A DNA stretch of 53,716 bases from Phycisphaerae bacterium (GTDB taxonomy: Bacteria > Planctomycetota > Phycisphaerae > Sedimentisphaerales > SG8-4): positions 1 to 53,716 of the forward strand of contig JAUVYQ010000001.1 of assembly GCA_030603035.1 (NCBI GenBank). Reading direction: 5' to 3'. Numbering within the stretch: position 1 is the stretch's first letter; the number at the start of each line of letters is the position of its first letter. The notes under the pieces are model-generated. The model worked only from the letters and a program-made list of their open reading frames with translations. It ran no database searches and was not told the DNA's origin. A program made the position numbers and the translations under genes. This document shows positions 1 to 53,716 of this stretch, piece after piece.

Positions 1-117
1 GGTTATGAGATTGTTCGCAAGCGTCACGAACTTAAACCTTTGCAGCCTGAAACGTCACCGAGCGCCATAAAAGAAGTTAAGATTAACCGGAAGGATGGAG
101 CATATGTCGAAAGATAA
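1..117 (+). CDS. C-terminal tail of an upstream gene, possibly kdsB
   Basis: An open frame enters from the left edge and stops with TAA at 115-117, giving a basic tail that starts GYEIVRKRHELKP. It overlaps the chosen start of the next gene by 14 bases, the sort of overlap seen inside an operon. CMP-KDO synthetase (KdsB) often precedes pyrG and ends in an IDTPxDYE-type helix that this tail could continue, but too little is visible to be sure. The identity is a guess from context; the reading frame itself is seen directly. Confidence 0.4.
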   Translation, partial: GYEIVRKRHELKPLQPETSPSAIKEVKINRKDGAYVER

Positions 118-1879
118 AGACTTATTGGCTTCTGTTAGCGACACTTCAACCGAGAGTGAGTTTTTCTCGCCGGTACCGGCTGGCTATAAAAAGGGAAAAA
201 CACGCTATTGTTTTGTTATGGGCACCGTGATGAGCGGCCTTGGTAAAGGAATATTTTCATCCTGTCTTGCCAAGCTTATGCAGGATAAAGGGCTGAAGGT
301 TGCGCCAATCAAGCTCGAAGGTTATTTGAACATAGATTCCGGGACGCTGAATCCGTTTCGCCACGGCGAGGTGTTTGTGCTCGATGACGGTATGGAATGC
401 GATATGGATTTGGGCACCTATGAGAGGATGCTCGACCAGGATTTAAGCAAAGCAAACTTTGCGACAAGCGGGCAGATATTCAGCTCGATTTTGCACAAGG
501 AACGCCACGGCGACTACCTCGGCAGAGATGTTCAAATGATTCCTCACGTTACCGGCGAGGTCAAACTAAAACTTCGCCGGCTGGCAATGGAAACCGACGC
601 CGATATGGTATTTGTCGAGATTGGCGGCACGGTCGGCGATCTGGAAAATGCCTATTTTATCGAGGCGATGCGAGAGCTGGCTTACGAAGAAGGCCCGAAT
701 AGCTGCTGCTTCATGGCACTGACCTATATACTGGAGCCGAAAACCCTCGGCGAGCAGAAATCAAAGGCCGCTCAATTGGGCATCAAGCAGCTTATGCAAC
801 TGGGTGTTCAGCCGGATATCATCGCCTGCAGGGCAGCCAACCCTGTTAGCGAAAAGGTCCGGCAAAAAATAAGTGTTTACAGTAATGTCCCCTTTGAAAG
901 GGTCTTCAATATGCCCGATTCTGCCAGTATCTATATGATACCGGCTATGCTTAGAGATGCTGGCCTGGATTTTGAGGTCTTGCGGCTGCTCAAAATCGAG
1001 GACAGAATCGACCTGCGGCACGAACGAAAGGCCTGGGCCCGGTGGTGCGATTTCACCGACAAAATCGGCTCGGCTAATCGTGAAATAACCATCGGCATCA
1101 CGGGCAAATACACATCCGTGCGTGACAGCTATGCCTCGATAATCAATGCCCTTGAGCATGCTGGTATCGCCCTTGGCTCTGACATCAAAATAAAATGGAT
1201 TGAAACAACCGCTATTACCGATGAAAACGCAGCCGAACATCTGGCTGACGTTGATGGTATTATTGTCCCCGGCGGGTTCGGCACCCGCGGTGCGGAAGGA
1301 AAAATAAGCTGCGCAAAATATGCCAGAGAGAATAATTTGCCTTATCTGGGACTGTGTTTCGGCTTTCAAATGGCTGTTATAGAGTTTGCTCGCAATGTTT
1401 GCGGACTGACAGAAGCCAACAGCACTGAGATTGAGCCGGATTGTCCCGAGCCGGTAATCGATATATTGCCGGAGCAGAAAAAAATAGAAGGCCTGGGCGG
1501 AAATATGCGCCTCGGCGGAAGGGATATAGAATTAAAACCCCAGACGCTGGCGTGGGAGCTTTTTGGTAAGACTGATTCGGTTAGAATGCGATTCAGACAT
1601 CGTTACGAGGTTGCCCCGTGCTATATTGAACCGCTGGAAAAGGCCGGCCTTGTGTTTTCCGGCAAAGCACCCAATCAGCCGATTATGCAAATACTCGAAA
1701 TTCCCTCCCATCCGTACTTTTGCGGCACTCAGGCGCATCCCTGCTGGACTTCCCGCCCACTCAGACCTCAGCCAATGTTTGTGGGACTCGTCGCAGCGGC
1801 AATGCAAAAACATTACCCACAGGAAAAATTGCCCGATTGTATAAAGGCCACCCGGAAAGTGTGCAACCGCAATGATTAA
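104..1879 (+). CDS. pyrG: CTP synthase, divergent, with altered glutaminase triad
   Basis: CTP synthase makes CTP from UTP, ATP and glutamine in the cytoplasm (last step of pyrimidine synthesis). Residue numbers here count from an in-frame ATG at 95. The synthetase domain has the P-loop GTVMSGLGKG (43-52), HGEVF, the Mg-binding DMDLG (103-107) and VEIGGTVGD (174-182). The class I glutaminase domain has GGFGTRG (393-399), nucleophile Cys421 in LGLCFGFQ, RHRYEV, and His548. The triad Glu expected two residues after that His is Cys550 (AHPCW instead of the usual FHPEF). KLEGYLN (73-79) also replaces the usual KLDPYIN. I prefer the ATG at 104 because AAGGA at 91-95 is 8 bases upstream, whereas the ATG at 95 has no room for a ribosome site. 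Length is slightly over the usual 530-550 residues because of an N-terminal extension of about 35. Confidence 0.93.
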   Translation: MSKDKDLLASVSDTSTESEFFSPVPAGYKKGKTRYCFVMGTVMSGLGKGIFSSCLAKLMQDKGLKVAPIKLEGYLNIDSGTLNPFRHGEVFVLDDGMECDMDLGTYERMLDQDLSKANFATSGQIFSSILHKERHGDYLGRDVQMIPHVTGEVKLKLRRLAMETDADMVFVEIGGTVGDLENAYFIEAMRELAYEEGPNSCCFMALTYILEPKTLGEQKSKAAQLGIKQLMQLGVQPDIIACRAANPVSEKVRQKISVYSNVPFERVFNMPDSASIYMIPAMLRDAGLDFEVLRLLKIEDRIDLRHERKAWARWCDFTDKIGSANREITIGITGKYTSVRDSYASIINALEHAGIALGSDIKIKWIETTAITDENAAEHLADVDGIIVPGGFGTRGAEGKISCAKYARENNLPYLGLCFGFQMAVIEFARNVCGLTEANSTEIEPDCPEPVIDILPEQKKIEGLGGNMRLGGRDIELKPQTLAWELFGKTDSVRMRFRHRYEVAPCYIEPLEKAGLVFSGKAPNQPIMQILEIPSHPYFCGTQAHPCWTSRPLRPQPMFVGLVAAAMQKHYPQEKLPDCIKATRKVCNRND

Positions 1880-1907
1880 CGGCTGGTTATAAAGGTTCAG
1901 TGCCTGC

Positions 1908-2282
1908 CTATTTATTAGCTTCTTCGAGTTCTGCTTTAAGTTCCTTTATTTGTACTTTGAGAGTCTCATTCTCATCACGCAGTTTTGCGTTTTGTTCCAT
2001 AACGGCCACTAAAACTTTATCCACCTGCTCTTTAATGTTTTGCTGTGCTTTCTCTTTCCAGGCGTTTTTTTCTTGCAGGGATTTTTCAAGCAGCTCTTTT
2101 TGCCTTTCGATTTCCGTGTCGCGCCGCTCTAATTCTTTCTTTAACTGCATGTTTTCAGCGGCTATGAGCCTGCTCCTTTTTGTATTCGATAGGTTTTCCT
2201 CTTCGTCACAGCCTGCAATTAACGCAATGACAACAACAATACCAACTGCTAAAACAAATGTTTTCTGGGCCCGTCTTTTCAT
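1908..2282 (-). CDS. Small coiled-coil lipoprotein
   Basis: A 124-residue protein with a basic N-terminus, a hydrophobic stretch at about 9-23 and the lipobox LIAGC, so Cys25 should become the lipidated first residue. The rest is nearly all Lys/Glu/Gln/Leu heptads (about 40-123), a long coiled coil like Lpp-type or other murein-associated spacers. The ribosome site AAAGGA lies 6-7 bases before the ATG. It follows mtnP on the same strand after an 81-base gap and could be cotranscribed. No specific family is recognised; the envelope location follows from the lipobox. Confidence 0.8.
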   Translation of the reverse strand: MKRRAQKTFVLAVGIVVVIALIAGCDEEENLSNTKRSRLIAAENMQLKKELERRDTEIERQKELLEKSLQEKNAWKEKAQQNIKEQVDKVLVAVMEQNAKLRDENETLKVQIKELKAELEEANK

Positions 2283-2363
2283 TTTGTATCCTTTCGAATC
2301 TAACTACATTTCCAATATCGGCCCCTACTATACCAGTACTTCTCCCATTGTCAAGGTTTTGGG

Positions 2364-3239
2364 CTATTCAAAAAGCACTTTCAATTTTTCTTTATCAGCC
2401 GGGTCGATTTGGCTCTGGTCCGTCCACACGGCCAAATCGAGACTTTTTCTACACGGGCAGTCCTCGTAAACAAGTTCACGCCCGCTTGTCAAAACGGCCT
2501 TTATAAGTTCCAGACAATTATTTGTTGCCGTTTGTAGATTTGAAATAATCTCTTTTAGAAGTGTTTGCCTGTCTTTTTCCGCCTCGTGGGGGCGCCAGCA
2601 GTCATAATCACTGGCTAATGCAACCAGTGCGTAGCAGATTTGTGCCTCTCTGGCCAGTTTGGCTTCGGGCATAGCGGTCATACCAATCAAATCGCCGCCC
2701 CAGGCACGGTGCATAAGCGATTCAGCCCTTGTGGAAAACTGAGGCCCTTCCATACATACATAGGTACCTTTCGGATGTGTCTTTATATCGACGTCTTTAG
2801 CTGCATTTAGAAGTGTTTTTCGAAGTCGCTCGCAAACCGGCTCAGCCATTTCGCAGTGCACCGCTGCAAAACCATCGAAGAAGCTGTTTGTCCGTCTAAA
2901 CGTCTTATCGATAAACTGGTCAACGATGACCAGCTCGCCGGGAGCGATTTCCTCGCGAAGCGAGCCTACTGCACCGCTGCCTATCACCGTATGAACGCCG
3001 AGCTTTTTCAAGGCAAAAATGTTGGCTGCAAACGGGACCTCGCTCGGAGAAAGTTTATGCCCTTTGCCGTGGCGATTCAAGAATGCGATTTGCTTTTTGC
3101 CCACTCTGCCGATGCAAATGGCCGTGCTCGGCTTGCCGAACGGCGTTTCGATGTCGTGAAATTCTGCGTCAATTAGATGCTCGGCCAGCGCATCGCCCAG
3201 CCCTGTGCCGCCTATTATACCTATTAATTCTTCCGCCAT
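2364..3239 (-). CDS. mtnP: S-methyl-5'-thioadenosine phosphorylase
   Basis: This cytoplasmic enzyme splits methylthioadenosine with phosphate into adenine and methylthioribose-1-phosphate (methionine salvage, polyamine by-product removal). Family marks in order: IGIIGGTGL (6-14), TPFGKPS, FLNRHGKGH (53-61), SGAVGSL (88-94), DQFIDKT, GTYVCMEGPQFSTRAES (158-174), GMTAMPEAKLAREAQ, and SDYDCW (210-215). The Asp pair in the last motif marks MTAP and 6-aminopurine specificity, as opposed to the Asn of inosine/guanosine phosphorylases. The 291-residue length is normal. AAGGAG lies 9 bases before the ATG. It is divergent from the subtilase gene across a 192-base gap. metK, the other end of S-adenosylmethionine metabolism, is also in the window but not adjacent. 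Confidence 0.92.
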   Translation of the reverse strand: MAEELIGIIGGTGLGDALAEHLIDAEFHDIETPFGKPSTAICIGRVGKKQIAFLNRHGKGHKLSPSEVPFAANIFALKKLGVHTVIGSGAVGSLREEIAPGELVIVDQFIDKTFRRTNSFFDGFAAVHCEMAEPVCERLRKTLLNAAKDVDIKTHPKGTYVCMEGPQFSTRAESLMHRAWGGDLIGMTAMPEAKLAREAQICYALVALASDYDCWRPHEAEKDRQTLLKEIISNLQTATNNCLELIKAVLTSGRELVYEDCPCRKSLDLAVWTDQSQIDPADKEKLKVLFE

Positions 3240-3350
3240 TTGCCACAGCTCCTTGTAAAATTGCCGTTATGTTACATGGTTAAAGCTATATTTACAAGAC
3301 GAAAACCTGTATTTTGGCCCCGCTGAAAATATCTGTTTTGAAATTTATAG

Positions 3351-3379
3351 TTGAATTGCACGCTCCAGTGTGATAAAAT
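3351..3379 (+). promoter_or_regulatory. Likely sigma-70 promoter for the subtilase gene
   Basis: TTGAAT at 3351-3356, a 17-base spacer and TAAAAT at 3374-3379 make a good housekeeping promoter, placed about 50 bases before the subtilase start in the divergent gap with mtnP. Seen by eye only. Confidence 0.5.
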
Positions 3380-3431
3380 GAGCGTTAACACGTTCACAAC
3401 CGAAAACATATAGCGACATAAGAGGTGGGCG

Positions 3432-4898
3432 ATGAGAAAAAATCTTCCAGCCCTAATGGCAGCTTTTTTGCTCTTGTACTTTGCCGAAATTGGCTTTGCC
3501 GGTCTGGCTGTCCGCCCGGCAAGGCTCAGGGCTGCCGGCAGACCAAGGTGGGTCCCGAATGAAATCGTCGTGAAATTCAAAGAAGGCGTCTCTAAAAATC
3601 GCATCGACCGGATAAATCAACGGCACGGAACTTCTGTATTGTACACCAGTCCCTTTGCCGGCTTCAAAAGGATTAAGCTCCCTGCCGGAAGAACAGCCAG
3701 GCAGGCGGTCGAACTCTATAATCGCGAGCCTGACGTGGAGTATGCTGAATTAAACTATTACGCCTACGCCCTTTTTGTACCTGACGACCCCCTTTATTCC
3801 TATCAGTGGCACTTCAATGATGCCTTCGCCGGAATAAATATAGAACCGGCCTGGGACATCACAACCGGCGACCCCAATGTTATAGTAGCAGTTATTGATA
3901 CCGGCGTTGCCTACGAAAATTTTAAAGGCTTCGAACAGGCTCCCGATTTAGCCAATACCAACTTTGTAGCGGGCTATAATTTTGTCAAAGACAATGAGCA
4001 CGCCAATGACGATGACGGACATGGCACTCACGTTACGGGAACCATTGCCCAAAGCACAAACAATGGTATTGGTGTGGCAGGCGTAGCCTTTAATTGCTCT
4101 ATTATGCCGGTAAAGGTGTTAGCCAAACGGGGCCTAGTCAGCTCCGGCAGCTACGCCGATGTTGCCTCTGGAATTTATTTTGCCACTGACAACGGCGCAG
4201 ACGTTATCAATATGAGTCTGGGCGGTCCCGGCGATTCAAATACTTTAAGAGATGCAGTTGCTTACGCTTATGGAGAAGGTGTAACCATTGTCTGTGCCGC
4301 AGGAAACGACGGAGATGGTGGGGAGGCGAGTTACCCGGCTGCTTACGATGACTATTGCATTGCAGTAGGTGCCACCAGATACGACCAGACCAGGGCATAC
4401 TATTCCACTACCGGAAGCTATTTGGACCTGACTGCACCGGGAGGAGACATCTACGTCGACCAAAACGGAGACGGTTACGCTGACGGTATCTTGCAGCAAA
4501 CCTTTGGCAACAACCCCAAGGACTGGGGCTACCGGTTTTATCAGGGCACTTCTATGGCGGCGCCTCACGTCAGTGGTATAGCTGCTTTACTAATATCCAT
4601 CGGTGTCACCGGCCCGGACGTCATCAGAGAAGCTCTGCAGAACACCGCAAGAGACCTTGGCTCCACCGGATGGGATGAAGAATACGGCTGGGGACTGGTC
4701 GATGCTTATGCGGCTTTGAACTATTATCACATCCCGGGTGACTTTAACTACGATGGCTCGGTCGATTTGGACGATTTGAGGACACTTGCAAGCAATTGGC
4801 TCGGAGATGACCCGCTCGTGGACATTGCTCCCGCCGGTGGTGACGGCATCGTCAACTTCCTGGATTTCGCAAAATTTGCCGAAAACTGGAACTATTAA
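3432..4898 (+). CDS. Secreted subtilisin-like serine protease with dockerin-like tail
   Basis: A 488-residue S8 family protease. Order: signal peptide (about 1-23), an Inhibitor_I9-like propeptide (about 40-115, starting VPNEIVVKFKEGV), then the catalytic domain with Asp in VIDTG (about 155), His in GHGTHVTGT (about 198), oxyanion Asn in AAGND (about 291) and Ser in GTSMAAPHVSG (about 374). The C-terminus (about 436-488) has two Ca-binding-like loops, GDFNYDGSVDLDDL and GGDGIVNFLDF, each followed by a NW helix end. This dockerin-like repeat pair is typical of Planctomycetota secreted enzymes. An AGGTGG-type ribosome site precedes the ATG. It stands alone with its own promoter. Expected role: extracellular or surface protein degradation; substrate unknown. 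Confidence 0.9.
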   Translation: MRKNLPALMAAFLLLYFAEIGFAGLAVRPARLRAAGRPRWVPNEIVVKFKEGVSKNRIDRINQRHGTSVLYTSPFAGFKRIKLPAGRTARQAVELYNREPDVEYAELNYYAYALFVPDDPLYSYQWHFNDAFAGINIEPAWDITTGDPNVIVAVIDTGVAYENFKGFEQAPDLANTNFVAGYNFVKDNEHANDDDGHGTHVTGTIAQSTNNGIGVAGVAFNCSIMPVKVLAKRGLVSSGSYADVASGIYFATDNGADVINMSLGGPGDSNTLRDAVAYAYGEGVTIVCAAGNDGDGGEASYPAAYDDYCIAVGATRYDQTRAYYSTTGSYLDLTAPGGDIYVDQNGDGYADGILQQTFGNNPKDWGYRFYQGTSMAAPHVSGIAALLISIGVTGPDVIREALQNTARDLGSTGWDEEYGWGLVDAYAALNYYHIPGDFNYDGSVDLDDLRTLASNWLGDDPLVDIAPAGGDGIVNFLDFAKFAENWNY

Positions 4899-5052
4899 CC
4901 TCTGAATTACTAATGAAACTTGGGTGGCACCCTCTCGTGCTTCGCAGAGTAGTACAAACTTGTTTGGGGGTGTTAAAAATGCCTTATTCGTGTGCCTGAA
5001 GTAATTGTTTGTTTCATTTGCTTACCAAATTTCAATAGTATAATCAACGGTT

Positions 5053-6042
5053 ATGAGTTTGGCTCAAGGCATAAAGCAGAAGGCAATCGAGCTGGGTTTC
5101 GACCTGGCCGGCATAACCGATGCTTCCGCTCTGAACAACGAGCAGTTCGAATTGTTCACTGATTGGCTGGCCTTTGGCTACGCAGGCCGAATGGACTATA
5201 TGCGGAAGAATCTTGACAAACGCACAAGCCCTGCCAAACTGCTTAAAAATGCTCAGTCGGTTATATGTGTCGGCTTGAATTACACCCCCCCAAAAACACA
5301 AAAACAACCGCCAGAACCAACGGACCCAACCGGCAGGGTAGCAAACTACGCCCAATATGAAGATTATCACCTCTTTATAAAAAAACAGTTACGCAAACTG
5401 CTCGCCTTTGTCAGCTCTATCGCCGGCACCGGCCTGCAGTTCAAAATCTGTGTTGACTTGGCACCGTTGGCCGAGAGGGCATTGGCCGCCAGGGCCGGCC
5501 TGGGCTTTATCGGAAAAAATCATATGCTAATCAATCCCACACTGGGCCCACAGATTTTTTTAGGCGAAATAATAACGACTCTTATGCTACAAACTGATGA
5601 GCCAATCACGCCCGAATGTTCAAACTGCAATAAATGTATCGATGCCTGTCCGACAGGGGCCTTGAGGGCCGACGGCCAATTTGACGCCAATAAGTGCATC
5701 AGCTATTTGACAATTGAATACTCCCAAGGGGGACGCCTCTCGGCGAAAGGGCAGGTGCCTGCCGATTTGGCTGAGAAAATAGGCGCTCGGCTCTTCGGCT
5801 GCGATGAATGTGTTCTTGCTTGTCCCTACCAAAAAGATGCACCCGCCTGCAAAAATAAGCAGTTCAAATTCTATAATGATAGGGCCGAACTCAACCTGCA
5901 CTGGATTTTGAATATGACGCAGGAGGACTTCGAGGCCAACTTCGCCGATTCTCCAATTAACCGCTTAGGACTTGACCGCTTAAAAAGAAACGCCCAAATC
6001 TGCCTTGTGAATATAACGGCAAAAAAGAGACAGGGAAATTAA
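5053..6042 (+). CDS. queG: Epoxyqueuosine reductase
   Basis: QueG reduces epoxyqueuosine to queuosine in tRNA anticodons using cobalamin and two [4Fe-4S] clusters. The 329-residue protein has the cobalamin-binding N-terminal part, Asp135 in CVDLAPLAERALAA (matching the catalytic acid of the family), GFIGKNHMLI, then two ferredoxin-type clusters: CSNCNKCIDACP (Cys189, 192, 195, 199) and Cys215 with CDECVLACP (Cys250, 253, 257). It lacks the C-terminal HEAT domain of longer homologues. The ribosome site is weak. The next gene begins 12 bases after the stop, so they are probably cotranscribed. Confidence 0.92.
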   Translation: MSLAQGIKQKAIELGFDLAGITDASALNNEQFELFTDWLAFGYAGRMDYMRKNLDKRTSPAKLLKNAQSVICVGLNYTPPKTQKQPPEPTDPTGRVANYAQYEDYHLFIKKQLRKLLAFVSSIAGTGLQFKICVDLAPLAERALAARAGLGFIGKNHMLINPTLGPQIFLGEIITTLMLQTDEPITPECSNCNKCIDACPTGALRADGQFDANKCISYLTIEYSQGGRLSAKGQVPADLAEKIGARLFGCDECVLACPYQKDAPACKNKQFKFYNDRAELNLHWILNMTQEDFEANFADSPINRLGLDRLKRNAQICLVNITAKKRQGN

Positions 6043-6054
6043 TCAAGGAGTATC

Positions 6055-6855
6055 ATGGATAAAGAATACATCAACAAACTTGCTGAAAACCCTAATTTTA
6101 TCCCGGGCATTTATAATTACTGTGACCGATGGTGCCAGCGCTGTCCATTCACATCCCGCTGTATGAACTTTGCATTGAGTGAAGAACAATTCGATGACCC
6201 ACAGTCCTGGGACATAAATAACAAGGCCTTCTGGGATAAATTATCTGAAATCTTCCAAGTTACCCTTGAGATGGTCAAGGAAACCGCAGTAGAGCATGGT
6301 ATTGACCTTGATACTCTCGACCTTCAGCAGGCTACAGAAGAATATGAAATCACTCGGGACATAGCAGAGAATCACGAATGTTGTCAGGCGGCAAAAGAAT
6401 ATGGGCAAATCGTGAAAAATTGGTTCGATTCAGCAGGTGAGCTATTTGAACAAAAGGCAGATGACCTGGGTCTGAAAACACAACTTGAACTGCCGAATTC
6501 CAACCCAACCAAAGAAGCAGCCGACCTCAAGGATGCGGTGGATGTAATCCGATGGTATCAGCATTTTATCTATGTTAAACTTCTAAGAGCAATTCGAGGC
6601 AGCATTGAAGAAACTTCTCAGGATTTAGATGAGTTTCCCAAAGATTCAGATGGCTCAGCAAAAATTGCTTTAATCGCAATGGACCGCTCGATTGCTGCAT
6701 GGGGCCAGATGCTTGAGTATTTCCCGCAAAACGAAGACGACATCCTCAACATCCTTGTGCATCTTGATCGATTACGCAGAAAAGTGGAGGTAGTACGTCC
6801 AGATGCAAGGGCATTTGTCCGACCGGGATTCGATTATGTAGATAAGCATAGCTAA
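6055..6855 (+). CDS. Unknown protein with N-terminal four-Cys cluster
   Basis: A 266-residue protein I do not recognise. It has a compact Cys cluster near the N-terminus, C23-x3-C27-x2-C30-x5-C36, suited to zinc or an Fe-S cluster, and a second possible pair CC at about 106-107. The rest is acidic and largely helical with no signal peptide or membrane segment, so it is probably cytoplasmic. It begins 12 bases after queG with a clear AAGGAG site, suggesting a two-gene operon. The cluster and the partner suggest a metal- or redox-linked role, but this is inference only. Confidence 0.75.
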   Translation: MDKEYINKLAENPNFIPGIYNYCDRWCQRCPFTSRCMNFALSEEQFDDPQSWDINNKAFWDKLSEIFQVTLEMVKETAVEHGIDLDTLDLQQATEEYEITRDIAENHECCQAAKEYGQIVKNWFDSAGELFEQKADDLGLKTQLELPNSNPTKEAADLKDAVDVIRWYQHFIYVKLLRAIRGSIEETSQDLDEFPKDSDGSAKIALIAMDRSIAAWGQMLEYFPQNEDDILNILVHLDRLRRKVEVVRPDARAFVRPGFDYVDKHS

Positions 6856-6856
6856 T

Positions 6857-6940
6857 CGCAATACGCATCACGCAATACGCAATACGACTATGCCATTGCG
6901 AGGCCTACAAACCAGGCCGAAGCAATCTCAAAAAAACAAT
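6857..6940. repeat. Low-complexity word repeats after the queG operon
   Basis: The stretch has several partial copies of ACGCAATACGC, followed by CATTGCGAGGC…GCCGAAGCAATCTC. The second part has an inverse-oriented relative near 11488-11513 (GAGATTGCTTCGCTTGCAATG). These are non-coding repeat words of the type found in many gaps of this window. Confidence 0.6.
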
Positions 6941-6995
6941 TTAATCATCAATATTTGTCCTCGAATAAAGTGAAGGAATCACTAATCAACTATCA

Positions 6996-7029
6996 ACAAA
7001 AAAGGCCGAGCAAAAACAGCCCGGCCTTG
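6996..7029 (-). terminator. Rho-independent terminator of the sigma/anti-sigma operon
   Basis: Read on the minus strand: stem AAGGCCG, a 12-base loop, CGGCCTT, then a run of T. It lies about 22 bases past the stop of the anti-sigma-like gene, where a terminator is expected. Confidence 0.8.
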
Positions 7030-7050
7030 AGAATTTTCAAAACAAAGCCA

Positions 7051-8793
7051 TTACTCATTTGCTTTTGGCAAATTCTCTGGATCGAAAATCCCATCAGGAA
7101 ATTTGGGATTAGTCCTAAGATAAATCTTCTTAATACTAATAATATTATTATGGGTGTCAGCGGGATTCCAGCTCTTTATTGTTTTTGGATACCATTGCCC
7201 TTCCTCTGTCTGCTCAAATTCAACTACTTCTCTGACTCGATTATCTGCCCACTGTTTTTTGATATTGTTCTTTTCTATGTGTTCAAGCCACGTTTTATCT
7301 TCCTGCCAGGGTGCTTCGAATGATTCATGTTGCTCAAATCGCTGGCAAATGTAATCTCGTTCCGGATTTAAGTAGCACCTTGTTCTTTTGGGTGGTACAG
7401 CCCAAACTTGTTGTGTACTGTCCGTTCCTGTTCTTCCTTGAGCTGTTATCTCCACGCATATTACGTTATGTTTTTTCGAGTATTCATTTTCAACGATAGT
7501 AAACGGGCAGGAACCTGAAAAAGTGGAAACAAAATGAACACCCCACCCAAAGTCGGCCAAATCATTATCCGCACGTAAGTCACCCAAGGGCATGTATTTT
7601 CTTGGCTGGGCGACCCACTTATCATTTTCTCGACTAACCACATATTGGAACTTTTCATCATACAGGTCAACGTTGCAAATTTCACCGTTCTGTTTCCACC
7701 AAGCTAACTGGGACTCAAATGTGTTTCCCATTTCTTTTTTGAACGTAAGCCAGTTTTCCCGCCATTCTTTTTGTCCTGTCCGAGGTAGCCTAAATTCGTC
7801 AATCCTTTGGGTCTTGTTGTTTCGATAAATCACAGATATGCCGTGAGTTAAGAAAGTATCAAGTTTCTCATCAAAACAACTGTTAGTCACAAGAGCAATA
7901 TACCTTGAAGGCGCCGATTCTCTATGGGAACCGTACATTTCCAGAATTTGGGATACTTCTTTACTTGGGAGGTTGTTGATAACTTTTGCCGACCTTGGAA
8001 CTCCAAGTTCATAAATATCCGCTGGGCCATTCTCAGGATAGTCGAAGTACGCATTTGCTTCAATGGTAATGTTTCCATTTGCATCGAATGCTTTCTGATT
8101 AAGAAAAATGGGTAAATTTTTCTCTGCATCAACTGTCATTTTTATTTCCATAGGTGTTCCAAATGGTGAACAGCTAATTTTGAAAACAGTGGTCTCTTTT
8201 CCTTCATATATGCTTTTCTCCTGACTAATCTTTGCGGCGCCCTCATTGAAGTGCTTTATCATAGATTCCCAATAATCCCAAACTGACCCCATTTTCCTGA
8301 ATTCATCGTTAGGCATGTAGGAAATCGTAATCGTTTTCGACTTTGGATCATACTTATTGAGTATATCTCTGTGGCGGTATTGAATTTCTCCGGAAGGCCG
8401 CTTGCTTGCATGTATCCGAGATTCGAAAGAAATCCAGCCTTCGAATCTGTCTGGTTTTCCTGAGTATGCTCCCTCTATCACGCCATGCAGCCAGGGCATT
8501 TTTTTCATATTTTCCATTACTTGGCCCAATGCGACACTTGCGCCGTTGATTGAGCCGCCGAAATAATGTATACCTACCATTACTGCAATAATTATCACCG
8601 CCGCAGCGGCTAATTTCGTTATTCGACTTTTCATAATAATTCTCCAAATCTTCGGCTCAAGTTTAGCCGATTTTATCTTTTTGGATTCGGCCAGTACCTT
8701 GGAAATTTCACTATGAACTCTTTCATCCAGCTCGGCACTGGCGGATAAATGTAACTTCTTAATCAACTTGTCTATATTATCTGCTGGCCTCAT
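7051..8793 (-). CDS. Anti-sigma-like membrane protein with large C-terminal sensor domain
   Basis: A 580-residue protein. The N-terminus (about 1-45) is helical and charged, with LDERVHSEISKVLAESKK, as in proteins encoded next to ECF sigma genes in Phycisphaerae. One membrane segment follows (about 59-79, KLAAAAVIIIAVMVGI). The remaining ~500 residues lie outside the cytoplasm and match no domain I can name; the part after residue 90 (LGQVMENMKKMPWLHGVI…) resembles periplasmic outer-membrane-lipoprotein-sorting-like sheets. The start ATG overlaps the stop of the sigma gene (ATGA, 8790-8793), so the pair is translationally coupled. Likely role: holds the sigma factor at the membrane and releases it on an envelope signal (inference from context). 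Confidence 0.75.
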   Translation of the reverse strand: MRPADNIDKLIKKLHLSASAELDERVHSEISKVLAESKKIKSAKLEPKIWRIIMKSRITKLAAAAVIIIAVMVGIHYFGGSINGASVALGQVMENMKKMPWLHGVIEGAYSGKPDRFEGWISFESRIHASKRPSGEIQYRHRDILNKYDPKSKTITISYMPNDEFRKMGSVWDYWESMIKHFNEGAAKISQEKSIYEGKETTVFKISCSPFGTPMEIKMTVDAEKNLPIFLNQKAFDANGNITIEANAYFDYPENGPADIYELGVPRSAKVINNLPSKEVSQILEMYGSHRESAPSRYIALVTNSCFDEKLDTFLTHGISVIYRNNKTQRIDEFRLPRTGQKEWRENWLTFKKEMGNTFESQLAWWKQNGEICNVDLYDEKFQYVVSRENDKWVAQPRKYMPLGDLRADNDLADFGWGVHFVSTFSGSCPFTIVENEYSKKHNVICVEITAQGRTGTDSTQQVWAVPPKRTRCYLNPERDYICQRFEQHESFEAPWQEDKTWLEHIEKNNIKKQWADNRVREVVEFEQTEEGQWYPKTIKSWNPADTHNNIISIKKIYLRTNPKFPDGIFDPENLPKANE

Positions 8794-9383
8794 TTTTTCA
8801 CCTCACCATTTAACAGTAACCGCAGCTTACCCAATCCATACCGGTACCGGCCCTGGATTGTATTTATTGAAACACTTTGTGATTTGGCAATTGCCTTAAA
8901 TTTCATCCCGCTATACAGGTGCAGGATTATTACCTCTCGCTGCTGATATGGAAGCTGACCAAGCGACCAGGTTAATTGACGCAATTCTTCACCAAACATC
9001 ACGGTATATTCCGGCCTGTTTGAATGCGACGAAACTATCTCTGCTTCATCTAATGTGATATTTTGGTATCGCTGTCTTGCTTTGTTTATATTACGTGCAT
9101 TGTTAGCAACACAGGTCGCTAAATAACCTTTCAGACTGCCGGTAAGTCTAAAATTGTCGGCCGATTTAATAAAAGAAACAAAAACATCATGTACCGCATC
9201 CTCAGCAGAATTCTTCTCATTTAAAAGAGCGGCCGCTAACGTTACCAAATCATCTTTGTACTTTTCATAGATACGCCGCAGCACATCCCTGTTACCGCGA
9301 TTAAACTTCCATATAAGTAATCTATCTTCCAGCATCAACAAGCTGTTTTCCTTATTTCTGAATTCAGAACAATCGATTGTCAC
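8790..9383 (-). CDS. ECF-type RNA polymerase sigma factor
   Basis: A 197-residue sigma-70 family protein. Region 2 (about 30-100) shows DLVTLAAALLNEKNSAEDAVHDVFVSF; region 4 (about 130-190) shows LPYQQREVIILHLYSGMKF followed by the helix-turn-helix AIAKSQSVSINTIQGRYRYG. There is no region 1 or 3, as expected for group 4 factors. It is the first gene of a two-gene operon with the anti-sigma-like gene (4-base overlap). Its targets cannot be told from the sequence. Confidence 0.88.
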   Translation of the reverse strand: MTIDCSEFRNKENSLLMLEDRLLIWKFNRGNRDVLRRIYEKYKDDLVTLAAALLNEKNSAEDAVHDVFVSFIKSADNFRLTGSLKGYLATCVANNARNINKARQRYQNITLDEAEIVSSHSNRPEYTVMFGEELRQLTWSLGQLPYQQREVIILHLYSGMKFKAIAKSQSVSINTIQGRYRYGLGKLRLLLNGEVKK

Positions 9384-9554
9384 TTATATAACAACTGAAC
9401 CGCCTGTTTTAGTATAACGAAAATAGATTTTTTCTTCTACTTTCGGCGTCGCGAACACAAAAAAACGGATTTCACCCCCAAAAGCGCACAATCTGTGAAA
9501 TATGTAGCTACATTTTTTGCGAGATACGAAATGCGAAATGCGGGATACGAAACA

Positions 9555-10586
9555 TTATGGGGCGCCAAAAATGTCAGCTTCGCGCAAGGGCACTTCGATA
9601 CCTTTATAGATGAAAATGTCCTGCAGTGTGTATATATCGTCCTGTTCAATGCCGATATGACGTACTTTCAGGAATTTGACACCGCCATCGCCGGACAAAA
9701 CGTGTTGGCCACGCCGCCCGTGATTGCTGCTGTTAAGAGTTTTTAAGGCCTCGCTTAACTCCAGCTTAAATGAGTTGGAATAGTCCCTGGGCAATCTTTC
9801 AAAAAGCGGATTCGAATCTGCCATTAAAACTTTCGGGATGAGCGTATATCTATTTTTAGGTTTGGGGCACCTTATTGGGAAGCTATAGGTTATGTACCTG
9901 CGGGCGGGAAAATCATTACAGTTCTTCGCTTTTGACGGGTCGAATTGAAGTGGTCGGCCCTGGCTTCTGCCGGGGCAGACAAAATCAGTTGGATTATTGT
10001 AACCAAGTTTCACCAAAAGCCAAATATGGCGGGTATTGGAGTGATTTTTTTTGCCTTGGTCGCCCACTTTCCACCAGGGTGCACCCGGCGTGGTTGCAAC
10101 AGCGGGCAGTTGACTATCGTAGTCGGAAATGTAATTGCTCAGGCCTTGAAAGATACCGCCCATTTGCACCCCACAGCGGGCCCGCCAGGATTTTTGACGG
10201 GCTAAGTTCAAAGAAGGAATGAAAACCCCCGCGATGACCAGAATCACTGCTGCTATTACTGCCATTTCGCCTAAGTTGTGCCAGAACCGACTCCTGACGG
10301 TAACTTTTCTGGCCTGTTCGGTGGCAAGTAATTGCTGGAGCTGAAGCTGGCTTGAACGGGCAAAATTGTTAAGTCGCCAAATCGTGCCCTCTGCCAGGTC
10401 ATCCGAGCAGGGTTCGGGCTCCAGACTATCAAGTGGTGCAAGAGCGGCTTTGAGATTTGAGTGAATTTCGGCTGTTTCTTCGTTGGATGCTATCAACGCC
10501 TCGGCTTCGGCAGTTTCTTCTTCGGATGTTAAACCTATACAGTAATCAAATAACAGTTGTTTTTGCTGGTTGTTTAGTAAGGTCAT
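9555..10586 (-). CDS. Anti-sigma-like membrane protein with pseudopilin/DUF1559-type domain
   Basis: A 343-residue protein. The N-terminal ~90 residues form an acidic helical domain (QKQLLFDYCIGLTSEEETAEAE) of the anti-sigma type but without a clear HxxxCxxC zinc motif. A membrane segment at about 109-126 is followed by FIPSLNLARQKSWRARC, as in type II pseudopilin-like helices, and the C-terminal region has SNHGRRGQHVLSGDGGVKF and DDIYT, the H-X9-DG signature of Planctomycetota DUF1559 proteins. Its start overlaps the stop of the sigma gene (10583-10586). It thus joins a cytoplasmic anti-sigma-like region to an external pseudopilin-like region. Confidence 0.75.
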   Translation of the reverse strand: MTLLNNQQKQLLFDYCIGLTSEEETAEAEALIASNEETAEIHSNLKAALAPLDSLEPEPCSDDLAEGTIWRLNNFARSSQLQLQQLLATEQARKVTVRSRFWHNLGEMAVIAAVILVIAGVFIPSLNLARQKSWRARCGVQMGGIFQGLSNYISDYDSQLPAVATTPGAPWWKVGDQGKKNHSNTRHIWLLVKLGYNNPTDFVCPGRSQGRPLQFDPSKAKNCNDFPARRYITYSFPIRCPKPKNRYTLIPKVLMADSNPLFERLPRDYSNSFKLELSEALKTLNSSNHGRRGQHVLSGDGGVKFLKVRHIGIEQDDIYTLQDIFIYKGIEVPLREADIFGAP

Positions 10587-11194
10587 TTAGTTTTTTCGCT
10601 CCCGGCAGATGCCTTCCAGTCTTTGGCGAAACGGCCGACGGCTGTGTGCAGTCTGCTTTTAACTGTTCCGATAGGTATACTTAAAATCCGAGCCATTTGT
10701 TTGTAAGAAAATTTGTTAAAATAGGCCAAAATTAATATTTCCCGCAGATTTTCCGGCATATTCGCTATAATCTGTCCAACTCGCGAGGCGGTTTCGCTCT
10801 TTTCCAGTTTTTCGTAAGGTGTTGTTCTGTCAGAAGTAAGGGTGTTCAGGACGTCATCGAACGACAAATCCTGCGATTCAGCGATAGTGCCTATGGGGAT
10901 GGCGGCTGTTCGCTGGCGTTTGCGAAGGGCGTCCTTTGCTTTATTGGCGGCTATAGTGAACAGCCAGGGGCGCAAAGGCCGGCTGGCATCGAAGCTGTCC
11001 CTGCTGGTGAATAACTGCAAGAAGGTCTCCTGAAAGACGTCTTCGACCATGTCCCGGCGGTTCAGGAACTGCTTTAAGAACATATAAAGGCCGTTCTTAT
11101 AACGATTTACGATTTCACGGAATGCAGTTTCCTCGCCGGCCGCGTAGCGGTCGAGAAGTTCCGCATCGGTTAGTTTGTCCAAAACGGGCTTCAT
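10583..11194 (-). CDS. ECF-type RNA polymerase sigma factor, second copy
   Basis: A 203-residue sigma-70 family protein. Region 2 (about 10-95) has LLDRYAAGEETAFREIVNRYK, DMVEDVFQETFLQLF and RPWLFTIAANKAKDALRKR; region 4 (about 135-190) has MPENLREILILAYFNKFSY and the helix-turn-helix QMARILSIPIGTVKSRLHTA. It differs clearly from the factor at 8790-9383, so this is not a recent duplication. It is cotranscribed and translationally coupled with the anti-sigma-like gene downstream. Confidence 0.9.
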   Translation of the reverse strand: MKPVLDKLTDAELLDRYAAGEETAFREIVNRYKNGLYMFLKQFLNRRDMVEDVFQETFLQLFTSRDSFDASRPLRPWLFTIAANKAKDALRKRQRTAAIPIGTIAESQDLSFDDVLNTLTSDRTTPYEKLEKSETASRVGQIIANMPENLREILILAYFNKFSYKQMARILSIPIGTVKSRLHTAVGRFAKDWKASAGSEKTK

Positions 11195-11653
11195 AATTCA
11201 ACTCTGAAAGAATCGCAGAAACAATCGTATTATAGGTGATTTAGAGGCGAATTAAAATCTTTATCAGGGGCATTTAGAGAAAAACCAGCCACGAATTAGC
11301 ACGAATTTATTTAACCGTGGAGGGTGTGGAGAACGCAGAAAGGTTTTAGCCGGCTTGGCGGCCCTGGCAAGGGCTTTCCTTGATGCAAGGCATTTCAATT
11401 GATTATTGATAAACGATTATTGATTATTATAGGTATGAGATTGGCGTGTTTGAAGACAACTCCCAAATAAATTTGGGGGCTAAACATTTTTGAGATTGCT
11501 TCGCTTGCAATGACCCCGCCCCAAATTACGGCAGGAGCCTACTTCGTGCGGGGCAAGCAAAATAGAGTCCTCGGCTGCGCTTGAGGCTGCCACCCCAAAC
11601 GAGGGACGATGGACGACAGACGATGGATGGCGGAGGTGAATTTTGTGAAAAAA
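11195..11653. other. Non-coding gap built of repeat words
   Basis: No gene seen. It contains a short inverted pair around CCACGAATTAGCACGAATT…CCGTGG (about 11289-11322), TTGATTATTGATAAACGATTATTGATTATT (TTGATTATTGAT words at 11399-11431), a GAGATTGCTTCGCTTGCAATG word (about 11491), and GACGATGGACGACAGACGATGGATGG (11605-11632). These are non-coding word repeats, and the region lies just before the first copy of the 97-bp direct repeat. Confidence 0.5.
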
Positions 11654-11750
11654 TGTTGCAATTTTTGGTTTGGGGGGTTAGGATTTGGCTGGAATAAAGC
11701 CCGTTGGAAATTGTATAACAGGGCGAGGTTGTGAGAAATGGCTGAGCCGG
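11654..11750 (+). repeat. 97-bp direct repeat, left copy
   Basis: This segment, from TGTTGCAATTTTT to GAAATGGCTGAGCCGG, recurs at 13907-14004 with about seven differences including one 1-base gap. The right copy is the leader and first codons of the small gene at 13992; the left copy is cut off after the codons for MAEP. The pair flanks the GC-rich cassette. Confidence 0.85.
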
Positions 11751-11760
11751 GGCGGGCTAC

Positions 11761-12045
11761 TTACTTTATCCTTTCGGCCAGCCACCAGGTTGGTTTGCGG
11801 CGGTTGGCATAATCCAGGTAGATTTCAAACACATTGCCTTCGGCATCGCGCAGGACATAATAGCGACGGTGTCGGCGGTTGTACCATTTGCGACTGCGAG
11901 GTGGAAGCGCGCCGAATCCAATATCGACCCGTTCGCTGAGAACTTCCACAACGTCGTGCTGCTCGCCCCGCCAACAGAAGCGTACCGGCCGCGGGGACGT
12001 CTCCGCCTTCTCTACTTCAATTCGTTCACTGATGAATTCTCCCAT
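11761..12045 (-). CDS. DUF6504-like small protein
   Basis: A 94-residue protein if begun at the ATG at 12045, which AAGGG precedes by 9 bases. The open frame extends 24 codons further upstream without a better site. Visible pattern: FISERIEV at the start, then RPVRFCWRGEQHDVVEVLSE, RRHRRYYVLRDAEGNVFEIYLD and a C-terminal WWLAERIK. This fits the small DUF6504-type proteins with a WRG…VFEIY core, which are encoded in many bacteria near DNA-repair genes; function unknown. It is encoded with the oxidoreductase gene on the same strand and has high GC, unlike the neighbours. Family call is by eye. Confidence 0.65.
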   Translation of the reverse strand: MGEFISERIEVEKAETSPRPVRFCWRGEQHDVVEVLSERVDIGFGALPPRSRKWYNRRHRRYYVLRDAEGNVFEIYLDYANRRKPTWWLAERIK

Positions 12046-12163
12046 CGCAGACAACCCTTGATAACGATGTCGGCCCATTGTCGATACGCGCCCGATGCAA
12101 CAATCCGCAATGGGCACTGCCTTTTGGCAGGTAAATAAAGCTGCCCATCGTGGACCTTTAGCT

Positions 12164-13513
12164 TTAGAGCACCTTCGTCTGTCCGGGCATTGCGATGGGA
12201 TAGCCGCCCTCGTCGTTGGGCTTGACCGGTGGGTCGGAGTCCATCGTGTAGCGGTCCAGGCCTGGTGCCAATTCCAGGTTCGACGCCAGCGCCTGTTCCC
12301 AGGTGAGCATCTTTCCGGACTCGGCGGCCATGCGCCCGAGGATGCCGGTCATAGCGGCGTAGGCGGAGCGCTCGGTCTCGTTGTAGGGCTTGTCCTCGCG
12401 GATAGCCTCGAACAGCAGGTCGTGCTCAACCTGGTACGCATTGCAGCGCGGCCCATCGTACTTCCAGATTACGTTCTCGGATGTCTGCCGGTGGCGTTTG
12501 AAAATGCGGGGCCGTGAGATCCCTTCGCCGAGAACGGCTGAGCCCTTTGTGCCGTGGATGACGTCGCCGAAGAAACCCCAGCAACCGGCCATGTGCCGGC
12601 CTTGCGCGAACAGTCGCATACCATCAGCAAAGGTGTATTCCACTGCGTAGTGGTCAAACAACTGGTCGGGCTGGGTACGGACCTGACGCCCTCCCTGCCC
12701 CTGGGCCGATACCGGCCAGGCGTTCTTGCACCAGCAGCAGACGTCGAGGTTGTGGATGAGCCAGTCGAGGATAAAGCTGCCGTTGAGCCAGGTGAAGCAG
12801 GAGTAGTTTCGGATCTGGTGTGCCAGTTCGCTCGTCCCGGCGGATTTTGGAGCGAACCCGACCGGGGCGTGCTCGCGGTATGCCCAACAGGTGATGATTT
12901 CGCCGATGGCGCCTTCGTGGAGTTGGCGGACCGCTTGTTCCAGGGGCTTGTAGTGTCGACTCATCAAGCCGCCGGCGATCTTGAGATTCTTCTTCTTTGC
13001 TTGCTCACCGGCCTTGAGCACGCGACGAATGCCCGGGGCATCGACCGCGAACGACTTCTCCATAAACACGTGGCATCCTTTTGCCACCGCGTATTCCAGG
13101 TGGATTGGGCGGAAAGCCGGAGGCGTGGCGAGGATGACGACCCCACCCGGCGCGACGGCGTCGATGGCCTTCTTGTACGCATCCAGGCCGAGCAGCCGCC
13201 TCTCCTGGGGAACTTCGACATGCTGGGCGAACTGTTTGGATAGACTCTTGAGTCTCGGCTCCAGGCGATGGGCGAACACGTCGGCCATCGCGACCAGTTG
13301 TGTCGGCCCCTTGGTCGACAGGGCGTTGACCGCAGCGCCGGTCCCGCGCCCGCCGCAACCGACCAGAGCGATCTTGATTATGTTCTGTTCGGCGGCGTAG
13401 CCCCGCGTGCCAATAGCGCTGGCCAGCGTCGCGCCGGCTAAAGCTCCGGAGGTTTGCTTGAGGAACTGACGGCGGGAGGTCAAAGGTTTCCGAGTTTTGC
13501 TTTGTACATTCAT
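12164..13513 (-). CDS. Gfo/Idh/MocA family oxidoreductase, Tat-exported
   Basis: A 449-residue NAD(P)-dependent sugar or cyclitol dehydrogenase-type protein. The start at 13513 is chosen because AAAGGAG is just upstream and the protein then begins with a Tat signal, TSRRQFLKQ, followed by a hydrophobic Ala/Gly stretch (about 22-40). The Rossmann motif is GCGGRGTG (52-59). The usual EKP reads MEKSFAVD, so the Pro is Ser. LDWLIHNLDVCCW holds the expected catalytic-region His. The C-terminal half is the alpha/beta sheet domain with SAVLGEG. Such secreted members are abundant in Planctomycetota, where they probably act on carbohydrates. GC content is visibly higher than in neighbours, consistent with acquisition. 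Confidence 0.85.
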   Translation of the reverse strand: MNVQSKTRKPLTSRRQFLKQTSGALAGATLASAIGTRGYAAEQNIIKIALVGCGGRGTGAAVNALSTKGPTQLVAMADVFAHRLEPRLKSLSKQFAQHVEVPQERRLLGLDAYKKAIDAVAPGGVVILATPPAFRPIHLEYAVAKGCHVFMEKSFAVDAPGIRRVLKAGEQAKKKNLKIAGGLMSRHYKPLEQAVRQLHEGAIGEIITCWAYREHAPVGFAPKSAGTSELAHQIRNYSCFTWLNGSFILDWLIHNLDVCCWCKNAWPVSAQGQGGRQVRTQPDQLFDHYAVEYTFADGMRLFAQGRHMAGCWGFFGDVIHGTKGSAVLGEGISRPRIFKRHRQTSENVIWKYDGPRCNAYQVEHDLLFEAIREDKPYNETERSAYAAMTGILGRMAAESGKMLTWEQALASNLELAPGLDRYTMDSDPPVKPNDEGGYPIAMPGQTKVL

Positions 13514-13906
13514 TAGGTACTCCTTTCTTTTTGTCTGGTGACCGATAGTCACGTGGGATGGCTTTCGGGCGATGCGTCCTCCTTTGCTGTAGGTATTATA
13601 AGCCGACAAACAAGTCACCCATCCGGTCCTGTATATTATCCCAATGCCGATTCAGACACATCAGGGCTTGGGCCGATCTATGATACGGAGACCAGAGCCA
13701 AAAGTCAACATGTTTCACAAATTCGCGTGGGATGGCCAAGGAACATCGAAATGGTGGGCACGGCCCACCCTGCGTAGCTCACCAATTAGTTGATTGGTTA
13801 ATTAGATCTTTGTCCGCTCCCTTACGGTCGCGGCTCATTTGGCTAACTACTCGGCTTCGCTCAGAGCAGGCCCTGCGCGGGGATGAGAAGGTAATTTGGG
13901 AAAATT
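13514..13906. other. Non-coding gap upstream of the oxidoreductase gene
   Basis: No gene supported. It holds a short hairpin GTGGGCACGGCCCAC near 13754-13768 and a word repeat around 13816-13880 with CTCCCTTACGGTCGCGGC and CGGCTTCGCTCAGAGCAGG, words that in reverse (CCGCGACCGTAAGGGAG) are familiar from intergenic regions of Planctomycetota. It ends at the right copy of the 97-bp repeat. Confidence 0.5.
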
Positions 13907-14004
13907 TGTTGCAATTTTTGATTTGGGGGGTTAGGATGTGGTCGGAATGAAGCCCGCTTGGAAATTGTATAACAGGGCGAGGTTGTGAGAAATGGCTGAG
14001 CCGG
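13907..14004 (+). repeat. 97-bp direct repeat, right copy
   Basis: The intact partner of 11654-11750. It contains the leader, the ribosome site and first codons of the gene at 13992, and is continuous with that gene, so it is probably the original copy. Confidence 0.85.
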
Positions 14005-14285
14005 TCGGAAATCAAGATAAGGGCGGCGATACCGCTGTCAGTAAGGTCGTGAGCGATTTTGTCGATGGCTTGAGCGACGAACACCGTATGCTGGTCGTTC
14101 TTAAGGAGAAATTGTACGACGGGACGTGGGAGCCGATGCTCGATGACCTGCGAAACCGGCTGGCGGGTAAGCCGTATATATTTAAGCTGGCAAACCGAAT
14201 AAAAGACGATATCGAGCGCATTGAGAAGATGCAGGAATTCGAGACTGAGCATAATATTGATCTGGCTGACCATGTAAAAGTGTAA
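13992..14285 (+). CDS. Small unknown helical protein
   Basis: A 97-residue hydrophilic, charged protein with no signal peptide or membrane segment and no family I recognise. GAGG lies about 13 bases before the ATG. Its 5' end was duplicated to 11654-11750, where a short open frame would break off into the cassette. It is followed after 88 bases by the beta-propeller-like gene in the same direction and may be cotranscribed. An antisense open frame (13779-14273) was not accepted. Confidence 0.6.
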   Translation: MAEPVGNQDKGGDTAVSKVVSDFVDGLSDEHRMLVVLKEKLYDGTWEPMLDDLRNRLAGKPYIFKLANRIKDDIERIEKMQEFETEHNIDLADHVKV

Positions 14286-14373
14286 AACGTAAAGCGAAAA
14301 ACGTAAAACTATTGAATTTTAAGTTTTGGCTTTGTGGGACAGTAAGGTTTTGTTTTTTTGTGAGGGTTTGGAA

Positions 14374-15492
14374 ATGCTGAAGAAATTGCGATGCAGATTG
14401 GTTTTATTGGTGAGTCTTCTGGTTTTGTGTGCTGCAGCGAGCAACATAGCTGCGGAAGATGGTTCGCGATGGCTTGTTTCGCCGGAGCTGCTTGAACACG
14501 CCGGGCTGAAGCTATTGTGGCAGAGTGAGCTGCCGATGAAGAAGACGGAGAGTTTAGAGCGATTATTTGTTCTTGGTAATTGTGTCTATGCGCTATCGGA
14601 GCGCAATTATATGGTTTGTTTGAGCAGCGAAAAGGGAAATGTGATATTCAGCAGGCCTTTTGCACCGCTTGGTTTTCCGGTGCTTGGGTTGGAGCTTTAT
14701 GAGGATGAGCTTATATCTGTAATTGGCGGCAGGTTGATTGAGATTAACGCGGAGTTCGGCACAGAACGTAAGGCCACGCGTGTGGAGTTTGGTATAGCCT
14801 GTCCAGCAGCTCGGAACAGCTCGTATTTTTATTTGGGCGGGACCGACAGGCGGATGCATACGTTACGTGCGGAGGATAAAGTTCAGGTTTTTGAGGTGGC
14901 TGCTGAGAACGATTCGATGATTACTTCGATTGTTGCCGACGAGGATTTTGTTGTCTTTGGCACCGATGCGGGCAACGTGATAAGTATCACGCCGGACGCG
15001 CCGAGGCGGCTGTGGCGGTTTGACGCCGCTGATAGTATTGTTGGGCCGATTGTGAGGGATGGAGAATCGCTATTTTTTGCCAGTAAAGATACGAATATAT
15101 ACAGGGTTGACGTAGTTTACAGGGCCAACACATCTACGAAGAAGCTTGTCTGGAAGTATCAGACGGCGGCGGTGCTCGATAAGGCGCCGCGGGTGACGGG
15201 AGGGGTTGTTTATCAGTATGTTCGGTATAAAGGTCTGGAGGCAATAGACAAAAAGAGCGGCAAATTTATGTGGCAGGTGCCGGAAGGCGTTGATTTGTTA
15301 GCTGAGTCGGCGGGAAAGGCATACGTGATTGCAAAGAAGGGTAAGCTGGTGGTGATGGACAATAAGAAAGCGAAGCGGCTGTATTCGGTTAATTTTGCGA
15401 GGGTTTCGAGATATGTGGCCAATGTAGCGGATTCGAGAATTTATATTGCGGATAAGGCCGGCCGGGTTGCCTGTATAAAACCGATTGAATAA
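14374..15492 (+). CDS. Secreted PQQ-like beta-propeller repeat protein
   Basis: The start at 14374 (GAGGG 7-8 bases upstream) gives a 372-residue protein with a signal peptide (basic MLKKLRCR, hydrophobic to about 24, then NIAAE). The mature part is made of repeated four-strand blades with PQQ/WD-type endings such as VYALSERN, VFGTDAGNVISI, FFASKDTNIYRVD, EAIDKKSGKFMWQV and VYIADKAGRVACI-like segments. Such proteins in Planctomycetota are exported scaffolds or BamB-like; an enzyme role with bound PQQ is not evident. The final ~90 residues are the best-conserved propeller. Confidence 0.75.
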   Translation: MLKKLRCRLVLLVSLLVLCAAASNIAAEDGSRWLVSPELLEHAGLKLLWQSELPMKKTESLERLFVLGNCVYALSERNYMVCLSSEKGNVIFSRPFAPLGFPVLGLELYEDELISVIGGRLIEINAEFGTERKATRVEFGIACPAARNSSYFYLGGTDRRMHTLRAEDKVQVFEVAAENDSMITSIVADEDFVVFGTDAGNVISITPDAPRRLWRFDAADSIVGPIVRDGESLFFASKDTNIYRVDVVYRANTSTKKLVWKYQTAAVLDKAPRVTGGVVYQYVRYKGLEAIDKKSGKFMWQVPEGVDLLAESAGKAYVIAKKGKLVVMDNKKAKRLYSVNFARVSRYVANVADSRIYIADKAGRVACIKPIE

Positions 15493-15578
15493 TTTCGTAG
15501 TTCATAGTATGGTGTCGATTCGCTGTGTACCGCGAGAGGCAAATTAAAATTGAAAAGTTTTTGAGGAAAGAAGTTCAA

Positions 15579-17189
15579 ATGGATGTGAAAATTAAGACGG
15601 CGTTGGTAAGTGTTTCGGATAAGAGTGGTGTTGTTGATTTTGCAAAAAAGCTGAGCGCGATGGGGGTTAAGATAATCAGCACGGGCGGGACGGCGAAGAA
15701 ATTGGGCGATGCGGGGGTGAGCGTTGTTGGTATCGAGTCGGTTACCGGCTTTCCGGAAATGATGGACGGGAGGGTAAAGACACTTCATCCCAAAATACAC
15801 GGCGGACTGTTAGGACTACGCGACAAAAAGGAACATACTGCTGCAATGAAAGAGCATAACATTAAGCCGATTGATTTGGTTTGTGTGAATCTTTACCCGT
15901 TTGAAGAGACCATTGCAAGGTCCGATTGCGCGCTGGAAGAAGCGATTGAAAATATTGATATTGGCGGGCCGAGTATGATTCGCTCGGCTGCGAAGAACCA
16001 TAAGTTTGTTACGGTTGTTACGGAGCCGGGGCAGTATGAGCAAGTTATTGAGGAGATGCAGAAAAACGGTGGGGTTGTGAGCGGGGAGCTGCGCAGCGAT
16101 TTTGCGCGGATTGCTTTTGGGCTGACGGCTTCGTATGATGCTGCCATCGCAAAGTATCTTGACGGCAGGGGGGTGGTAGAGTATCCGGAGAGGGTTTCTA
16201 TTGCGCTTAAGAAGGATGCATCGCTGCGTTACGGTGAAAATCCTCATCAAAGCGCAGCGTTTTATAAGCTGGCATCGAGCGGGGAGACGTCGGTCAGCAG
16301 TGCCAGTTTGTTAGAGGGCGGCAAAGAGATAAGCTTTAATAATCTTCTGGATACCGATGCGGCGTTTGAGCTGGTTAAGGAGTTTGCGGAGCCGGCGGCG
16401 GTTGTGGTTAAGCACCTTAATCCGTGCGGGTGTGCGGTTGATGAGGATATTTGTGAGGCGTATCGGAAGGCGTACGAATGCGACGTTGTCAGTGCGTTCG
16501 GAAGTATTATCGCTTTGAACAGAAAGGTGAACGTTGAATTAGCTCAGACGATTATGGAGTCTTACAGCCGATTTGGCAAGGCGAGAGGGGCCAGCGGGTT
16601 CTTTGCTGAGGTGATTATCGCGCCGGAATTCGAGCAGGATGCGGTCGAGATAATCAGGACGTTGAAAAGCTGGGGCAGCAGAGTTCGGCTGATGGAGACC
16701 GGGCCGATTGACAGAGCTAAAATTGACGGCGGTGAGTTTGACGCTCGCTGTGTTGTCGGCGGACTGCTCTTGCAAAAGAGGGATTTGGTTGGGTGGGAGC
16801 CGGAGGTGTTGACGTATCCGACGAAGACCAGGCCTACAGAAGAACAGATTGAGGATTTGAGAATTGCCTGGCTTGTCGCCAAGCATACCAAGAGCAACAC
16901 CATCGTATTGGTCAAGAACAGAAAGGTCTTAGGCGTTGGGGCCGGGCAGATGAATCGTGTGGAGTCCGGGCTGATTGCGTTCAAGCACGCTGCTGATGAG
17001 GCAGACGGTTGTGCGATGGCTTCGGATGCCTTCTTCCCATTTCCGGATAATGTTGAAAACGCTGCCAAGGCGGGTGTGGCTGCGATAGTTCAGCCGGGCG
17101 GCTCGCAAAAAGACGATGAAGTTATTGCCACGGCGGACAAGCACGGGATAGCGATGGTGTTTACGGGCAAACGGCATTTCAAACATTGA
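15579..17189 (+). CDS. purH: Bifunctional AICAR transformylase / IMP cyclohydrolase
   Basis: PurH performs the last two steps of IMP synthesis, formylating AICAR with 10-formyl-THF and closing the ring. The ATG at 15579 (GAGGAAAG upstream) gives 536 residues, normal for the family. The N-terminal IMP cyclohydrolase (MGS-like fold) has [24 protein letters not shown] and [13 protein letters not shown]; the transformylase domain has [12 protein letters not shown], the catalytic VVKHLNPCG with Lys-His, [18 protein letters not shown] and GQMNRVES, ending in GKRHFKH. The gene stands alone among non-purine genes and ends before a strong hairpin. Confidence 0.95.
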
Positions 17190-17198
17190 TTCCGTATT

Positions 17199-17231
17199 GC
17201 ATGCCTTCGCTTCGCTCAAGGCCAGGCATGC
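17199..17231. terminator. Hairpin after purH
   Basis: GCATGCCT (17199-17206) and AGGCATGC (17224-17231) form a perfect 8-bp stem 10 bases after the purH stop, flanked by near-inverse CGTATTGC/GCGTATCGCG words. No T run follows, so it may be a repeat-type hairpin and only a weak terminator. Confidence 0.5.
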
Positions 17232-17255
17232 GTATCGCGTATTGCGGGAAAGCAG

Positions 17256-17285
17256 ATTAGGGCGGCTATATGGGGCCGCCCCTAC
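17256..17285. repeat. REP palindrome copy 1
   Basis: Word TTAGGGCGG…TATGGGGCCGCCCCTAC, the same palindrome as the four copies near the RAYT gene at 19 kb. It sits at the edge of a decayed RAYT fragment. Confidence 0.85.
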
Positions 17286-17360
17286 GACATTTATGATTCC
17301 ATGGAAATGGTTCGGCATGACAAGACATTCGCCTGCTCGAATGGTAGGGAATTTGTGTAA
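17257..17360 (-). pseudogene. Decayed fragment of a REP-associated transposase gene
   Basis: The DNA at 17286-17360 aligns by eye with 19333-19405 inside the intact RAYT gene, and the minus-strand translation holds MPNHFHGIINVVGAAP, the HUH-type His motif region of RAYTs. Only about 35 codons remain, with no start or end. It is a remnant of a second RAYT copy together with its REP. Confidence 0.75.
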
Positions 17361-17471
17361 GGATCATACCATTTAATGTTTGAAAGTTCAAGAGTTTATG
17401 TTAATTTCTCCATATGGATAAAAGGCTTTAGAGTAAACCGAAAACAGCAGAAAAGGCAGGAGACAAGCAAT

Positions 17472-18878
17472 ATGAAAAGAAGAGATTTTCTTAGAACTAT
17501 TGGCCTGGCAACAGTAGCGACATTATCTGGGGATTTACGGGCAGCCAGGACGAAACGGCCTAACATTTTGTTCATCATGACAGATCAGCAGTTTGCAGAT
17601 GCGATAAGCGGCACAATGGGCCATGAACATATCGAGACGCCGAATATCGACAGCATTGCGGCGGGCGGAATGCTGTTCACAAAAGCATACTGCGCCAATC
17701 CATTGTGCGTTCCGAACAGGACCTCGATATTTACAGGCCGCTATCCGCATGAGCACGGCAAGCAGATCAACTCAACAAGCGCAATTGACGCAAAAGAATT
17801 TCCGAACATTGGGATGGTCCTTCGCAAAGCCGGTTACTCAACAGGTTATTTCGGCAAGTGGCATCTGCCTTATCCCTTCAAAAAAAGTAGTGCAGAAGAC
17901 AGTGGTTATGACCAGAGGTATGATTCCCGAGACTATAAGATCGCGGCACCGACTATCGAGTTTATTAAGAAGAATAAAAGTAAGCCATTTTTGGTGGTTT
18001 TCTCTTTAGTGAATCCGCACAATATTTGTCAGTACGGCAGGAGCCAGCCTTTGCCTGACGGTGACATAGGAGAGGTGCCGCCCGCAGAGAAGTGTCCCCC
18101 TGCTCCGGCGAACCTTGAAAAAGCGAAGAACCAGTCGGATGCGCTTGAGATGGTATGGCAAGCGAGGCTTAGAGCAAAATATAAGAATACAGATCAAAGA
18201 ATGTTTGCTCCGCTGGAACTATGGGGCGTAGATAATTGGCGAAAGTATCGCTGGGCGTATTATCGCATGGTTGAGCTGGCTGACAAAGAAATTGGCAAGA
18301 TATTATCAACACTTCGTAAAGCAGGGCTTCAAGAGAACACGGTGGTCATCTTCACTTCCGATCACGGTGACGGGATTGGTGCTCACCGATGGGCGCAGAA
18401 GAATATGTTCTATGATGAATGTTCGAGGATACCTTTCATCATCAGTCAGAAAGGTACTACAAAAGTTGGCACGAGTGATTACCTTGTTAATAACGGTCTG
18501 GATATTATGCCGACGATCTGTGATTACTCTGGAGCTAAGTTGCCGCCAAAATGTAATGGAGTAAGCCTGCGAGATATTGCAGAGGGGAGAAAGCCTAAAA
18601 GAAAACGGAAATATGTTGCGTGCTCAACACATTTTGTGCAGGACCTTAGAGAAGATGGCAAGCCGATCGGCCTTGAGGGGAGAATGATCCGGACGAAGGA
18701 TTATAAATATTATATCTTCAACCAGGGCAAGCAGCCTGAGATGCTTATCGACGTGAAAAACGATCCGGGTGAGATGGAGAACCTGGTAGGTAATCCTGAT
18801 TATGAAAAGGTTCTTGATAAACATCGCGAAATTTTTGCTAAATACAAAAAAGAAAGCGGTGACAGTTTCTTATCATAG
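17472..18878 (+). CDS. Tat-exported sulfatase
   Basis: A 468-residue type I sulfatase, starting at the ATG at 17472 with AGGAG 9 bases upstream. It opens with a Tat signal, MKRRDFLRTIGLA. NILFIMTDQQ (31-40) is the first metal-binding strand. Cys79 in LCVPNRTSIFTGRYP is the CxPxR site converted to formylglycine. GKWHL and VIFTSDHGDGIGAH carry further metal and sulfate ligands. Sulfatases hydrolyse sulfate esters, here probably on algal or host polysaccharides. No anaerobic maturase gene is visible in the window. Its 63-base leader may begin in the gap after the RAYT remnant. Confidence 0.9.
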   Translation: MKRRDFLRTIGLATVATLSGDLRAARTKRPNILFIMTDQQFADAISGTMGHEHIETPNIDSIAAGGMLFTKAYCANPLCVPNRTSIFTGRYPHEHGKQINSTSAIDAKEFPNIGMVLRKAGYSTGYFGKWHLPYPFKKSSAEDSGYDQRYDSRDYKIAAPTIEFIKKNKSKPFLVVFSLVNPHNICQYGRSQPLPDGDIGEVPPAEKCPPAPANLEKAKNQSDALEMVWQARLRAKYKNTDQRMFAPLELWGVDNWRKYRWAYYRMVELADKEIGKILSTLRKAGLQENTVVIFTSDHGDGIGAHRWAQKNMFYDECSRIPFIISQKGTTKVGTSDYLVNNGLDIMPTICDYSGAKLPPKCNGVSLRDIAEGRKPKRKRKYVACSTHFVQDLREDGKPIGLEGRMIRTKDYKYYIFNQGKQPEMLIDVKNDPGEMENLVGNPDYEKVLDKHREIFAKYKKESGDSFLS

Positions 18879-18936
18879 GTGACCACGAAAAGGTGGGATA
18901 TTCTCAAAGCAGGTTCGGCGATCGCGGCGGCCTATT

Positions 18937-18992
18937 ACGATCTTACGTGCGGGTTCTCCTTGTCGGTTTGCCAATCGGCAGCGTTGTCAGGT
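18937..18992 (-). pseudogene. Duplicated 3' end of the RAYT gene
   Basis: CGATCTTACGTGCGGGTTCTC and onward here match 19032-19088, the last ~19 codons of the RAYT gene, at roughly 80% by eye. A REP copy lies between the two. It is a remnant of a tandem RAYT/REP copy. Confidence 0.7.
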
Positions 18993-19003
18993 GACCACAT
19001 ACA

Positions 19004-19032
19004 TTAGGGCGGCCACATGGGGCCGCCCCTAC
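19004..19032. repeat. REP palindrome copy 2
   Basis: TTAGGGCGGCCACATGGG…CCGCCCCTAC, a nearly perfect GGGCGGCC/GGCCGCCC palindrome; it overlaps the stop end of the RAYT gene by a few bases. Confidence 0.9.
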
Positions 19033-19601
19033 GATGTTACGTTTGGGTTTTCCCTGTCGGTTCGCCAGTCGGCGGGGTTGTCGGCGATGTACCGGCAGTA
19101 GTGATTTAATTCGCCTTCGCTGCGGATGATATGCTCGTAATAATTGCGCTGCCATAATCTGCCAGGAAATGAGGGCCAACCGTCTCGTTTTACACCACGA
19201 ATGTATTGATTGGTCGTCATAGTTTTGAACCAATTCACAATATTTCCCAATGTAGGGGCAATCCCATGTGATTGCCCAAATTTGTTGTTGCCATTATCAG
19301 GTTCAGGGCGACCACATGGGGCCGCCCCTACGATGTTTATGATTGCGTGAAAATGGCTGGGCATGACAACACATTCGTCCGTTCGAACCAAGGGGAATTT
19401 GTCGGTCACCTTTCGCCACCAGATATCTACCATCAACCCGGCATTATTCAAGCACATTCGGTCCTTGACTATTTCCCCAAACAGACAATTTCGGTTCTGT
19501 GTGCAAATCGTAACGAAATACCAACCCTCTTGTGAATAATCGTAGCCAGATAGGCGGGTAGAGCGGCGGTGATGTATATTGGGGTCGTATTTCTCCGACA
19601 T
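19029..19601 (-). CDS. REP-associated tyrosine transposase (RAYT)
   Basis: A 190-residue IS200-like Y1 transposase relative. The start at 19601 gives MSEKYDPNIHHRRSTRLSGYD, the usual RAYT opening. The HUH motif appears as CVVMPSHFHAIINIVG, and the catalytic Tyr region as RLWQRNYYEHIIRSEGEL; RYIADNPADW follows near the C-terminus. RAYTs cut and move REP palindromes. Four REP copies surround it, one of them inside its coding sequence where it encodes GAAPCGRPE. The gene looks intact. Start confidence is moderate because the ribosome site is poor. Confidence 0.92.
   Translation of the reverse strand: MSEKYDPNIHHRRSTRLSGYDYSQEGWYFVTICTQNRNCLFGEIVKDRMCLNNAGLMVDIWWRKVTDKFPLVRTDECVVMPSHFHAIINIVGAAPCGRPEPDNGNNKFGQSHGIAPTLGNIVNWFKTMTTNQYIRGVKRDGWPSFPGRLWQRNYYEHIIRSEGELNHYCRYIADNPADWRTDRENPNVTS
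19304..19331. repeat. REP palindrome copy 3, inside the RAYT gene
   Basis: CAGGGCGACCACATGGGG…CCTAC lies within the RAYT coding sequence and is translated in frame as GAAPCGRPE just after the HUH motif. Confidence 0.9.
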
Positions 19602-19643
19602 AAAAAGGATTGTATTGGATATCACCAGGTTTGCAAGAGATTT

Positions 19644-19669
19644 GGGCGACCACATAGGGTCGCCCCTAC
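19644..19669. repeat. REP palindrome copy 4
   Basis: GGGCGACCACATAGGGTCGCCC, upstream of the RAYT start. Both arms carry matching changes (GGGCGACC/GGGTCGCCC), so the pairing has been kept despite divergence from the other copies. Confidence 0.9.
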
Positions 19670-19693
19670 TCAGAAAATCGGAGAAATACCAGA

Positions 19694-19722
19694 TTAGGGC
19701 GGCCACATGGGGCCGCCCCTAC
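19694..19722. repeat. REP palindrome copy 5, overlapping the metK stop codon
   Basis: TTAGGGCGGCCACATGGG…CCTAC, identical to copy 2. The metK stop (TAG, minus strand, 19719-19721) lies inside its right arm, so the REP also forms the metK mRNA 3' end structure. Confidence 0.9.
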
Positions 19723-20921
19723 AGACCGGCGGCTTTGCGGAGTTTGGCGGCCATATCGGTTTTTTCCCAGGTGAAGTTTGGCAGGTTTCTTCCGAAGTGT
19801 CCGCCATAGGAGGTTTCTGCGTAGATTGGGCGGGCGAGTTTTAGGTGAGTAATCATTTTCTTGGGGGTCAGTGGGAAAAGTTTTCTTACAATTTCACTTA
19901 TTTTTTTCTCGCTGATTTTTGCAGTTCTTTCGGTATCTACAAGGACGGAAATAGGTTCGGCTACTCCGATGGCGTAAGATAACTGAATTTCGCAGGCGTC
20001 TGCGAGTCCTGCAGCGACGACGTTTTTTGCTATGTACCGGGCCATATAGCTTGCGCTTCTGTCAACTTTTGTGGGGTCTTTTCCGCTGAAGCATCCGCCG
20101 CCGTGGCTTCCTCTTCCGCCGTAGGTATCAACAATGATTTTTCTGCCTGTCAGTCCGCAGTCGCCCTTTGGGCCTCCTATTATGAATCGGCCTGTCGGAT
20201 TGATGTGAAATATGATGTCTTTATCAACAAGGCGTTTCGGCAGGACAGGGAGGATGACTTTTTCGATAATTTGCTTTCGCAATTGTTTATAGCCAACTGA
20301 CGGTGCGTGCTGGGTGGATACTACGACCGTGTGAATTCGTTTGGGTTTGCTATTTTCATATTCGACCGTTACCTGACTTTTTCCGTCCGGCCGCAGCCAA
20401 GGTAGTTTCTTACTTTGACGCATTTTTTCCAGCCGCGTCGTCAGGGCATGTGCGAGTTGAATCGGCATCGGCATAAGTGCCGGCGTTTCCCTGCAGGCGT
20501 AGCCGAACATTAATCCCTGGTCGCCGGCACCCTGTTCTTTGTGGAGGCCTGTTCCTTCGGTTACTCCCTGTGAGATGTCAGCGCTTTGATTGTCAATTGA
20601 AACAATTACGGCACAGTCATCGCCATCGAAACCTATGGCTGGGTCGTCGTAGCCGATTTTTTTGATTGTCTTTCTGACGACGCCCGGGATGTCAACATAT
20701 GCTTTTGTTGTGATTTCGCCGGCGACTACGACCAGGTTGGTTGTTACCAGTGTTTCACAGGCCACTCTGCTTTTCGGGTCCTGTGCGAGCATTGCGTCAA
20801 GGATTGCATCGGATATGTGGTCGGCCACTTTGTCAGGATGGCCCATTGTTACGGACTCACTGGTGAAGAGGTACTCGTTGGTGTCACAATGAGGGTTGTT
20901 GTGAATTGTTTTTTTTGCCAT
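19719..20921 (-). CDS. metK: S-adenosylmethionine synthetase
   Basis: MetK makes S-adenosylmethionine from ATP and methionine. The 400-residue protein has [20 protein letters not shown] near the N-terminus (ESV Glu kept; the second Glu of the common SVxEGHPDK is Met), [12 protein letters not shown], then [20 protein letters not shown] (P-loop-like) and [13 protein letters not shown]. It ends with a FxWEKTD tail and stops within a REP. AAAGG precedes the ATG. No SAM riboswitch was recognised in the short gap upstream (20922-21013). Confidence 0.95.
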
Positions 20922-21013
20922 TTGTGGTTTACCTTTTCAGCGGCGCACAATTGAATTTTGAATTTTGAATTCTTAATTCTCGGGAGACGGACGCTTTTAG
21001 AATTTATCGATTA

Positions 21014-22060
21014 TTACTTTTTCGAGCTATCGTTGATTCTCCAGTCATATTTTATAGGTTTGACGGAATAGTTTTTTAGTTCAAGGAAGGATACGTCCCG
21101 CCTGGAAATATAATTGGTGAGGAAATTCAAAACGGCCCTGGTTGCGGGCTGCTGGTCTTTAAATTTTTTGTCTGTACCGTATTTGCTGATAAACTCTTTT
21201 CCGTACCAGGTTGGTTGAAGTATAGCGGAAAGATAAACTGTTTGCTTGTCTCTGTCTATTTTGAATGCGCGGGGGCTGGAGAGAAATCTTTTAGTCTGGT
21301 CGTCCAACTGTTTGTAAAGTTTGTGTCCATAATACGGCTCATTGCGCAAAGGCGGGCTGGAGAGGCAGGCCCCTGATATGGCAAAAAATACTCGCGGTTC
21401 GTCGAACTGTTTTCGGAAGAACCGCTGTTCGACTTCCGAAAGGGTGAATTCCTCACCTGTTACGGTAAATTTTTGTTTGCCGATGCCGCCAATACGTTTG
21501 TCGATGTGCCTGATACTATTAGGGCCCCAACCTGGAAGAAAGCGGAGCAGTCGGTACGATTCAATAGGATAATTGTCGACAATTATTTTGAGCATTTTTA
21601 TATTGTATGCGTTGAGCCAGAAGGCGATTTTGTCCTCTTTGGGCCAGGCATTATATTCGTTTGGGTCGAGTTTGGCGAATTCATCCAGGAGCTGTTTCAA
21701 CTTCAGCTTTTTTCGTTTGAGGGTTTTATAGTCAACCGTTCCCTTGTCATTAACGAAGCTGTTTAAGATGCCGGCACATTTGTCGTGAAAAGAAACTTTG
21801 GTGATAGGTTTGGGCTTTGGAGGTTCGACATCGTTAGGTTCGGTCTTAGTGGGCTCGACTTCATTAGGTTCAGTCTTTGGATGTTCGACCTCATTAGGTT
21901 CGGTCTTTGGATGTTCGACCTCATTGGGTTCGGCCTTCGAGGATTCGACCTTCGGTGGTTCGACTTTCGGGGGTTTGATGTCGGGCTTTACGGGAGGGCA
22001 GCCGGTGATAAAGGCCAATACGGTTAGCGAAGTTATGAAAGTAACAAGCCACTTAGTCAT
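21014..22060 (-). CDS. DUF547 lipoprotein with acidic/Pro repeat linker
   Basis: The ATG at 22060 gives 348 residues and a lipoprotein signal ending FITGC. A linker (about residues 23-85) is built of degenerate ten-residue units of the form EPNEVEHPKT, encoded by 30-bp DNA repeats at about 21826-21960. After this comes DUF547, with KIAFWLNAYNIKMLKIIVDNYP and a FFAISGACLSSPPLR segment. DUF547 proteins are widespread and mostly uncharacterised; location should be the periplasmic face of a membrane. The linker probably spaces the domain away from the membrane. Confidence 0.8.
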   Translation of the reverse strand: MTKWLVTFITSLTVLAFITGCPPVKPDIKPPKVEPPKVESSKAEPNEVEHPKTEPNEVEHPKTEPNEVEPTKTEPNDVEPPKPKPITKVSFHDKCAGILNSFVNDKGTVDYKTLKRKKLKLKQLLDEFAKLDPNEYNAWPKEDKIAFWLNAYNIKMLKIIVDNYPIESYRLLRFLPGWGPNSIRHIDKRIGGIGKQKFTVTGEEFTLSEVEQRFFRKQFDEPRVFFAISGACLSSPPLRNEPYYGHKLYKQLDDQTKRFLSSPRAFKIDRDKQTVYLSAILQPTWYGKEFISKYGTDKKFKDQQPATRAVLNFLTNYISRRDVSFLELKNYSVKPIKYDWRINDSSKK

Positions 22061-22253
22061 TTTTAGCTTCCGATAAGTGATTACGCAATTTTTGAGCAAA
22101 GATTACTCAATATTATATTAACATAAGGCATCAGGCAATAAATGTCCAGCACTAATCCCGACTCCAAACCGGCAAATCTTATCACAGCCTGGACACAACG
22201 GGATTGGTGCTGGATTGTTGTTTTTATCGTATTTTTCCAGAGAAAACTTAATT

Positions 22254-23696
22254 TTAGCCTTTCAGGACAGCTAAAGGAACCATTCGCGCGACGGGTTTCG
22301 CCCAGCCGCATTCGGTAACAATTCTGACGACTTCGTCAATGTCTTTGTAGGCGTCCGGTGCTTCTTCCTTTATTTTGCGTCTATTGCCGGTGATGAGCTT
22401 TATACCTTCCATACTGCGTTTGAATCGTTCATCGCTAATCCTGGCCGGCGTAATAACTCTGCCTCTGCGAATTTTTCCGAGAGCAGCAGTGCGGCTCATC
22501 ACTCTGCCTGCTCCGTGGTTGACCGAACACAAAGATTCATCGGAGTTTCCTGTTCCGACAAGCAGAAAACTTGCGGTACCCATTGAACCGGGGGTTATTA
22601 CAGGCTGGCCGATATTTGCGAAGGCGGTTGCGGTCATACGCCCGGGCCCGAAGGCGCGGGTGGCACCTTTGCGGTGTACCCAGAGTTGGTTTCCCTGATG
22701 TGTTTCAAGCTTTGCCATATTGTGAGCGACATCGTAAACCAATTTGAGCGGTGTATGGCCGAACATCCTGTTAAAGCAACGTCTTACAAGCAGGGCCATA
22801 ATGTGGCGGTTGGTGAAAGCGAAGTTTGCGGCAGCGGCCATTGCGGCGATGTAGTTTTTACCGGCGTTGGTGTCGGTGGGCAGATATGAGAGCATTTTTC
22901 TTCTTTCAGCCATTTCGGGTCTTCCGGCGGCGATACTCATATATTGGTCAGCGATTTCATAGCCGAATCGGCGGGAGCCGGAGTGTATCATTACAACGAT
23001 TTGGTTTTTGAAAAGTCCGAAAGTTTTCGCCAGGGACGGGTCAAAGACTTCCTGGACGTATTGAATTTCGATGAAGTGGTTTCCGCCGCCGAGTGTACCG
23101 AGCTGGCCGGAGCCTTTTTGTATTGCGACGTTTGGTACTGCGGCGAGGTCGGAGGGCAGCCGGCCGTTTTCTTCGATTCTTTTAATGTCGTCGGCGAACT
23201 CATCGGGGTCGAATGCCTCCCAGGCCTGGTGGTTGATTCTTTGTGCGAGTGTGGGTACGGCGGCGGCGCCCTTATTGATGACGAGTTCGATGCCGGTTTT
23301 GTCCAACGGTAAATTGGCCTTGCCTTCGCCGAGCGGGATGTCACGGGCGATAGAGAGAGCGATTTTGTCGGTGTCGATGTCGCCTTTTGAGAAGGGCGTG
23401 CGCAAGAGCCGCATACCGCAGTTTATATCGTATCCGACGGCAGCGGGCATTATGGCGCTGTCGAGTCCCATCACGGCCCCGATAGGTATGCCGAAGCCGA
23501 CGTGGATATCGGCGGTGGCGAGTACTTTCTTTGCCGGCGGCAGAGAGGCGGCATCGTAAAGCTGACGGACAGCATCGGGTTCGAGTTTGATGGCTTCTGA
23601 GGCGAAAATGGTTGCGTCGGTAACCATCTGGCCTCGGCGTTCCATATACAGCCGCAAGGGGTCAATGCGAACAAGTTTTGAGGATAGTTCGTCCAT
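22254..23696 (-). CDS. rtcB: RNA ligase RtcB
   Basis: RtcB joins 2',3'-cyclic phosphate or 3'-phosphate RNA ends to 5'-OH using GTP and Mn, in RNA repair or tRNA restart. The 480-residue protein carries the metal ligands: Cys93 in VGYDINCGMRL, His207 in LGGGNHFIEIQ, His238 in HSGSRRFG, His325 in DVAHNMAKLE, and the guanylylated His394 in SVNHGAGRVMSR. PGSMGTASF is also present. No archease or RtcA gene is adjacent. Length and motifs are complete. Confidence 0.95.
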   Translation of the reverse strand: MDELSSKLVRIDPLRLYMERRGQMVTDATIFASEAIKLEPDAVRQLYDAASLPPAKKVLATADIHVGFGIPIGAVMGLDSAIMPAAVGYDINCGMRLLRTPFSKGDIDTDKIALSIARDIPLGEGKANLPLDKTGIELVINKGAAAVPTLAQRINHQAWEAFDPDEFADDIKRIEENGRLPSDLAAVPNVAIQKGSGQLGTLGGGNHFIEIQYVQEVFDPSLAKTFGLFKNQIVVMIHSGSRRFGYEIADQYMSIAAGRPEMAERRKMLSYLPTDTNAGKNYIAAMAAAANFAFTNRHIMALLVRRCFNRMFGHTPLKLVYDVAHNMAKLETHQGNQLWVHRKGATRAFGPGRMTATAFANIGQPVITPGSMGTASFLLVGTGNSDESLCSVNHGAGRVMSRTAALGKIRRGRVITPARISDERFKRSMEGIKLITGNRRKIKEEAPDAYKDIDEVVRIVTECGWAKPVARMVPLAVLKG

Positions 23697-23767
23697 AATA
23701 TAAACTGTTTAATAAAGAGTTATGGTTTGTCAACCCAAATTCCAGTCTGCGTAATGTTTTACATTTT

Positions 23768-25231
23768 TTATGAGCGTTTTGTTCTGCTGTAGCCCTGTTT
23801 TCTGTACTTTTCAAGCAGCTTTGTCAGACGTTCGACGATTTGGGGATATTCGTCCCAGAGATTTTTGCTCTCGGCGAAATCCTCTTGCAGGTTGTACAGC
23901 TGCCCCTTAGGCTCGCCTAGCTTTGGCTTGATTGTTTTCGGGTTGCTAAAGCCCCCGGAGCCGCGGCCAAGTATCAGTTTCCATTTTCCCCGGCGAATGG
24001 CGAACATACCTGAGCCGGAATGATGCACGATGGCCTCACGGATTGGCCTGTCGAGCTCTTGTCCCAATAGTACCGGCAGGATGTTGTAACTGTCTTCAGC
24101 GGCGTTTTCCGGCAGTTTCTCGCCGACAATAGCGGCGGAGGTAGCGATAAGGTCTGTCAGGCAGATGGTCTGTTCGGTGGTGGTGGCGGTCTTTATTCTG
24201 CCGGGCCAGCGTGCAACAAACGGCACCCGGTGGCCGCCCTCCCAGATGTCTGCTTTCTGGCCTCTCAGCTCACCGCAAGATTTGTGCCCGTATTTAGCGT
24301 TCTGGTCGGTTTGTGCGCCGTTGTCGCTGGTGAAGATAATCAGGGTGTTATTTGTCAGATTCAAGCGGTCAAGAGTTTTCAAGATCGCCCCGACCGACCA
24401 GTCAGCTTCGTGGATGAAGTCGCCACGGATGCCCATCTGACTGGTGCCGCGGAACTTTTTGTTGGGCGTTAGTGGAAGGTGGATGTTGCAGATGGGAAAG
24501 TACAAGAAGAAGGGTTTGTCCTTATTGCGCTCGATGAATTTCACGGCCTTATCTGTCTGGACGAGGGCAATCTGTTCGTGCCTGCGTTTCGGTGGAATTG
24601 GTTGTTTTTCACCTGTTCCTATTACCTCAATGACTTCGTCTTCACGACGGTCGAGCACGTAATGGTTTTCGACATAGACAAAAGGCGGCCAGTTGTTGCT
24701 GACAGGGACGCCGAAGTAGTAATTGAAACCGACCTCGAGTGGCCCGGGCTTGAGTTCGTCGTTCCAGTTTGGTTTTTTTTGTCCAAAACCGAGATGCCAC
24801 TTGCCGACACAGGCGGTAGTGTAACCGGCAGACTTCAACATTGATGCGACGGTCGTGCGGTCTTTTTCGAGCAAGAGGGGCGCATTCGGCCTACACACAC
24901 CTTTTTTCAGTCTGCTTCGCCAGCAGTACCGTCCTGTGAGGACGCCGTAGCGTGTTGGTGAGCAGACCGCAGCCGGCGTATGGGCATCGGTAAATCGCAT
25001 GCCTTCTGCGGCGATGCGGTCAATGTTCGTGGTCCTGATCTTCGTTGCACCGTAACAACTCAAATCACCGTAGCCGAGGTCGTCAGCCATAATGAATATG
25101 ATGTTTGGCTTATCCGTGGAGGTTTGGGCGGCGGACGGCTTTGTATTGCCCATACATCTCTGTATCGCCAGTGAAGCTGCTGCCAGGCCCGCGGCTTTGA
25201 TAAAATCGCGTCTGTTGGTTTTGTGCTTCAT
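23768..25231 (-). CDS. Tat-exported arylsulfatase
   Basis: A 487-residue sulfatase with a Tat signal (MKHKTNRRDFIKAAGLAAAS). NIIFIMADDLGYGD (44-57) carries metal ligands; Cys90 in AAVCSPTRYGVLTGRY is the formylglycine site (CxPxR). GKWHLGFG and LIIFTSDNGA complete the active site pattern. It is distinct from the sulfatase at 17.5 kb (different subfamily, low similarity apart from the motifs). It lies alone with a 71-base gap from rtcB on the same strand, but joint transcription is unclear. Confidence 0.92.
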   Translation of the reverse strand: MKHKTNRRDFIKAAGLAAASLAIQRCMGNTKPSAAQTSTDKPNIIFIMADDLGYGDLSCYGATKIRTTNIDRIAAEGMRFTDAHTPAAVCSPTRYGVLTGRYCWRSRLKKGVCRPNAPLLLEKDRTTVASMLKSAGYTTACVGKWHLGFGQKKPNWNDELKPGPLEVGFNYYFGVPVSNNWPPFVYVENHYVLDRREDEVIEVIGTGEKQPIPPKRRHEQIALVQTDKAVKFIERNKDKPFFLYFPICNIHLPLTPNKKFRGTSQMGIRGDFIHEADWSVGAILKTLDRLNLTNNTLIIFTSDNGAQTDQNAKYGHKSCGELRGQKADIWEGGHRVPFVARWPGRIKTATTTEQTICLTDLIATSAAIVGEKLPENAAEDSYNILPVLLGQELDRPIREAIVHHSGSGMFAIRRGKWKLILGRGSGGFSNPKTIKPKLGEPKGQLYNLQEDFAESKNLWDEYPQIVERLTKLLEKYRKQGYSRTKRS

Positions 25232-25645
25232 AAAAGTACCTCTTAGTTGCGGTTTTTATTATCCTTTAATGTATGGACTTAAAAAAATAACAGCCCGATT
25301 GTACCAGCATTAACGATTTATGGACAGATACTTCTGCGAATATAGTAAAGAAAGACCGATTATTGGACGAGTGAAAAATAATAGCGTATAGTATGCTTTT
25401 TCTATCCACTATCGGCTACAGATTTGGAACTATTATGGCTTATAATGCTGCTTACGGCCCGAAAAATCCACCCAGCCCATCCGATGGGCGGGGCAAAGGA
25501 CTTTTAGCCAATAAGTCTGAAGTGCGTTCCACCCATAAGGAGAGGGCCAAATTCACTTGACAAAAGCCGGTTTTAACGTTAATCTGGATAATATTAAACG
25601 CAGGTCCAGGGTGAAATCTGCTTGTTTTTGAGGGTGTTTAGAATA
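25232..25645. other. Divergent regulatory gap between sulfatase and ABC-operon region
   Basis: No gene. It holds the promoter at 25557-25585 (below) and a CCCATCCGATGGGC hairpin near 25478. Nothing else is recognised. Confidence 0.5.
25557..25585 (+). promoter_or_regulatory. Likely sigma-70 promoter
   Basis: TTGACA (25557-25562), 17 bases, TAATCT (25580-25585), 60 bases before the unknown gene at 25646 that may head the ABC operon. Another TAATAT-like box lies a few bases on. Confidence 0.55.
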
Positions 25646-26827
25646 ATGAAGGGTAAAGGGGTGATTTTTGGTGTTCTGGCGACATTTTTGGTTTTAGCGA
25701 TGCATTCGGGTTCTGATGCCGTCAATACCAGGGGGATTGACAGGGTGCGCAATAAGGGGGTGCTTGACAGCAGAGATTTTCAGATTATTGACGATTTTGT
25801 GAATGAGGCGGTGCGAGAATTGGTCAGGACCAAAGATTTTTCGTCTATAGCAACGATTCGTTCGGTCATTCTGGCACGCCGCTCGAGCAAAACGAGCGTT
25901 CAAGCCCAATATGCCGAACAGTTTTCCGAGTCGGCCTATAAATACATCTCTTCGGGCCTTCAAGAAGCCGAGAAACTAACCCCGGAAGGTCGAAAACTTA
26001 AGGTAAAGGTTAATCTTTTGATTCTGATGGATGGTCTGGAAGACGTGCGGTTGGTTGATTTGGCTATCGGGATGCTGAAAGATAAGAATACGGTTATTCG
26101 CTACCTTGCGGTTCGTTCTATTACTAACCCAGGTATTGTAAAGCAATTAAATTCTACAGGGGCGGACAATTCTAAATTGGCACGCCGCATCGTCGAGCGA
26201 CTTAAAGAGCTGGTTGACCCAGCCCCTCCGGGGGTTGACCAAGCCGGTCCTGAGGTGATACGCTTAATGGCTGAATTTGCGGCTGCGGTGAAGGTTGCGC
26301 AAGGCGAGGATTTATTGGGCCAGATAGCTGATATGCGAATGAAAAGATACGCTGACTGGACGGTGAAATATGAACTTTTGGATGCTGCCATCTTAAAATT
26401 GTTATTCCAAAAGATATCTTCTGGGGGTTCGAGTCCGCCAGGGCGGATTGCCCGCTGCTTCGGGCAGCTATATTCTTACGTGCTCCAGAGATATGTTAAG
26501 GGGCGGGATTCTCTAAGTGCAACCCAGAAACATCAACTGGCTTCGGTACTGGTGGAGATAGAGCAATCGTGTATTAGCAAGCTTTTGGGGATGCGACAAA
26601 CGGTAATAAAGAGAGCTGTAGAGGGGGGTGATTATACGGCTCTTTTGCAGGAGCATAGTAGATTACTCGGAGGCAAGGCAGGGGCCGGGCGATTACCGTT
26701 GAAGCTGAAGTTCGACTACGGCAAGACCAGCGATGGGGTCAAACGCATCGCTCCGCTTGCTTTGCCGGAGCGGCCCAGGACCAAGGCGTCTTTGCCACAA
26801 AGGCACCAAGACACCAAGTTTTTCTAA
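25646..26827 (+). CDS. Unknown exported, helical-repeat-like protein ending in a repeat
   Basis: The ATG at 25646 gives 393 residues with a signal-like N-terminus (KGKGVIFGVLATFLVLAM). The body is alpha-helical with pieces such as LAIGMLKDKNTVIRYLAVRSI, reminiscent of HEAT-type repeats. No family is recognised. The last ~12 codons (ending CCAAG-rich) run into repeat A (26792-26866), so the natural C-terminus was probably altered by the repeat. It is followed after 103 bases by the first binding-protein gene in the same direction. Confidence 0.65.
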   Translation: MKGKGVIFGVLATFLVLAMHSGSDAVNTRGIDRVRNKGVLDSRDFQIIDDFVNEAVRELVRTKDFSSIATIRSVILARRSSKTSVQAQYAEQFSESAYKYISSGLQEAEKLTPEGRKLKVKVNLLILMDGLEDVRLVDLAIGMLKDKNTVIRYLAVRSITNPGIVKQLNSTGADNSKLARRIVERLKELVDPAPPGVDQAGPEVIRLMAEFAAAVKVAQGEDLLGQIADMRMKRYADWTVKYELLDAAILKLLFQKISSGGSSPPGRIARCFGQLYSYVLQRYVKGRDSLSATQKHQLASVLVEIEQSCISKLLGMRQTVIKRAVEGGDYTALLQEHSRLLGGKAGAGRLPLKLKFDYGKTSDGVKRIAPLALPERPRTKASLPQRHQDTKFF

Positions 26828-26866
26828 TTTATAATTTCTTCGTGACTTTGTGACTTCGTGGCTATT
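26792..26866. repeat. Repeat A, copy 1 (CACAAAGGCACCAAG hairpin)
   Basis: TTGCCACAAAGGCACCAAGA… and …CTTCGTGACTTTGTGACTTCG form an imperfect inverted pair of about 75 bp. A second copy lies at 44501-44576 with few differences. The left arm encodes the C-terminus of the preceding protein. Confidence 0.85.
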
Positions 26867-26886
26867 TTTGCAAAATGGCGTTCCCG

Positions 26887-26906
26887 CCAAGGGGCGTCCC
26901 CCTTGG
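26887..26906. promoter_or_regulatory. Hairpin before the first binding-protein gene
   Basis: CCAAGGGG, loop CGTC, CCCCTTGG: a perfect 8-bp stem with a 4-base loop. It ends 24 bases before the ATG at 26931, close to the GGAGG ribosome site at 26917. It could protect the 3'-side mRNA or affect initiation. Confidence 0.5.
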
Positions 26907-26930
26907 GACAAACATTGGAGGTTTGGTATT

Positions 26931-28673
26931 ATGAATGGACGCGGAGGCGTTGTTACATTTTTCATCTTTCTGTTCCTGTCGGTCGTTATCCTGCTGCAAA
27001 TTCTTTCGATGGTGCAATCCGACCGATTGTACGAAGGTCTTAATCGGCTCGATGAGATTTTTGAAAGCGCTGCTCCTATGCGCGGTGCCAAGGGTGAGCC
27101 GGATGTCCCTGCCGTGATTGGTGAAGGATATCCGGGCGATGAGGGCGATTGGCTTGTATGGGCGTTTCGGGTCGAGCCCAGGACCCTGAATCAGATTTCC
27201 GCGGACGCTGATATATACTCGAGGTGGATTACCACGCCCTATATTTTTGAGCCGCTTTTAGATTATGACTATGACGAGATAAAGCTTGTGCCCTGGCTGG
27301 CGGAAAGCTATGAAGTTTCCGGTGACGGTCTGGAAATAACTTTTCGCCTGAGGGACGATATATACTTTTCGGATGGAGTGCCCGTAACCACAGATGACGT
27401 TATTTTTACCTATGAGACCATAGTAAATCCCGGGGTTGATGCGGCAAATATAGCTAATTATTACAGGGATGTTGACAAAGTTGTTAAAATCAGCGACCGC
27501 GAAGTGAAGTTTATAATGAAAAGGCCTTATTTTAAGTCTCTTGAGATTGTGGGTCTTATCGATACGGGGATAATGCCGAAACATATCTATGAATTCGATG
27601 AGCCGGAGGAATTCAATAAGCGTATATCGAACCCTGTTGGCAGCGGGCCATATTTATTTGAGAAATGGGATGTGGGCAGGGAAGTCGTTTTGCGTCGCAA
27701 TGAGAACTATTGGGGCCGCAAGCCTAAACTGAAAAGAATAGTTTATAAGTTTATTCAAAATACTGTTGCGTGCCTGCAGGCCCTGCGTTCCGGCCAGATA
27801 GACATTATGATTCCTGAACCCGAACAATTTGCCGACCTGGACGGAGATGTAGGGTTCAAGAGTCAGTTCTACTATCTTTGCTATTATGAGCCGCGTGTTC
27901 CTTTCTTTTATATTGGATGGAACCAGGATACTGTATTTTTTTCCGACAGGCTGGTCCGCCTGGCTATGACACATATTGTAAATCGTGAGCAAATAGTTAC
28001 TCACCTTATTAAAGGCAGTGGACGTCTGACTACGGGCCCGTTTTATATTGGTGGGAATCAAGATGACCCGGACATTGAGCCCTGGCCTTATGGCCCTGAG
28101 CGCGCCAAAGAATTGCTGGACGAGGCCGGCTGGGTCGATAGCGATGGTGATGGCATACGCGACAAGGATGGAACCGCTTTCAGGTTTAGATTTATGTACA
28201 CCAGTGAGAGTACGTTTTATCAGAGGTTGGTCAAAGTGCTGAAGGATGAGGCGGCTAAAGTGGGAATAGAATTGATTCCCGACCCCTTTGAATGGTCGGT
28301 CCTTATATCTCGGTTAAATGATAGAAAATTTGAGGCAACGGTTATGGGCTGGGGTGGTGATGTAATCGACGACCCTTATCAGATATGGCATTCATCCCAG
28401 ATTGGCAATCGAGGTTCTAATTACGTAGGCTTTAGAAATCGGCAGGCTGATGCGCTTATTGAAGAAGCGCGGGAGACGTTAGATGAAAACAAACGTAATG
28501 AGCTTTATCATCAATTGCACCGAATTTTGCACGAGGAACAGCCTTATACGTTTTTGTTCGAAAGGCCCATTATGCGTCTTTTGGACAGGCGATTTGAAAA
28601 TGTTATAATTCACAAAAAGGGACTAAACTGGTTAGAATGGTATGTTCCCAAAGAAAAGCAAAAGTACAAATAG
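26931..28673 (+). CDS. ABC transporter substrate-binding protein (SBP_bac_5), first copy
   Basis: A 580-residue periplasmic-type binding protein of the oligopeptide/dipeptide/nickel family. The ATG at 26931 has GGAGG 9 bases upstream. Instead of a cleavable signal or lipobox it has one N-terminal membrane segment (about 8-24, VTFFIFLFLSVVILLQIL) with no Cys, so it is probably membrane-anchored. Family marks: PYIFEPLLDYDYDE, LAESYEVS, GLEITFRLRDDIYFSDGVPVT, GSGPYLFEKW. A small Asp-rich loop DSDGDGIRDKDG (near 400) is common in this family. It precedes a near-duplicate gene. Confidence 0.9.
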   Translation: MNGRGGVVTFFIFLFLSVVILLQILSMVQSDRLYEGLNRLDEIFESAAPMRGAKGEPDVPAVIGEGYPGDEGDWLVWAFRVEPRTLNQISADADIYSRWITTPYIFEPLLDYDYDEIKLVPWLAESYEVSGDGLEITFRLRDDIYFSDGVPVTTDDVIFTYETIVNPGVDAANIANYYRDVDKVVKISDREVKFIMKRPYFKSLEIVGLIDTGIMPKHIYEFDEPEEFNKRISNPVGSGPYLFEKWDVGREVVLRRNENYWGRKPKLKRIVYKFIQNTVACLQALRSGQIDIMIPEPEQFADLDGDVGFKSQFYYLCYYEPRVPFFYIGWNQDTVFFSDRLVRLAMTHIVNREQIVTHLIKGSGRLTTGPFYIGGNQDDPDIEPWPYGPERAKELLDEAGWVDSDGDGIRDKDGTAFRFRFMYTSESTFYQRLVKVLKDEAAKVGIELIPDPFEWSVLISRLNDRKFEATVMGWGGDVIDDPYQIWHSSQIGNRGSNYVGFRNRQADALIEEARETLDENKRNELYHQLHRILHEEQPYTFLFERPIMRLLDRRFENVIIHKKGLNWLEWYVPKEKQKYK

Positions 28674-28694
28674 GTGACAATGATTAGAAGTTGA

Positions 28695-28732
28695 CCCTGT
28701 TAGAGACCCGAAGGGAAAAGTCTCTAACGGGG
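28695..28732. promoter_or_regulatory. Stem-loop between the two binding-protein genes
   Basis: CCCTGTTAGAGAC (28695-28707) pairs with GTCTCTAACGGGG (28720-28732), 12 of 13 pairs, with a 12-base loop. Such stems between genes can set unequal mRNA stability in an operon. No T run follows. Confidence 0.7.
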
Positions 28733-28767
28733 TTGAGATGTAAAAACTTTTCGACAGGAGTTGACTT

Positions 28768-30501
28768 ATGAATGGTCGTTCGGGATTGCTCACGTTTTTT
28801 ATTTTCCTGTTTCTCGCTGTGATAATATTGCTTCAAGTTTTGTCGATGGTCCAGTCGGACCGATTGTATGAGCGTCTTAATTATCTTGTAGATACGTGGC
28901 AAAGCAGGGGGCCTGTGAGGGTGGCTCAAGAAGAGGGATGCTCGAAGGATTTGCCGGGGAAAGAATATCCCGGCGACGAGGGCGACTGGCTGGTGTGGAG
29001 AATTGGCGCTGAGCCGGCCACTTTAAATTATATAACATCCAAGGATATTTATGCTAATTGGATAGTGGGCGGGAACATTTTTGAAAGTCTTTTAGAATAT
29101 GACTACGATGAAGTCGAACTCAAACCTCTGTTAGCTGAAAGCTATGAGGTTTCTTCTGATGGTCTGGAAATGACTTTTCGGCTGCGGAAGGACATACATT
29201 TTTCTGACGGGGTGCCAATAACTACCGACGATGTCATCTTTAGCTACCAGACAATAATAAATCCTGATGTGGATGCCCATGCGTTGGCCAACTATTATTA
29301 CCCTATCAAGAAAGTGATTCAGATTGACAGCCACACGGTGAAGTTTGTTCTTCGTGAGCTGTATTTTAAGGGCTTTGAGATAGGCGGGCTTATGCCGATA
29401 GTGCCGAAGCATATTTACGAATTTTCCGATGCTGCGGAGTTTAATAAGCGTCGTTCTAATCCGGTGGGTAGCGGGCCTTATCTTTTTGAGAAATGGGACG
29501 TTGGGCGTGAAATTGTTCTGCGGCGAAACGAAAACTACTGGGGCCGAAGGCCGAAGTTGAAAAAAATTGTTTTCCGGGTAATCACTAATGAGGTGGCGGC
29601 ACTGCAGGCCTTGCGTTCGCACCAGGTGGATTTTATGGTGCCGAATTCGGAACAATTTGTTGAGCTGTCGGAGGAGGAGGAATTTGTCAAGGAATTCGAG
29701 TGTCTTTCCTATTGGAACCCGGGGGTGGGTTATTCCTACATAGGTTGGAACCAGAGTACTGCGTTTTTTGGTGACCGCCGGGTGCGATTGGCTATGACGC
29801 ATCTTGTGGACCGAAAAACAATTATCAAGCATCTTATGAAAGGTCTTGGTCGCATCGTGACGGGGCCGTTTTATGTCCTGGGCAAACAGTATGATTCGAG
29901 TATTGAACCCTGGCCTTACGACCCTGAGCGTGCCAAACAGTTACTTGATGAGACCGGCTGGCGTGATACCGATGGAGACGGAATGCGGGATAAAGAAGGA
30001 GTGCCCTTTAGATTCAAGTTTATGATAGTTAGTGGTTATCTTCCGGGGGAACAAATAGCCAAGTTGTTAAAAGATGAGATGGCAAAAGCAGGCATAGATT
30101 TGATTCCGGACCCTTATGAGTGGTCGGTTTTTGAGGAGCGGCTTAATAGGAGGTCCTTTGATGCTACGATGTTAGCGTGGGGCGGGACAGTGCTGGCGGA
30201 CCCCTATCAGATATGGCATTCATCGCAAATTAAAGGACGCGGTTCCAATCGGGTCGGGTTTGACCACCCGGAAGCGGATGCCATTATCGAAGAGGCCCGG
30301 AGAACTTTGGATGAGAGTGAACGTAACAAGCTGTATCACCGTTTTCACCGGATTTTACATAAGGAGCAGCCTTATACGTTTTTTCGTGCCAGGCCGTCAC
30401 TGCGTTTCCTGGATAAGCGTTTTAAGAATGTAAAAGTCCACAAACTGGGACTGAACCCGCATGAATGGTATGTGCCGAAAGAAGAGCAGAGGTATAAATG
30501 A
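28768..30501 (+). CDS. ABC transporter substrate-binding protein (SBP_bac_5), second copy
   Basis: A 577-residue paralogue of the preceding gene, roughly 55-60% identical by eye, with the same uncleaved N-terminal membrane segment (LTFFIFLFLAVIILLQVL), the same YPGDEGDWLVW start of the mature part and the DTDGDGMRDKEG loop. AGGAG lies 7-8 bases before the ATG. The pair may bind different ligands for one permease, a known arrangement for oligopeptide-type importers. The stop (TGA, 30499-30501) is followed directly by heptamer repeats. Confidence 0.9.
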   Translation: MNGRSGLLTFFIFLFLAVIILLQVLSMVQSDRLYERLNYLVDTWQSRGPVRVAQEEGCSKDLPGKEYPGDEGDWLVWRIGAEPATLNYITSKDIYANWIVGGNIFESLLEYDYDEVELKPLLAESYEVSSDGLEMTFRLRKDIHFSDGVPITTDDVIFSYQTIINPDVDAHALANYYYPIKKVIQIDSHTVKFVLRELYFKGFEIGGLMPIVPKHIYEFSDAAEFNKRRSNPVGSGPYLFEKWDVGREIVLRRNENYWGRRPKLKKIVFRVITNEVAALQALRSHQVDFMVPNSEQFVELSEEEEFVKEFECLSYWNPGVGYSYIGWNQSTAFFGDRRVRLAMTHLVDRKTIIKHLMKGLGRIVTGPFYVLGKQYDSSIEPWPYDPERAKQLLDETGWRDTDGDGMRDKEGVPFRFKFMIVSGYLPGEQIAKLLKDEMAKAGIDLIPDPYEWSVFEERLNRRSFDATMLAWGGTVLADPYQIWHSSQIKGRGSNRVGFDHPEADAIIEEARRTLDESERNKLYHRFHRILHKEQPYTFFRARPSLRFLDKRFKNVKVHKLGLNPHEWYVPKEEQRYK

Positions 30502-30550
30502 GTTCGTAGTTCGTGGTTCGTAGTTCGTGGTTCGTAGTTCGTAGTTCGTG
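30501..30550. repeat. Seven tandem heptamers TTCGTAG/TTCGTGG
   Basis: Seven 7-base units alternate between AGTTCGT and GGTTCGT in the 70-base gap before the permease gene. Tandem arrays like this can slip during replication; the unit is not a multiple of three. Confidence 0.9.
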
Positions 30551-30571
30551 GATTGTATTGGAAGTTTGTAG

Positions 30572-31570
30572 GTGTCAACTTATATAGTAAGACGTTTGTT
30601 GTTGATGATACCGACGCTGTTGGGGATAACCGTAATGGTTTTTGCCATCAGTCGGATTGCGCCAGGCGACCCGGTCAGCCTGGCTATGGGGCCGGGTGGG
30701 CAGATGGATGCTGAGCGGGCGGCGGATGTTCGTAAGGCGCGGATGGAGCTGTACGGGCTGGATAAACCTGTTCATATTCAATATGGCAAGTGGTTGTGGC
30801 GGGTGGTTCGTTTTGATTTTGGGGATTCAATTAAGCATCATCGGCCGGTTATTGAACTAATCAAAGAGAGATTGCCCATTACGCTGACGCTGAATTTAAT
30901 TGCTTTTGTAATTATCTATGTGGTATCGCTGCCGTTGGGGGTTTTAGCGGCGGTGAGGCATAAGCAATTTTTCGACCGCGCCAGCTCAGTGGCTCTTTTT
31001 ATGCTGTGGTCGCTGCCGAGTATGTTGGTTGGCCAGATGCTGATAGGTTATTTTTGCGGGCCGACGTTTAAGAATTGGTTTCCGCCGGCGGGGCTTAGCA
31101 GCAATTACGCAGACCAGCTGCCTTTTTTCCCGTGGTTGGCCGATAGACTGTGGCATCTGGTTTTGCCGGTGTTTTGTCTGACATACGCGGGTTTTGCGTA
31201 TCTTACCAAGCAGGTCAGGGCGGGGATGCTGGATAATCTGCGAGCTGATTATGTAAGAACCGCTCGTGCGAAGGGGCTGTCGAACTGGGTCGTGATATTC
31301 AGGCATGCATTTCGCAACAGTGTGATTCCGGTGATTACGATAATGGCTACCCTGCTGCCTATGATGCTTGGAGGGTCGGTAATTATTGAGCGGATATTCA
31401 GTGTTCCCGGTATGGGGCTGCTGGCGTTTGAAGCGGTTACGACCCGTGATTATAACGTGGTTATGGCTGTGGCGACCATCGGAGGACTGATGAATCTAAT
31501 TGGTCTTTTGTTGGCCGATATTGCTTATGCCATCGCTGACCCAAGGATAAGTTTTGAAAGTTCCGTGTAG
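30572..31570 (+). CDS. ABC transporter permease, OppB/DppB type
   Basis: A 332-residue inner-membrane subunit starting with GTG at 30572 (GGAAG about 7 bases upstream). N-terminal MSTYIVRRLLLMIPTLLGITV is the classic start of this family; RIAPGDPV is its N-terminal signature. Six membrane segments are seen, and the EAA-type loop ARAKGLSNWVVIFRHAFRNS (about 230-249) contacts the ATPase. GGSVIIERIFSVPGMG near the C-terminus is also typical. It pairs with the next permease. Confidence 0.92.
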   Translation: MSTYIVRRLLLMIPTLLGITVMVFAISRIAPGDPVSLAMGPGGQMDAERAADVRKARMELYGLDKPVHIQYGKWLWRVVRFDFGDSIKHHRPVIELIKERLPITLTLNLIAFVIIYVVSLPLGVLAAVRHKQFFDRASSVALFMLWSLPSMLVGQMLIGYFCGPTFKNWFPPAGLSSNYADQLPFFPWLADRLWHLVLPVFCLTYAGFAYLTKQVRAGMLDNLRADYVRTARAKGLSNWVVIFRHAFRNSVIPVITIMATLLPMMLGGSVIIERIFSVPGMGLLAFEAVTTRDYNVVMAVATIGGLMNLIGLLLADIAYAIADPRISFESSV

Positions 31571-31661
31571 GAAAAAAATTAACCGCAGAGAGCGCCGAGA
31601 GCGCAGAGAAAGAACTAAAATTGAAAAACTCCGCGGTCTCTGCGAGCTCGGCGGTAAAAAA
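31571..31661. repeat. Repeat B, copy 1 (91 bp, intergenic)
   Basis: Word GAAAAAAATTAACCGCAGAG… to …GCTCGGCGGTAAAAAAG. Its ends are quasi-palindromic (CCGCAGAG…/CTCTGCG…GGCGGT). Copy 2 lies inside the ATPase gene at 34515-34605 and differs at only two positions. Confidence 0.92.
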
Positions 31662-31671
31662 GTAGGAAGTT

Positions 31672-32874
31672 ATGAGTAAAGGCGTGCGGGAAAAAGCGAA
31701 TTGGGGAGTGTCTTACGGCGAGATGGTCTGGCGTGAGTTTATCAAAAGTCGGCTTAGTGTTGCCAGCCTGATATTTGCTGCGGTTCTGTTTTTGTTGGCT
31801 ATTTTTGCACCGTTCCTTGCAAATGACAAGCCGTTTGTGATTCGTGTTGATGGCCGGTTGCATTTTCCTCTTTTTAGAAACCTGCGGCCCAATGATTATT
31901 GTGTTTTCCTTGCAGCAACTGTTGGAGTTTTTCAGCTGCTGTTAATCAGGCGCAATCGCAGGCGGATTGACCCCTCTATCCGTGGGGCGGTGTTTTGGCG
32001 TCAGATATGTATCAGTAGTTCAATAATTCTCATAGGAGGTATACTGGCATTTGTTTTTGTACCTCGGCGGCTTGATGCTAAAGATTACAAAGCAATGGTT
32101 GCTTCGGGGGAAGCGAGCGATGCGATTTTTGCTCCGATACCCTATGGTTACGGTCGTACCGACCTGCCGGTGCGTGAGCAGCCGCCCAGTCGCCGGCATT
32201 GGCTGGGGACCGATGATGTTGGCTCCGATGTATTATGCAGGTTGATTCACGGCAGCAGAATATCGCTTTCGGTGGGGTTTGTGGCGGTCGGGATATCAAG
32301 TGTTATCGGTATTTTTGTAGGGGCGATTCTGGGATATTTCGGGGGTAAAGTTGATTTTGTCGGGATGCGTATTGTCGAGATAATGATGGCAATTCCGACG
32401 TTCTTTCTTATTATCACAATTGTGGCGTTTTTCCCGCGAAGCCTCTTAAATATTATGATAATTATCGGCATTACCAGTTGGACGGGAGACGCACGTTTTA
32501 TCCGGGCGGAGTTTTTCAAGTTGCGAAAGCAGGATTTCGTTCAGGCGGCGGTGTCCCTCGGATTGCCGTTGCGCAGCATTCTTTTTCGGCATATGCTGCC
32601 GAATGGCATTGCTCCGGTGCTGGTGAACGCTACGTTTGGTATTGCGGGCGCCATATTTATCGAGGCGGCCCTTAGTTTTCTCGGTTTTGGTGTCGCCCCC
32701 CCAACTCCGAGCTGGGGACAGATGCTCAGTCTGGGTGTTGCTACAACGGGCAGGTTTCTCTGGTGGCTGACTCTGTTTCCGGGACTGGCGATATTTTTTA
32801 CCGTGATGGCGTACAATCTGGTCGGCGAGGCCTTGCGGGATGCGATTGACCCGCGATTGAGGAAAGCGGTATGA
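31672..32874 (+). CDS. ABC transporter permease, OppC/DppC type
   Basis: A 400-residue permease. Beyond the usual ~300 residues it has an N-terminal insertion (about 60-150) with an additional membrane segment pair and a hydrophilic loop before [13 protein letters not shown], the family signature (176-188). The EAA loop is [20 protein letters not shown] (about 285-304), followed by [19 protein letters not shown]. Start after repeat B with weak GGAAG-type site. The stop overlaps the next start (ATGA, 32871-32874), so it is coupled to the first ATPase. Confidence 0.92.
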
Positions 32875-33863
32875 GCAAAGACGGCGTTTTGTTATCGATA
32901 GAAGGACTGAGTGTCAGCTTTTTTACGGACGAGGGCGTTGTAAAAGCGGTTCAGGATGTGGGTTTTTCGATAAAGAAAGGCCGAACGTTTGCGCTTGTTG
33001 GCGAGAGCGGGTGCGGGAAGAGTGTAACGGCACTTTCGATTATGCGATTGGTTCCGGAGCCGCCGGGTAAAATCGTTGGCGGTGAAATTGTTTTTGAGGG
33101 TCGAAACCTGCTGGCGTTGAGCGAGAAAGAGATACGGCAGGTTCGCGGAAATGAAGTTGCTATAATTTTTCAGGAGCCGATGACCAGTCTCAATCCGGTC
33201 TATACGGTGGGCGCTCAGATTGTTGAGGCCATAAGGCTGCATCAGAAAAAAAGCACAAGCGAAGCGTGGGCGGATGCGGCTGAGATGCTGCGAAAGGTAG
33301 GCATTGCTGATTCGGCGCAGCGGGTGCGTGAATATCCGCATCAGATGTCCGGTGGGATGCGGCAGCGAGTTATGATAGCTATGGCAGTAAGCTGTGAGCC
33401 GGTACTATTGATTGCTGATGAGCCGACAACTGCTCTGGATGTAACGATTCAGGCACAGATATTGGATTTGTTAGACGAACTCCAAAAGGAGAACGGGATG
33501 AGTATTTTATTGATAACCCACGATTTGAGCGTTGTGGCTGAACGGGCTGAGGATGTTGCGGTGATGTATGCATCGCGAATAGTGGAAGTGGCTGATTCGC
33601 AGCGGCTTTTTGCGGAGCCTTTTCATCCTTATACACAGGGGCTATTAAAATCTTTGCCGCGATTGGGTTTTTCGGGCAGGCGTCTGCGGACAATTTCAGG
33701 GACTGTTCCTGAGCCGTTGCATTTTCCATCGGGGTGTAAATTTCATCCTCGCTGTCAAATAGGGTGCAGTAACAGGAGGTGTCAGACTGTCGAGCCGAAG
33801 CTTAGAGAGGTTGAAGCCGGGCGGTGTGTTGCCTGCTGGTATGCTCCGGGCTACGAAAAGTAG
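32871..33863 (+). CDS. ABC transporter ATP-binding protein, OppD/DppD type
   Basis: A 330-residue cytoplasmic ATPase. Walker A GESGCGKS (44-51), Q-loop FQEP (100-103), signature MSGGMRQR (159-166), Walker B LLIADEP (179-185), H-loop LLITHD. It ends with the family-specific C-terminal Cys region, [14 protein letters not shown] followed by CKFHPRC…C…C, which in OppD-type subunits binds a metal cluster. Coupled by overlap to the permease gene. Confidence 0.95.
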
Positions 33864-33901
33864 CGAAAAACTTGAAACGAAAAATGTAAAACCGTAGTGT
33901 A

Positions 33902-34095
33902 AAACAAAAAATGAAATACGAAATACGAAATCCGAAGCACGAAACAATATCTAATGACCGAAATTTAAATGACCAAAAGAATAAGTTTTGGAAATTTGAG
34001 CATTCGAATTTCGAATTTGTTTCGGATTTCGATATTCGATATTCGATTTTTAATTTTGAATTATGGTTTTTAGCTTTTGGATTTAAGCTTTCAGT
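33902..34095. repeat. AT-rich word repeat with inverted halves
   Basis: The left half repeats GAAATACGAAATACGAAATCCGAA-type words (33911-33945); the right half has their reverse complement (TTTCGGATTTCGATATTCGATATTCG, words at 34019-34050). The whole gap before the second ATPase gene could fold into one long imperfect hairpin. No promoter or gene is convincing. Confidence 0.75.
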
Positions 34096-34104
34096 TTTAC
34101 TATT

Positions 34105-35196
34105 ATGGCAAGCACAAACGACTATCTGCTGAAGGTTGATAACTTAAAGACCTATTTTCCTATAAAGAAAGGTCTGCTTCGTCGAACTGTTGGTTACGTC
34201 AGGGCGGTTGACGGGATAAGTTTTGGTATCAAAAAGGGGCAGACGCTGGGTCTGGTCGGCGAGAGCGGCTGTGGCAAGACGACTGTTGCCAGGAGTATAG
34301 TTCGGCTGGTGCCGGCAACGGCAGGGCAGGTAGTTTTTTCCGCAGGACGCCTCTCGGCGGAACAGACGGATGTTTTGTCGGCTGACAGGGTCAAATTGCG
34401 TCAGCTTCGGAGGCAGATTTCGCTTATTTTTCAGGACCCGTACGGCTCGCTAAATCCGAGAATGACCGTTGGCAATACCATTGGTGAGCCGTTGAAGGTT
34501 CAAGGAGAAGCGGCGAAAAAAATTAACCGCAGAGAGTGCCGAGAGCGCAGAGAAAGAACTAAAATTAAAAAACTCCGCGGTCTCTGCGAGCTCGGCGGTA
34601 AAAAAAGCAGTGAGCTGATTGAGCGCGTTGCGGCATTGCTTTCAAAGGTGGGGCTGTCGCCTGACCATATAAACCGTTATCCACATGAGTTCTCGGGTGG
34701 GCAGCGGCAGCGAATCGGGGTAGCCAGGGCCCTGGCGCTGGAGCCGAAATTGGTTATTTGTGATGAGCCGGTCAGTGCTCTTGATGTTTCGATTCAATCG
34801 CAGATTTTGAATTTGCTGAAAGATTTGCAGGAGGAATTTGGGCTGACGTATTTGTTTATCGCCCATGATTTGGCTGTGGTGGAGTTTTTCTGCGATATTG
34901 TGGCGGTTATGTATATGGGCAAGATAGTGGAACAGGCCACGGCGGAAGGGCTGTATCGGAACCCTCTGCATCCGTATACTCGTGCCCTTATGTCGGCGAT
35001 TCCACGGGTTGAGCCGTCGCTGCGGGGCAGCAGAACCGCATTTGGTGGGGAAGTGCCGAGCGCTTTGAATCCGCCGGCCGGCTGTGCATTTGGCCCGAGA
35101 TGTCCTCTGGCTGAGGATAAATGCCGAAAGCAGAGACCTGCTTTGATGCAAAGGAGCGATTGCAAGGACCACTTTGTTGCCTGCTGGAAATGTTGA
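34105..35196 (+). CDS. ABC transporter ATP-binding protein, OppF/DppF type, with in-frame repeat insertion
   Basis: A 363-residue second ATPase. Walker A GESGCGKT (52-59), Q-loop FQDPYGSLNP (109-118), signature FSGGQRQRIG (196-205), Walker B LVICDEP (216-222), H-loop HD (254-255), C-terminal HPYTRALMSAIP and CAFGPRCP. Between GEPLKVQGEA (127-136) and SELIERVAALLSKVGL (169-184), where relatives have a short linker, lie about 31 extra residues rich in Arg/Lys/Glu (138-168) encoded by repeat B at 34515-34605. Frame is kept on both sides and all catalytic motifs are intact, so the protein could well be functional. Confidence 0.92.
   Translation: MASTNDYLLKVDNLKTYFPIKKGLLRRTVGYVRAVDGISFGIKKGQTLGLVGESGCGKTTVARSIVRLVPATAGQVVFSAGRLSAEQTDVLSADRVKLRQLRRQISLIFQDPYGSLNPRMTVGNTIGEPLKVQGEAAKKINRRECRERRERTKIKKLRGLCELGGKKSSELIERVAALLSKVGLSPDHINRYPHEFSGGQRQRIGVARALALEPKLVICDEPVSALDVSIQSQILNLLKDLQEEFGLTYLFIAHDLAVVEFFCDIVAVMYMGKIVEQATAEGLYRNPLHPYTRALMSAIPRVEPSLRGSRTAFGGEVPSALNPPAGCAFGPRCPLAEDKCRKQRPALMQRSDCKDHFVACWKC
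34515..34605. repeat. Repeat B, copy 2, inside the ATPase coding sequence
   Basis: Same 91-bp sequence as 31571-31661 apart from C to T and G to A changes. It is translated as part of the ATPase without a stop and adds about 30 residues, giving KINRRECRERRERTKIKK and onward. Confidence 0.93.
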
Positions 35197-35264
35197 AAAA
35201 AAACTCGACTTGAGTTGTTAAATTTGAGATAATTAGTTGAAGCTTGTTTTTTGATTAGGGATAT

Positions 35265-35332
35265 TTAATTTTGAGTTTTTAGTTTTTAGTTATAGTTCAA
35301 AATTAAAAACTCAACACTAAAAACTAAATTGG
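35265..35332. repeat. AT-rich inverted repeat before the STAS gene
   Basis: TTGAGTTTTTAGTTTTTAGTT on the left and AAAAACTCAACACTAAAAAC on the right are close reverse complements. It fills the gap before the STAS gene, ending two bases before that ATG, so no normal ribosome site is seen there. Confidence 0.7.
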
Positions 35333-35333
35333 T

Positions 35334-35705
35334 ATGGACGAGCAAGTTGGAGTGGAAATAACCAGTGAGGGGCCTGTTGCGGTAGTGGCTTTCAAGGCTA
35401 CTTCAATAAGTGACGTGGAGGGGATAGCTGCTGCTTCTAAACAGATAACGGAATTTATTGACGAGAATCATCCGAACGGAATAGTATTTGATTTTGAGCA
35501 GGTAAAATTTTTCTCCTCCCGGGTGCTGGGGGTGCTTTTGAACATTCGTGCTAAACTGGAAACGTATAACGGCGAGGTTGTGATTAGTGCGATAAATCCA
35601 CAATTGCACAGGGTTTTCAAGATAACCAATCTTGATAGTATTTTTAGATTTTTCCCGGATAAGCAAAATGCTATCAGGGGGGTAAGCACTAATGGGGTAA
35701 GCTAA
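35334..35705 (+). CDS. STAS-domain protein (anti-anti-sigma factor-like)
   Basis: A 123-residue single STAS domain: VAVVAFKATSISDVEGI, then IVFDFEQVKFFSSRVLGVLL (about 50-69), where Ser61 or Ser62 is at the site phosphorylated in anti-sigma-factor antagonists. Such proteins take part in partner switching with a serine kinase/anti-sigma factor; neither is adjacent. It follows the ABC operon in the same direction after a repeat-filled gap of 137 bases. The two sigma/anti-sigma pairs at 7-11 kb are of the ECF type and not the known STAS partners. Confidence 0.85.
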   Translation: MDEQVGVEITSEGPVAVVAFKATSISDVEGIAAASKQITEFIDENHPNGIVFDFEQVKFFSSRVLGVLLNIRAKLETYNGEVVISAINPQLHRVFKITNLDSIFRFFPDKQNAIRGVSTNGVS

Positions 35706-35761
35706 TGCAGATTCGTTCTGCAGAAAGCTCGGACTAAATGTAATAAGGATACTTTATTTTT

Positions 35762-36925
35762 ATGGAAAGAACCGCTAACTGTCTGAAAAAGCTGGAAAGG
35801 ATGGACAAAACCCTGCACCATAAGGAGCCAGACCGCATTCCAATCAGCGATTTTTTCTGGGGAGGTTTTATCGAGCGATGGAGGCGGGAGCTTGGGCTGC
35901 CGGACGATGCGAATCCTTACTATTATTACGATCTCGACTGGATAGTTACGGTTACCAATATGGATCCGCATATCAAATCGTTTGAAACATTAAAGGAAAC
36001 CGACCAGGAAGTGATTATCAAAACCGGTTTCGAAACCGTTATACGCAAAAAGTTTGATTTTCTTATGCCCGAACAAATAAGTTGGGACACGGATACCATC
36101 GAAAAATTAGAGTCGTTTGAATTTGACGACCCTTATGACAAAAGGCGTTATTTTGAAGCCGGCGATAATCAAATCGCAGGGGTCGGAGACGGCTTTGAAC
36201 GCAATTCCCCCGCCTGGATTGAAACCGTCAAGAAATTAAGACCGAACTTTGCTGTCTATGGCAGTATTATAGAGTGCGCAGAGTGTCTGACCCGCTTAAT
36301 CGGCCAGGAAAATACCCTCCTCTAGATGGAAATGTATCCGGAGAGAATGGGAAAGGTGATTAACCGAATCGGACAGTTCTATCTGGACTGTGCAAAGGCC
36401 GAAATCCAGGCGGCAGACGTACTGCTCGACGGCTTTGTCATTTGGGGAGACGTTGCGTACAAAACGGGAATGTTCTTCTCGCCTGACTACTGGAGAGAAT
36501 ATTTCAAGCCCTGGGTAAAAGCCATCGCTGACTACTGTCATCAAAATAATCTGGATGTGATTTACCACGGCTGCGGAAATGTAAATGAGATTTTCAGCGA
36601 TTATATTGAAATAGGCATCGACGCTTACAATCCGCTCGAAGCCAAGGCGGGGATGGATGTTATCGACTTAAGAAAAAAGTTTGGGCACAGGATAGGTTTT
36701 TTCGGAAACAGCAATATTCAAATATGGGAGACCAGTAACAAGGAGCTGATTCGCAAAGAAGTGCTGCGGAAACTGAATGCGGCCAAAGGCGGAGGATACA
36801 TATTTGCGTCAGACCATTCAGTTACTTCCGCCATATCCGGAGATACGTACGATTATATTATCCGGTTAGTGAGAAAATATGGGCAATATCCGCTTGGGTT
36901 GGGCGAATTTGATGAGCAAATTTAA
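35762..36925 (+). pseudogene. Uroporphyrinogen decarboxylase-like protein, interrupted by an amber codon
   Basis: Two open frames (35762-36325 and 36326-36925) lie in the same reading frame, separated by one TAG at 36323-36325. Together they give a normal 387-residue URO-D/MtaA-like protein: RMDKTLHHKEPDRIPISDFFW at the start, LDGFVIWGDVAYKTGMFF and KPWVKAIADYCHQ in the second half, and YIFASDHSV near the end. The codon lies in LL-TAG-MEMYPERM, where relatives usually have a hydrophobic or aromatic residue; TGG to TAG would explain it. There is no other damage, so the change is recent, a sequencing error, or read through. The second frame has no ribosome site of its own. Many such proteins in Planctomycetota are found beside sugar genes, and this one precedes rhaM and rhaT; its role is not known. 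Confidence 0.8.
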
Positions 36926-36949
36926 CGGCAATTTATCCGGAGGCATACT

Positions 36950-37273
36950 ATGAAACGATATGGGTCGGTAATCAAAGTAAGACCTGATAAATTTGAAGAG
37001 TATAAAAAGCTTCACGCTGCGGTCTGGCCCGAAGTGCTGGAAATGATTAAAAAGTGCAATATCCGCAATTACTCGATTTACCACAAGGATAATTTCCTTT
37101 TTAGTTATTTTGAATATGTGGGTGAAGATTTTGAGGCGGATATGGCAAAGATGGCGGCTGACCCAACCACGCAGAAGTGGTGGGATGTTTGTAAACCCTG
37201 CCAGCAGCCGTTGGAAACAAAGGCCGAAGGTGAATGGTGGGCTGATATGGAGGAAGTGTTCCACTGTGATTGA
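36950..37273 (+). CDS. rhaM: L-rhamnose mutarotase
   Basis: A 107-residue RhaM-family (DUF718) protein that interconverts rhamnose anomers. Marks: GSVIKVRPDKFEEYKKLHAAVWPEV with the catalytic His (about 22), RNYSIYHKDNFLFSYFEYVG, DPTTQKWWDVCKPCQQPL, EGEWWADMEEVFHCD. The length is typical. AGGAGG-like CGGAGGC lies about 9 bases before the ATG. It is 24 bases after the URO-D-like gene and precedes rhaT, so all three are probably one operon. No rhamnose isomerase or kinase gene is in the window. Confidence 0.9.
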   Translation: MKRYGSVIKVRPDKFEEYKKLHAAVWPEVLEMIKKCNIRNYSIYHKDNFLFSYFEYVGEDFEADMAKMAADPTTQKWWDVCKPCQQPLETKAEGEWWADMEEVFHCD

Positions 37274-37316
37274 TTGGGCTCAAAAGGGTTTCAGGTTTTA
37301 AGAAGGAGTTTAAAAA

Positions 37317-38348
37317 ATGTTCGGGATGATATTAGCTGCTATCGCAGGGATGAGCAATGGCTCGTTCGGCCTGCCTATGAAGTTCACCACTAAATGGAAA
37401 TGGGAAAACACCTGGAGTATGTGGTCTGTATGGACCTTGCTGGTCGTTCCCTGGGTAATTGCATTTCTTACCGTTGACAATTTGCTTGGCGTTTACAGGC
37501 AAGCGAGCTGGGCCGCTTTGTTTTGGGTTCTTCTGTTCGGCTTTATCTGGGGTTTCAGCGCTATCGCCTTTGGTACCGGCTTGGATTACCTGGGCCTGGG
37601 GCTGGGATATTCCCTGATGATGGGACTTATTATTTCCGTGGGCTCACTTTTGCCTCTGATTACCGAGCATCCGGAAAACATCCTCACATTGAGCGGTTTA
37701 GCGATAATAGCAGGTGTGGTAGTGATTGTTGCAGGGGTCTTGCTTAATGCCATCTCGGCGGTAATGAAAGAAAAGGATCTGGCAGATTCAGCCGCCGAGG
37801 ACAAACCAGTCGAGAAAAAATCACTCCTAAAGGGCATAATTATCTGTATTGTTGCCGGCGTTACCGCCCCGGCGCTGAACTATGTGTTTGTCTATGGTGA
37901 CCAGCTCAGGGCTACGGCAGAGCGTCTGGGCGCCAGCGAAACCTTAGCGTCAATCTCAATCTGGCCGATAGCACTGTTCGGCGGATTCCTGGTTAATATT
38001 ATTTACTGTGCCCGCCTGGTTAACAAAAATAAGGTTTGGGGAAGATATTGCGAAAAAGGAACCGGTCGCTATTATCTATATACACTCATAATGGGCATAT
38101 TATGGGCCGGCTCTACAGCCATTTATGGTATGGCCGCAGCAAACCTGGGTAAATTAGGACCGTCCATCGGCTGGGCAATACTGCTCGGTACAGCCATCTT
38201 CTGGGCAAATATCCTGGGCATATTTACCGGCGAATGGAAAGGTGTGGGCAAAAAAGCACTATGGATAATGGCTACCGGATTAGTCGTTTTGCTGGGCGGT
38301 ATTTGCATTGTAGGCTGGGCAAAATTTATCACTGTTGGTGGCAATTAG
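37317..38348 (+). CDS. rhaT: L-rhamnose/H+ symporter-like membrane transporter
   Basis: A 343-residue inner-membrane protein of the RhaT family, with about ten hydrophobic segments and the family opening MILAAIAGMSNGSFGLPMKF. FGFIWGFSAIAFGTGLDYLG and GLGYSLMMGLIISVGSLLPL are the conserved core; VAGVTAPALNYVFVYGD follows. AAGGAG is 8 bases upstream. The neighbour rhaM supports rhamnose, or a similar deoxysugar, as the substrate. Confidence 0.88.
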   Translation: MFGMILAAIAGMSNGSFGLPMKFTTKWKWENTWSMWSVWTLLVVPWVIAFLTVDNLLGVYRQASWAALFWVLLFGFIWGFSAIAFGTGLDYLGLGLGYSLMMGLIISVGSLLPLITEHPENILTLSGLAIIAGVVVIVAGVLLNAISAVMKEKDLADSAAEDKPVEKKSLLKGIIICIVAGVTAPALNYVFVYGDQLRATAERLGASETLASISIWPIALFGGFLVNIIYCARLVNKNKVWGRYCEKGTGRYYLYTLIMGILWAGSTAIYGMAAANLGKLGPSIGWAILLGTAIFWANILGIFTGEWKGVGKKALWIMATGLVVLLGGICIVGWAKFITVGGN

Positions 38349-38402
38349 TTTAAATTATTTGTTATAATGGCTTTTATTTGGTCTGTAAAAAGGGGTGAAA
38401 TC

Positions 38403-38855
38403 ATGTATGTCACACCGCAATTTTCGATTTTTATGGTTAATAAGCCGGGGGTATTGGCCCAGGTGCTCGGCGAATTTGCGCGAGCTAAGATTAATATCGT
38501 AGCAATGACAATGATGGATTCTGTGGAACACGGGGTTATGCGGGTGGTTTTTGCTGGGCCGGGGAGAGCAAAAGAGGTATTAGCAAGACTAAATATGCCC
38601 TACAATGAGACGGATGTTTTGTGTGTGACCCTGACCAATAAATCTGGTGCGCTGGCGGCGGTGGCGGAGAGACTGGCTAAGAACCACATAAATATTTCGT
38701 ACGCATATTGCACTGCAGGTGCGAAGGGCGGGCGAACGACCGGCGTTCTAAAAGTTGCTGACGTGAAAAAGGCAATGAGGGTTCTGCAGCAGAATCATAA
38801 GAGGGATAGTAAGTCGCAACCGGTGGTCAGACGCTCACGGTCTTCGAGAAAATAG
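38403..38855 (+). CDS. Tandem ACT-domain protein
   Basis: The ATG at 38403 (GGGGTG about 9 bases upstream) gives 150 residues. It has two ACT domains: FSIFMVNKPGVLAQVLGEFARAKINIVAMTMM (about 7-38, ACT 1) and LTNKSGALAAVAERLAKNHINISYAY (ACT 2, from about 78). Small stand-alone ACT proteins bind amino acids and act as regulators. A basic, Ser/Arg-rich tail follows. It is the last gene before the tRNA-Asp fragment; function unknown beyond amino-acid sensing. Confidence 0.8.
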   Translation: MYVTPQFSIFMVNKPGVLAQVLGEFARAKINIVAMTMMDSVEHGVMRVVFAGPGRAKEVLARLNMPYNETDVLCVTLTNKSGALAAVAERLAKNHINISYAYCTAGAKGGRTTGVLKVADVKKAMRVLQQNHKRDSKSQPVVRRSRSSRK

Positions 38856-38896
38856 TTGTTACGTACAAGGACTGCCATAGATTGTGGGGGCAAATT

Positions 38897-38931
38897 CGTA
38901 TCTCGTGCTTCGTCTCTCGTATCTCGTAATG
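38897..38931. repeat. CGTATCTCGT word repeat
   Basis: CGTATCTCGTGCTTCGTCTC and CTCGTATCTCGTAAT words repeat with the same style as other gaps here. Non-coding. Confidence 0.55.
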
Positions 38932-38981
38932 GATTTGCCCGGGTGTTTTTTGGTTATGAGTTGAGTTTGGTACAAAAACAG

Positions 38982-39011
38982 TTGACATAAAAGCTGGTCG
39001 GCTGGTATATT
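38982..39011 (+). promoter_or_regulatory. Strong promoter of the left tRNA-Asp fragment
   Basis: TTGACA (38982-38987), 18 bases, TATATT (39006-39011), about 68 bases upstream of the tRNA fragment. It is a near-consensus stable-RNA-type promoter left at the island's left edge. Confidence 0.7.
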
Positions 39012-39078
39012 ATGGTTTCCGAAATGACGTTGGGTAATAAAGACGGGCAACGATAGCGGATTGTCTGATTGAGATTAC

Positions 39079-39124
39079 GGAGCCGTAGCTCAATTGGTTA
39101 GAGTATTGGACTGTCGGCCCGAAG
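39079..39124 (+). pseudogene. Truncated tRNA-Asp (5' part, GTC anticodon)
   Basis: This segment matches tRNA-Asp 51203-51248 at 41 of 46 positions: acceptor strand, D-arm and anticodon arm with GTC. The T-arm is only vaguely matched (GGGTTGTAAGTGC) and the 3' acceptor strand is missing, so it cannot be a functional tRNA. It is a candidate left att site or a decayed duplicate. Confidence 0.8.
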
Positions 39125-40051
39125 CTGGGGTTGTAAGTGCTTTTCCTGCAAGGGCTTAAAACGCGTTTTTAAGCCAGAAAAGAGGGTTACAAGTGGTTAA
39201 CAAGTCAATAAGTGAATAACATATGGATTTTGAAAGTGGTTTACTAAGCGGAATTACATATGTTTTTTGATATTTTGTAACCTGTGAACAGCGAAATTTA
39301 CTCAGATCGGCTGTTTTCTTCGCCATTGGACGGAAAATTTGGCTACTAACATTTAAAAACTTATCTGAGACCGCTTAGCGAATGAACGAATCTGGGCGGA
39401 AAGTAAGCCTGGCAAAGGCTCAAAGTTCACATTCACCCTGCCCAAGAAATAAAAAGGATGGCGAACTCCGATTGCCGATTGCCGAACTCCGATTGCCGAT
39501 TTCAAATCGAAAATCCCAAATTGGAAATCGAGACTCCCCCAGCAGAGAAATTGTCAATCGTCAATTGAATCCCGCCTCTGCGGCAGGGGTCGGGATGAAT
39601 AGCGGCGCTCTCCGTTTACAGCAATGGCTAATGCGGCCATTGTATGCTTTTTGGTGGGCGTTTCAAAAGTCGGTATGCGAGGGTTAATTAGACACCGTGG
39701 CCGTTGTGTGCGTATTCCCTGGTCCCGAGGCTATGCGCGGATGGCCTCAAGAATCGGGGTCTGTCTTTTGAAATTGGTCGCCAAAAAAGGCTGCGTTAAT
39801 CAAAAATTTTATTTTTTATTGGACTTATGTTGCCCAGGCAATATGATTGTTACGAATAGATAAGGGGAAAATACGGAAGTGGTGATTACTGGTCAAATAG
39901 ATGGACCGGTCGTGAACGGAGTCTCTCTCGGGAGGCTTCTTTGTAAGTAGCCGAGTAATAGCCGCAGAGAGTTTTTGCATACCGAGCTTAGGTGTCTTTT
40001 TCCGTTTCGTGAAGATGTGCAGGGTTTTCATTTTTAACGGGAGATGGAGAG
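39125..40051. other. Long non-coding region at the left end of the island
   Basis: No supported gene in 930 bases. Contents: CTTAAAACGCGTTTTTAAGCC hairpin near 39154; two exact 19-bp copies of CGAACTCCGATTGCCGATT at 39462 and 39483; GGAAATCGAG-type words; and an unexplained leader of about 170 bases before the kinase gene with GATGGACCGGTCGTGAACGG and a GCCGAGTAATAGCCG segment. Short open frames (39382-39687, 39624-39863) show no codon bias or family. Consistent with a degraded island end. Confidence 0.5.
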
Positions 40052-42169
40052 GTGCGTAATTCAAGCAGAAGTGTAGAAGGACCGGTTGAGGAAGTGAAGG
40101 CGCAGCGCCTGCGCAAGGCGAAATTAGAGCGCGTGAGCCGCTATATCACCAAAGACAAGAAAGCAGGAGCTGTACTTACGGGGGTCGGAGTAGGCGTCGA
40201 ACAAGCAGGAAGAAAAACGGGAATCGATATCTTAGGCGACGTTGCCTGGGGGGTGCACTTCTGCGTTTTCTATCAGAGCAAACAAGATTTGATTGATATT
40301 CTCGTGCCTTACTTCAAAGCGGGCCTGGAAAACAATGAATTTTGTATGTGGATTACCTCAAAGCCATTAAGTGCTGAAGATGCTGAGAAGTCATTGAGTC
40401 AAGCGGTTACGAACTTAGATGATTATATCAAAAAGGGCCAGATAGAGATTCTGGACTACAGTCAATGCTACATCAAATCGGGGAAGTTTCAGGCCGACCA
40501 AGCGTTGGAGGGTTGGGTCAAAAAGCATGAGCAAGCTATAAAAAGAGGGTTTGATGGGCTGCGTTTTACCAAAAATGCCTCGTGGCTTGAGAAAAAGAAC
40601 TGTGTAAAATTTGCTAATTACGAAGCAGTCGTAAACAGTGTCATCGGCAAATACAGAATGCTCGCCATTTGCACCTACTCGCTCGATAAGTATGGAGCAT
40701 CTGAAACCATGGATGTAGTCGGCAAGCATGAGTTTGCTCTCATCAGGCGTGAAGGCAAGTGGGAGCTTGTTGAAAGCTCCAAACGCAAGAAGGCAAAGGA
40801 GGCACTAAGGCAGAGTGAGGAAAGATATAAGTATCTTTTCGAACAGTTTCCTCTTGGTATCGTGTTAGCTTCTCCTGACGGGAAGGTGGCTCGCGCCAAC
40901 AAAACAATGGAGGTCATCACCGGATACTTCGAGGCCGAGCTCAAAAGGATTAATCTTGCCGATACCTTTGAGAATCCGAAAGATTGGAAGAAGCTGCTTA
41001 AAACCATTGAGCGATATGGCTGCGCGGTTGATTTCCCCGCCCGGCTGAAACGCAAAGACGGTACTTCATACGACGCCCTTCTAAACGTGTCACGAGTTCA
41101 CCTTGGCGGCCAGGATTTATTTCAAACGATATATGTCGACATCACCGAGCGCAAGAAGGTGGAGGAGCAGATTGTCAAGTTAGCAAAATTCCCCGCTGAA
41201 AACCCGAATCCGGTTCTCCGCATTTCGGCCCGTGGCACGGTCGTTTATGGAAACGAGGCAAGTTTGCCCTTGTTGAAGGCTTGGCAATGCCGGGTGGGCG
41301 GGTCTGTGTCAGGCCGCTGGTATGAGTTTGTGTTAGATGCTCTAAGCTCCGGGCAAAGCCAACAGACCGAGGTCCAATGTGACGGACAGACATTCTCGCT
41401 TGTCTTTGCGCCGGTGATGGATGCCAACTACGTCAATGTTTATGGCCTCGATATCACGGAGCGCAAGCGGGCGAAGGGGAAGCTAATTGAGTATCAAGAG
41501 CAACTTAAGTCTCTGGCTTCACAATTGACGCTGACAGAGGAGCAAGAGAGGCGGCGCATCGCAACAGAGCTGCACGACAATATCACCCAATCATTGGCAA
41601 TGTCCAAGCTCAAGCTGGACTTAGTGCGCGATTCGAAGTCTTCATCTTCGGCTGACCTTGTCGAAGTCTTGAATGAAACCAGCAAGAATATCGAGCATAT
41701 AATTCAAGAGGTGAGAACATTAACATTTGACCTGAGCTCTCCTATCCTGTACGAGCTGGGTTTTGAGGCGGCTGTGGCTGAATGGCTTACCGAGCGAATC
41801 GAGAAAGAACATTATATCGCAACCGAGTTTGAAGACGATGGGCAGCCTAAGCCTCTGGATGATGATACTCGCACCGTTTTATTCCGTGATGTGCGGGAAC
41901 TGCTTACGAACGTTGTTAAGCACGCGCAAGCAAAGAAGGTAAAAGTTTCTATCCGCAAAGACCACAGCCGGATGCACGTCATTGTTGAAGATGACGGACG
42001 AGGCTTCGACCCGAAGGAAGTCGCTGCTACGGCGGCCAAAGCCGGTGAATTTGGGCTGTTCAGTATTCGCGAGCGACTGAAACAGTTAGGGGGTAATATT
42101 GAGATTGAATCTGCAGCCGGCCACGGGACTCGAGTTACTTTGGTGGCGCCATTAAAGTCTAAGAGTTAG
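40052..42169 (+). CDS. MEDS/PAS sensor histidine kinase (NarL-partner type)
   Basis: A 705-residue soluble kinase starting with GTG at 40052 (GGAGA upstream). Domains: a MEDS domain (about 63-232, GDVAWGVHFCVFYQSKQDLID to FALIRREGKWEL), seen in DcmR-type sensors of methylotrophs and methanogens and thought to sense hydrocarbon derivatives; a PAS domain (250-367) ending YVDITERKK; a second PAS-like domain (372-470) ending GLDITERKR; HisKA_3 with phospho-acceptor His508 in RRRIATELHDNITQSL; and the HATPase with DDGRGFD. No membrane segment. The response regulator gene begins 20 bases downstream, its likely partner. Confidence 0.9.
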   Translation: MRNSSRSVEGPVEEVKAQRLRKAKLERVSRYITKDKKAGAVLTGVGVGVEQAGRKTGIDILGDVAWGVHFCVFYQSKQDLIDILVPYFKAGLENNEFCMWITSKPLSAEDAEKSLSQAVTNLDDYIKKGQIEILDYSQCYIKSGKFQADQALEGWVKKHEQAIKRGFDGLRFTKNASWLEKKNCVKFANYEAVVNSVIGKYRMLAICTYSLDKYGASETMDVVGKHEFALIRREGKWELVESSKRKKAKEALRQSEERYKYLFEQFPLGIVLASPDGKVARANKTMEVITGYFEAELKRINLADTFENPKDWKKLLKTIERYGCAVDFPARLKRKDGTSYDALLNVSRVHLGGQDLFQTIYVDITERKKVEEQIVKLAKFPAENPNPVLRISARGTVVYGNEASLPLLKAWQCRVGGSVSGRWYEFVLDALSSGQSQQTEVQCDGQTFSLVFAPVMDANYVNVYGLDITERKRAKGKLIEYQEQLKSLASQLTLTEEQERRRIATELHDNITQSLAMSKLKLDLVRDSKSSSSADLVEVLNETSKNIEHIIQEVRTLTFDLSSPILYELGFEAAVAEWLTERIEKEHYIATEFEDDGQPKPLDDDTRTVLFRDVRELLTNVVKHAQAKKVKVSIRKDHSRMHVIVEDDGRGFDPKEVAATAAKAGEFGLFSIRERLKQLGGNIEIESAAGHGTRVTLVAPLKSKS

Positions 42170-42188
42170 AAGATAAAAGGGGGTAACA

Positions 42189-42845
42189 ATGAGCATAAAG
42201 ATAGTGATAGTGGATGACCATGGAATAGTGCGAGACGGGCTTTGCTTGTTGATTGAACAGCAGGATGATATGGAGGTGATTGACGAGGCGGCTGATGGGA
42301 GAGAGGCTGTAGAATTGGTACGAAAGCTGAAGCCTGATGTGGTACTTATGGATGTTACTATGCCCGGGCTAAACGGCATTGAGGCCACCCGACAAATCGT
42401 AAGGGAAGATCCCAATGTCAAAGTGTTGGCGCTATCGGGGTACTCTAATAAAGGTTTTGTAACAGATATGCTTAAGGCAGGCGCTTCGGGATATATCCTT
42501 AAGGACAGCTTAGCCGGCGAATTGATCCGGGCTATTTATGCGGTTACGGCCGGTCAACGGTACTTATGCCCCAAGGTAGCGGGAATCGTTGTCGATGATT
42601 ACATACATGCCGGCGAACCTAAGTCTTATAAGCCGTTGCTGGATAGGCTGACAGGGAAGGAACGCGAGCTACTTCAACTGTTAGCCGAAAACAAGTCAAG
42701 CAAAGAAGCAGCGAGGTTGCTTCACGTCAGCGTTAAGACAGTTGATGCCAGGCGTCGTGACCTAATGAGCAAACTCGGCATGTCCGGTATAGCGGAGCTA
42801 ACGAAATTTGCTATTCGTGAGGGGCTGACATCTCTTGAATTCTGA
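42189..42845 (+). CDS. NarL/FixJ-type response regulator
   Basis: A 218-residue regulator: receiver domain with IVDDH (acidic pair) at the start, phospho-acceptor Asp55 in VVLMDVTMPG, and KDSLAGEL after the conserved Lys; LuxR-type helix-turn-helix (about 147-210) with LTGKERELLQLLAENKSSKEAA and VSVKTVDARRRDLMSKL. It begins 20 bases after the kinase gene with a GGGGG-type site and is the likely phosphate acceptor of that kinase. A hairpin terminator follows. Confidence 0.93.
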   Translation: MSIKIVIVDDHGIVRDGLCLLIEQQDDMEVIDEAADGREAVELVRKLKPDVVLMDVTMPGLNGIEATRQIVREDPNVKVLALSGYSNKGFVTDMLKAGASGYILKDSLAGELIRAIYAVTAGQRYLCPKVAGIVVDDYIHAGEPKSYKPLLDRLTGKERELLQLLAENKSSKEAARLLHVSVKTVDARRRDLMSKLGMSGIAELTKFAIREGLTSLEF

Positions 42846-42876
42846 CCAGCTTTATTGAAGAGTAATATCATACTTT

Positions 42877-42900
42877 GAAGGGTGTTTTAACAGCCCTTTT
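42877..42900 (+). terminator. Terminator of the kinase/regulator pair
   Basis: AAGGG…CCCTT with a T-rich loop and a following TTTTG, about 30 bases after the regulator stop. Confidence 0.55.
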
Positions 42901-43096
42901 GCATGTACGATGCTTGGTTCTGGGGGCTTGTCAATGAAAACCACGAGTAATCCAAAGGTTTGCTGGGGGGCTTACACGCATTTTTCTAATAGTAAATATG
43001 CGTTTTACTGCTCCAAATATAGGCTTAAGCTGTGAGTAGTTTTCCAAAATACGTGTGTATAGTTTTCTACTATGCAGTCGATTAGTACATATTATG

Positions 43097-43294
43097 GCAA
43101 GTACTGTTACCGTTAGCCACACTGCGGAAACTATTAATATTTTGAAGGATTTTGGCTTTAGCCTGGCATGTGGTAATTGTTATGGTACGGTTAACCTCGC
43201 CGAGGAAATAAACTATTATGATTTGCCCAGAATCAAGGTCGGAAATTGGAATCCATTCACTTTTTATAGATTTTTGAAAGGATTCTTCAGCTAA
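43097..43294 (+). pseudogene. Remnant of a polysaccharide deacetylase-like gene
   Basis: The open frame ends with SHTAETINILKDFGFSLACGN, YYDLPRIKVGNWNPFTF and LKGFF, matching the C-terminal strand and PR-x-xVxxWxxxxF ending of polysaccharide deacetylases. The N-terminal ~200 residues with the catalytic Asp/His are missing. It is a truncated remnant between the two response regulators. Confidence 0.55.
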
Positions 43295-43333
43295 TTAGCT
43301 TTTTGTGATTTAACGCTGCTTCTGCAGGAAATA

Positions 43334-43999
43334 ATGGGGACAATTATGGGGATAAAGATACTGATTGTAGACGACCATAAGATTGTGCGTGAAGCCATCG
43401 GTTCTCTGCTGAACAATGAACTTGGTATGGAAGTTGTTGGCCAGGCAGAAGATGGTCGAACTGCGGTACAACTTGCCCGAGAATTACAACCTAATGTCGT
43501 TGTCATGGATATCGCAATGCCCAATCTAAATGGTATTGAGGCCACCCGCCAAATAGTTCACGAACTGCCCGGCGTCAAGGTAATCGCCTTATCAGAACGC
43601 TCAGACAGGCGTTCTGTGCTCGAAATGCTTAAAGCAGGTGCCTCTGGTTATGTGCCAAAGCAATGTGCATTCCAGGAGCTTGTCTGCGCTATACGGAACG
43701 TCGTTTCAAACCAGACTTACCTCAGCCCACAGATAAGCGGAACAGTTATTGAAGGATACCTACATCGCTCGACGGAACATGATGACTCGGTCTACTCAGT
43801 ATTGACACCCAGGGAACGCGAGGTGCTCCAATTAATTACGGAGGGCAAGTCGACGAAAGTAATCGCAAAAGAATTGTATGTTAGCCCCAAAACTATTGAT
43901 TGGCACCGTAGCCAACTTATGAAAAAATTAGGTGTACAAAGCGTGGCCGAGCTCGTTAAGTATGCCATAAGTGAGGGATTGACTTGCGCTTATGCCTAA
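43334..43999 (+). CDS. NarL/FixJ-type response regulator, second copy
   Basis: A 221-residue paralogue of the regulator at 42189 (about 45-50% identical by eye). Receiver Asp59 in VVVMDIAMPN; LuxR-type helix-turn-helix LTPREREVLQLITEGKSTKVIAKEL and SPKTIDWHRSQLMKKLGV. AGGAA precedes the ATG at 43334; an alternative ATG at 43346 has GGGG before it. No kinase gene is adjacent on this strand, so it may take phosphate from the MEDS kinase or from the minus-strand operon. Confidence 0.9.
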   Translation: MGTIMGIKILIVDDHKIVREAIGSLLNNELGMEVVGQAEDGRTAVQLARELQPNVVVMDIAMPNLNGIEATRQIVHELPGVKVIALSERSDRRSVLEMLKAGASGYVPKQCAFQELVCAIRNVVSNQTYLSPQISGTVIEGYLHRSTEHDDSVYSVLTPREREVLQLITEGKSTKVIAKELYVSPKTIDWHRSQLMKKLGVQSVAELVKYAISEGLTCAYA

Positions 44000-44190
44000 C
44001 ATAACTTAAAGTAACAAAATAATGCTGCCATCAGCAGCTTACAAACACCGGCGAGACAAGGTGCCACACCGGTCTGCCCCCCCAGCCGGTTTTACCCTCT
44101 CGCCATTTTTTCGTGCATACCCTTAAACCAATATTACGTAGGCTGATTCTTGACCAACAGGAATTGTAAGCCACTTAATTTCCCGCGCCT

Positions 44191-44224
44191 TTGCAACCGG
44201 GTTTTTCGAGCCTCAAAAACCAGG
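44191..44224 (-). repeat. Hairpin repeat with an inverted copy near 50490
   Basis: Read on the minus strand: CCTGGTTTTTGAGGCTCG AAAAACCCGGTTGCAA. About 6.3 kb away at roughly 50486-50520 a + strand copy has CCTGGTTTTGGTGTTCGAAA AACCTGG. The two face each other in inverse orientation around the minus-strand kinase operon. Confidence 0.5.
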
Positions 44225-44500
44225 AATCTCCTGGTTAAATAGGCCGGTAATCTATCTGATGGTCTCTTTGAAACAGTCGACACGTGGCGTAAGGACTAGA
44301 CTTATGATATAAGAAACTGGTCACATGATGGTCTAACGTGTAATAAGTGCTCCCACACCCGAGCATGTAGTGAAAGCGTACGATGGTGATTCATGCCAAT
44401 GCTTTCAATTTCGTCACACAGCAATAATGTGTGGAATATCTGACGCAATAATCTACCATTACGCCTGTCTTCATTTCCCACTGCAAGATGCAAATCTTTT

Positions 44501-44576
44501 TTGCCACAAAGGCACCAAGACACCAAGGTTTTTTTATTATTAATTTCTTCGTGACTTTGTGTCTTCGTGGCTAATC
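44501..44576. repeat. Repeat A, copy 2
   Basis: TTGCCACAAAGGCACCAAGA… to …TGTGTCTTCGTGGCTAA, the same element as 26792-26866, 17.7 kb away. It lies just past the end of the REC-PAS-kinase gene. Confidence 0.88.
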
Positions 44577-44609
44577 CTAATCGGCAAATCACTATATTCT
44601 TCCAACTCC

Positions 44610-46130
44610 TTATACATTCTCTCCTGCTTTTGCCGCCGTAGAAACTTCTTCCCGTACGCCTGACTTCGGCAGAGTAAAGCAGAAATTGTTTCCTTGCCCG
44701 TCCCCACTTTCAACCCATATATATCCGCCATGCGTCTCTAGTAATTCTTTAGCTATCGGCAGGCCCAGAGCCAGGTCTTCTTCTTTGCCGTAACGCAGCT
44801 GTCTTCTAATCTGGTCAAGGCGATTAAAAATCCTGTCTATCTCGCTACTTTCGATACTCGAGCCGTCGTCTTGCACCTCCACGGCAATCTCACTGCCAAC
44901 ATCTTTTACTCGCACGCCAACATGACCGTTTGGTGGAACGGTCTTTATCGCATTGCTAACAAGATTAGTCAGTACCCGCACTATCTTGTCACGGTCTGCA
45001 TCGATAACCAGCTCGGAATCAGGCATAAAGCTTTTTAATTCAATATCTTTTTCAGCTGCAAGCGGTGATAGAGCTTCTATAACCTCTGAAACAACCGAGC
45101 GAAGACTAAACTCGGTCAGCTCCAATTTCATCTTGCCGGCGTCAATTTGTGAAATGTCAAGAAAGTCTCTAATAATCCCTCTGACTCTGTCGATATTCCT
45201 GTCAGCCAACCTCAGATTACTATGTAACTCCGAACTAATTTCCCCCAGAGTACCCCTCATAGTGTTGGAGATAATATTCTTGAACTCGGCTATCAGTGTC
45301 ATCAATTGATGGCAAACCGCAATAGCAAGCTCACTTTTTAGCTGATTTCGTCCCTCCAATTCCAGATTTTTGGCTCTAAGTTCATCCTCTACAAGAAGGC
45401 GTTCCGAAATGTCACGAGCCACTCCAACAACCGCGACTTCGTTCCCGTTTGAATCCTTAATGATTGACCTCGAAAGAGAAACCGGAAATACGCTGCCGTC
45501 TTTTCGTTTGTGGTAAAACCCAACTCCCCAGGCGCTTTTAATAATTTGGAAAACGCTTCTCGTACGCCCACTTTGAGGTTTTCCTATCCAGAGAATATTA
45601 CTGTCTTTTCCAATAATGTCTTCCTCCTTGTATCCGTAACTTTCATAGAATGCTCTGTTGACGAAGATAATCTTGTTCTCCATATCGGTAATATAGACAC
45701 TATCATCGGTGCTCATAATAGCACCTGACAGCAATTGCAATTCTTCTTCCGTCTTCTTGTGCTTAATGGCATTTTCGACTCTTATTGGAACAGTTTTGAG
45801 ATAGTTTCGGTCGTGGTCTTTTATCAGATAATCATAAGCCCCGGCCTTCCAGGCTTTGACAGCAATTTCCTCGTCACCGGCTCCGGTGACAAATATAATG
45901 GGAATATTCTTTACCAAGTCCAGAATATCAAATGCTGTGCCGTCTCCAAGTAAGTAGTCAGCGATTACAATATCAAACGTGTCTGAGCCCAATACGCTCT
46001 GAGCTTCTGAAACAGACCCCGCAATCGTGCAATCGTATGGAAGCTCTTTATCTTCCACTAACCGCTTAAAAGCCATTTGGTCAAGCTTATCGTCTTCAAC
46101 CAACAAAATTTTGTATCTTGTATTTCCCAT
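44610..46130 (-). CDS. REC-PAS-histidine kinase
   Basis: The ATG at 46130 (GGGGGAT 8 bases upstream) gives 506 residues; numbers below count from the in-frame ATG at 46145. An N-terminal receiver domain (about 10-130) has LLVEDD and Asp63 in IVIADYLLGDG; PAS (about 138-250) ends VARDISERL; HisKA has His279 in AVCHQLMTLIAEFKN, an unusual surrounding (normally SHELRTPL); HATPase has NLVSNAIK, DDGSS and the G2 box ALGLPIAKELLETHGG. No membrane segment. The protein has no DNA-binding output. The start lies just before the stop of the single-domain receiver gene (46135), so the two are coupled. Confidence 0.9.
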   Translation of the reverse strand: MGNTRYKILLVEDDKLDQMAFKRLVEDKELPYDCTIAGSVSEAQSVLGSDTFDIVIADYLLGDGTAFDILDLVKNIPIIFVTGAGDEEIAVKAWKAGAYDYLIKDHDRNYLKTVPIRVENAIKHKKTEEELQLLSGAIMSTDDSVYITDMENKIIFVNRAFYESYGYKEEDIIGKDSNILWIGKPQSGRTRSVFQIIKSAWGVGFYHKRKDGSVFPVSLSRSIIKDSNGNEVAVVGVARDISERLLVEDELRAKNLELEGRNQLKSELAIAVCHQLMTLIAEFKNIISNTMRGTLGEISSELHSNLRLADRNIDRVRGIIRDFLDISQIDAGKMKLELTEFSLRSVVSEVIEALSPLAAEKDIELKSFMPDSELVIDADRDKIVRVLTNLVSNAIKTVPPNGHVGVRVKDVGSEIAVEVQDDGSSIESSEIDRIFNRLDQIRRQLRYGKEEDLALGLPIAKELLETHGGYIWVESGDGQGNNFCFTLPKSGVREEVSTAAKAGENV

Positions 46131-46134
46131 AGTC

Positions 46135-46554
46135 TTATCCCCCATCTGGCAATTTACTTAAAGTCCAGTACAGGTCAATTGTCCTGACTGCCTCTACAAA
46201 CTTTTTATAATCGGTGGGCTTGACGATATAACCGGCGACACTGAGATTGAAGCTCTCAACTTTATCCTGCTCATCTTCGGATGTAGTTAAAACTATAACA
46301 GGAATCTTTTTCAACTCCTCGTTCCCTTTTGCGATTTTCAAGAATTCGATGCCATTCATCTTCGGCATATTCAAATCCAAAAGAATAACACATGGCTTTT
46401 TATTGCTCTCACTTCTTAAATACTCTAAAGCTTCTTCTCCGTTGTGTGTGTGGACTAATGGATTTGCAACCTTCAGATCCTTGAGCGCCCTTTTGACCGT
46501 CATCGCGTCAACACGGTCATCTTCAACCAACAATATTAACCTCGAGCTTTGCAT
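46135..46554 (-). CDS. Single-domain response regulator (Rcp1/CheY-like)
   Basis: A 139-residue receiver starting at 46554 (GGGGG upstream), with LLVEDDRVDAM, phospho-acceptor Asp60 in VILLDLNMPKMNG, VLTTSEDEQD and the Lys-Pro IVKPTDYKKF. The VEDDxxDxxxxxRAL start is the Rcp1 subtype commonly paired with PAS- or phytochrome-type kinases. Its start overlaps the last 32 bases of the large kinase gene, and it ends just before the next one, so it links two kinases in one operon. Confidence 0.92.
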   Translation of the reverse strand: MQSSRLILLVEDDRVDAMTVKRALKDLKVANPLVHTHNGEEALEYLRSESNKKPCVILLDLNMPKMNGIEFLKIAKGNEELKKIPVIVLTTSEDEQDKVESFNLSVAGYIVKPTDYKKFVEAVRTIDLYWTLSKLPDGG

Positions 46555-49318
46555 TTTTAACCCCCATTTCTTGACCTGGCAGCGTGAAGAAAAATGTACT
46601 TCCTTTGCCCGGTTTTGACTCCACCCAAATTTTACCACCATATAACTCCACGATTTTCTTTACTACGCTTAGGCCCACTCCAGTACTTTCAACTTCATCA
46701 CGCGGCGACAATGTCTGGAATATCCGGAAGATTCTTTCGAAGTGTTTTTCTTCAATCCCAGGGCCATTGTCGGCGACACTGAATTTCCAGAAGCCGTCCT
46801 CTTCAACACAGCCGACTTTTACCCGGCCTTTCGGCTTGTCCATATATTTGACAGCGTTGCTCAGCAGATTCTGGAAAACCTGCATAATCCGGGTTTGGCC
46901 GCACTCAACCACAGGCAGTTTGTCTTCGACCGTAATCGTGACGTTCTCCGGCGGTGCAATCACATCAATAATTTCAGGAACAAGCTCATTTAGATTCACC
47001 TGAACCTGTTTTTCTTTTTCACGTCCGACCCTCGAATATTCCAGAACACCATCAATCAGGTTGTGCATTCTGTCCACTCTGCTGGAAAGCAAACCCATTT
47101 GTTCTCTGCCTTCATCATCGAGCTTATCTGCATAATCGCTTCCTATCCAGTCAGCTAAGGTCCTGATTCCCCGCAGCGGCGCTTTCAAATCGTGCGAGAC
47201 AATATAGGCAAAATCCTTTAGTTCCTTATTGATACTTTCCACTTTTTCCAGCAGCTCTGCCTGTTTTTCTTCAGCCTGTTTGTGCTCGGTGATATCTCGC
47301 GCGACCGCTATTATATGCTCTCCATCCTCTTGACTTACGAGCTTCAGACTTGTCTCGACGAAAGATGTCGTCCCATCCTTGCGCTTATATCGGCCTTCCA
47401 AAACCATATACCCTTTTTTCCGGACTTGCCTTACGTGTTTGGTCCAGGCAGAATCATCCGGTATAACCTCCTCGATGTCTTTGACAGTCATATTGAGTAA
47501 TTCTTTTCGCGTATACCCAAGACTGGCACATGCTCTGTCATTCGCATCCAGAAAACGTCCCCATTGGGGCTCTACGATAAAAACCGCGTCGTTTGACTGG
47601 TCTATCAGATCTCGAAATAGTTGCAGTTTCTCTCCGGTCTTTTTGCGCTCTGCAACACTGCCCAGATGCTTGGCAACCGCATCTAACAAATCGCTCTCTT
47701 CTTTAAGGAATGGGCTTTGGCCGCTTTCTGGCTTCTCTCCGAGGTAGTAAACCTCAATATCCCCGGCTTTGTCGCCGTGTATCTTTATCTGGGCATACTG
47801 ACCCAATTCGCTTTTTTCGAAATTATCTGTCTTATACTGTACCCCTTCGAAAGTGATTCTTACGCAGGTAGCGTCAGGATACTGGTATGCCTTGCGAATG
47901 AGATGAACTGTTTTCTCAAATATCTGCTCAAGTGAAATCTCCGGCTGCTCAACAAGTTTTGAAAGACCAAACAGACAGTTAAGTTCCTTGATACGCTCCT
48001 CTAATGTCTTTTGTGCCAGCGTTCGCTGCTCAACTTCACCTTCGAGTTTCGCGTTCGCTGACGATAATTCTGCCGTACGCTCCTTAACTTTTTCTTCAAG
48101 CTGTTTATGAGATTCTTTTAGCTTTAATTGAGATTCTTTCAATTTGCTGGCCATATCGTTAAAAGATGCAGCCAATTCACCGATTTCATCATTTGATTTG
48201 GTCTCAATCTGGGTATCCAGATTCCCCTTGCCGATTGCAGTTGCAGCGTCTCTGAGTTTTGTAACAGGTTTGGAAATAGAAGTTGAGATGAAGAGACCCA
48301 GCAGGACAGCTAATATTGTCACCACCAGTGAGATTATTAGTATATGATTTCTTAGTCTAGCGGCAGGAGCAAATATTTCTTCTGCGTTGTATTCTATTAG
48401 TATAATCCAACCAAGTCCTTTGAAATCTTTGTAACCTTTTGAGTGTGCATAAGAATATAGTGCGTCCCCTCCACCAACGTGATGTGCCTTTGTTATGAAA
48501 TATCCTTTATTACCTGTTATTTCTTTAAAGTATTTTTTTTCGGATATGTTTTCGAAAGGTTCATGATATTTCGCGTAAATGACTTTACCGTCTTTGTTAA
48601 CTAAGTGAATTTCCTCATGCTCGTATTCTATAGCTGCCTCTACTTCTTTTATAATATTAATTACTTCTTCAATGTTTAGAACAACCTTAACTACCCCAAG
48701 AAAATTTTTATTGTCATCATCAATTCTTATTCCAACATCAGTAGAATAAACCTTCGCACTTCTATCATGTTCGACATCCCTGACATACAATCCTTCTTTC
48801 TTTGCCTTTTGCCACCATTCTTCATCATCTTGCCTGTAATCAGTTGTCTTTCCTGTTTGGCCGACATTAGCACCGTATTTATTTGTTACAAAAACTTCAG
48901 CAAAAACTCTAAAACCGTGTTTTTCTTCATAGAATTTCGCTCTTTTTCTTAATGCTTTTGATAGTTCATTACTAATTAAGTCCTTCATAAAAGGCGTTAC
49001 TGTTTCTTCCGGTGCAGCCGTCCATTCTTTGTCTTTTTCATCAATGTATTCCTGAATATCATCTGAATTTTCAAATTCCTGATTTGATTTTATAATAGTT
49101 TCTTGCAATGATGGGTCTTGAAAACTTTGAAACCTTTCAATTTTGTTGTAGAGGTTTCTATCTATTTTATCCAGGATTTCAGCGGCTAAGAATACAGAGC
49201 TTTCTCCAATAGATTTTCGTAACGCCTTTTGGCTTGTATTAACAGCAAGATGTCCGACAACCCAAATTAACAAGGCAAAGCTTGCAAATGCCAAAATCAA
49301 TTTTTGCTTTATTTTCAT
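46523..49318 (-). CDS. Membrane sensor histidine kinase with periplasmic Cache-like, HAMP, GAF-like and PAS domains
   Basis: A 931-residue protein. TM1 about 8-26, large external domain (30-320) with the dCache pattern KKYFKEITGNKGYF and a YSTDVGIRIDDD segment, TM2 about 325-347, HAMP (348-400), coiled coil, GAF-like region (about 450-555), PAS (565-677), HisKA with His709 in YIVSHDLKAPLRGI and HATPase with NLLSNAVKY, DNGPGI and STGVGLSVVKKIVELYGG. The motif set is complete. It shares an operon with an outer-membrane-type protein (49-base gap) and two receivers, likely a phosphorelay responding to something in the periplasm. Confidence 0.95.
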   Translation of the reverse strand: MKIKQKLILAFASFALLIWVVGHLAVNTSQKALRKSIGESSVFLAAEILDKIDRNLYNKIERFQSFQDPSLQETIIKSNQEFENSDDIQEYIDEKDKEWTAAPEETVTPFMKDLISNELSKALRKRAKFYEEKHGFRVFAEVFVTNKYGANVGQTGKTTDYRQDDEEWWQKAKKEGLYVRDVEHDRSAKVYSTDVGIRIDDDNKNFLGVVKVVLNIEEVINIIKEVEAAIEYEHEEIHLVNKDGKVIYAKYHEPFENISEKKYFKEITGNKGYFITKAHHVGGGDALYSYAHSKGYKDFKGLGWIILIEYNAEEIFAPAARLRNHILIISLVVTILAVLLGLFISTSISKPVTKLRDAATAIGKGNLDTQIETKSNDEIGELAASFNDMASKLKESQLKLKESHKQLEEKVKERTAELSSANAKLEGEVEQRTLAQKTLEERIKELNCLFGLSKLVEQPEISLEQIFEKTVHLIRKAYQYPDATCVRITFEGVQYKTDNFEKSELGQYAQIKIHGDKAGDIEVYYLGEKPESGQSPFLKEESDLLDAVAKHLGSVAERKKTGEKLQLFRDLIDQSNDAVFIVEPQWGRFLDANDRACASLGYTRKELLNMTVKDIEEVIPDDSAWTKHVRQVRKKGYMVLEGRYKRKDGTTSFVETSLKLVSQEDGEHIIAVARDITEHKQAEEKQAELLEKVESINKELKDFAYIVSHDLKAPLRGIRTLADWIGSDYADKLDDEGREQMGLLSSRVDRMHNLIDGVLEYSRVGREKEKQVQVNLNELVPEIIDVIAPPENVTITVEDKLPVVECGQTRIMQVFQNLLSNAVKYMDKPKGRVKVGCVEEDGFWKFSVADNGPGIEEKHFERIFRIFQTLSPRDEVESTGVGLSVVKKIVELYGGKIWVESKPGKGSTFFFTLPGQEMGVKNAKLEVNIVG

Positions 49319-49367
49319 TTTAGTCTTTCTGCGTTAATAGTGATTACCTTTTGCACGGGACGCACAG

Positions 49368-50159
49368 CTAAAACCTATACTTCATACTCAGCTTGCAATA
49401 TGTTACGTCACGCTTGCAGACCGAATCATCCATCGATATCTGATGGTAAACTCCCGGAACGAAGGAGAGATTGTCGGTAATCTTGAATTTCGTCGAGACA
49501 CCAAAAGTTGCATGTGACCAATCATGGTCCTTGCTTCCGCCACCAAGGCCATCTCTGTAGGCAACATCCGCGGACAAATGTAAAACCTGCTCTCTGGTTT
49601 CGGTCAAAAAGCCAGGTATGGTCAAGTTATAGCCAAGTCCGAAGAGATGGATCCAACCGGTAACATCTCGACGGCGGTACCCGCTTCCGGCTGGATACTC
49701 ATAATAAGCAACATATTTTGGAACGAGACTTCCTGGTAGAATCTCAGGCCAGGAAAAGGCGAACTTCCATTCCTGCGTAGTATTTGCTTTATTTCTGGCT
49801 AAGCCCGGATAGTGCTCATATTGCCAACTGACCTTGTATTTTGTAAGGTAAGCTTTATCTTCAAAGAAACGACCGCCGTAATATACCTTGTAATTAAACC
49901 TTTCTTTATTAACCCATCCGCTCGCAGTGGCCTCTTGGTGACCGACTGCCGCACCGAGCCCCGTACCCCAGAAGTCAAGGTCGATAGTCTTAAATAACGC
50001 ACCTTGTTGGCCGTAGCCCTCGCTACCTTTAGTCATCCACTTACTCATGTAAGTAAGATCAAACGTAACACGTAATTTGTGCTGTTCGGCTTGGGCGAGG
50101 CCCACCGCACTCAACAAAATTATGATAGTTAGCAAAACTCTTCTTCTATACATTTCCAA
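49368..50159 (-). CDS. Putative outer-membrane beta-barrel (TorF-like porin)
   Basis: A 263-residue protein with a signal peptide ending GLAQAEQ and alternating beta strands throughout: FDLTYMSKWMTKG, WGTGLGAAVGHQ, YKVYYGGRFFEDK, and a final strand ending MKYRF, with the C-terminal Phe typical of outer-membrane proteins. The pattern fits TorF/Gcw_chp-type putative porins. It is the first gene of the kinase operon. A weak GGGAATTGG site precedes the ATG. Confidence 0.7.
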   Translation of the reverse strand: MEMYRRRVLLTIIILLSAVGLAQAEQHKLRVTFDLTYMSKWMTKGSEGYGQQGALFKTIDLDFWGTGLGAAVGHQEATASGWVNKERFNYKVYYGGRFFEDKAYLTKYKVSWQYEHYPGLARNKANTTQEWKFAFSWPEILPGSLVPKYVAYYEYPAGSGYRRRDVTGWIHLFGLGYNLTIPGFLTETREQVLHLSADVAYRDGLGGGSKDHDWSHATFGVSTKFKITDNLSFVPGVYHQISMDDSVCKRDVTYCKLSMKYRF

Positions 50160-50858
50160 TTCCCTTTCGCTTAAGTTGCCACTCCCTATGAATCACCAAA
50201 CTTAGAAACCGAAGTTTTCCAAAAATCCTATACCGCTGAGGAATAGTGCTGGCTGCCCTTCACAGCTTAGATGTAACAGGAGGCCTTACCGTTTCCGGGC
50301 AGCGGCACTAATCCGTTAGCAATTAAGAACCGTTAATTACCAGGTCATCTATTATTGTCCCTAAAGAGCGACGGACAAAATAAGACCTGTCAGCAAATCA
50401 ACACCTGTTACATTCCAATTATCGTTACCTGCCAGACGTTCGTTCTAATTAGTCGGCGTTTTGGGGACAGCAAATACCCAAGGCAACCCTGGTTTTGGTG
50501 TTCGAAAAACCTGGTGTTACAATAGAAGCAAGCAAAAGCATATCTGTTGTCCACAGTCTCTTAAGCTGGATATGCACCAACTTAATTGGCGTGATTAATC
50601 ATCGTGTTAATGATTCGCAGTATCAAAGGCCGGAAACAGACACGCAAAAAAGGACCCCTCTGAGGGGATGAAAGCAGCAAGTAATTCGGACTCACCGTGG
50701 ACGGCTCTACCCACACCCCTGCGCTTGGCGAAAATTAGGCGCAAAAACCATTTATGTACGACGCTTGGTGGCGGTGTGTTGTGAGTATGCACCCACTATA
50801 GAACTATTATTTTGCGCAGAAAAACGCTGGTGAGAGCCGGTAGGACAAGCATTTATGA
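50160..50858. other. Long leader/non-coding region with unexplained structures
   Basis: About 700 bases without a gene. On the minus strand it is the leader of the porin/kinase operon. It contains ACAGGAGGCCTTACCG (50276), a CAGGTC…GACCTG inverted pair (50341/50386), the CTGGTTTT…AAAACCTGG hairpin (about 50490), CGTGATTAATCATCG (50590) and a GACCCCTCTGAGGGGAT hairpin (about 50652). No known riboswitch class was recognised by eye. Confidence 0.5.
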
Positions 50859-50908
50859 CCAGAGCGACTGCTTTACACGCAGGAGATCGTTGGTTTGAAT
50901 CCTGTCAC
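50859..50908 (+). pseudogene. tRNA-Val-like 3' fragment (TAC anticodon)
   Basis: CCAGAGCGACTGCTTTACACGC AGGAGATCG… matches the D-stem end, anticodon arm (loop TTTACAC) and variable region of tRNA-Val, then GGTTTGAATCC as a T-loop. The 5' half and acceptor stem are not present. It is immediately upstream of the integrase remnant and may be an old attachment-site scar. Confidence 0.6.
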
Positions 50909-50939
50909 TTGAATTCTTATTTTGGGTTCTTCTTCCTCA

Positions 50940-51101
50940 GTCAACTGGGCTCAGCAGCTGCCGATTCAGGTGGTTCAAACTCTTGCCGGGCACGCTGATA
51001 TAAAAACAACAAGGAAATATTACTTGGCAGTAAGGCCCGAAGACTTTGCCTCGGCAAGCGAAGCACTGAAGCTTGTTTTGGTCAAATCTCAATCCGATTG
51101 A
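50940..51101 (+). pseudogene. C-terminal fragment of a tyrosine recombinase
   Basis: The frame to TGA at 51099-51101 reads NWAQQLPIQVVQTLAGHADI then KTTRKYYLAV. These are the last two catalytic boxes of phage-type integrases (GH and the TTxxYY nucleophile Tyr). The segment with the RxxH-box and everything before is missing, and a stop lies at 50910. It is a remnant of the integrase that would be expected next to a tRNA-integrated element. Confidence 0.85.
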
Positions 51102-51153
51102 CACAAATTTGACGCAAATCGCGGTCTTTTTGGCATTTTTGCCACAAAAGAAC

Positions 51154-51182
51154 TTGACGCATGACTACGAAGTTGTTAATAT
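51154..51182 (+). promoter_or_regulatory. Promoter of the intact tRNA-Asp
   Basis: TTGACG (51154-51159), 17 bases, TAATAT (51177-51182), about 20 bases before the tRNA. It differs in sequence from the promoter before the left fragment, so the two tRNA copies have separate upstream regions. Confidence 0.7.
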
Positions 51183-51202
51183 TAAAGCACTTAAAAAAAC
51201 CT

Positions 51203-51276
51203 GGGGCCGTAGCTCAATTGGTTAGAGCATCGGACTGTCGATCCGAAGGTTGAGGGTTCGAGTCCCTTCGGCCTCG
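51203..51276 (+). tRNA. tRNA-Asp (GTC)
   Basis: A complete 74-nt cloverleaf: 7-bp acceptor stem GGGGCCG/CGGCCTC with one G-T pair, D-arm GCTC/GAGC, anticodon stem TCGGA/TCCGA with loop CTGTCGA (anticodon GTC), T-arm GAGGG/CCCTT with loop TTCGAGT, discriminator G73, as expected for Asp. CCA is not encoded. Confidence 0.97.
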
Positions 51277-51283
51277 TTGTTAT

Positions 51284-51318
51284 AAATCCCTATAGGCATT
51301 AGGCTTATAGGGATTTTT
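51284..51318 (+). terminator. Terminator after tRNA-Asp
   Basis: AAATCCCTATA…TATAGGGATTTTT, an 11-bp stem with T tail right after the tRNA. Confidence 0.9.
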
Positions 51319-51413
51319 CCATGCTCTCAAAAAGGGGCAAAATAGGCGGTGAATATATACTGGCACCCTGAAAGTGGGAGAGGCCGAATAGGCCAGGGAT
51401 TATAATCAAAGAT

Positions 51414-51452
51414 GTGTAACGGAAGTAACCCGTAGGGTTGCTGGAGTTACAC
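51414..51452 (+). promoter_or_regulatory. Two-tier hairpin upstream of the HTH gene
   Basis: GTGTAAC (51414-51420) pairs with GTTACAC (51446-51452), and AACCC pairs with GGGTT inside. It sits about 30 bases before the start at 51483 and could be a leader structure or an insertion-element end. Confidence 0.5.
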
Positions 51453-51482
51453 GTCGGCAGATTGCGGAAAGGAGTCTCACGG

Positions 51483-51758
51483 ATGGCCAGAGCATCGAAA
51501 TTTACTGATGAACAGATGTTGGAAATTGCGTTGGATATGTTGTCTGGAAAGATGTCTGTATCGGAGGTTTGTCGAAAATGGGATATCGGTGGTACCTACG
51601 CCTATAAACTCAAAGACAGGGCAATGGAATTGCTTAGAAATGGCATAGGTAAGCCAGCTGGCAGGCCTTCTGGTGAAGTAGAGCGGCTGCGTATAGTACC
51701 CTCGCTGCCGCTTAAATGTGTCTTGCTTTTAAGGGGCCACTACGGTGGGCTTCACTAA
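51483..51758 (+). pseudogene. Truncated helix-turn-helix transposase-like gene
   Basis: The ATG at 51483 (GGAG 9 bases upstream) gives MARASKFTDEQMLEIALDML, SEVCRKWDIGGTYAYKLKD and GRPSGEVERL, the HTH of small insertion-element proteins (IS3 OrfA-like). After about residue 70 the sequence no longer looks like the family and ends early, with no second orf downstream. Probably a degraded insertion-sequence fragment. Confidence 0.6.
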
Positions 51759-51840
51759 CGCCCTCGTTTGCCCGTTTGAACCGGTTTGGTTAGACGGCCT
51801 TAGATTAATAGCACTTTGAGCTAACAGGAGCTAACAGGAA

Positions 51841-52074
51841 ATGAGCCAAAGATTGCGAAAGATAAAAATCCGTGGACTGCGAATTGTGGTAACGCTGGGC
51901 CTTTTTCTGGTCTGGCTGGTCACGGTAGTCGCGCTGCCTGTCTATGCCAGCAAGCAGCCCGTTGAAGGAAAGGTCCGGAAGGTGGTATTGCTTTACACCC
52001 CCGCGCCGGGTCATCATCCAAATAAGGCAAGCTGTCAGTTGTTCAAGCACTGTCTCGAGAACTCACCGAATTGA
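51841..52074 (+). pseudogene. N-terminal fragment of a ThuA-like exported protein
   Basis: 77 codons with a signal-anchor-like start (LRIVVTLGLFLVWLVTVVAL, cleavage near VYA) and KVVLLYTPAPGHHPNKASCQ followed by LFKHCLENSPN, resembling the N-terminus of trehalose-utilisation (ThuA)/GATase-like proteins. It stops at once where the next fragment begins. AGGA precedes the ATG. Family call is tentative. Confidence 0.45.
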
Positions 52075-52242
52075 AGAGGCGATCATACCAAAACCAATCA
52101 GAGACCAAGGCAGCCTGCCGGCGGTAATAAAGTAATCACGAGCAGATTCTTTTTTCTTCCTGCCCACAAAGAACCCGATAGAAGCTACCGCTATAAAATA
52201 GGCAATAAAAATGCTGGTGTCAAAGATTCCTATTCTTTCCAT
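52063..52242 (-). pseudogene. N-terminal fragment of a sodium:solute symporter
   Basis: Minus-strand frame MERIGIFDTSIFIAYFIAVA… then GFFVGRKKKESARDYFITAG and RLPWSLIGFGMIASSI: the first membrane segments of SSS-family transporters (usual about 500 residues), ending with TGA at 52063-52065. It lies 64 bases after the URO-D-like gene, on the same strand, and was probably its operon partner before truncation. Confidence 0.75.
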
Positions 52243-52306
52243 CGATTATTCCTTGCGTACAAAAAGAACGAAATAAAAATACTGGTCGGTTTGAGTTACT
52301 GAAATA

Positions 52307-53371
52307 CTATGGCCAATTAAAAAAACAATGCTCCTCCCAGGCGGTAAATATCGCTTCAATGTTTTCAAGAGGAACATCCGCACTTGGTATTGCATATATC
52401 ATCAATCCGCCTTGGGCCGAACCAATCTTTTCAACTATCTCCTTTACCTGCTGATTAATCTCTTGAGGCCTACAAAAAGGAAGCATTTGTTCATCGAGGT
52501 CCACTGAAGCAAACAATTTACCTTTATAATACCGCTTAATACCATCGATAGTATTTGCTCTGACCTGTGGGTCATGCATGGATACTCCACATTCGACTAA
52601 ATCATCAATGATTTCCAACAGATTGCCATCTGAAGAATACCAAACATGTGAGCCTGCTTTCCGGCAAGTTTGAAAAAGCTCTTTATACCCGGGCTTTAAG
52701 TGTTTGCGAAATAATTCCGGGTTAAATATCAATCCCTTTTGACTTCCAATATCTCCATGATGCCATACTATGTCCACACCAATTTCAAGCCATTTTTTTA
52801 TGTATTTTATATTCCATTCAAGAACGACATCAATTAAATTATTGAGCTGTGGCGGTTCCTCTAAAAAATCTATCATTAAATTCTCATAACCTCTCAAAAA
52901 GTGTAAACGGTCGAAAAAACCAATCTGTGAAAACGATTCCGGCTTAGCTATTGTGAGCAATCCTTTTTTCCGTTCCTCTTCAATTTTTTCCTTCAAACCA
53001 GCCCAGTTAAGTTGTTCAAGAGGATTTGGTGCTTTAAAACTATCGAACGCTTTCCAATTTGCTAATGGGTGTTCAACGACTTGACCGATTATTCCACCCT
53101 GAGCGTTATGCCAAACACAACCCCAATCATCCTTGAAAGTCATACCCTCAATGTAGAGAGGGTCAAGCTCTTCAAAATTCTTAATTTCCTCAAGTCCGTC
53201 TTGATGATTTCCTGAAACCAGGGGATGACGCTGAATCAAATCTTTCAACTTTTTTGCATATTTCATCCACATAGACGGTGGAAGCTCGAAAGTAATTGGT
53301 ATCCATTCAGGATTTTTGAACTCCATCGCTCTTAAGTAATTTTCCCTTTCACTGATGGCTTTTACTTTCAT
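52307..53371 (-). CDS. Uroporphyrinogen decarboxylase-like protein
   Basis: The ATG at 53371 (AGGAG 8 bases upstream) gives 354 residues of the URO-D/MtaA superfamily: ENYLRAMEFKNPEWIPITFE at the start, GVDIVWHHGDIGSQKGLIFN (mid), KPGYKELFQTCRKAGSHVWY and a GLMIYAIPSADVP segment near the end. These non-heme-biosynthesis members act in corrinoid methyl transfer or unknown catabolic steps. It is distinct from the amber-interrupted one at 35762. It precedes a truncated SSS transporter, the sort of sugar- or acid-utilisation neighbour typical for the group. Confidence 0.85.
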   Translation of the reverse strand: MKVKAISERENYLRAMEFKNPEWIPITFELPPSMWMKYAKKLKDLIQRHPLVSGNHQDGLEEIKNFEELDPLYIEGMTFKDDWGCVWHNAQGGIIGQVVEHPLANWKAFDSFKAPNPLEQLNWAGLKEKIEEERKKGLLTIAKPESFSQIGFFDRLHFLRGYENLMIDFLEEPPQLNNLIDVVLEWNIKYIKKWLEIGVDIVWHHGDIGSQKGLIFNPELFRKHLKPGYKELFQTCRKAGSHVWYSSDGNLLEIIDDLVECGVSMHDPQVRANTIDGIKRYYKGKLFASVDLDEQMLPFCRPQEINQQVKEIVEKIGSAQGGLMIYAIPSADVPLENIEAIFTAWEEHCFFNWP

Positions 53372-53415
53372 TTCATTCTCCTGCTTTTTAGGATTACAAA
53401 AATTTCGGTAAGCGT

Positions 53416-53716
53416 TCAGGCAGATTTGGCTAAATTGCCTGCTGTTTTTATTAATGAAGGAGCAGCAATGCCATCCAAATGACAACGACACGCATCACGC
53501 AAATATTCAATAATGCTTCGACCCTGCAAGCGGCAGGTCGCGCACGTTGTGAGTATACGCTCCGCATAACGCGCACCGCGTTCGCTCTGCGTGCCGAAAC
53601 TGCTCTTACGCCACAATACGCCTTGCCGCACAATGCGTTCGGCTGTATTGTTGGTCGGCTCTACGCTCTGGTCCTTCACGAATGTCCAGAGATGTTTGCG
53701 GTGCTTGAGAATATTG
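53416..53716 (-). CDS. IS66-family transposase, C-terminal end, partial at window edge
   Basis: The frame continues beyond the right edge. It reads EPTNNTAERIVRQGVLWRKS, then FGTQSERGARYAERILTTCA, LQGRSIIEYLRDAC and APSL, the DDE-end and C-terminal part of IS66 TnpC. It is intact as far as visible. The insertion end should lie between 53372 and 53416; no terminal inverted repeat is evident there. Confidence 0.9.
   Translation of the reverse strand, partial: NILKHRKHLWTFVKDQSVEPTNNTAERIVRQGVLWRKSSFGTQSERGARYAERILTTCATCRLQGRSIIEYLRDACRCHLDGIAAPSLIKTAGNLAKSA

Follow-up and report, generated by a model that had tools for sequence, protein, structure and literature searches.

Probable in-frame insertion of a small mobile palindrome into an OppF-type ATPase gene, and further gene-invading repeats, in an uncultured planctomycete

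The stretch analyzed here, referred to as the window, comprises 53,716 nucleotides of contig JAUVYQ010000001.1 from a Phycisphaerae bacterium. It carries an OppD-type ATPase gene (32871..33863, + strand) and an OppF/DppF-type ABC ATPase gene (34105..35196, + strand) encoding 363 residues. Between the two, at 33901-34056, lies an AT-rich inverted repeat of the ACGAAATACGAAATCC type, which is absent from the related genome G063. The window also features two tandem binding-protein-type genes (26850-28673 and 28768-30501, named by eye) that share blocks of 70-73% identical DNA. Two 91-bp repeats, at 31571-31661 and 34515-34605, are identical at 89 of 91 positions (E = 3.4e-41 in a search within the window), which confirms the coordinates and the two differences reported in the initial annotation. 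On the + strand each forms a single long-stem hairpin with a 20-nt loop; the folding energies are -34.4 kcal/mol (z -4.9) and -31.5 kcal/mol (z -5.3), and among 200 dinucleotide-shuffled sequences 1 and 0, respectively, fold as stably; the repeat is therefore hairpin-forming as claimed. The element itself, described here as family A, occupies 31574..31661 (copy 1, + strand, 88 bp), flanked by two genes that by eye are of permease type, and 34516..34605 (copy 2, + strand, 90 bp), where it lies in frame in OppF.

Alignment of the window operon to G063 yields blocks with 84-94% DNA identity, the two longest at 91%, and also shows short tandem-repeat differences and non-coding indels. The spacer that holds copy 1 is empty in G063 (L141:2574-2580). 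Relative to this empty site the window has 95 additional bases, comprising the 88-bp element and a second GTAGGAA, such that a 7-bp target duplication flanks copy 1 on the left (31567..31573, + strand) and on the right (31662..31668, + strand). No target duplication is visible for copy 2 at the OppF site.

The OppF reading frame (34105-35196) is uninterrupted by a stop across the repeat, so the read-through proposed earlier stands. Both Pfam domains, ABC_tran and oligo_HPY, are still detected in the insert-bearing protein; its best solved-structure match is E. coli OppF (8z21_D; TM 0.83 by query, 0.92 by target), and its OppF/DppF-type identity also agrees with a close homolog. The residues of the motifs that we take to be Walker A, Q-loop, signature, Walker B and H-loop occupy invariant columns, all outside the insert, which together with the Pfam matches bears out the suggestion that the ATPase motifs remain intact. 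Relative to homologs the gene has gained 30 codons (34516-34605), a size fixed by the linker of the nearest loci; the addition is in frame as first described, but slightly smaller than the roughly 31 residues then given. Comparison with relatives found the 30-codon segment in none of 80 aligned homologous loci (the best 80 of 565 confirmed, from species-level genomes), and its peptide was absent from 117 other aligned OppF proteins (among the best 120 of 8000 scored; P0014 and P0096 were excluded for length, giving 118 aligned rows with the query). Two loci, L023 and L045, possess other, unrelated longer stretches at the same position. In a tree built without the linker columns, the query has P0002 as its sister (SH-aLRT 99). 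Over 313 columns the two are 96% identical, and P0002 has a different insert, so that the family A insertion in OppF is probably younger than the split from P0002. Elsewhere the tree is weak, 45 of its 115 inner branches falling below 80. A second, small in-frame extra stretch lies at 34339..34359 (+ strand; 21 bp, 7 codons). It is absent from G063, and its 7 residues are also present in P0023 and P0071.

Outside the linker, a plain count over 313 codons of the window and G063 OppF genes sets 40 synonymous against 31 non-synonymous differences, which fits purifying selection. A structural model from a diverse alignment has a mean pLDDT of 89.9, with ten-residue blocks of the insert at 53-74; it superseded a poor AlphaFold model from close homologs only (pLDDT 37.8). 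The insert region is modeled as two helices joined by a loop, the first of them lengthened (122-149) and the second at 160-181, and the insert is thus predicted to lengthen a helical hairpin while leaving the OppF core intact.

A genome search for further copies of family A found them in G063 (at least 38 matches, E up to 0.01, with 40 of 62 candidates scored), in G001 and in other relatives. At E up to 0.001 there are 17 matches in G001, 11 in G002, 6 in G004 and 5 each in G003 and G007, and none in G005, G006 or G008. Within this Sedimentisphaerales-type order (Planctomycetota, Phycisphaerae), at least 30 of 161 genomes, about one-fifth, contain the element (E up to 1e-6, with scoring limited to five candidates in each genome). 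These copies, together with the empty site and 7-bp duplication at copy 1, uphold the initial description of a mobile palindrome; neither of the two outcomes that the initial annotation named as refuting it, orthologs in many genera sharing the segment or a lack of other copies, was observed. Numerous matches comprise one arm only, and the loop often contains other repeats, so that insertions are nested. No consistent target duplication was found: the best 5-bp flank match holds for 6 of 40 copies (shuffled mean 3.9, max 7), and the clean duplication at copy 1, set against these chance-level flanks, indicates no general rule for family A. The arms pair at 19.6 of 27 positions within a copy and at 20.4 of 27 between copies (10.9 for a shuffled arm), so that pairing is present, with no copy-specific covariation.

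Gene context was read at 59 loci and for the OppD copy L081, i.e. 60 of 82 family A matches, and at the majority of these 60 there is no long open frame on both sides. Several copies nevertheless lie within genes. The OppD gene of G001 features family A in frame (L001:6767-6845, 90% identical to the window copy), and the G063 ortholog of the window OppD has a different palindrome, a 39-bp in-frame insert. In G063, FtsK (L195) carries family A in frame between its membrane and motor parts, and a DinG-like helicase (L196) has the left arm and loop, also in frame. In G003 (L100:773-2236) cmk and plsC domains lie in one ORF, joined via a family A remnant with a nested GGATTCC-type repeat, a join that may equally be explained as a fusion of neighboring genes. 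With OppF, these whole or partial elements substantiate the earlier proposal that the palindrome creates new protein segments. A few further copies lie in long open frames of doubtful coding value (e.g. L096, L106, L163 and L174).

A k-mer search over 0.54 Mb of G063 surfaced two additional palindromic families; nothing was found at k=14 and 12 copies, and lower thresholds brought families C and D. Family C has the pattern CCCGTTAGAAATT...AATTTCTAACGGG and is represented by at least 42 matches in G063, at least 34 in G001, at least 26 in G024 and 5 in G022 (E up to 0.05, half-matches included, with scoring limited to 40 candidates). Its flanking hexamers are identical at 5 or more of 6 positions in 25 of the 51 copies read in G063, and exact flanking 5-mers occur in 5 of 13 (shuffled mean 1.0, max 3). 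The core length is a multiple of three in 17 of 18 ORF copies and in 23 of 33 non-ORF copies (binomial p 2e-5 for the latter; 22/31 with a slightly different motif). Selection for such lengths outside genes was considered and is not secure, with 8 of 18 distinct lengths being multiples of three where 6 are expected; the bias can be accounted for by common ancestry of the 57-bp and 60-bp forms, and does not prove adaptation. A scan for long elements bounded by family C ends, covering approximately 0.9 Mb of G063 plus 16 further loci, found none. At L193:10549-10606 a family C copy lies in frame in what appears by eye to be a prepilin-like leader, directly before an FTLIELL motif.

Other small repeats were also observed. 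A sister palindromic family of the CACAAAG type, a direct-repeat family with 9-nt CACAAAG/CACCAAG units, has two window copies that are 88% identical (26782..26864 and 44491..44573, both + strand). For the GGATTCC REP family, no target duplication was found (2/29, shuffled mean 1.4). REP-like palindromes with GTAG at one end lie at 17259-17356 and 19305-19402, the adjoining sequence featuring, by eye, the HUH motif of a Y1 transposase; a Pfam search on the neighboring ORF (19029-19706) returned no match. Rfam gave two matches, both far under gathering scores.

Family D is a 21-bp palindrome with the pattern CCCGCCCCTCSGAGGGGCGGG. In G063 it has 143 matches at up to one mismatch, against 0 for a reversed-pattern control, and 72 distinct copies were read. 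ORFs were called mechanically (at least 150 codons, greedy), with those open at the end of a stretch allowed for the family D counts. Fifty of the 72 copies lie within such ORFs with 30 bp to spare, and occupy all three frames (25, 13 and 12). Family D is more often ORF-resident than family A (13/21 versus 4/22, Fisher p 0.005, coding fraction 0.82), a comparison made on 0.54 Mb of stretches mostly picked for family A or window matches. Flanking hexamers are identical at 5 or more of 6 positions in 57 of 72 copies, and 49 have direct repeats of 5 bp or more at a spacing of 27 (shuffled mean 8.5, max 13). The core and its 6-bp duplication together make 27 bp, i.e. nine codons, and 68 of the 72 cores are stop-free in all six frames. 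The palindrome is imperfect, with pair 3-19 mispaired in 53/72; one stem pair features double changes (C-G in 57 copies, T-A in 6, A-T in 5, other in 4). When 13 D-bearing proteins were scanned against Pfam, twelve matched known families. The element lies within the matched domain in six (sulfatase, cytidylate kinase, Memo-like, DUF5696, RACo and radical SAM), and between or beyond matched domains in six.

Similar features are seen in G002, where 29 of 30 family D copies were read: 17 of the 29 lie in ORFs and 20 have hexamers identical at 5 or more of 6 positions (shuffled mean 1.8, max 7). Family D was detected at up to one mismatch in 6 of 20 relatives (G002 30, G024 11, G018 5, G003 3, G006 2 and G007 2), and the exact pattern, searched in 392 genomes of the phylum, occurs 105 times in G063 and once in each of two others. 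This confinement to few related genomes suggests a burst. The window itself has one copy (25472..25492, + strand), outside ORFs of at least 100 residues and with mismatched flanking hexamers. Comparison of G063 with the window also provides empty sites for family D. The clean case is at window position 14468, where a G063 gene features a 27-bp palindrome in frame. Imperfect ones are the OppF linker and window position 28948, a binding-protein gene with a 25-column gap opposite a D-like palindrome in G063.

Taken together, family A is very probably a mobile palindrome that recently entered OppF in frame, and one of several gene-invading families, of which C and D probably insert by a staggered cut. 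Family A would be a non-autonomous element of approximately 88-90 bp, a copy of which would have entered the OppF linker that separates the Q-loop from the signature motif, with the frame kept and the insert presumably tolerated without benefit. Several small palindrome families would keep entering genes of this lineage, mobilized by a transposase that presumably acts in trans. The shared ends (CCCG...CGGG) and 6-bp flanking direct repeats of families C and D make a staggered cut probable, often at GYNNRC-like sites, a target read by eye which several sites do not fit. Given the 27 bp of core plus duplication and the stop-free core, landing of family D should normally be frame-neutral, adding nine residues. 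A bolder reading is that C and D are micro-transposons adapted to coding DNA, in which the 6-bp duplication, the multiple-of-three core and, for D, the freedom from stops would permit frame-neutral spread and generate new peptides; we offer this as a tentative possibility that is rather less likely to be right than wrong.

It is also conceivable, but in our judgement unlikely, that family A is a REP/REPIN-type repeat moved as single-stranded DNA by a Y1 (RAYT/IS200-like) transposase. Hairpins are substrates of Y1 transposases, whose transposition leaves no target duplication, and family A lacks a general one. Y1 matches were found in seven of nine genomes searched, including a Y1/IS200-type PF01797 match between OppD and OppF at G001:C40:4417-4764 (L202; E 2.9e-29). 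However, target duplications are present in families C and D as well as at copy 1 of family A, and the GTAG or CGTC end tags are absent, by eye, from A, C and D. The search (E 1e-5) returned no Y1 transposase in G002 or G005, although G002 has 30 family D matches, and G063 has one weak match.

The OppF linker is itself a hot spot. Inserts of five or more residues occur there in 18 of the 118 aligned rows, query included, and a further 15 inserts lie at six other internal places in the same rows; in OppD, 8 of 120 rows have any internal insert. Within the 14-row clade around the query, nine rows have linker inserts of five kinds, the kinds being distinguished by peptide reading, and the whole tree requires at least 10 changes of insert presence and at least 15 of insert kind. 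For proteins without DNA, assignment of inserts to the C, S and GGATTCC families relies on peptides read by eye, and tblastn of the linker peptides against DNA gave mainly weak or short hits, family D excepted. The G063 linker DNA features family D flanked by GTGAGC on both sides together with further inserted sequence, where the window has GTGAGC once, and the P0009 insert appears to be a palindrome nested in another. Judged from these alignments, the linker is repeatedly invaded by different sequences. The translated CACAAAG-type repeat of the window resembles, by eye, the P0023 and P0045 linker inserts.

Such recurrence raises the question of whether the inserts are selected, with linker length or charge tuning the transporter and the hot spot representing adaptation. 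The excess of linker inserts in OppF over internal inserts in OppD is in keeping with this, as is the Arg- and Lys-rich family A peptide. Nonetheless, the inserted peptides resemble one another in neither sequence nor length, which better suits a permissive site, and the family A insert is modeled at low confidence; the inserts at six other internal places further suggest that tolerance extends beyond the linker. We therefore regard selection on the linker as improbable, and favor entry of a mobile element into a tolerant site. A false join driven by the repeat during metagenome assembly would be prompted by near-identical copies 2.9 kb apart, but is highly improbable, since OppF continues in frame on both sides of the 30 extra codons, the two copies differ at two positions, and independent sequences show different inserts at this linker, as well as family A within OppD. 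The reverse reading, in which the repeat was copied from an ancient or functional linker segment of the gene, draws on the conserved appearance of the rest of OppF, yet is barely credible given that all 80 loci and the 96%-identical sister lack the segment, and that family A occurs elsewhere mainly outside long ORFs and in at least 30 of 161 genomes.

The case of this lineage opens an old question to testing: do small selfish elements steadily supply proteins with new segments, and can such an element evolve so as to do no harm in whichever frame it is read? For annotators, odd short peptides in such proteins may derive from elements of this kind.

The closest parallel, already raised in the initial annotation, is the Rickettsia palindromic element (RPE). 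RPEs are described as mobile palindromes of approximately 105-150 bp, both intergenic and in frame in conserved proteins (Ogata 2000, 2005; PMC2229807, PMC10969869). One tested RPE-bearing protein remained active, and target duplication is entered as unknown for RPEs (PMC2229807). Both RPEs and family A are hairpin palindromes, family A being somewhat shorter at 88-90 bp, and like RPEs it lies in frame in unrelated protein genes (OppF, OppD and FtsK, and as part of the element in the DinG-like gene and at the cmk-plsC junction). A target duplication, by contrast, is seen here for C, D and one family A copy; the OppF linker is moreover hit by several different sequences, and the nearest named relatives of the window belong to Planctomycetota, a different phylum from Rickettsia. 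Two inserted peptides were compared (E up to 10) with NCBIfam, which presumably includes an RPE peptide model, and neither matched, in a test weakened by their shortness. The parallel holds for behavior and probably not for descent.

REPs of the GTAG/CGTC type are described as 20-40 bp palindromes found within ORFs in several species, most REPs being intergenic; in recB, X. campestris and X. oryzae have different REPs at about the same site (PMC3733652), which is a precedent for a linker hit by different inserts. Family A ends in TTAACCGC...GGCGGTAA, and C and D in CCCG...CGGG, without a REP tag by eye, and C and D differ from REPs in carrying 6-bp duplications, as does D in having 50 of 72 copies within ORFs. 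The small dispersed repeats of Nostoc, which Elhai et al. are said to have described in 2008, are reportedly mobile, 21-27 nt long and subject to nested insertion. They are comparable in size to family D, and we know of no description of them in a frame-neutral coding setting. MITEs such as ERIC/RU (PMC2759123) and the Coxiella QMITEs (PMC5896051) are likewise non-autonomous elements with inverted repeats, and parts of proteins are sometimes encoded by them; RU is given as 103-168 bp, far longer than the 27-bp net insertion of family D (PMC2759123). Families C and D resemble MITEs in having terminal inverted repeats and a target duplication, as does family A at copy 1 only. Our literature search, with most subscription journals outside its scope, turned up nothing that describes these planctomycete families or frame-neutral insertions of 27 bp. 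In-frame mobile palindromes in Rickettsia and intragenic REPs were already known; the uncultured planctomycete lineage studied here displays the process together with empty sites and target duplications, with a linker that has been hit again and again, and with a family that lies mostly within ORFs.
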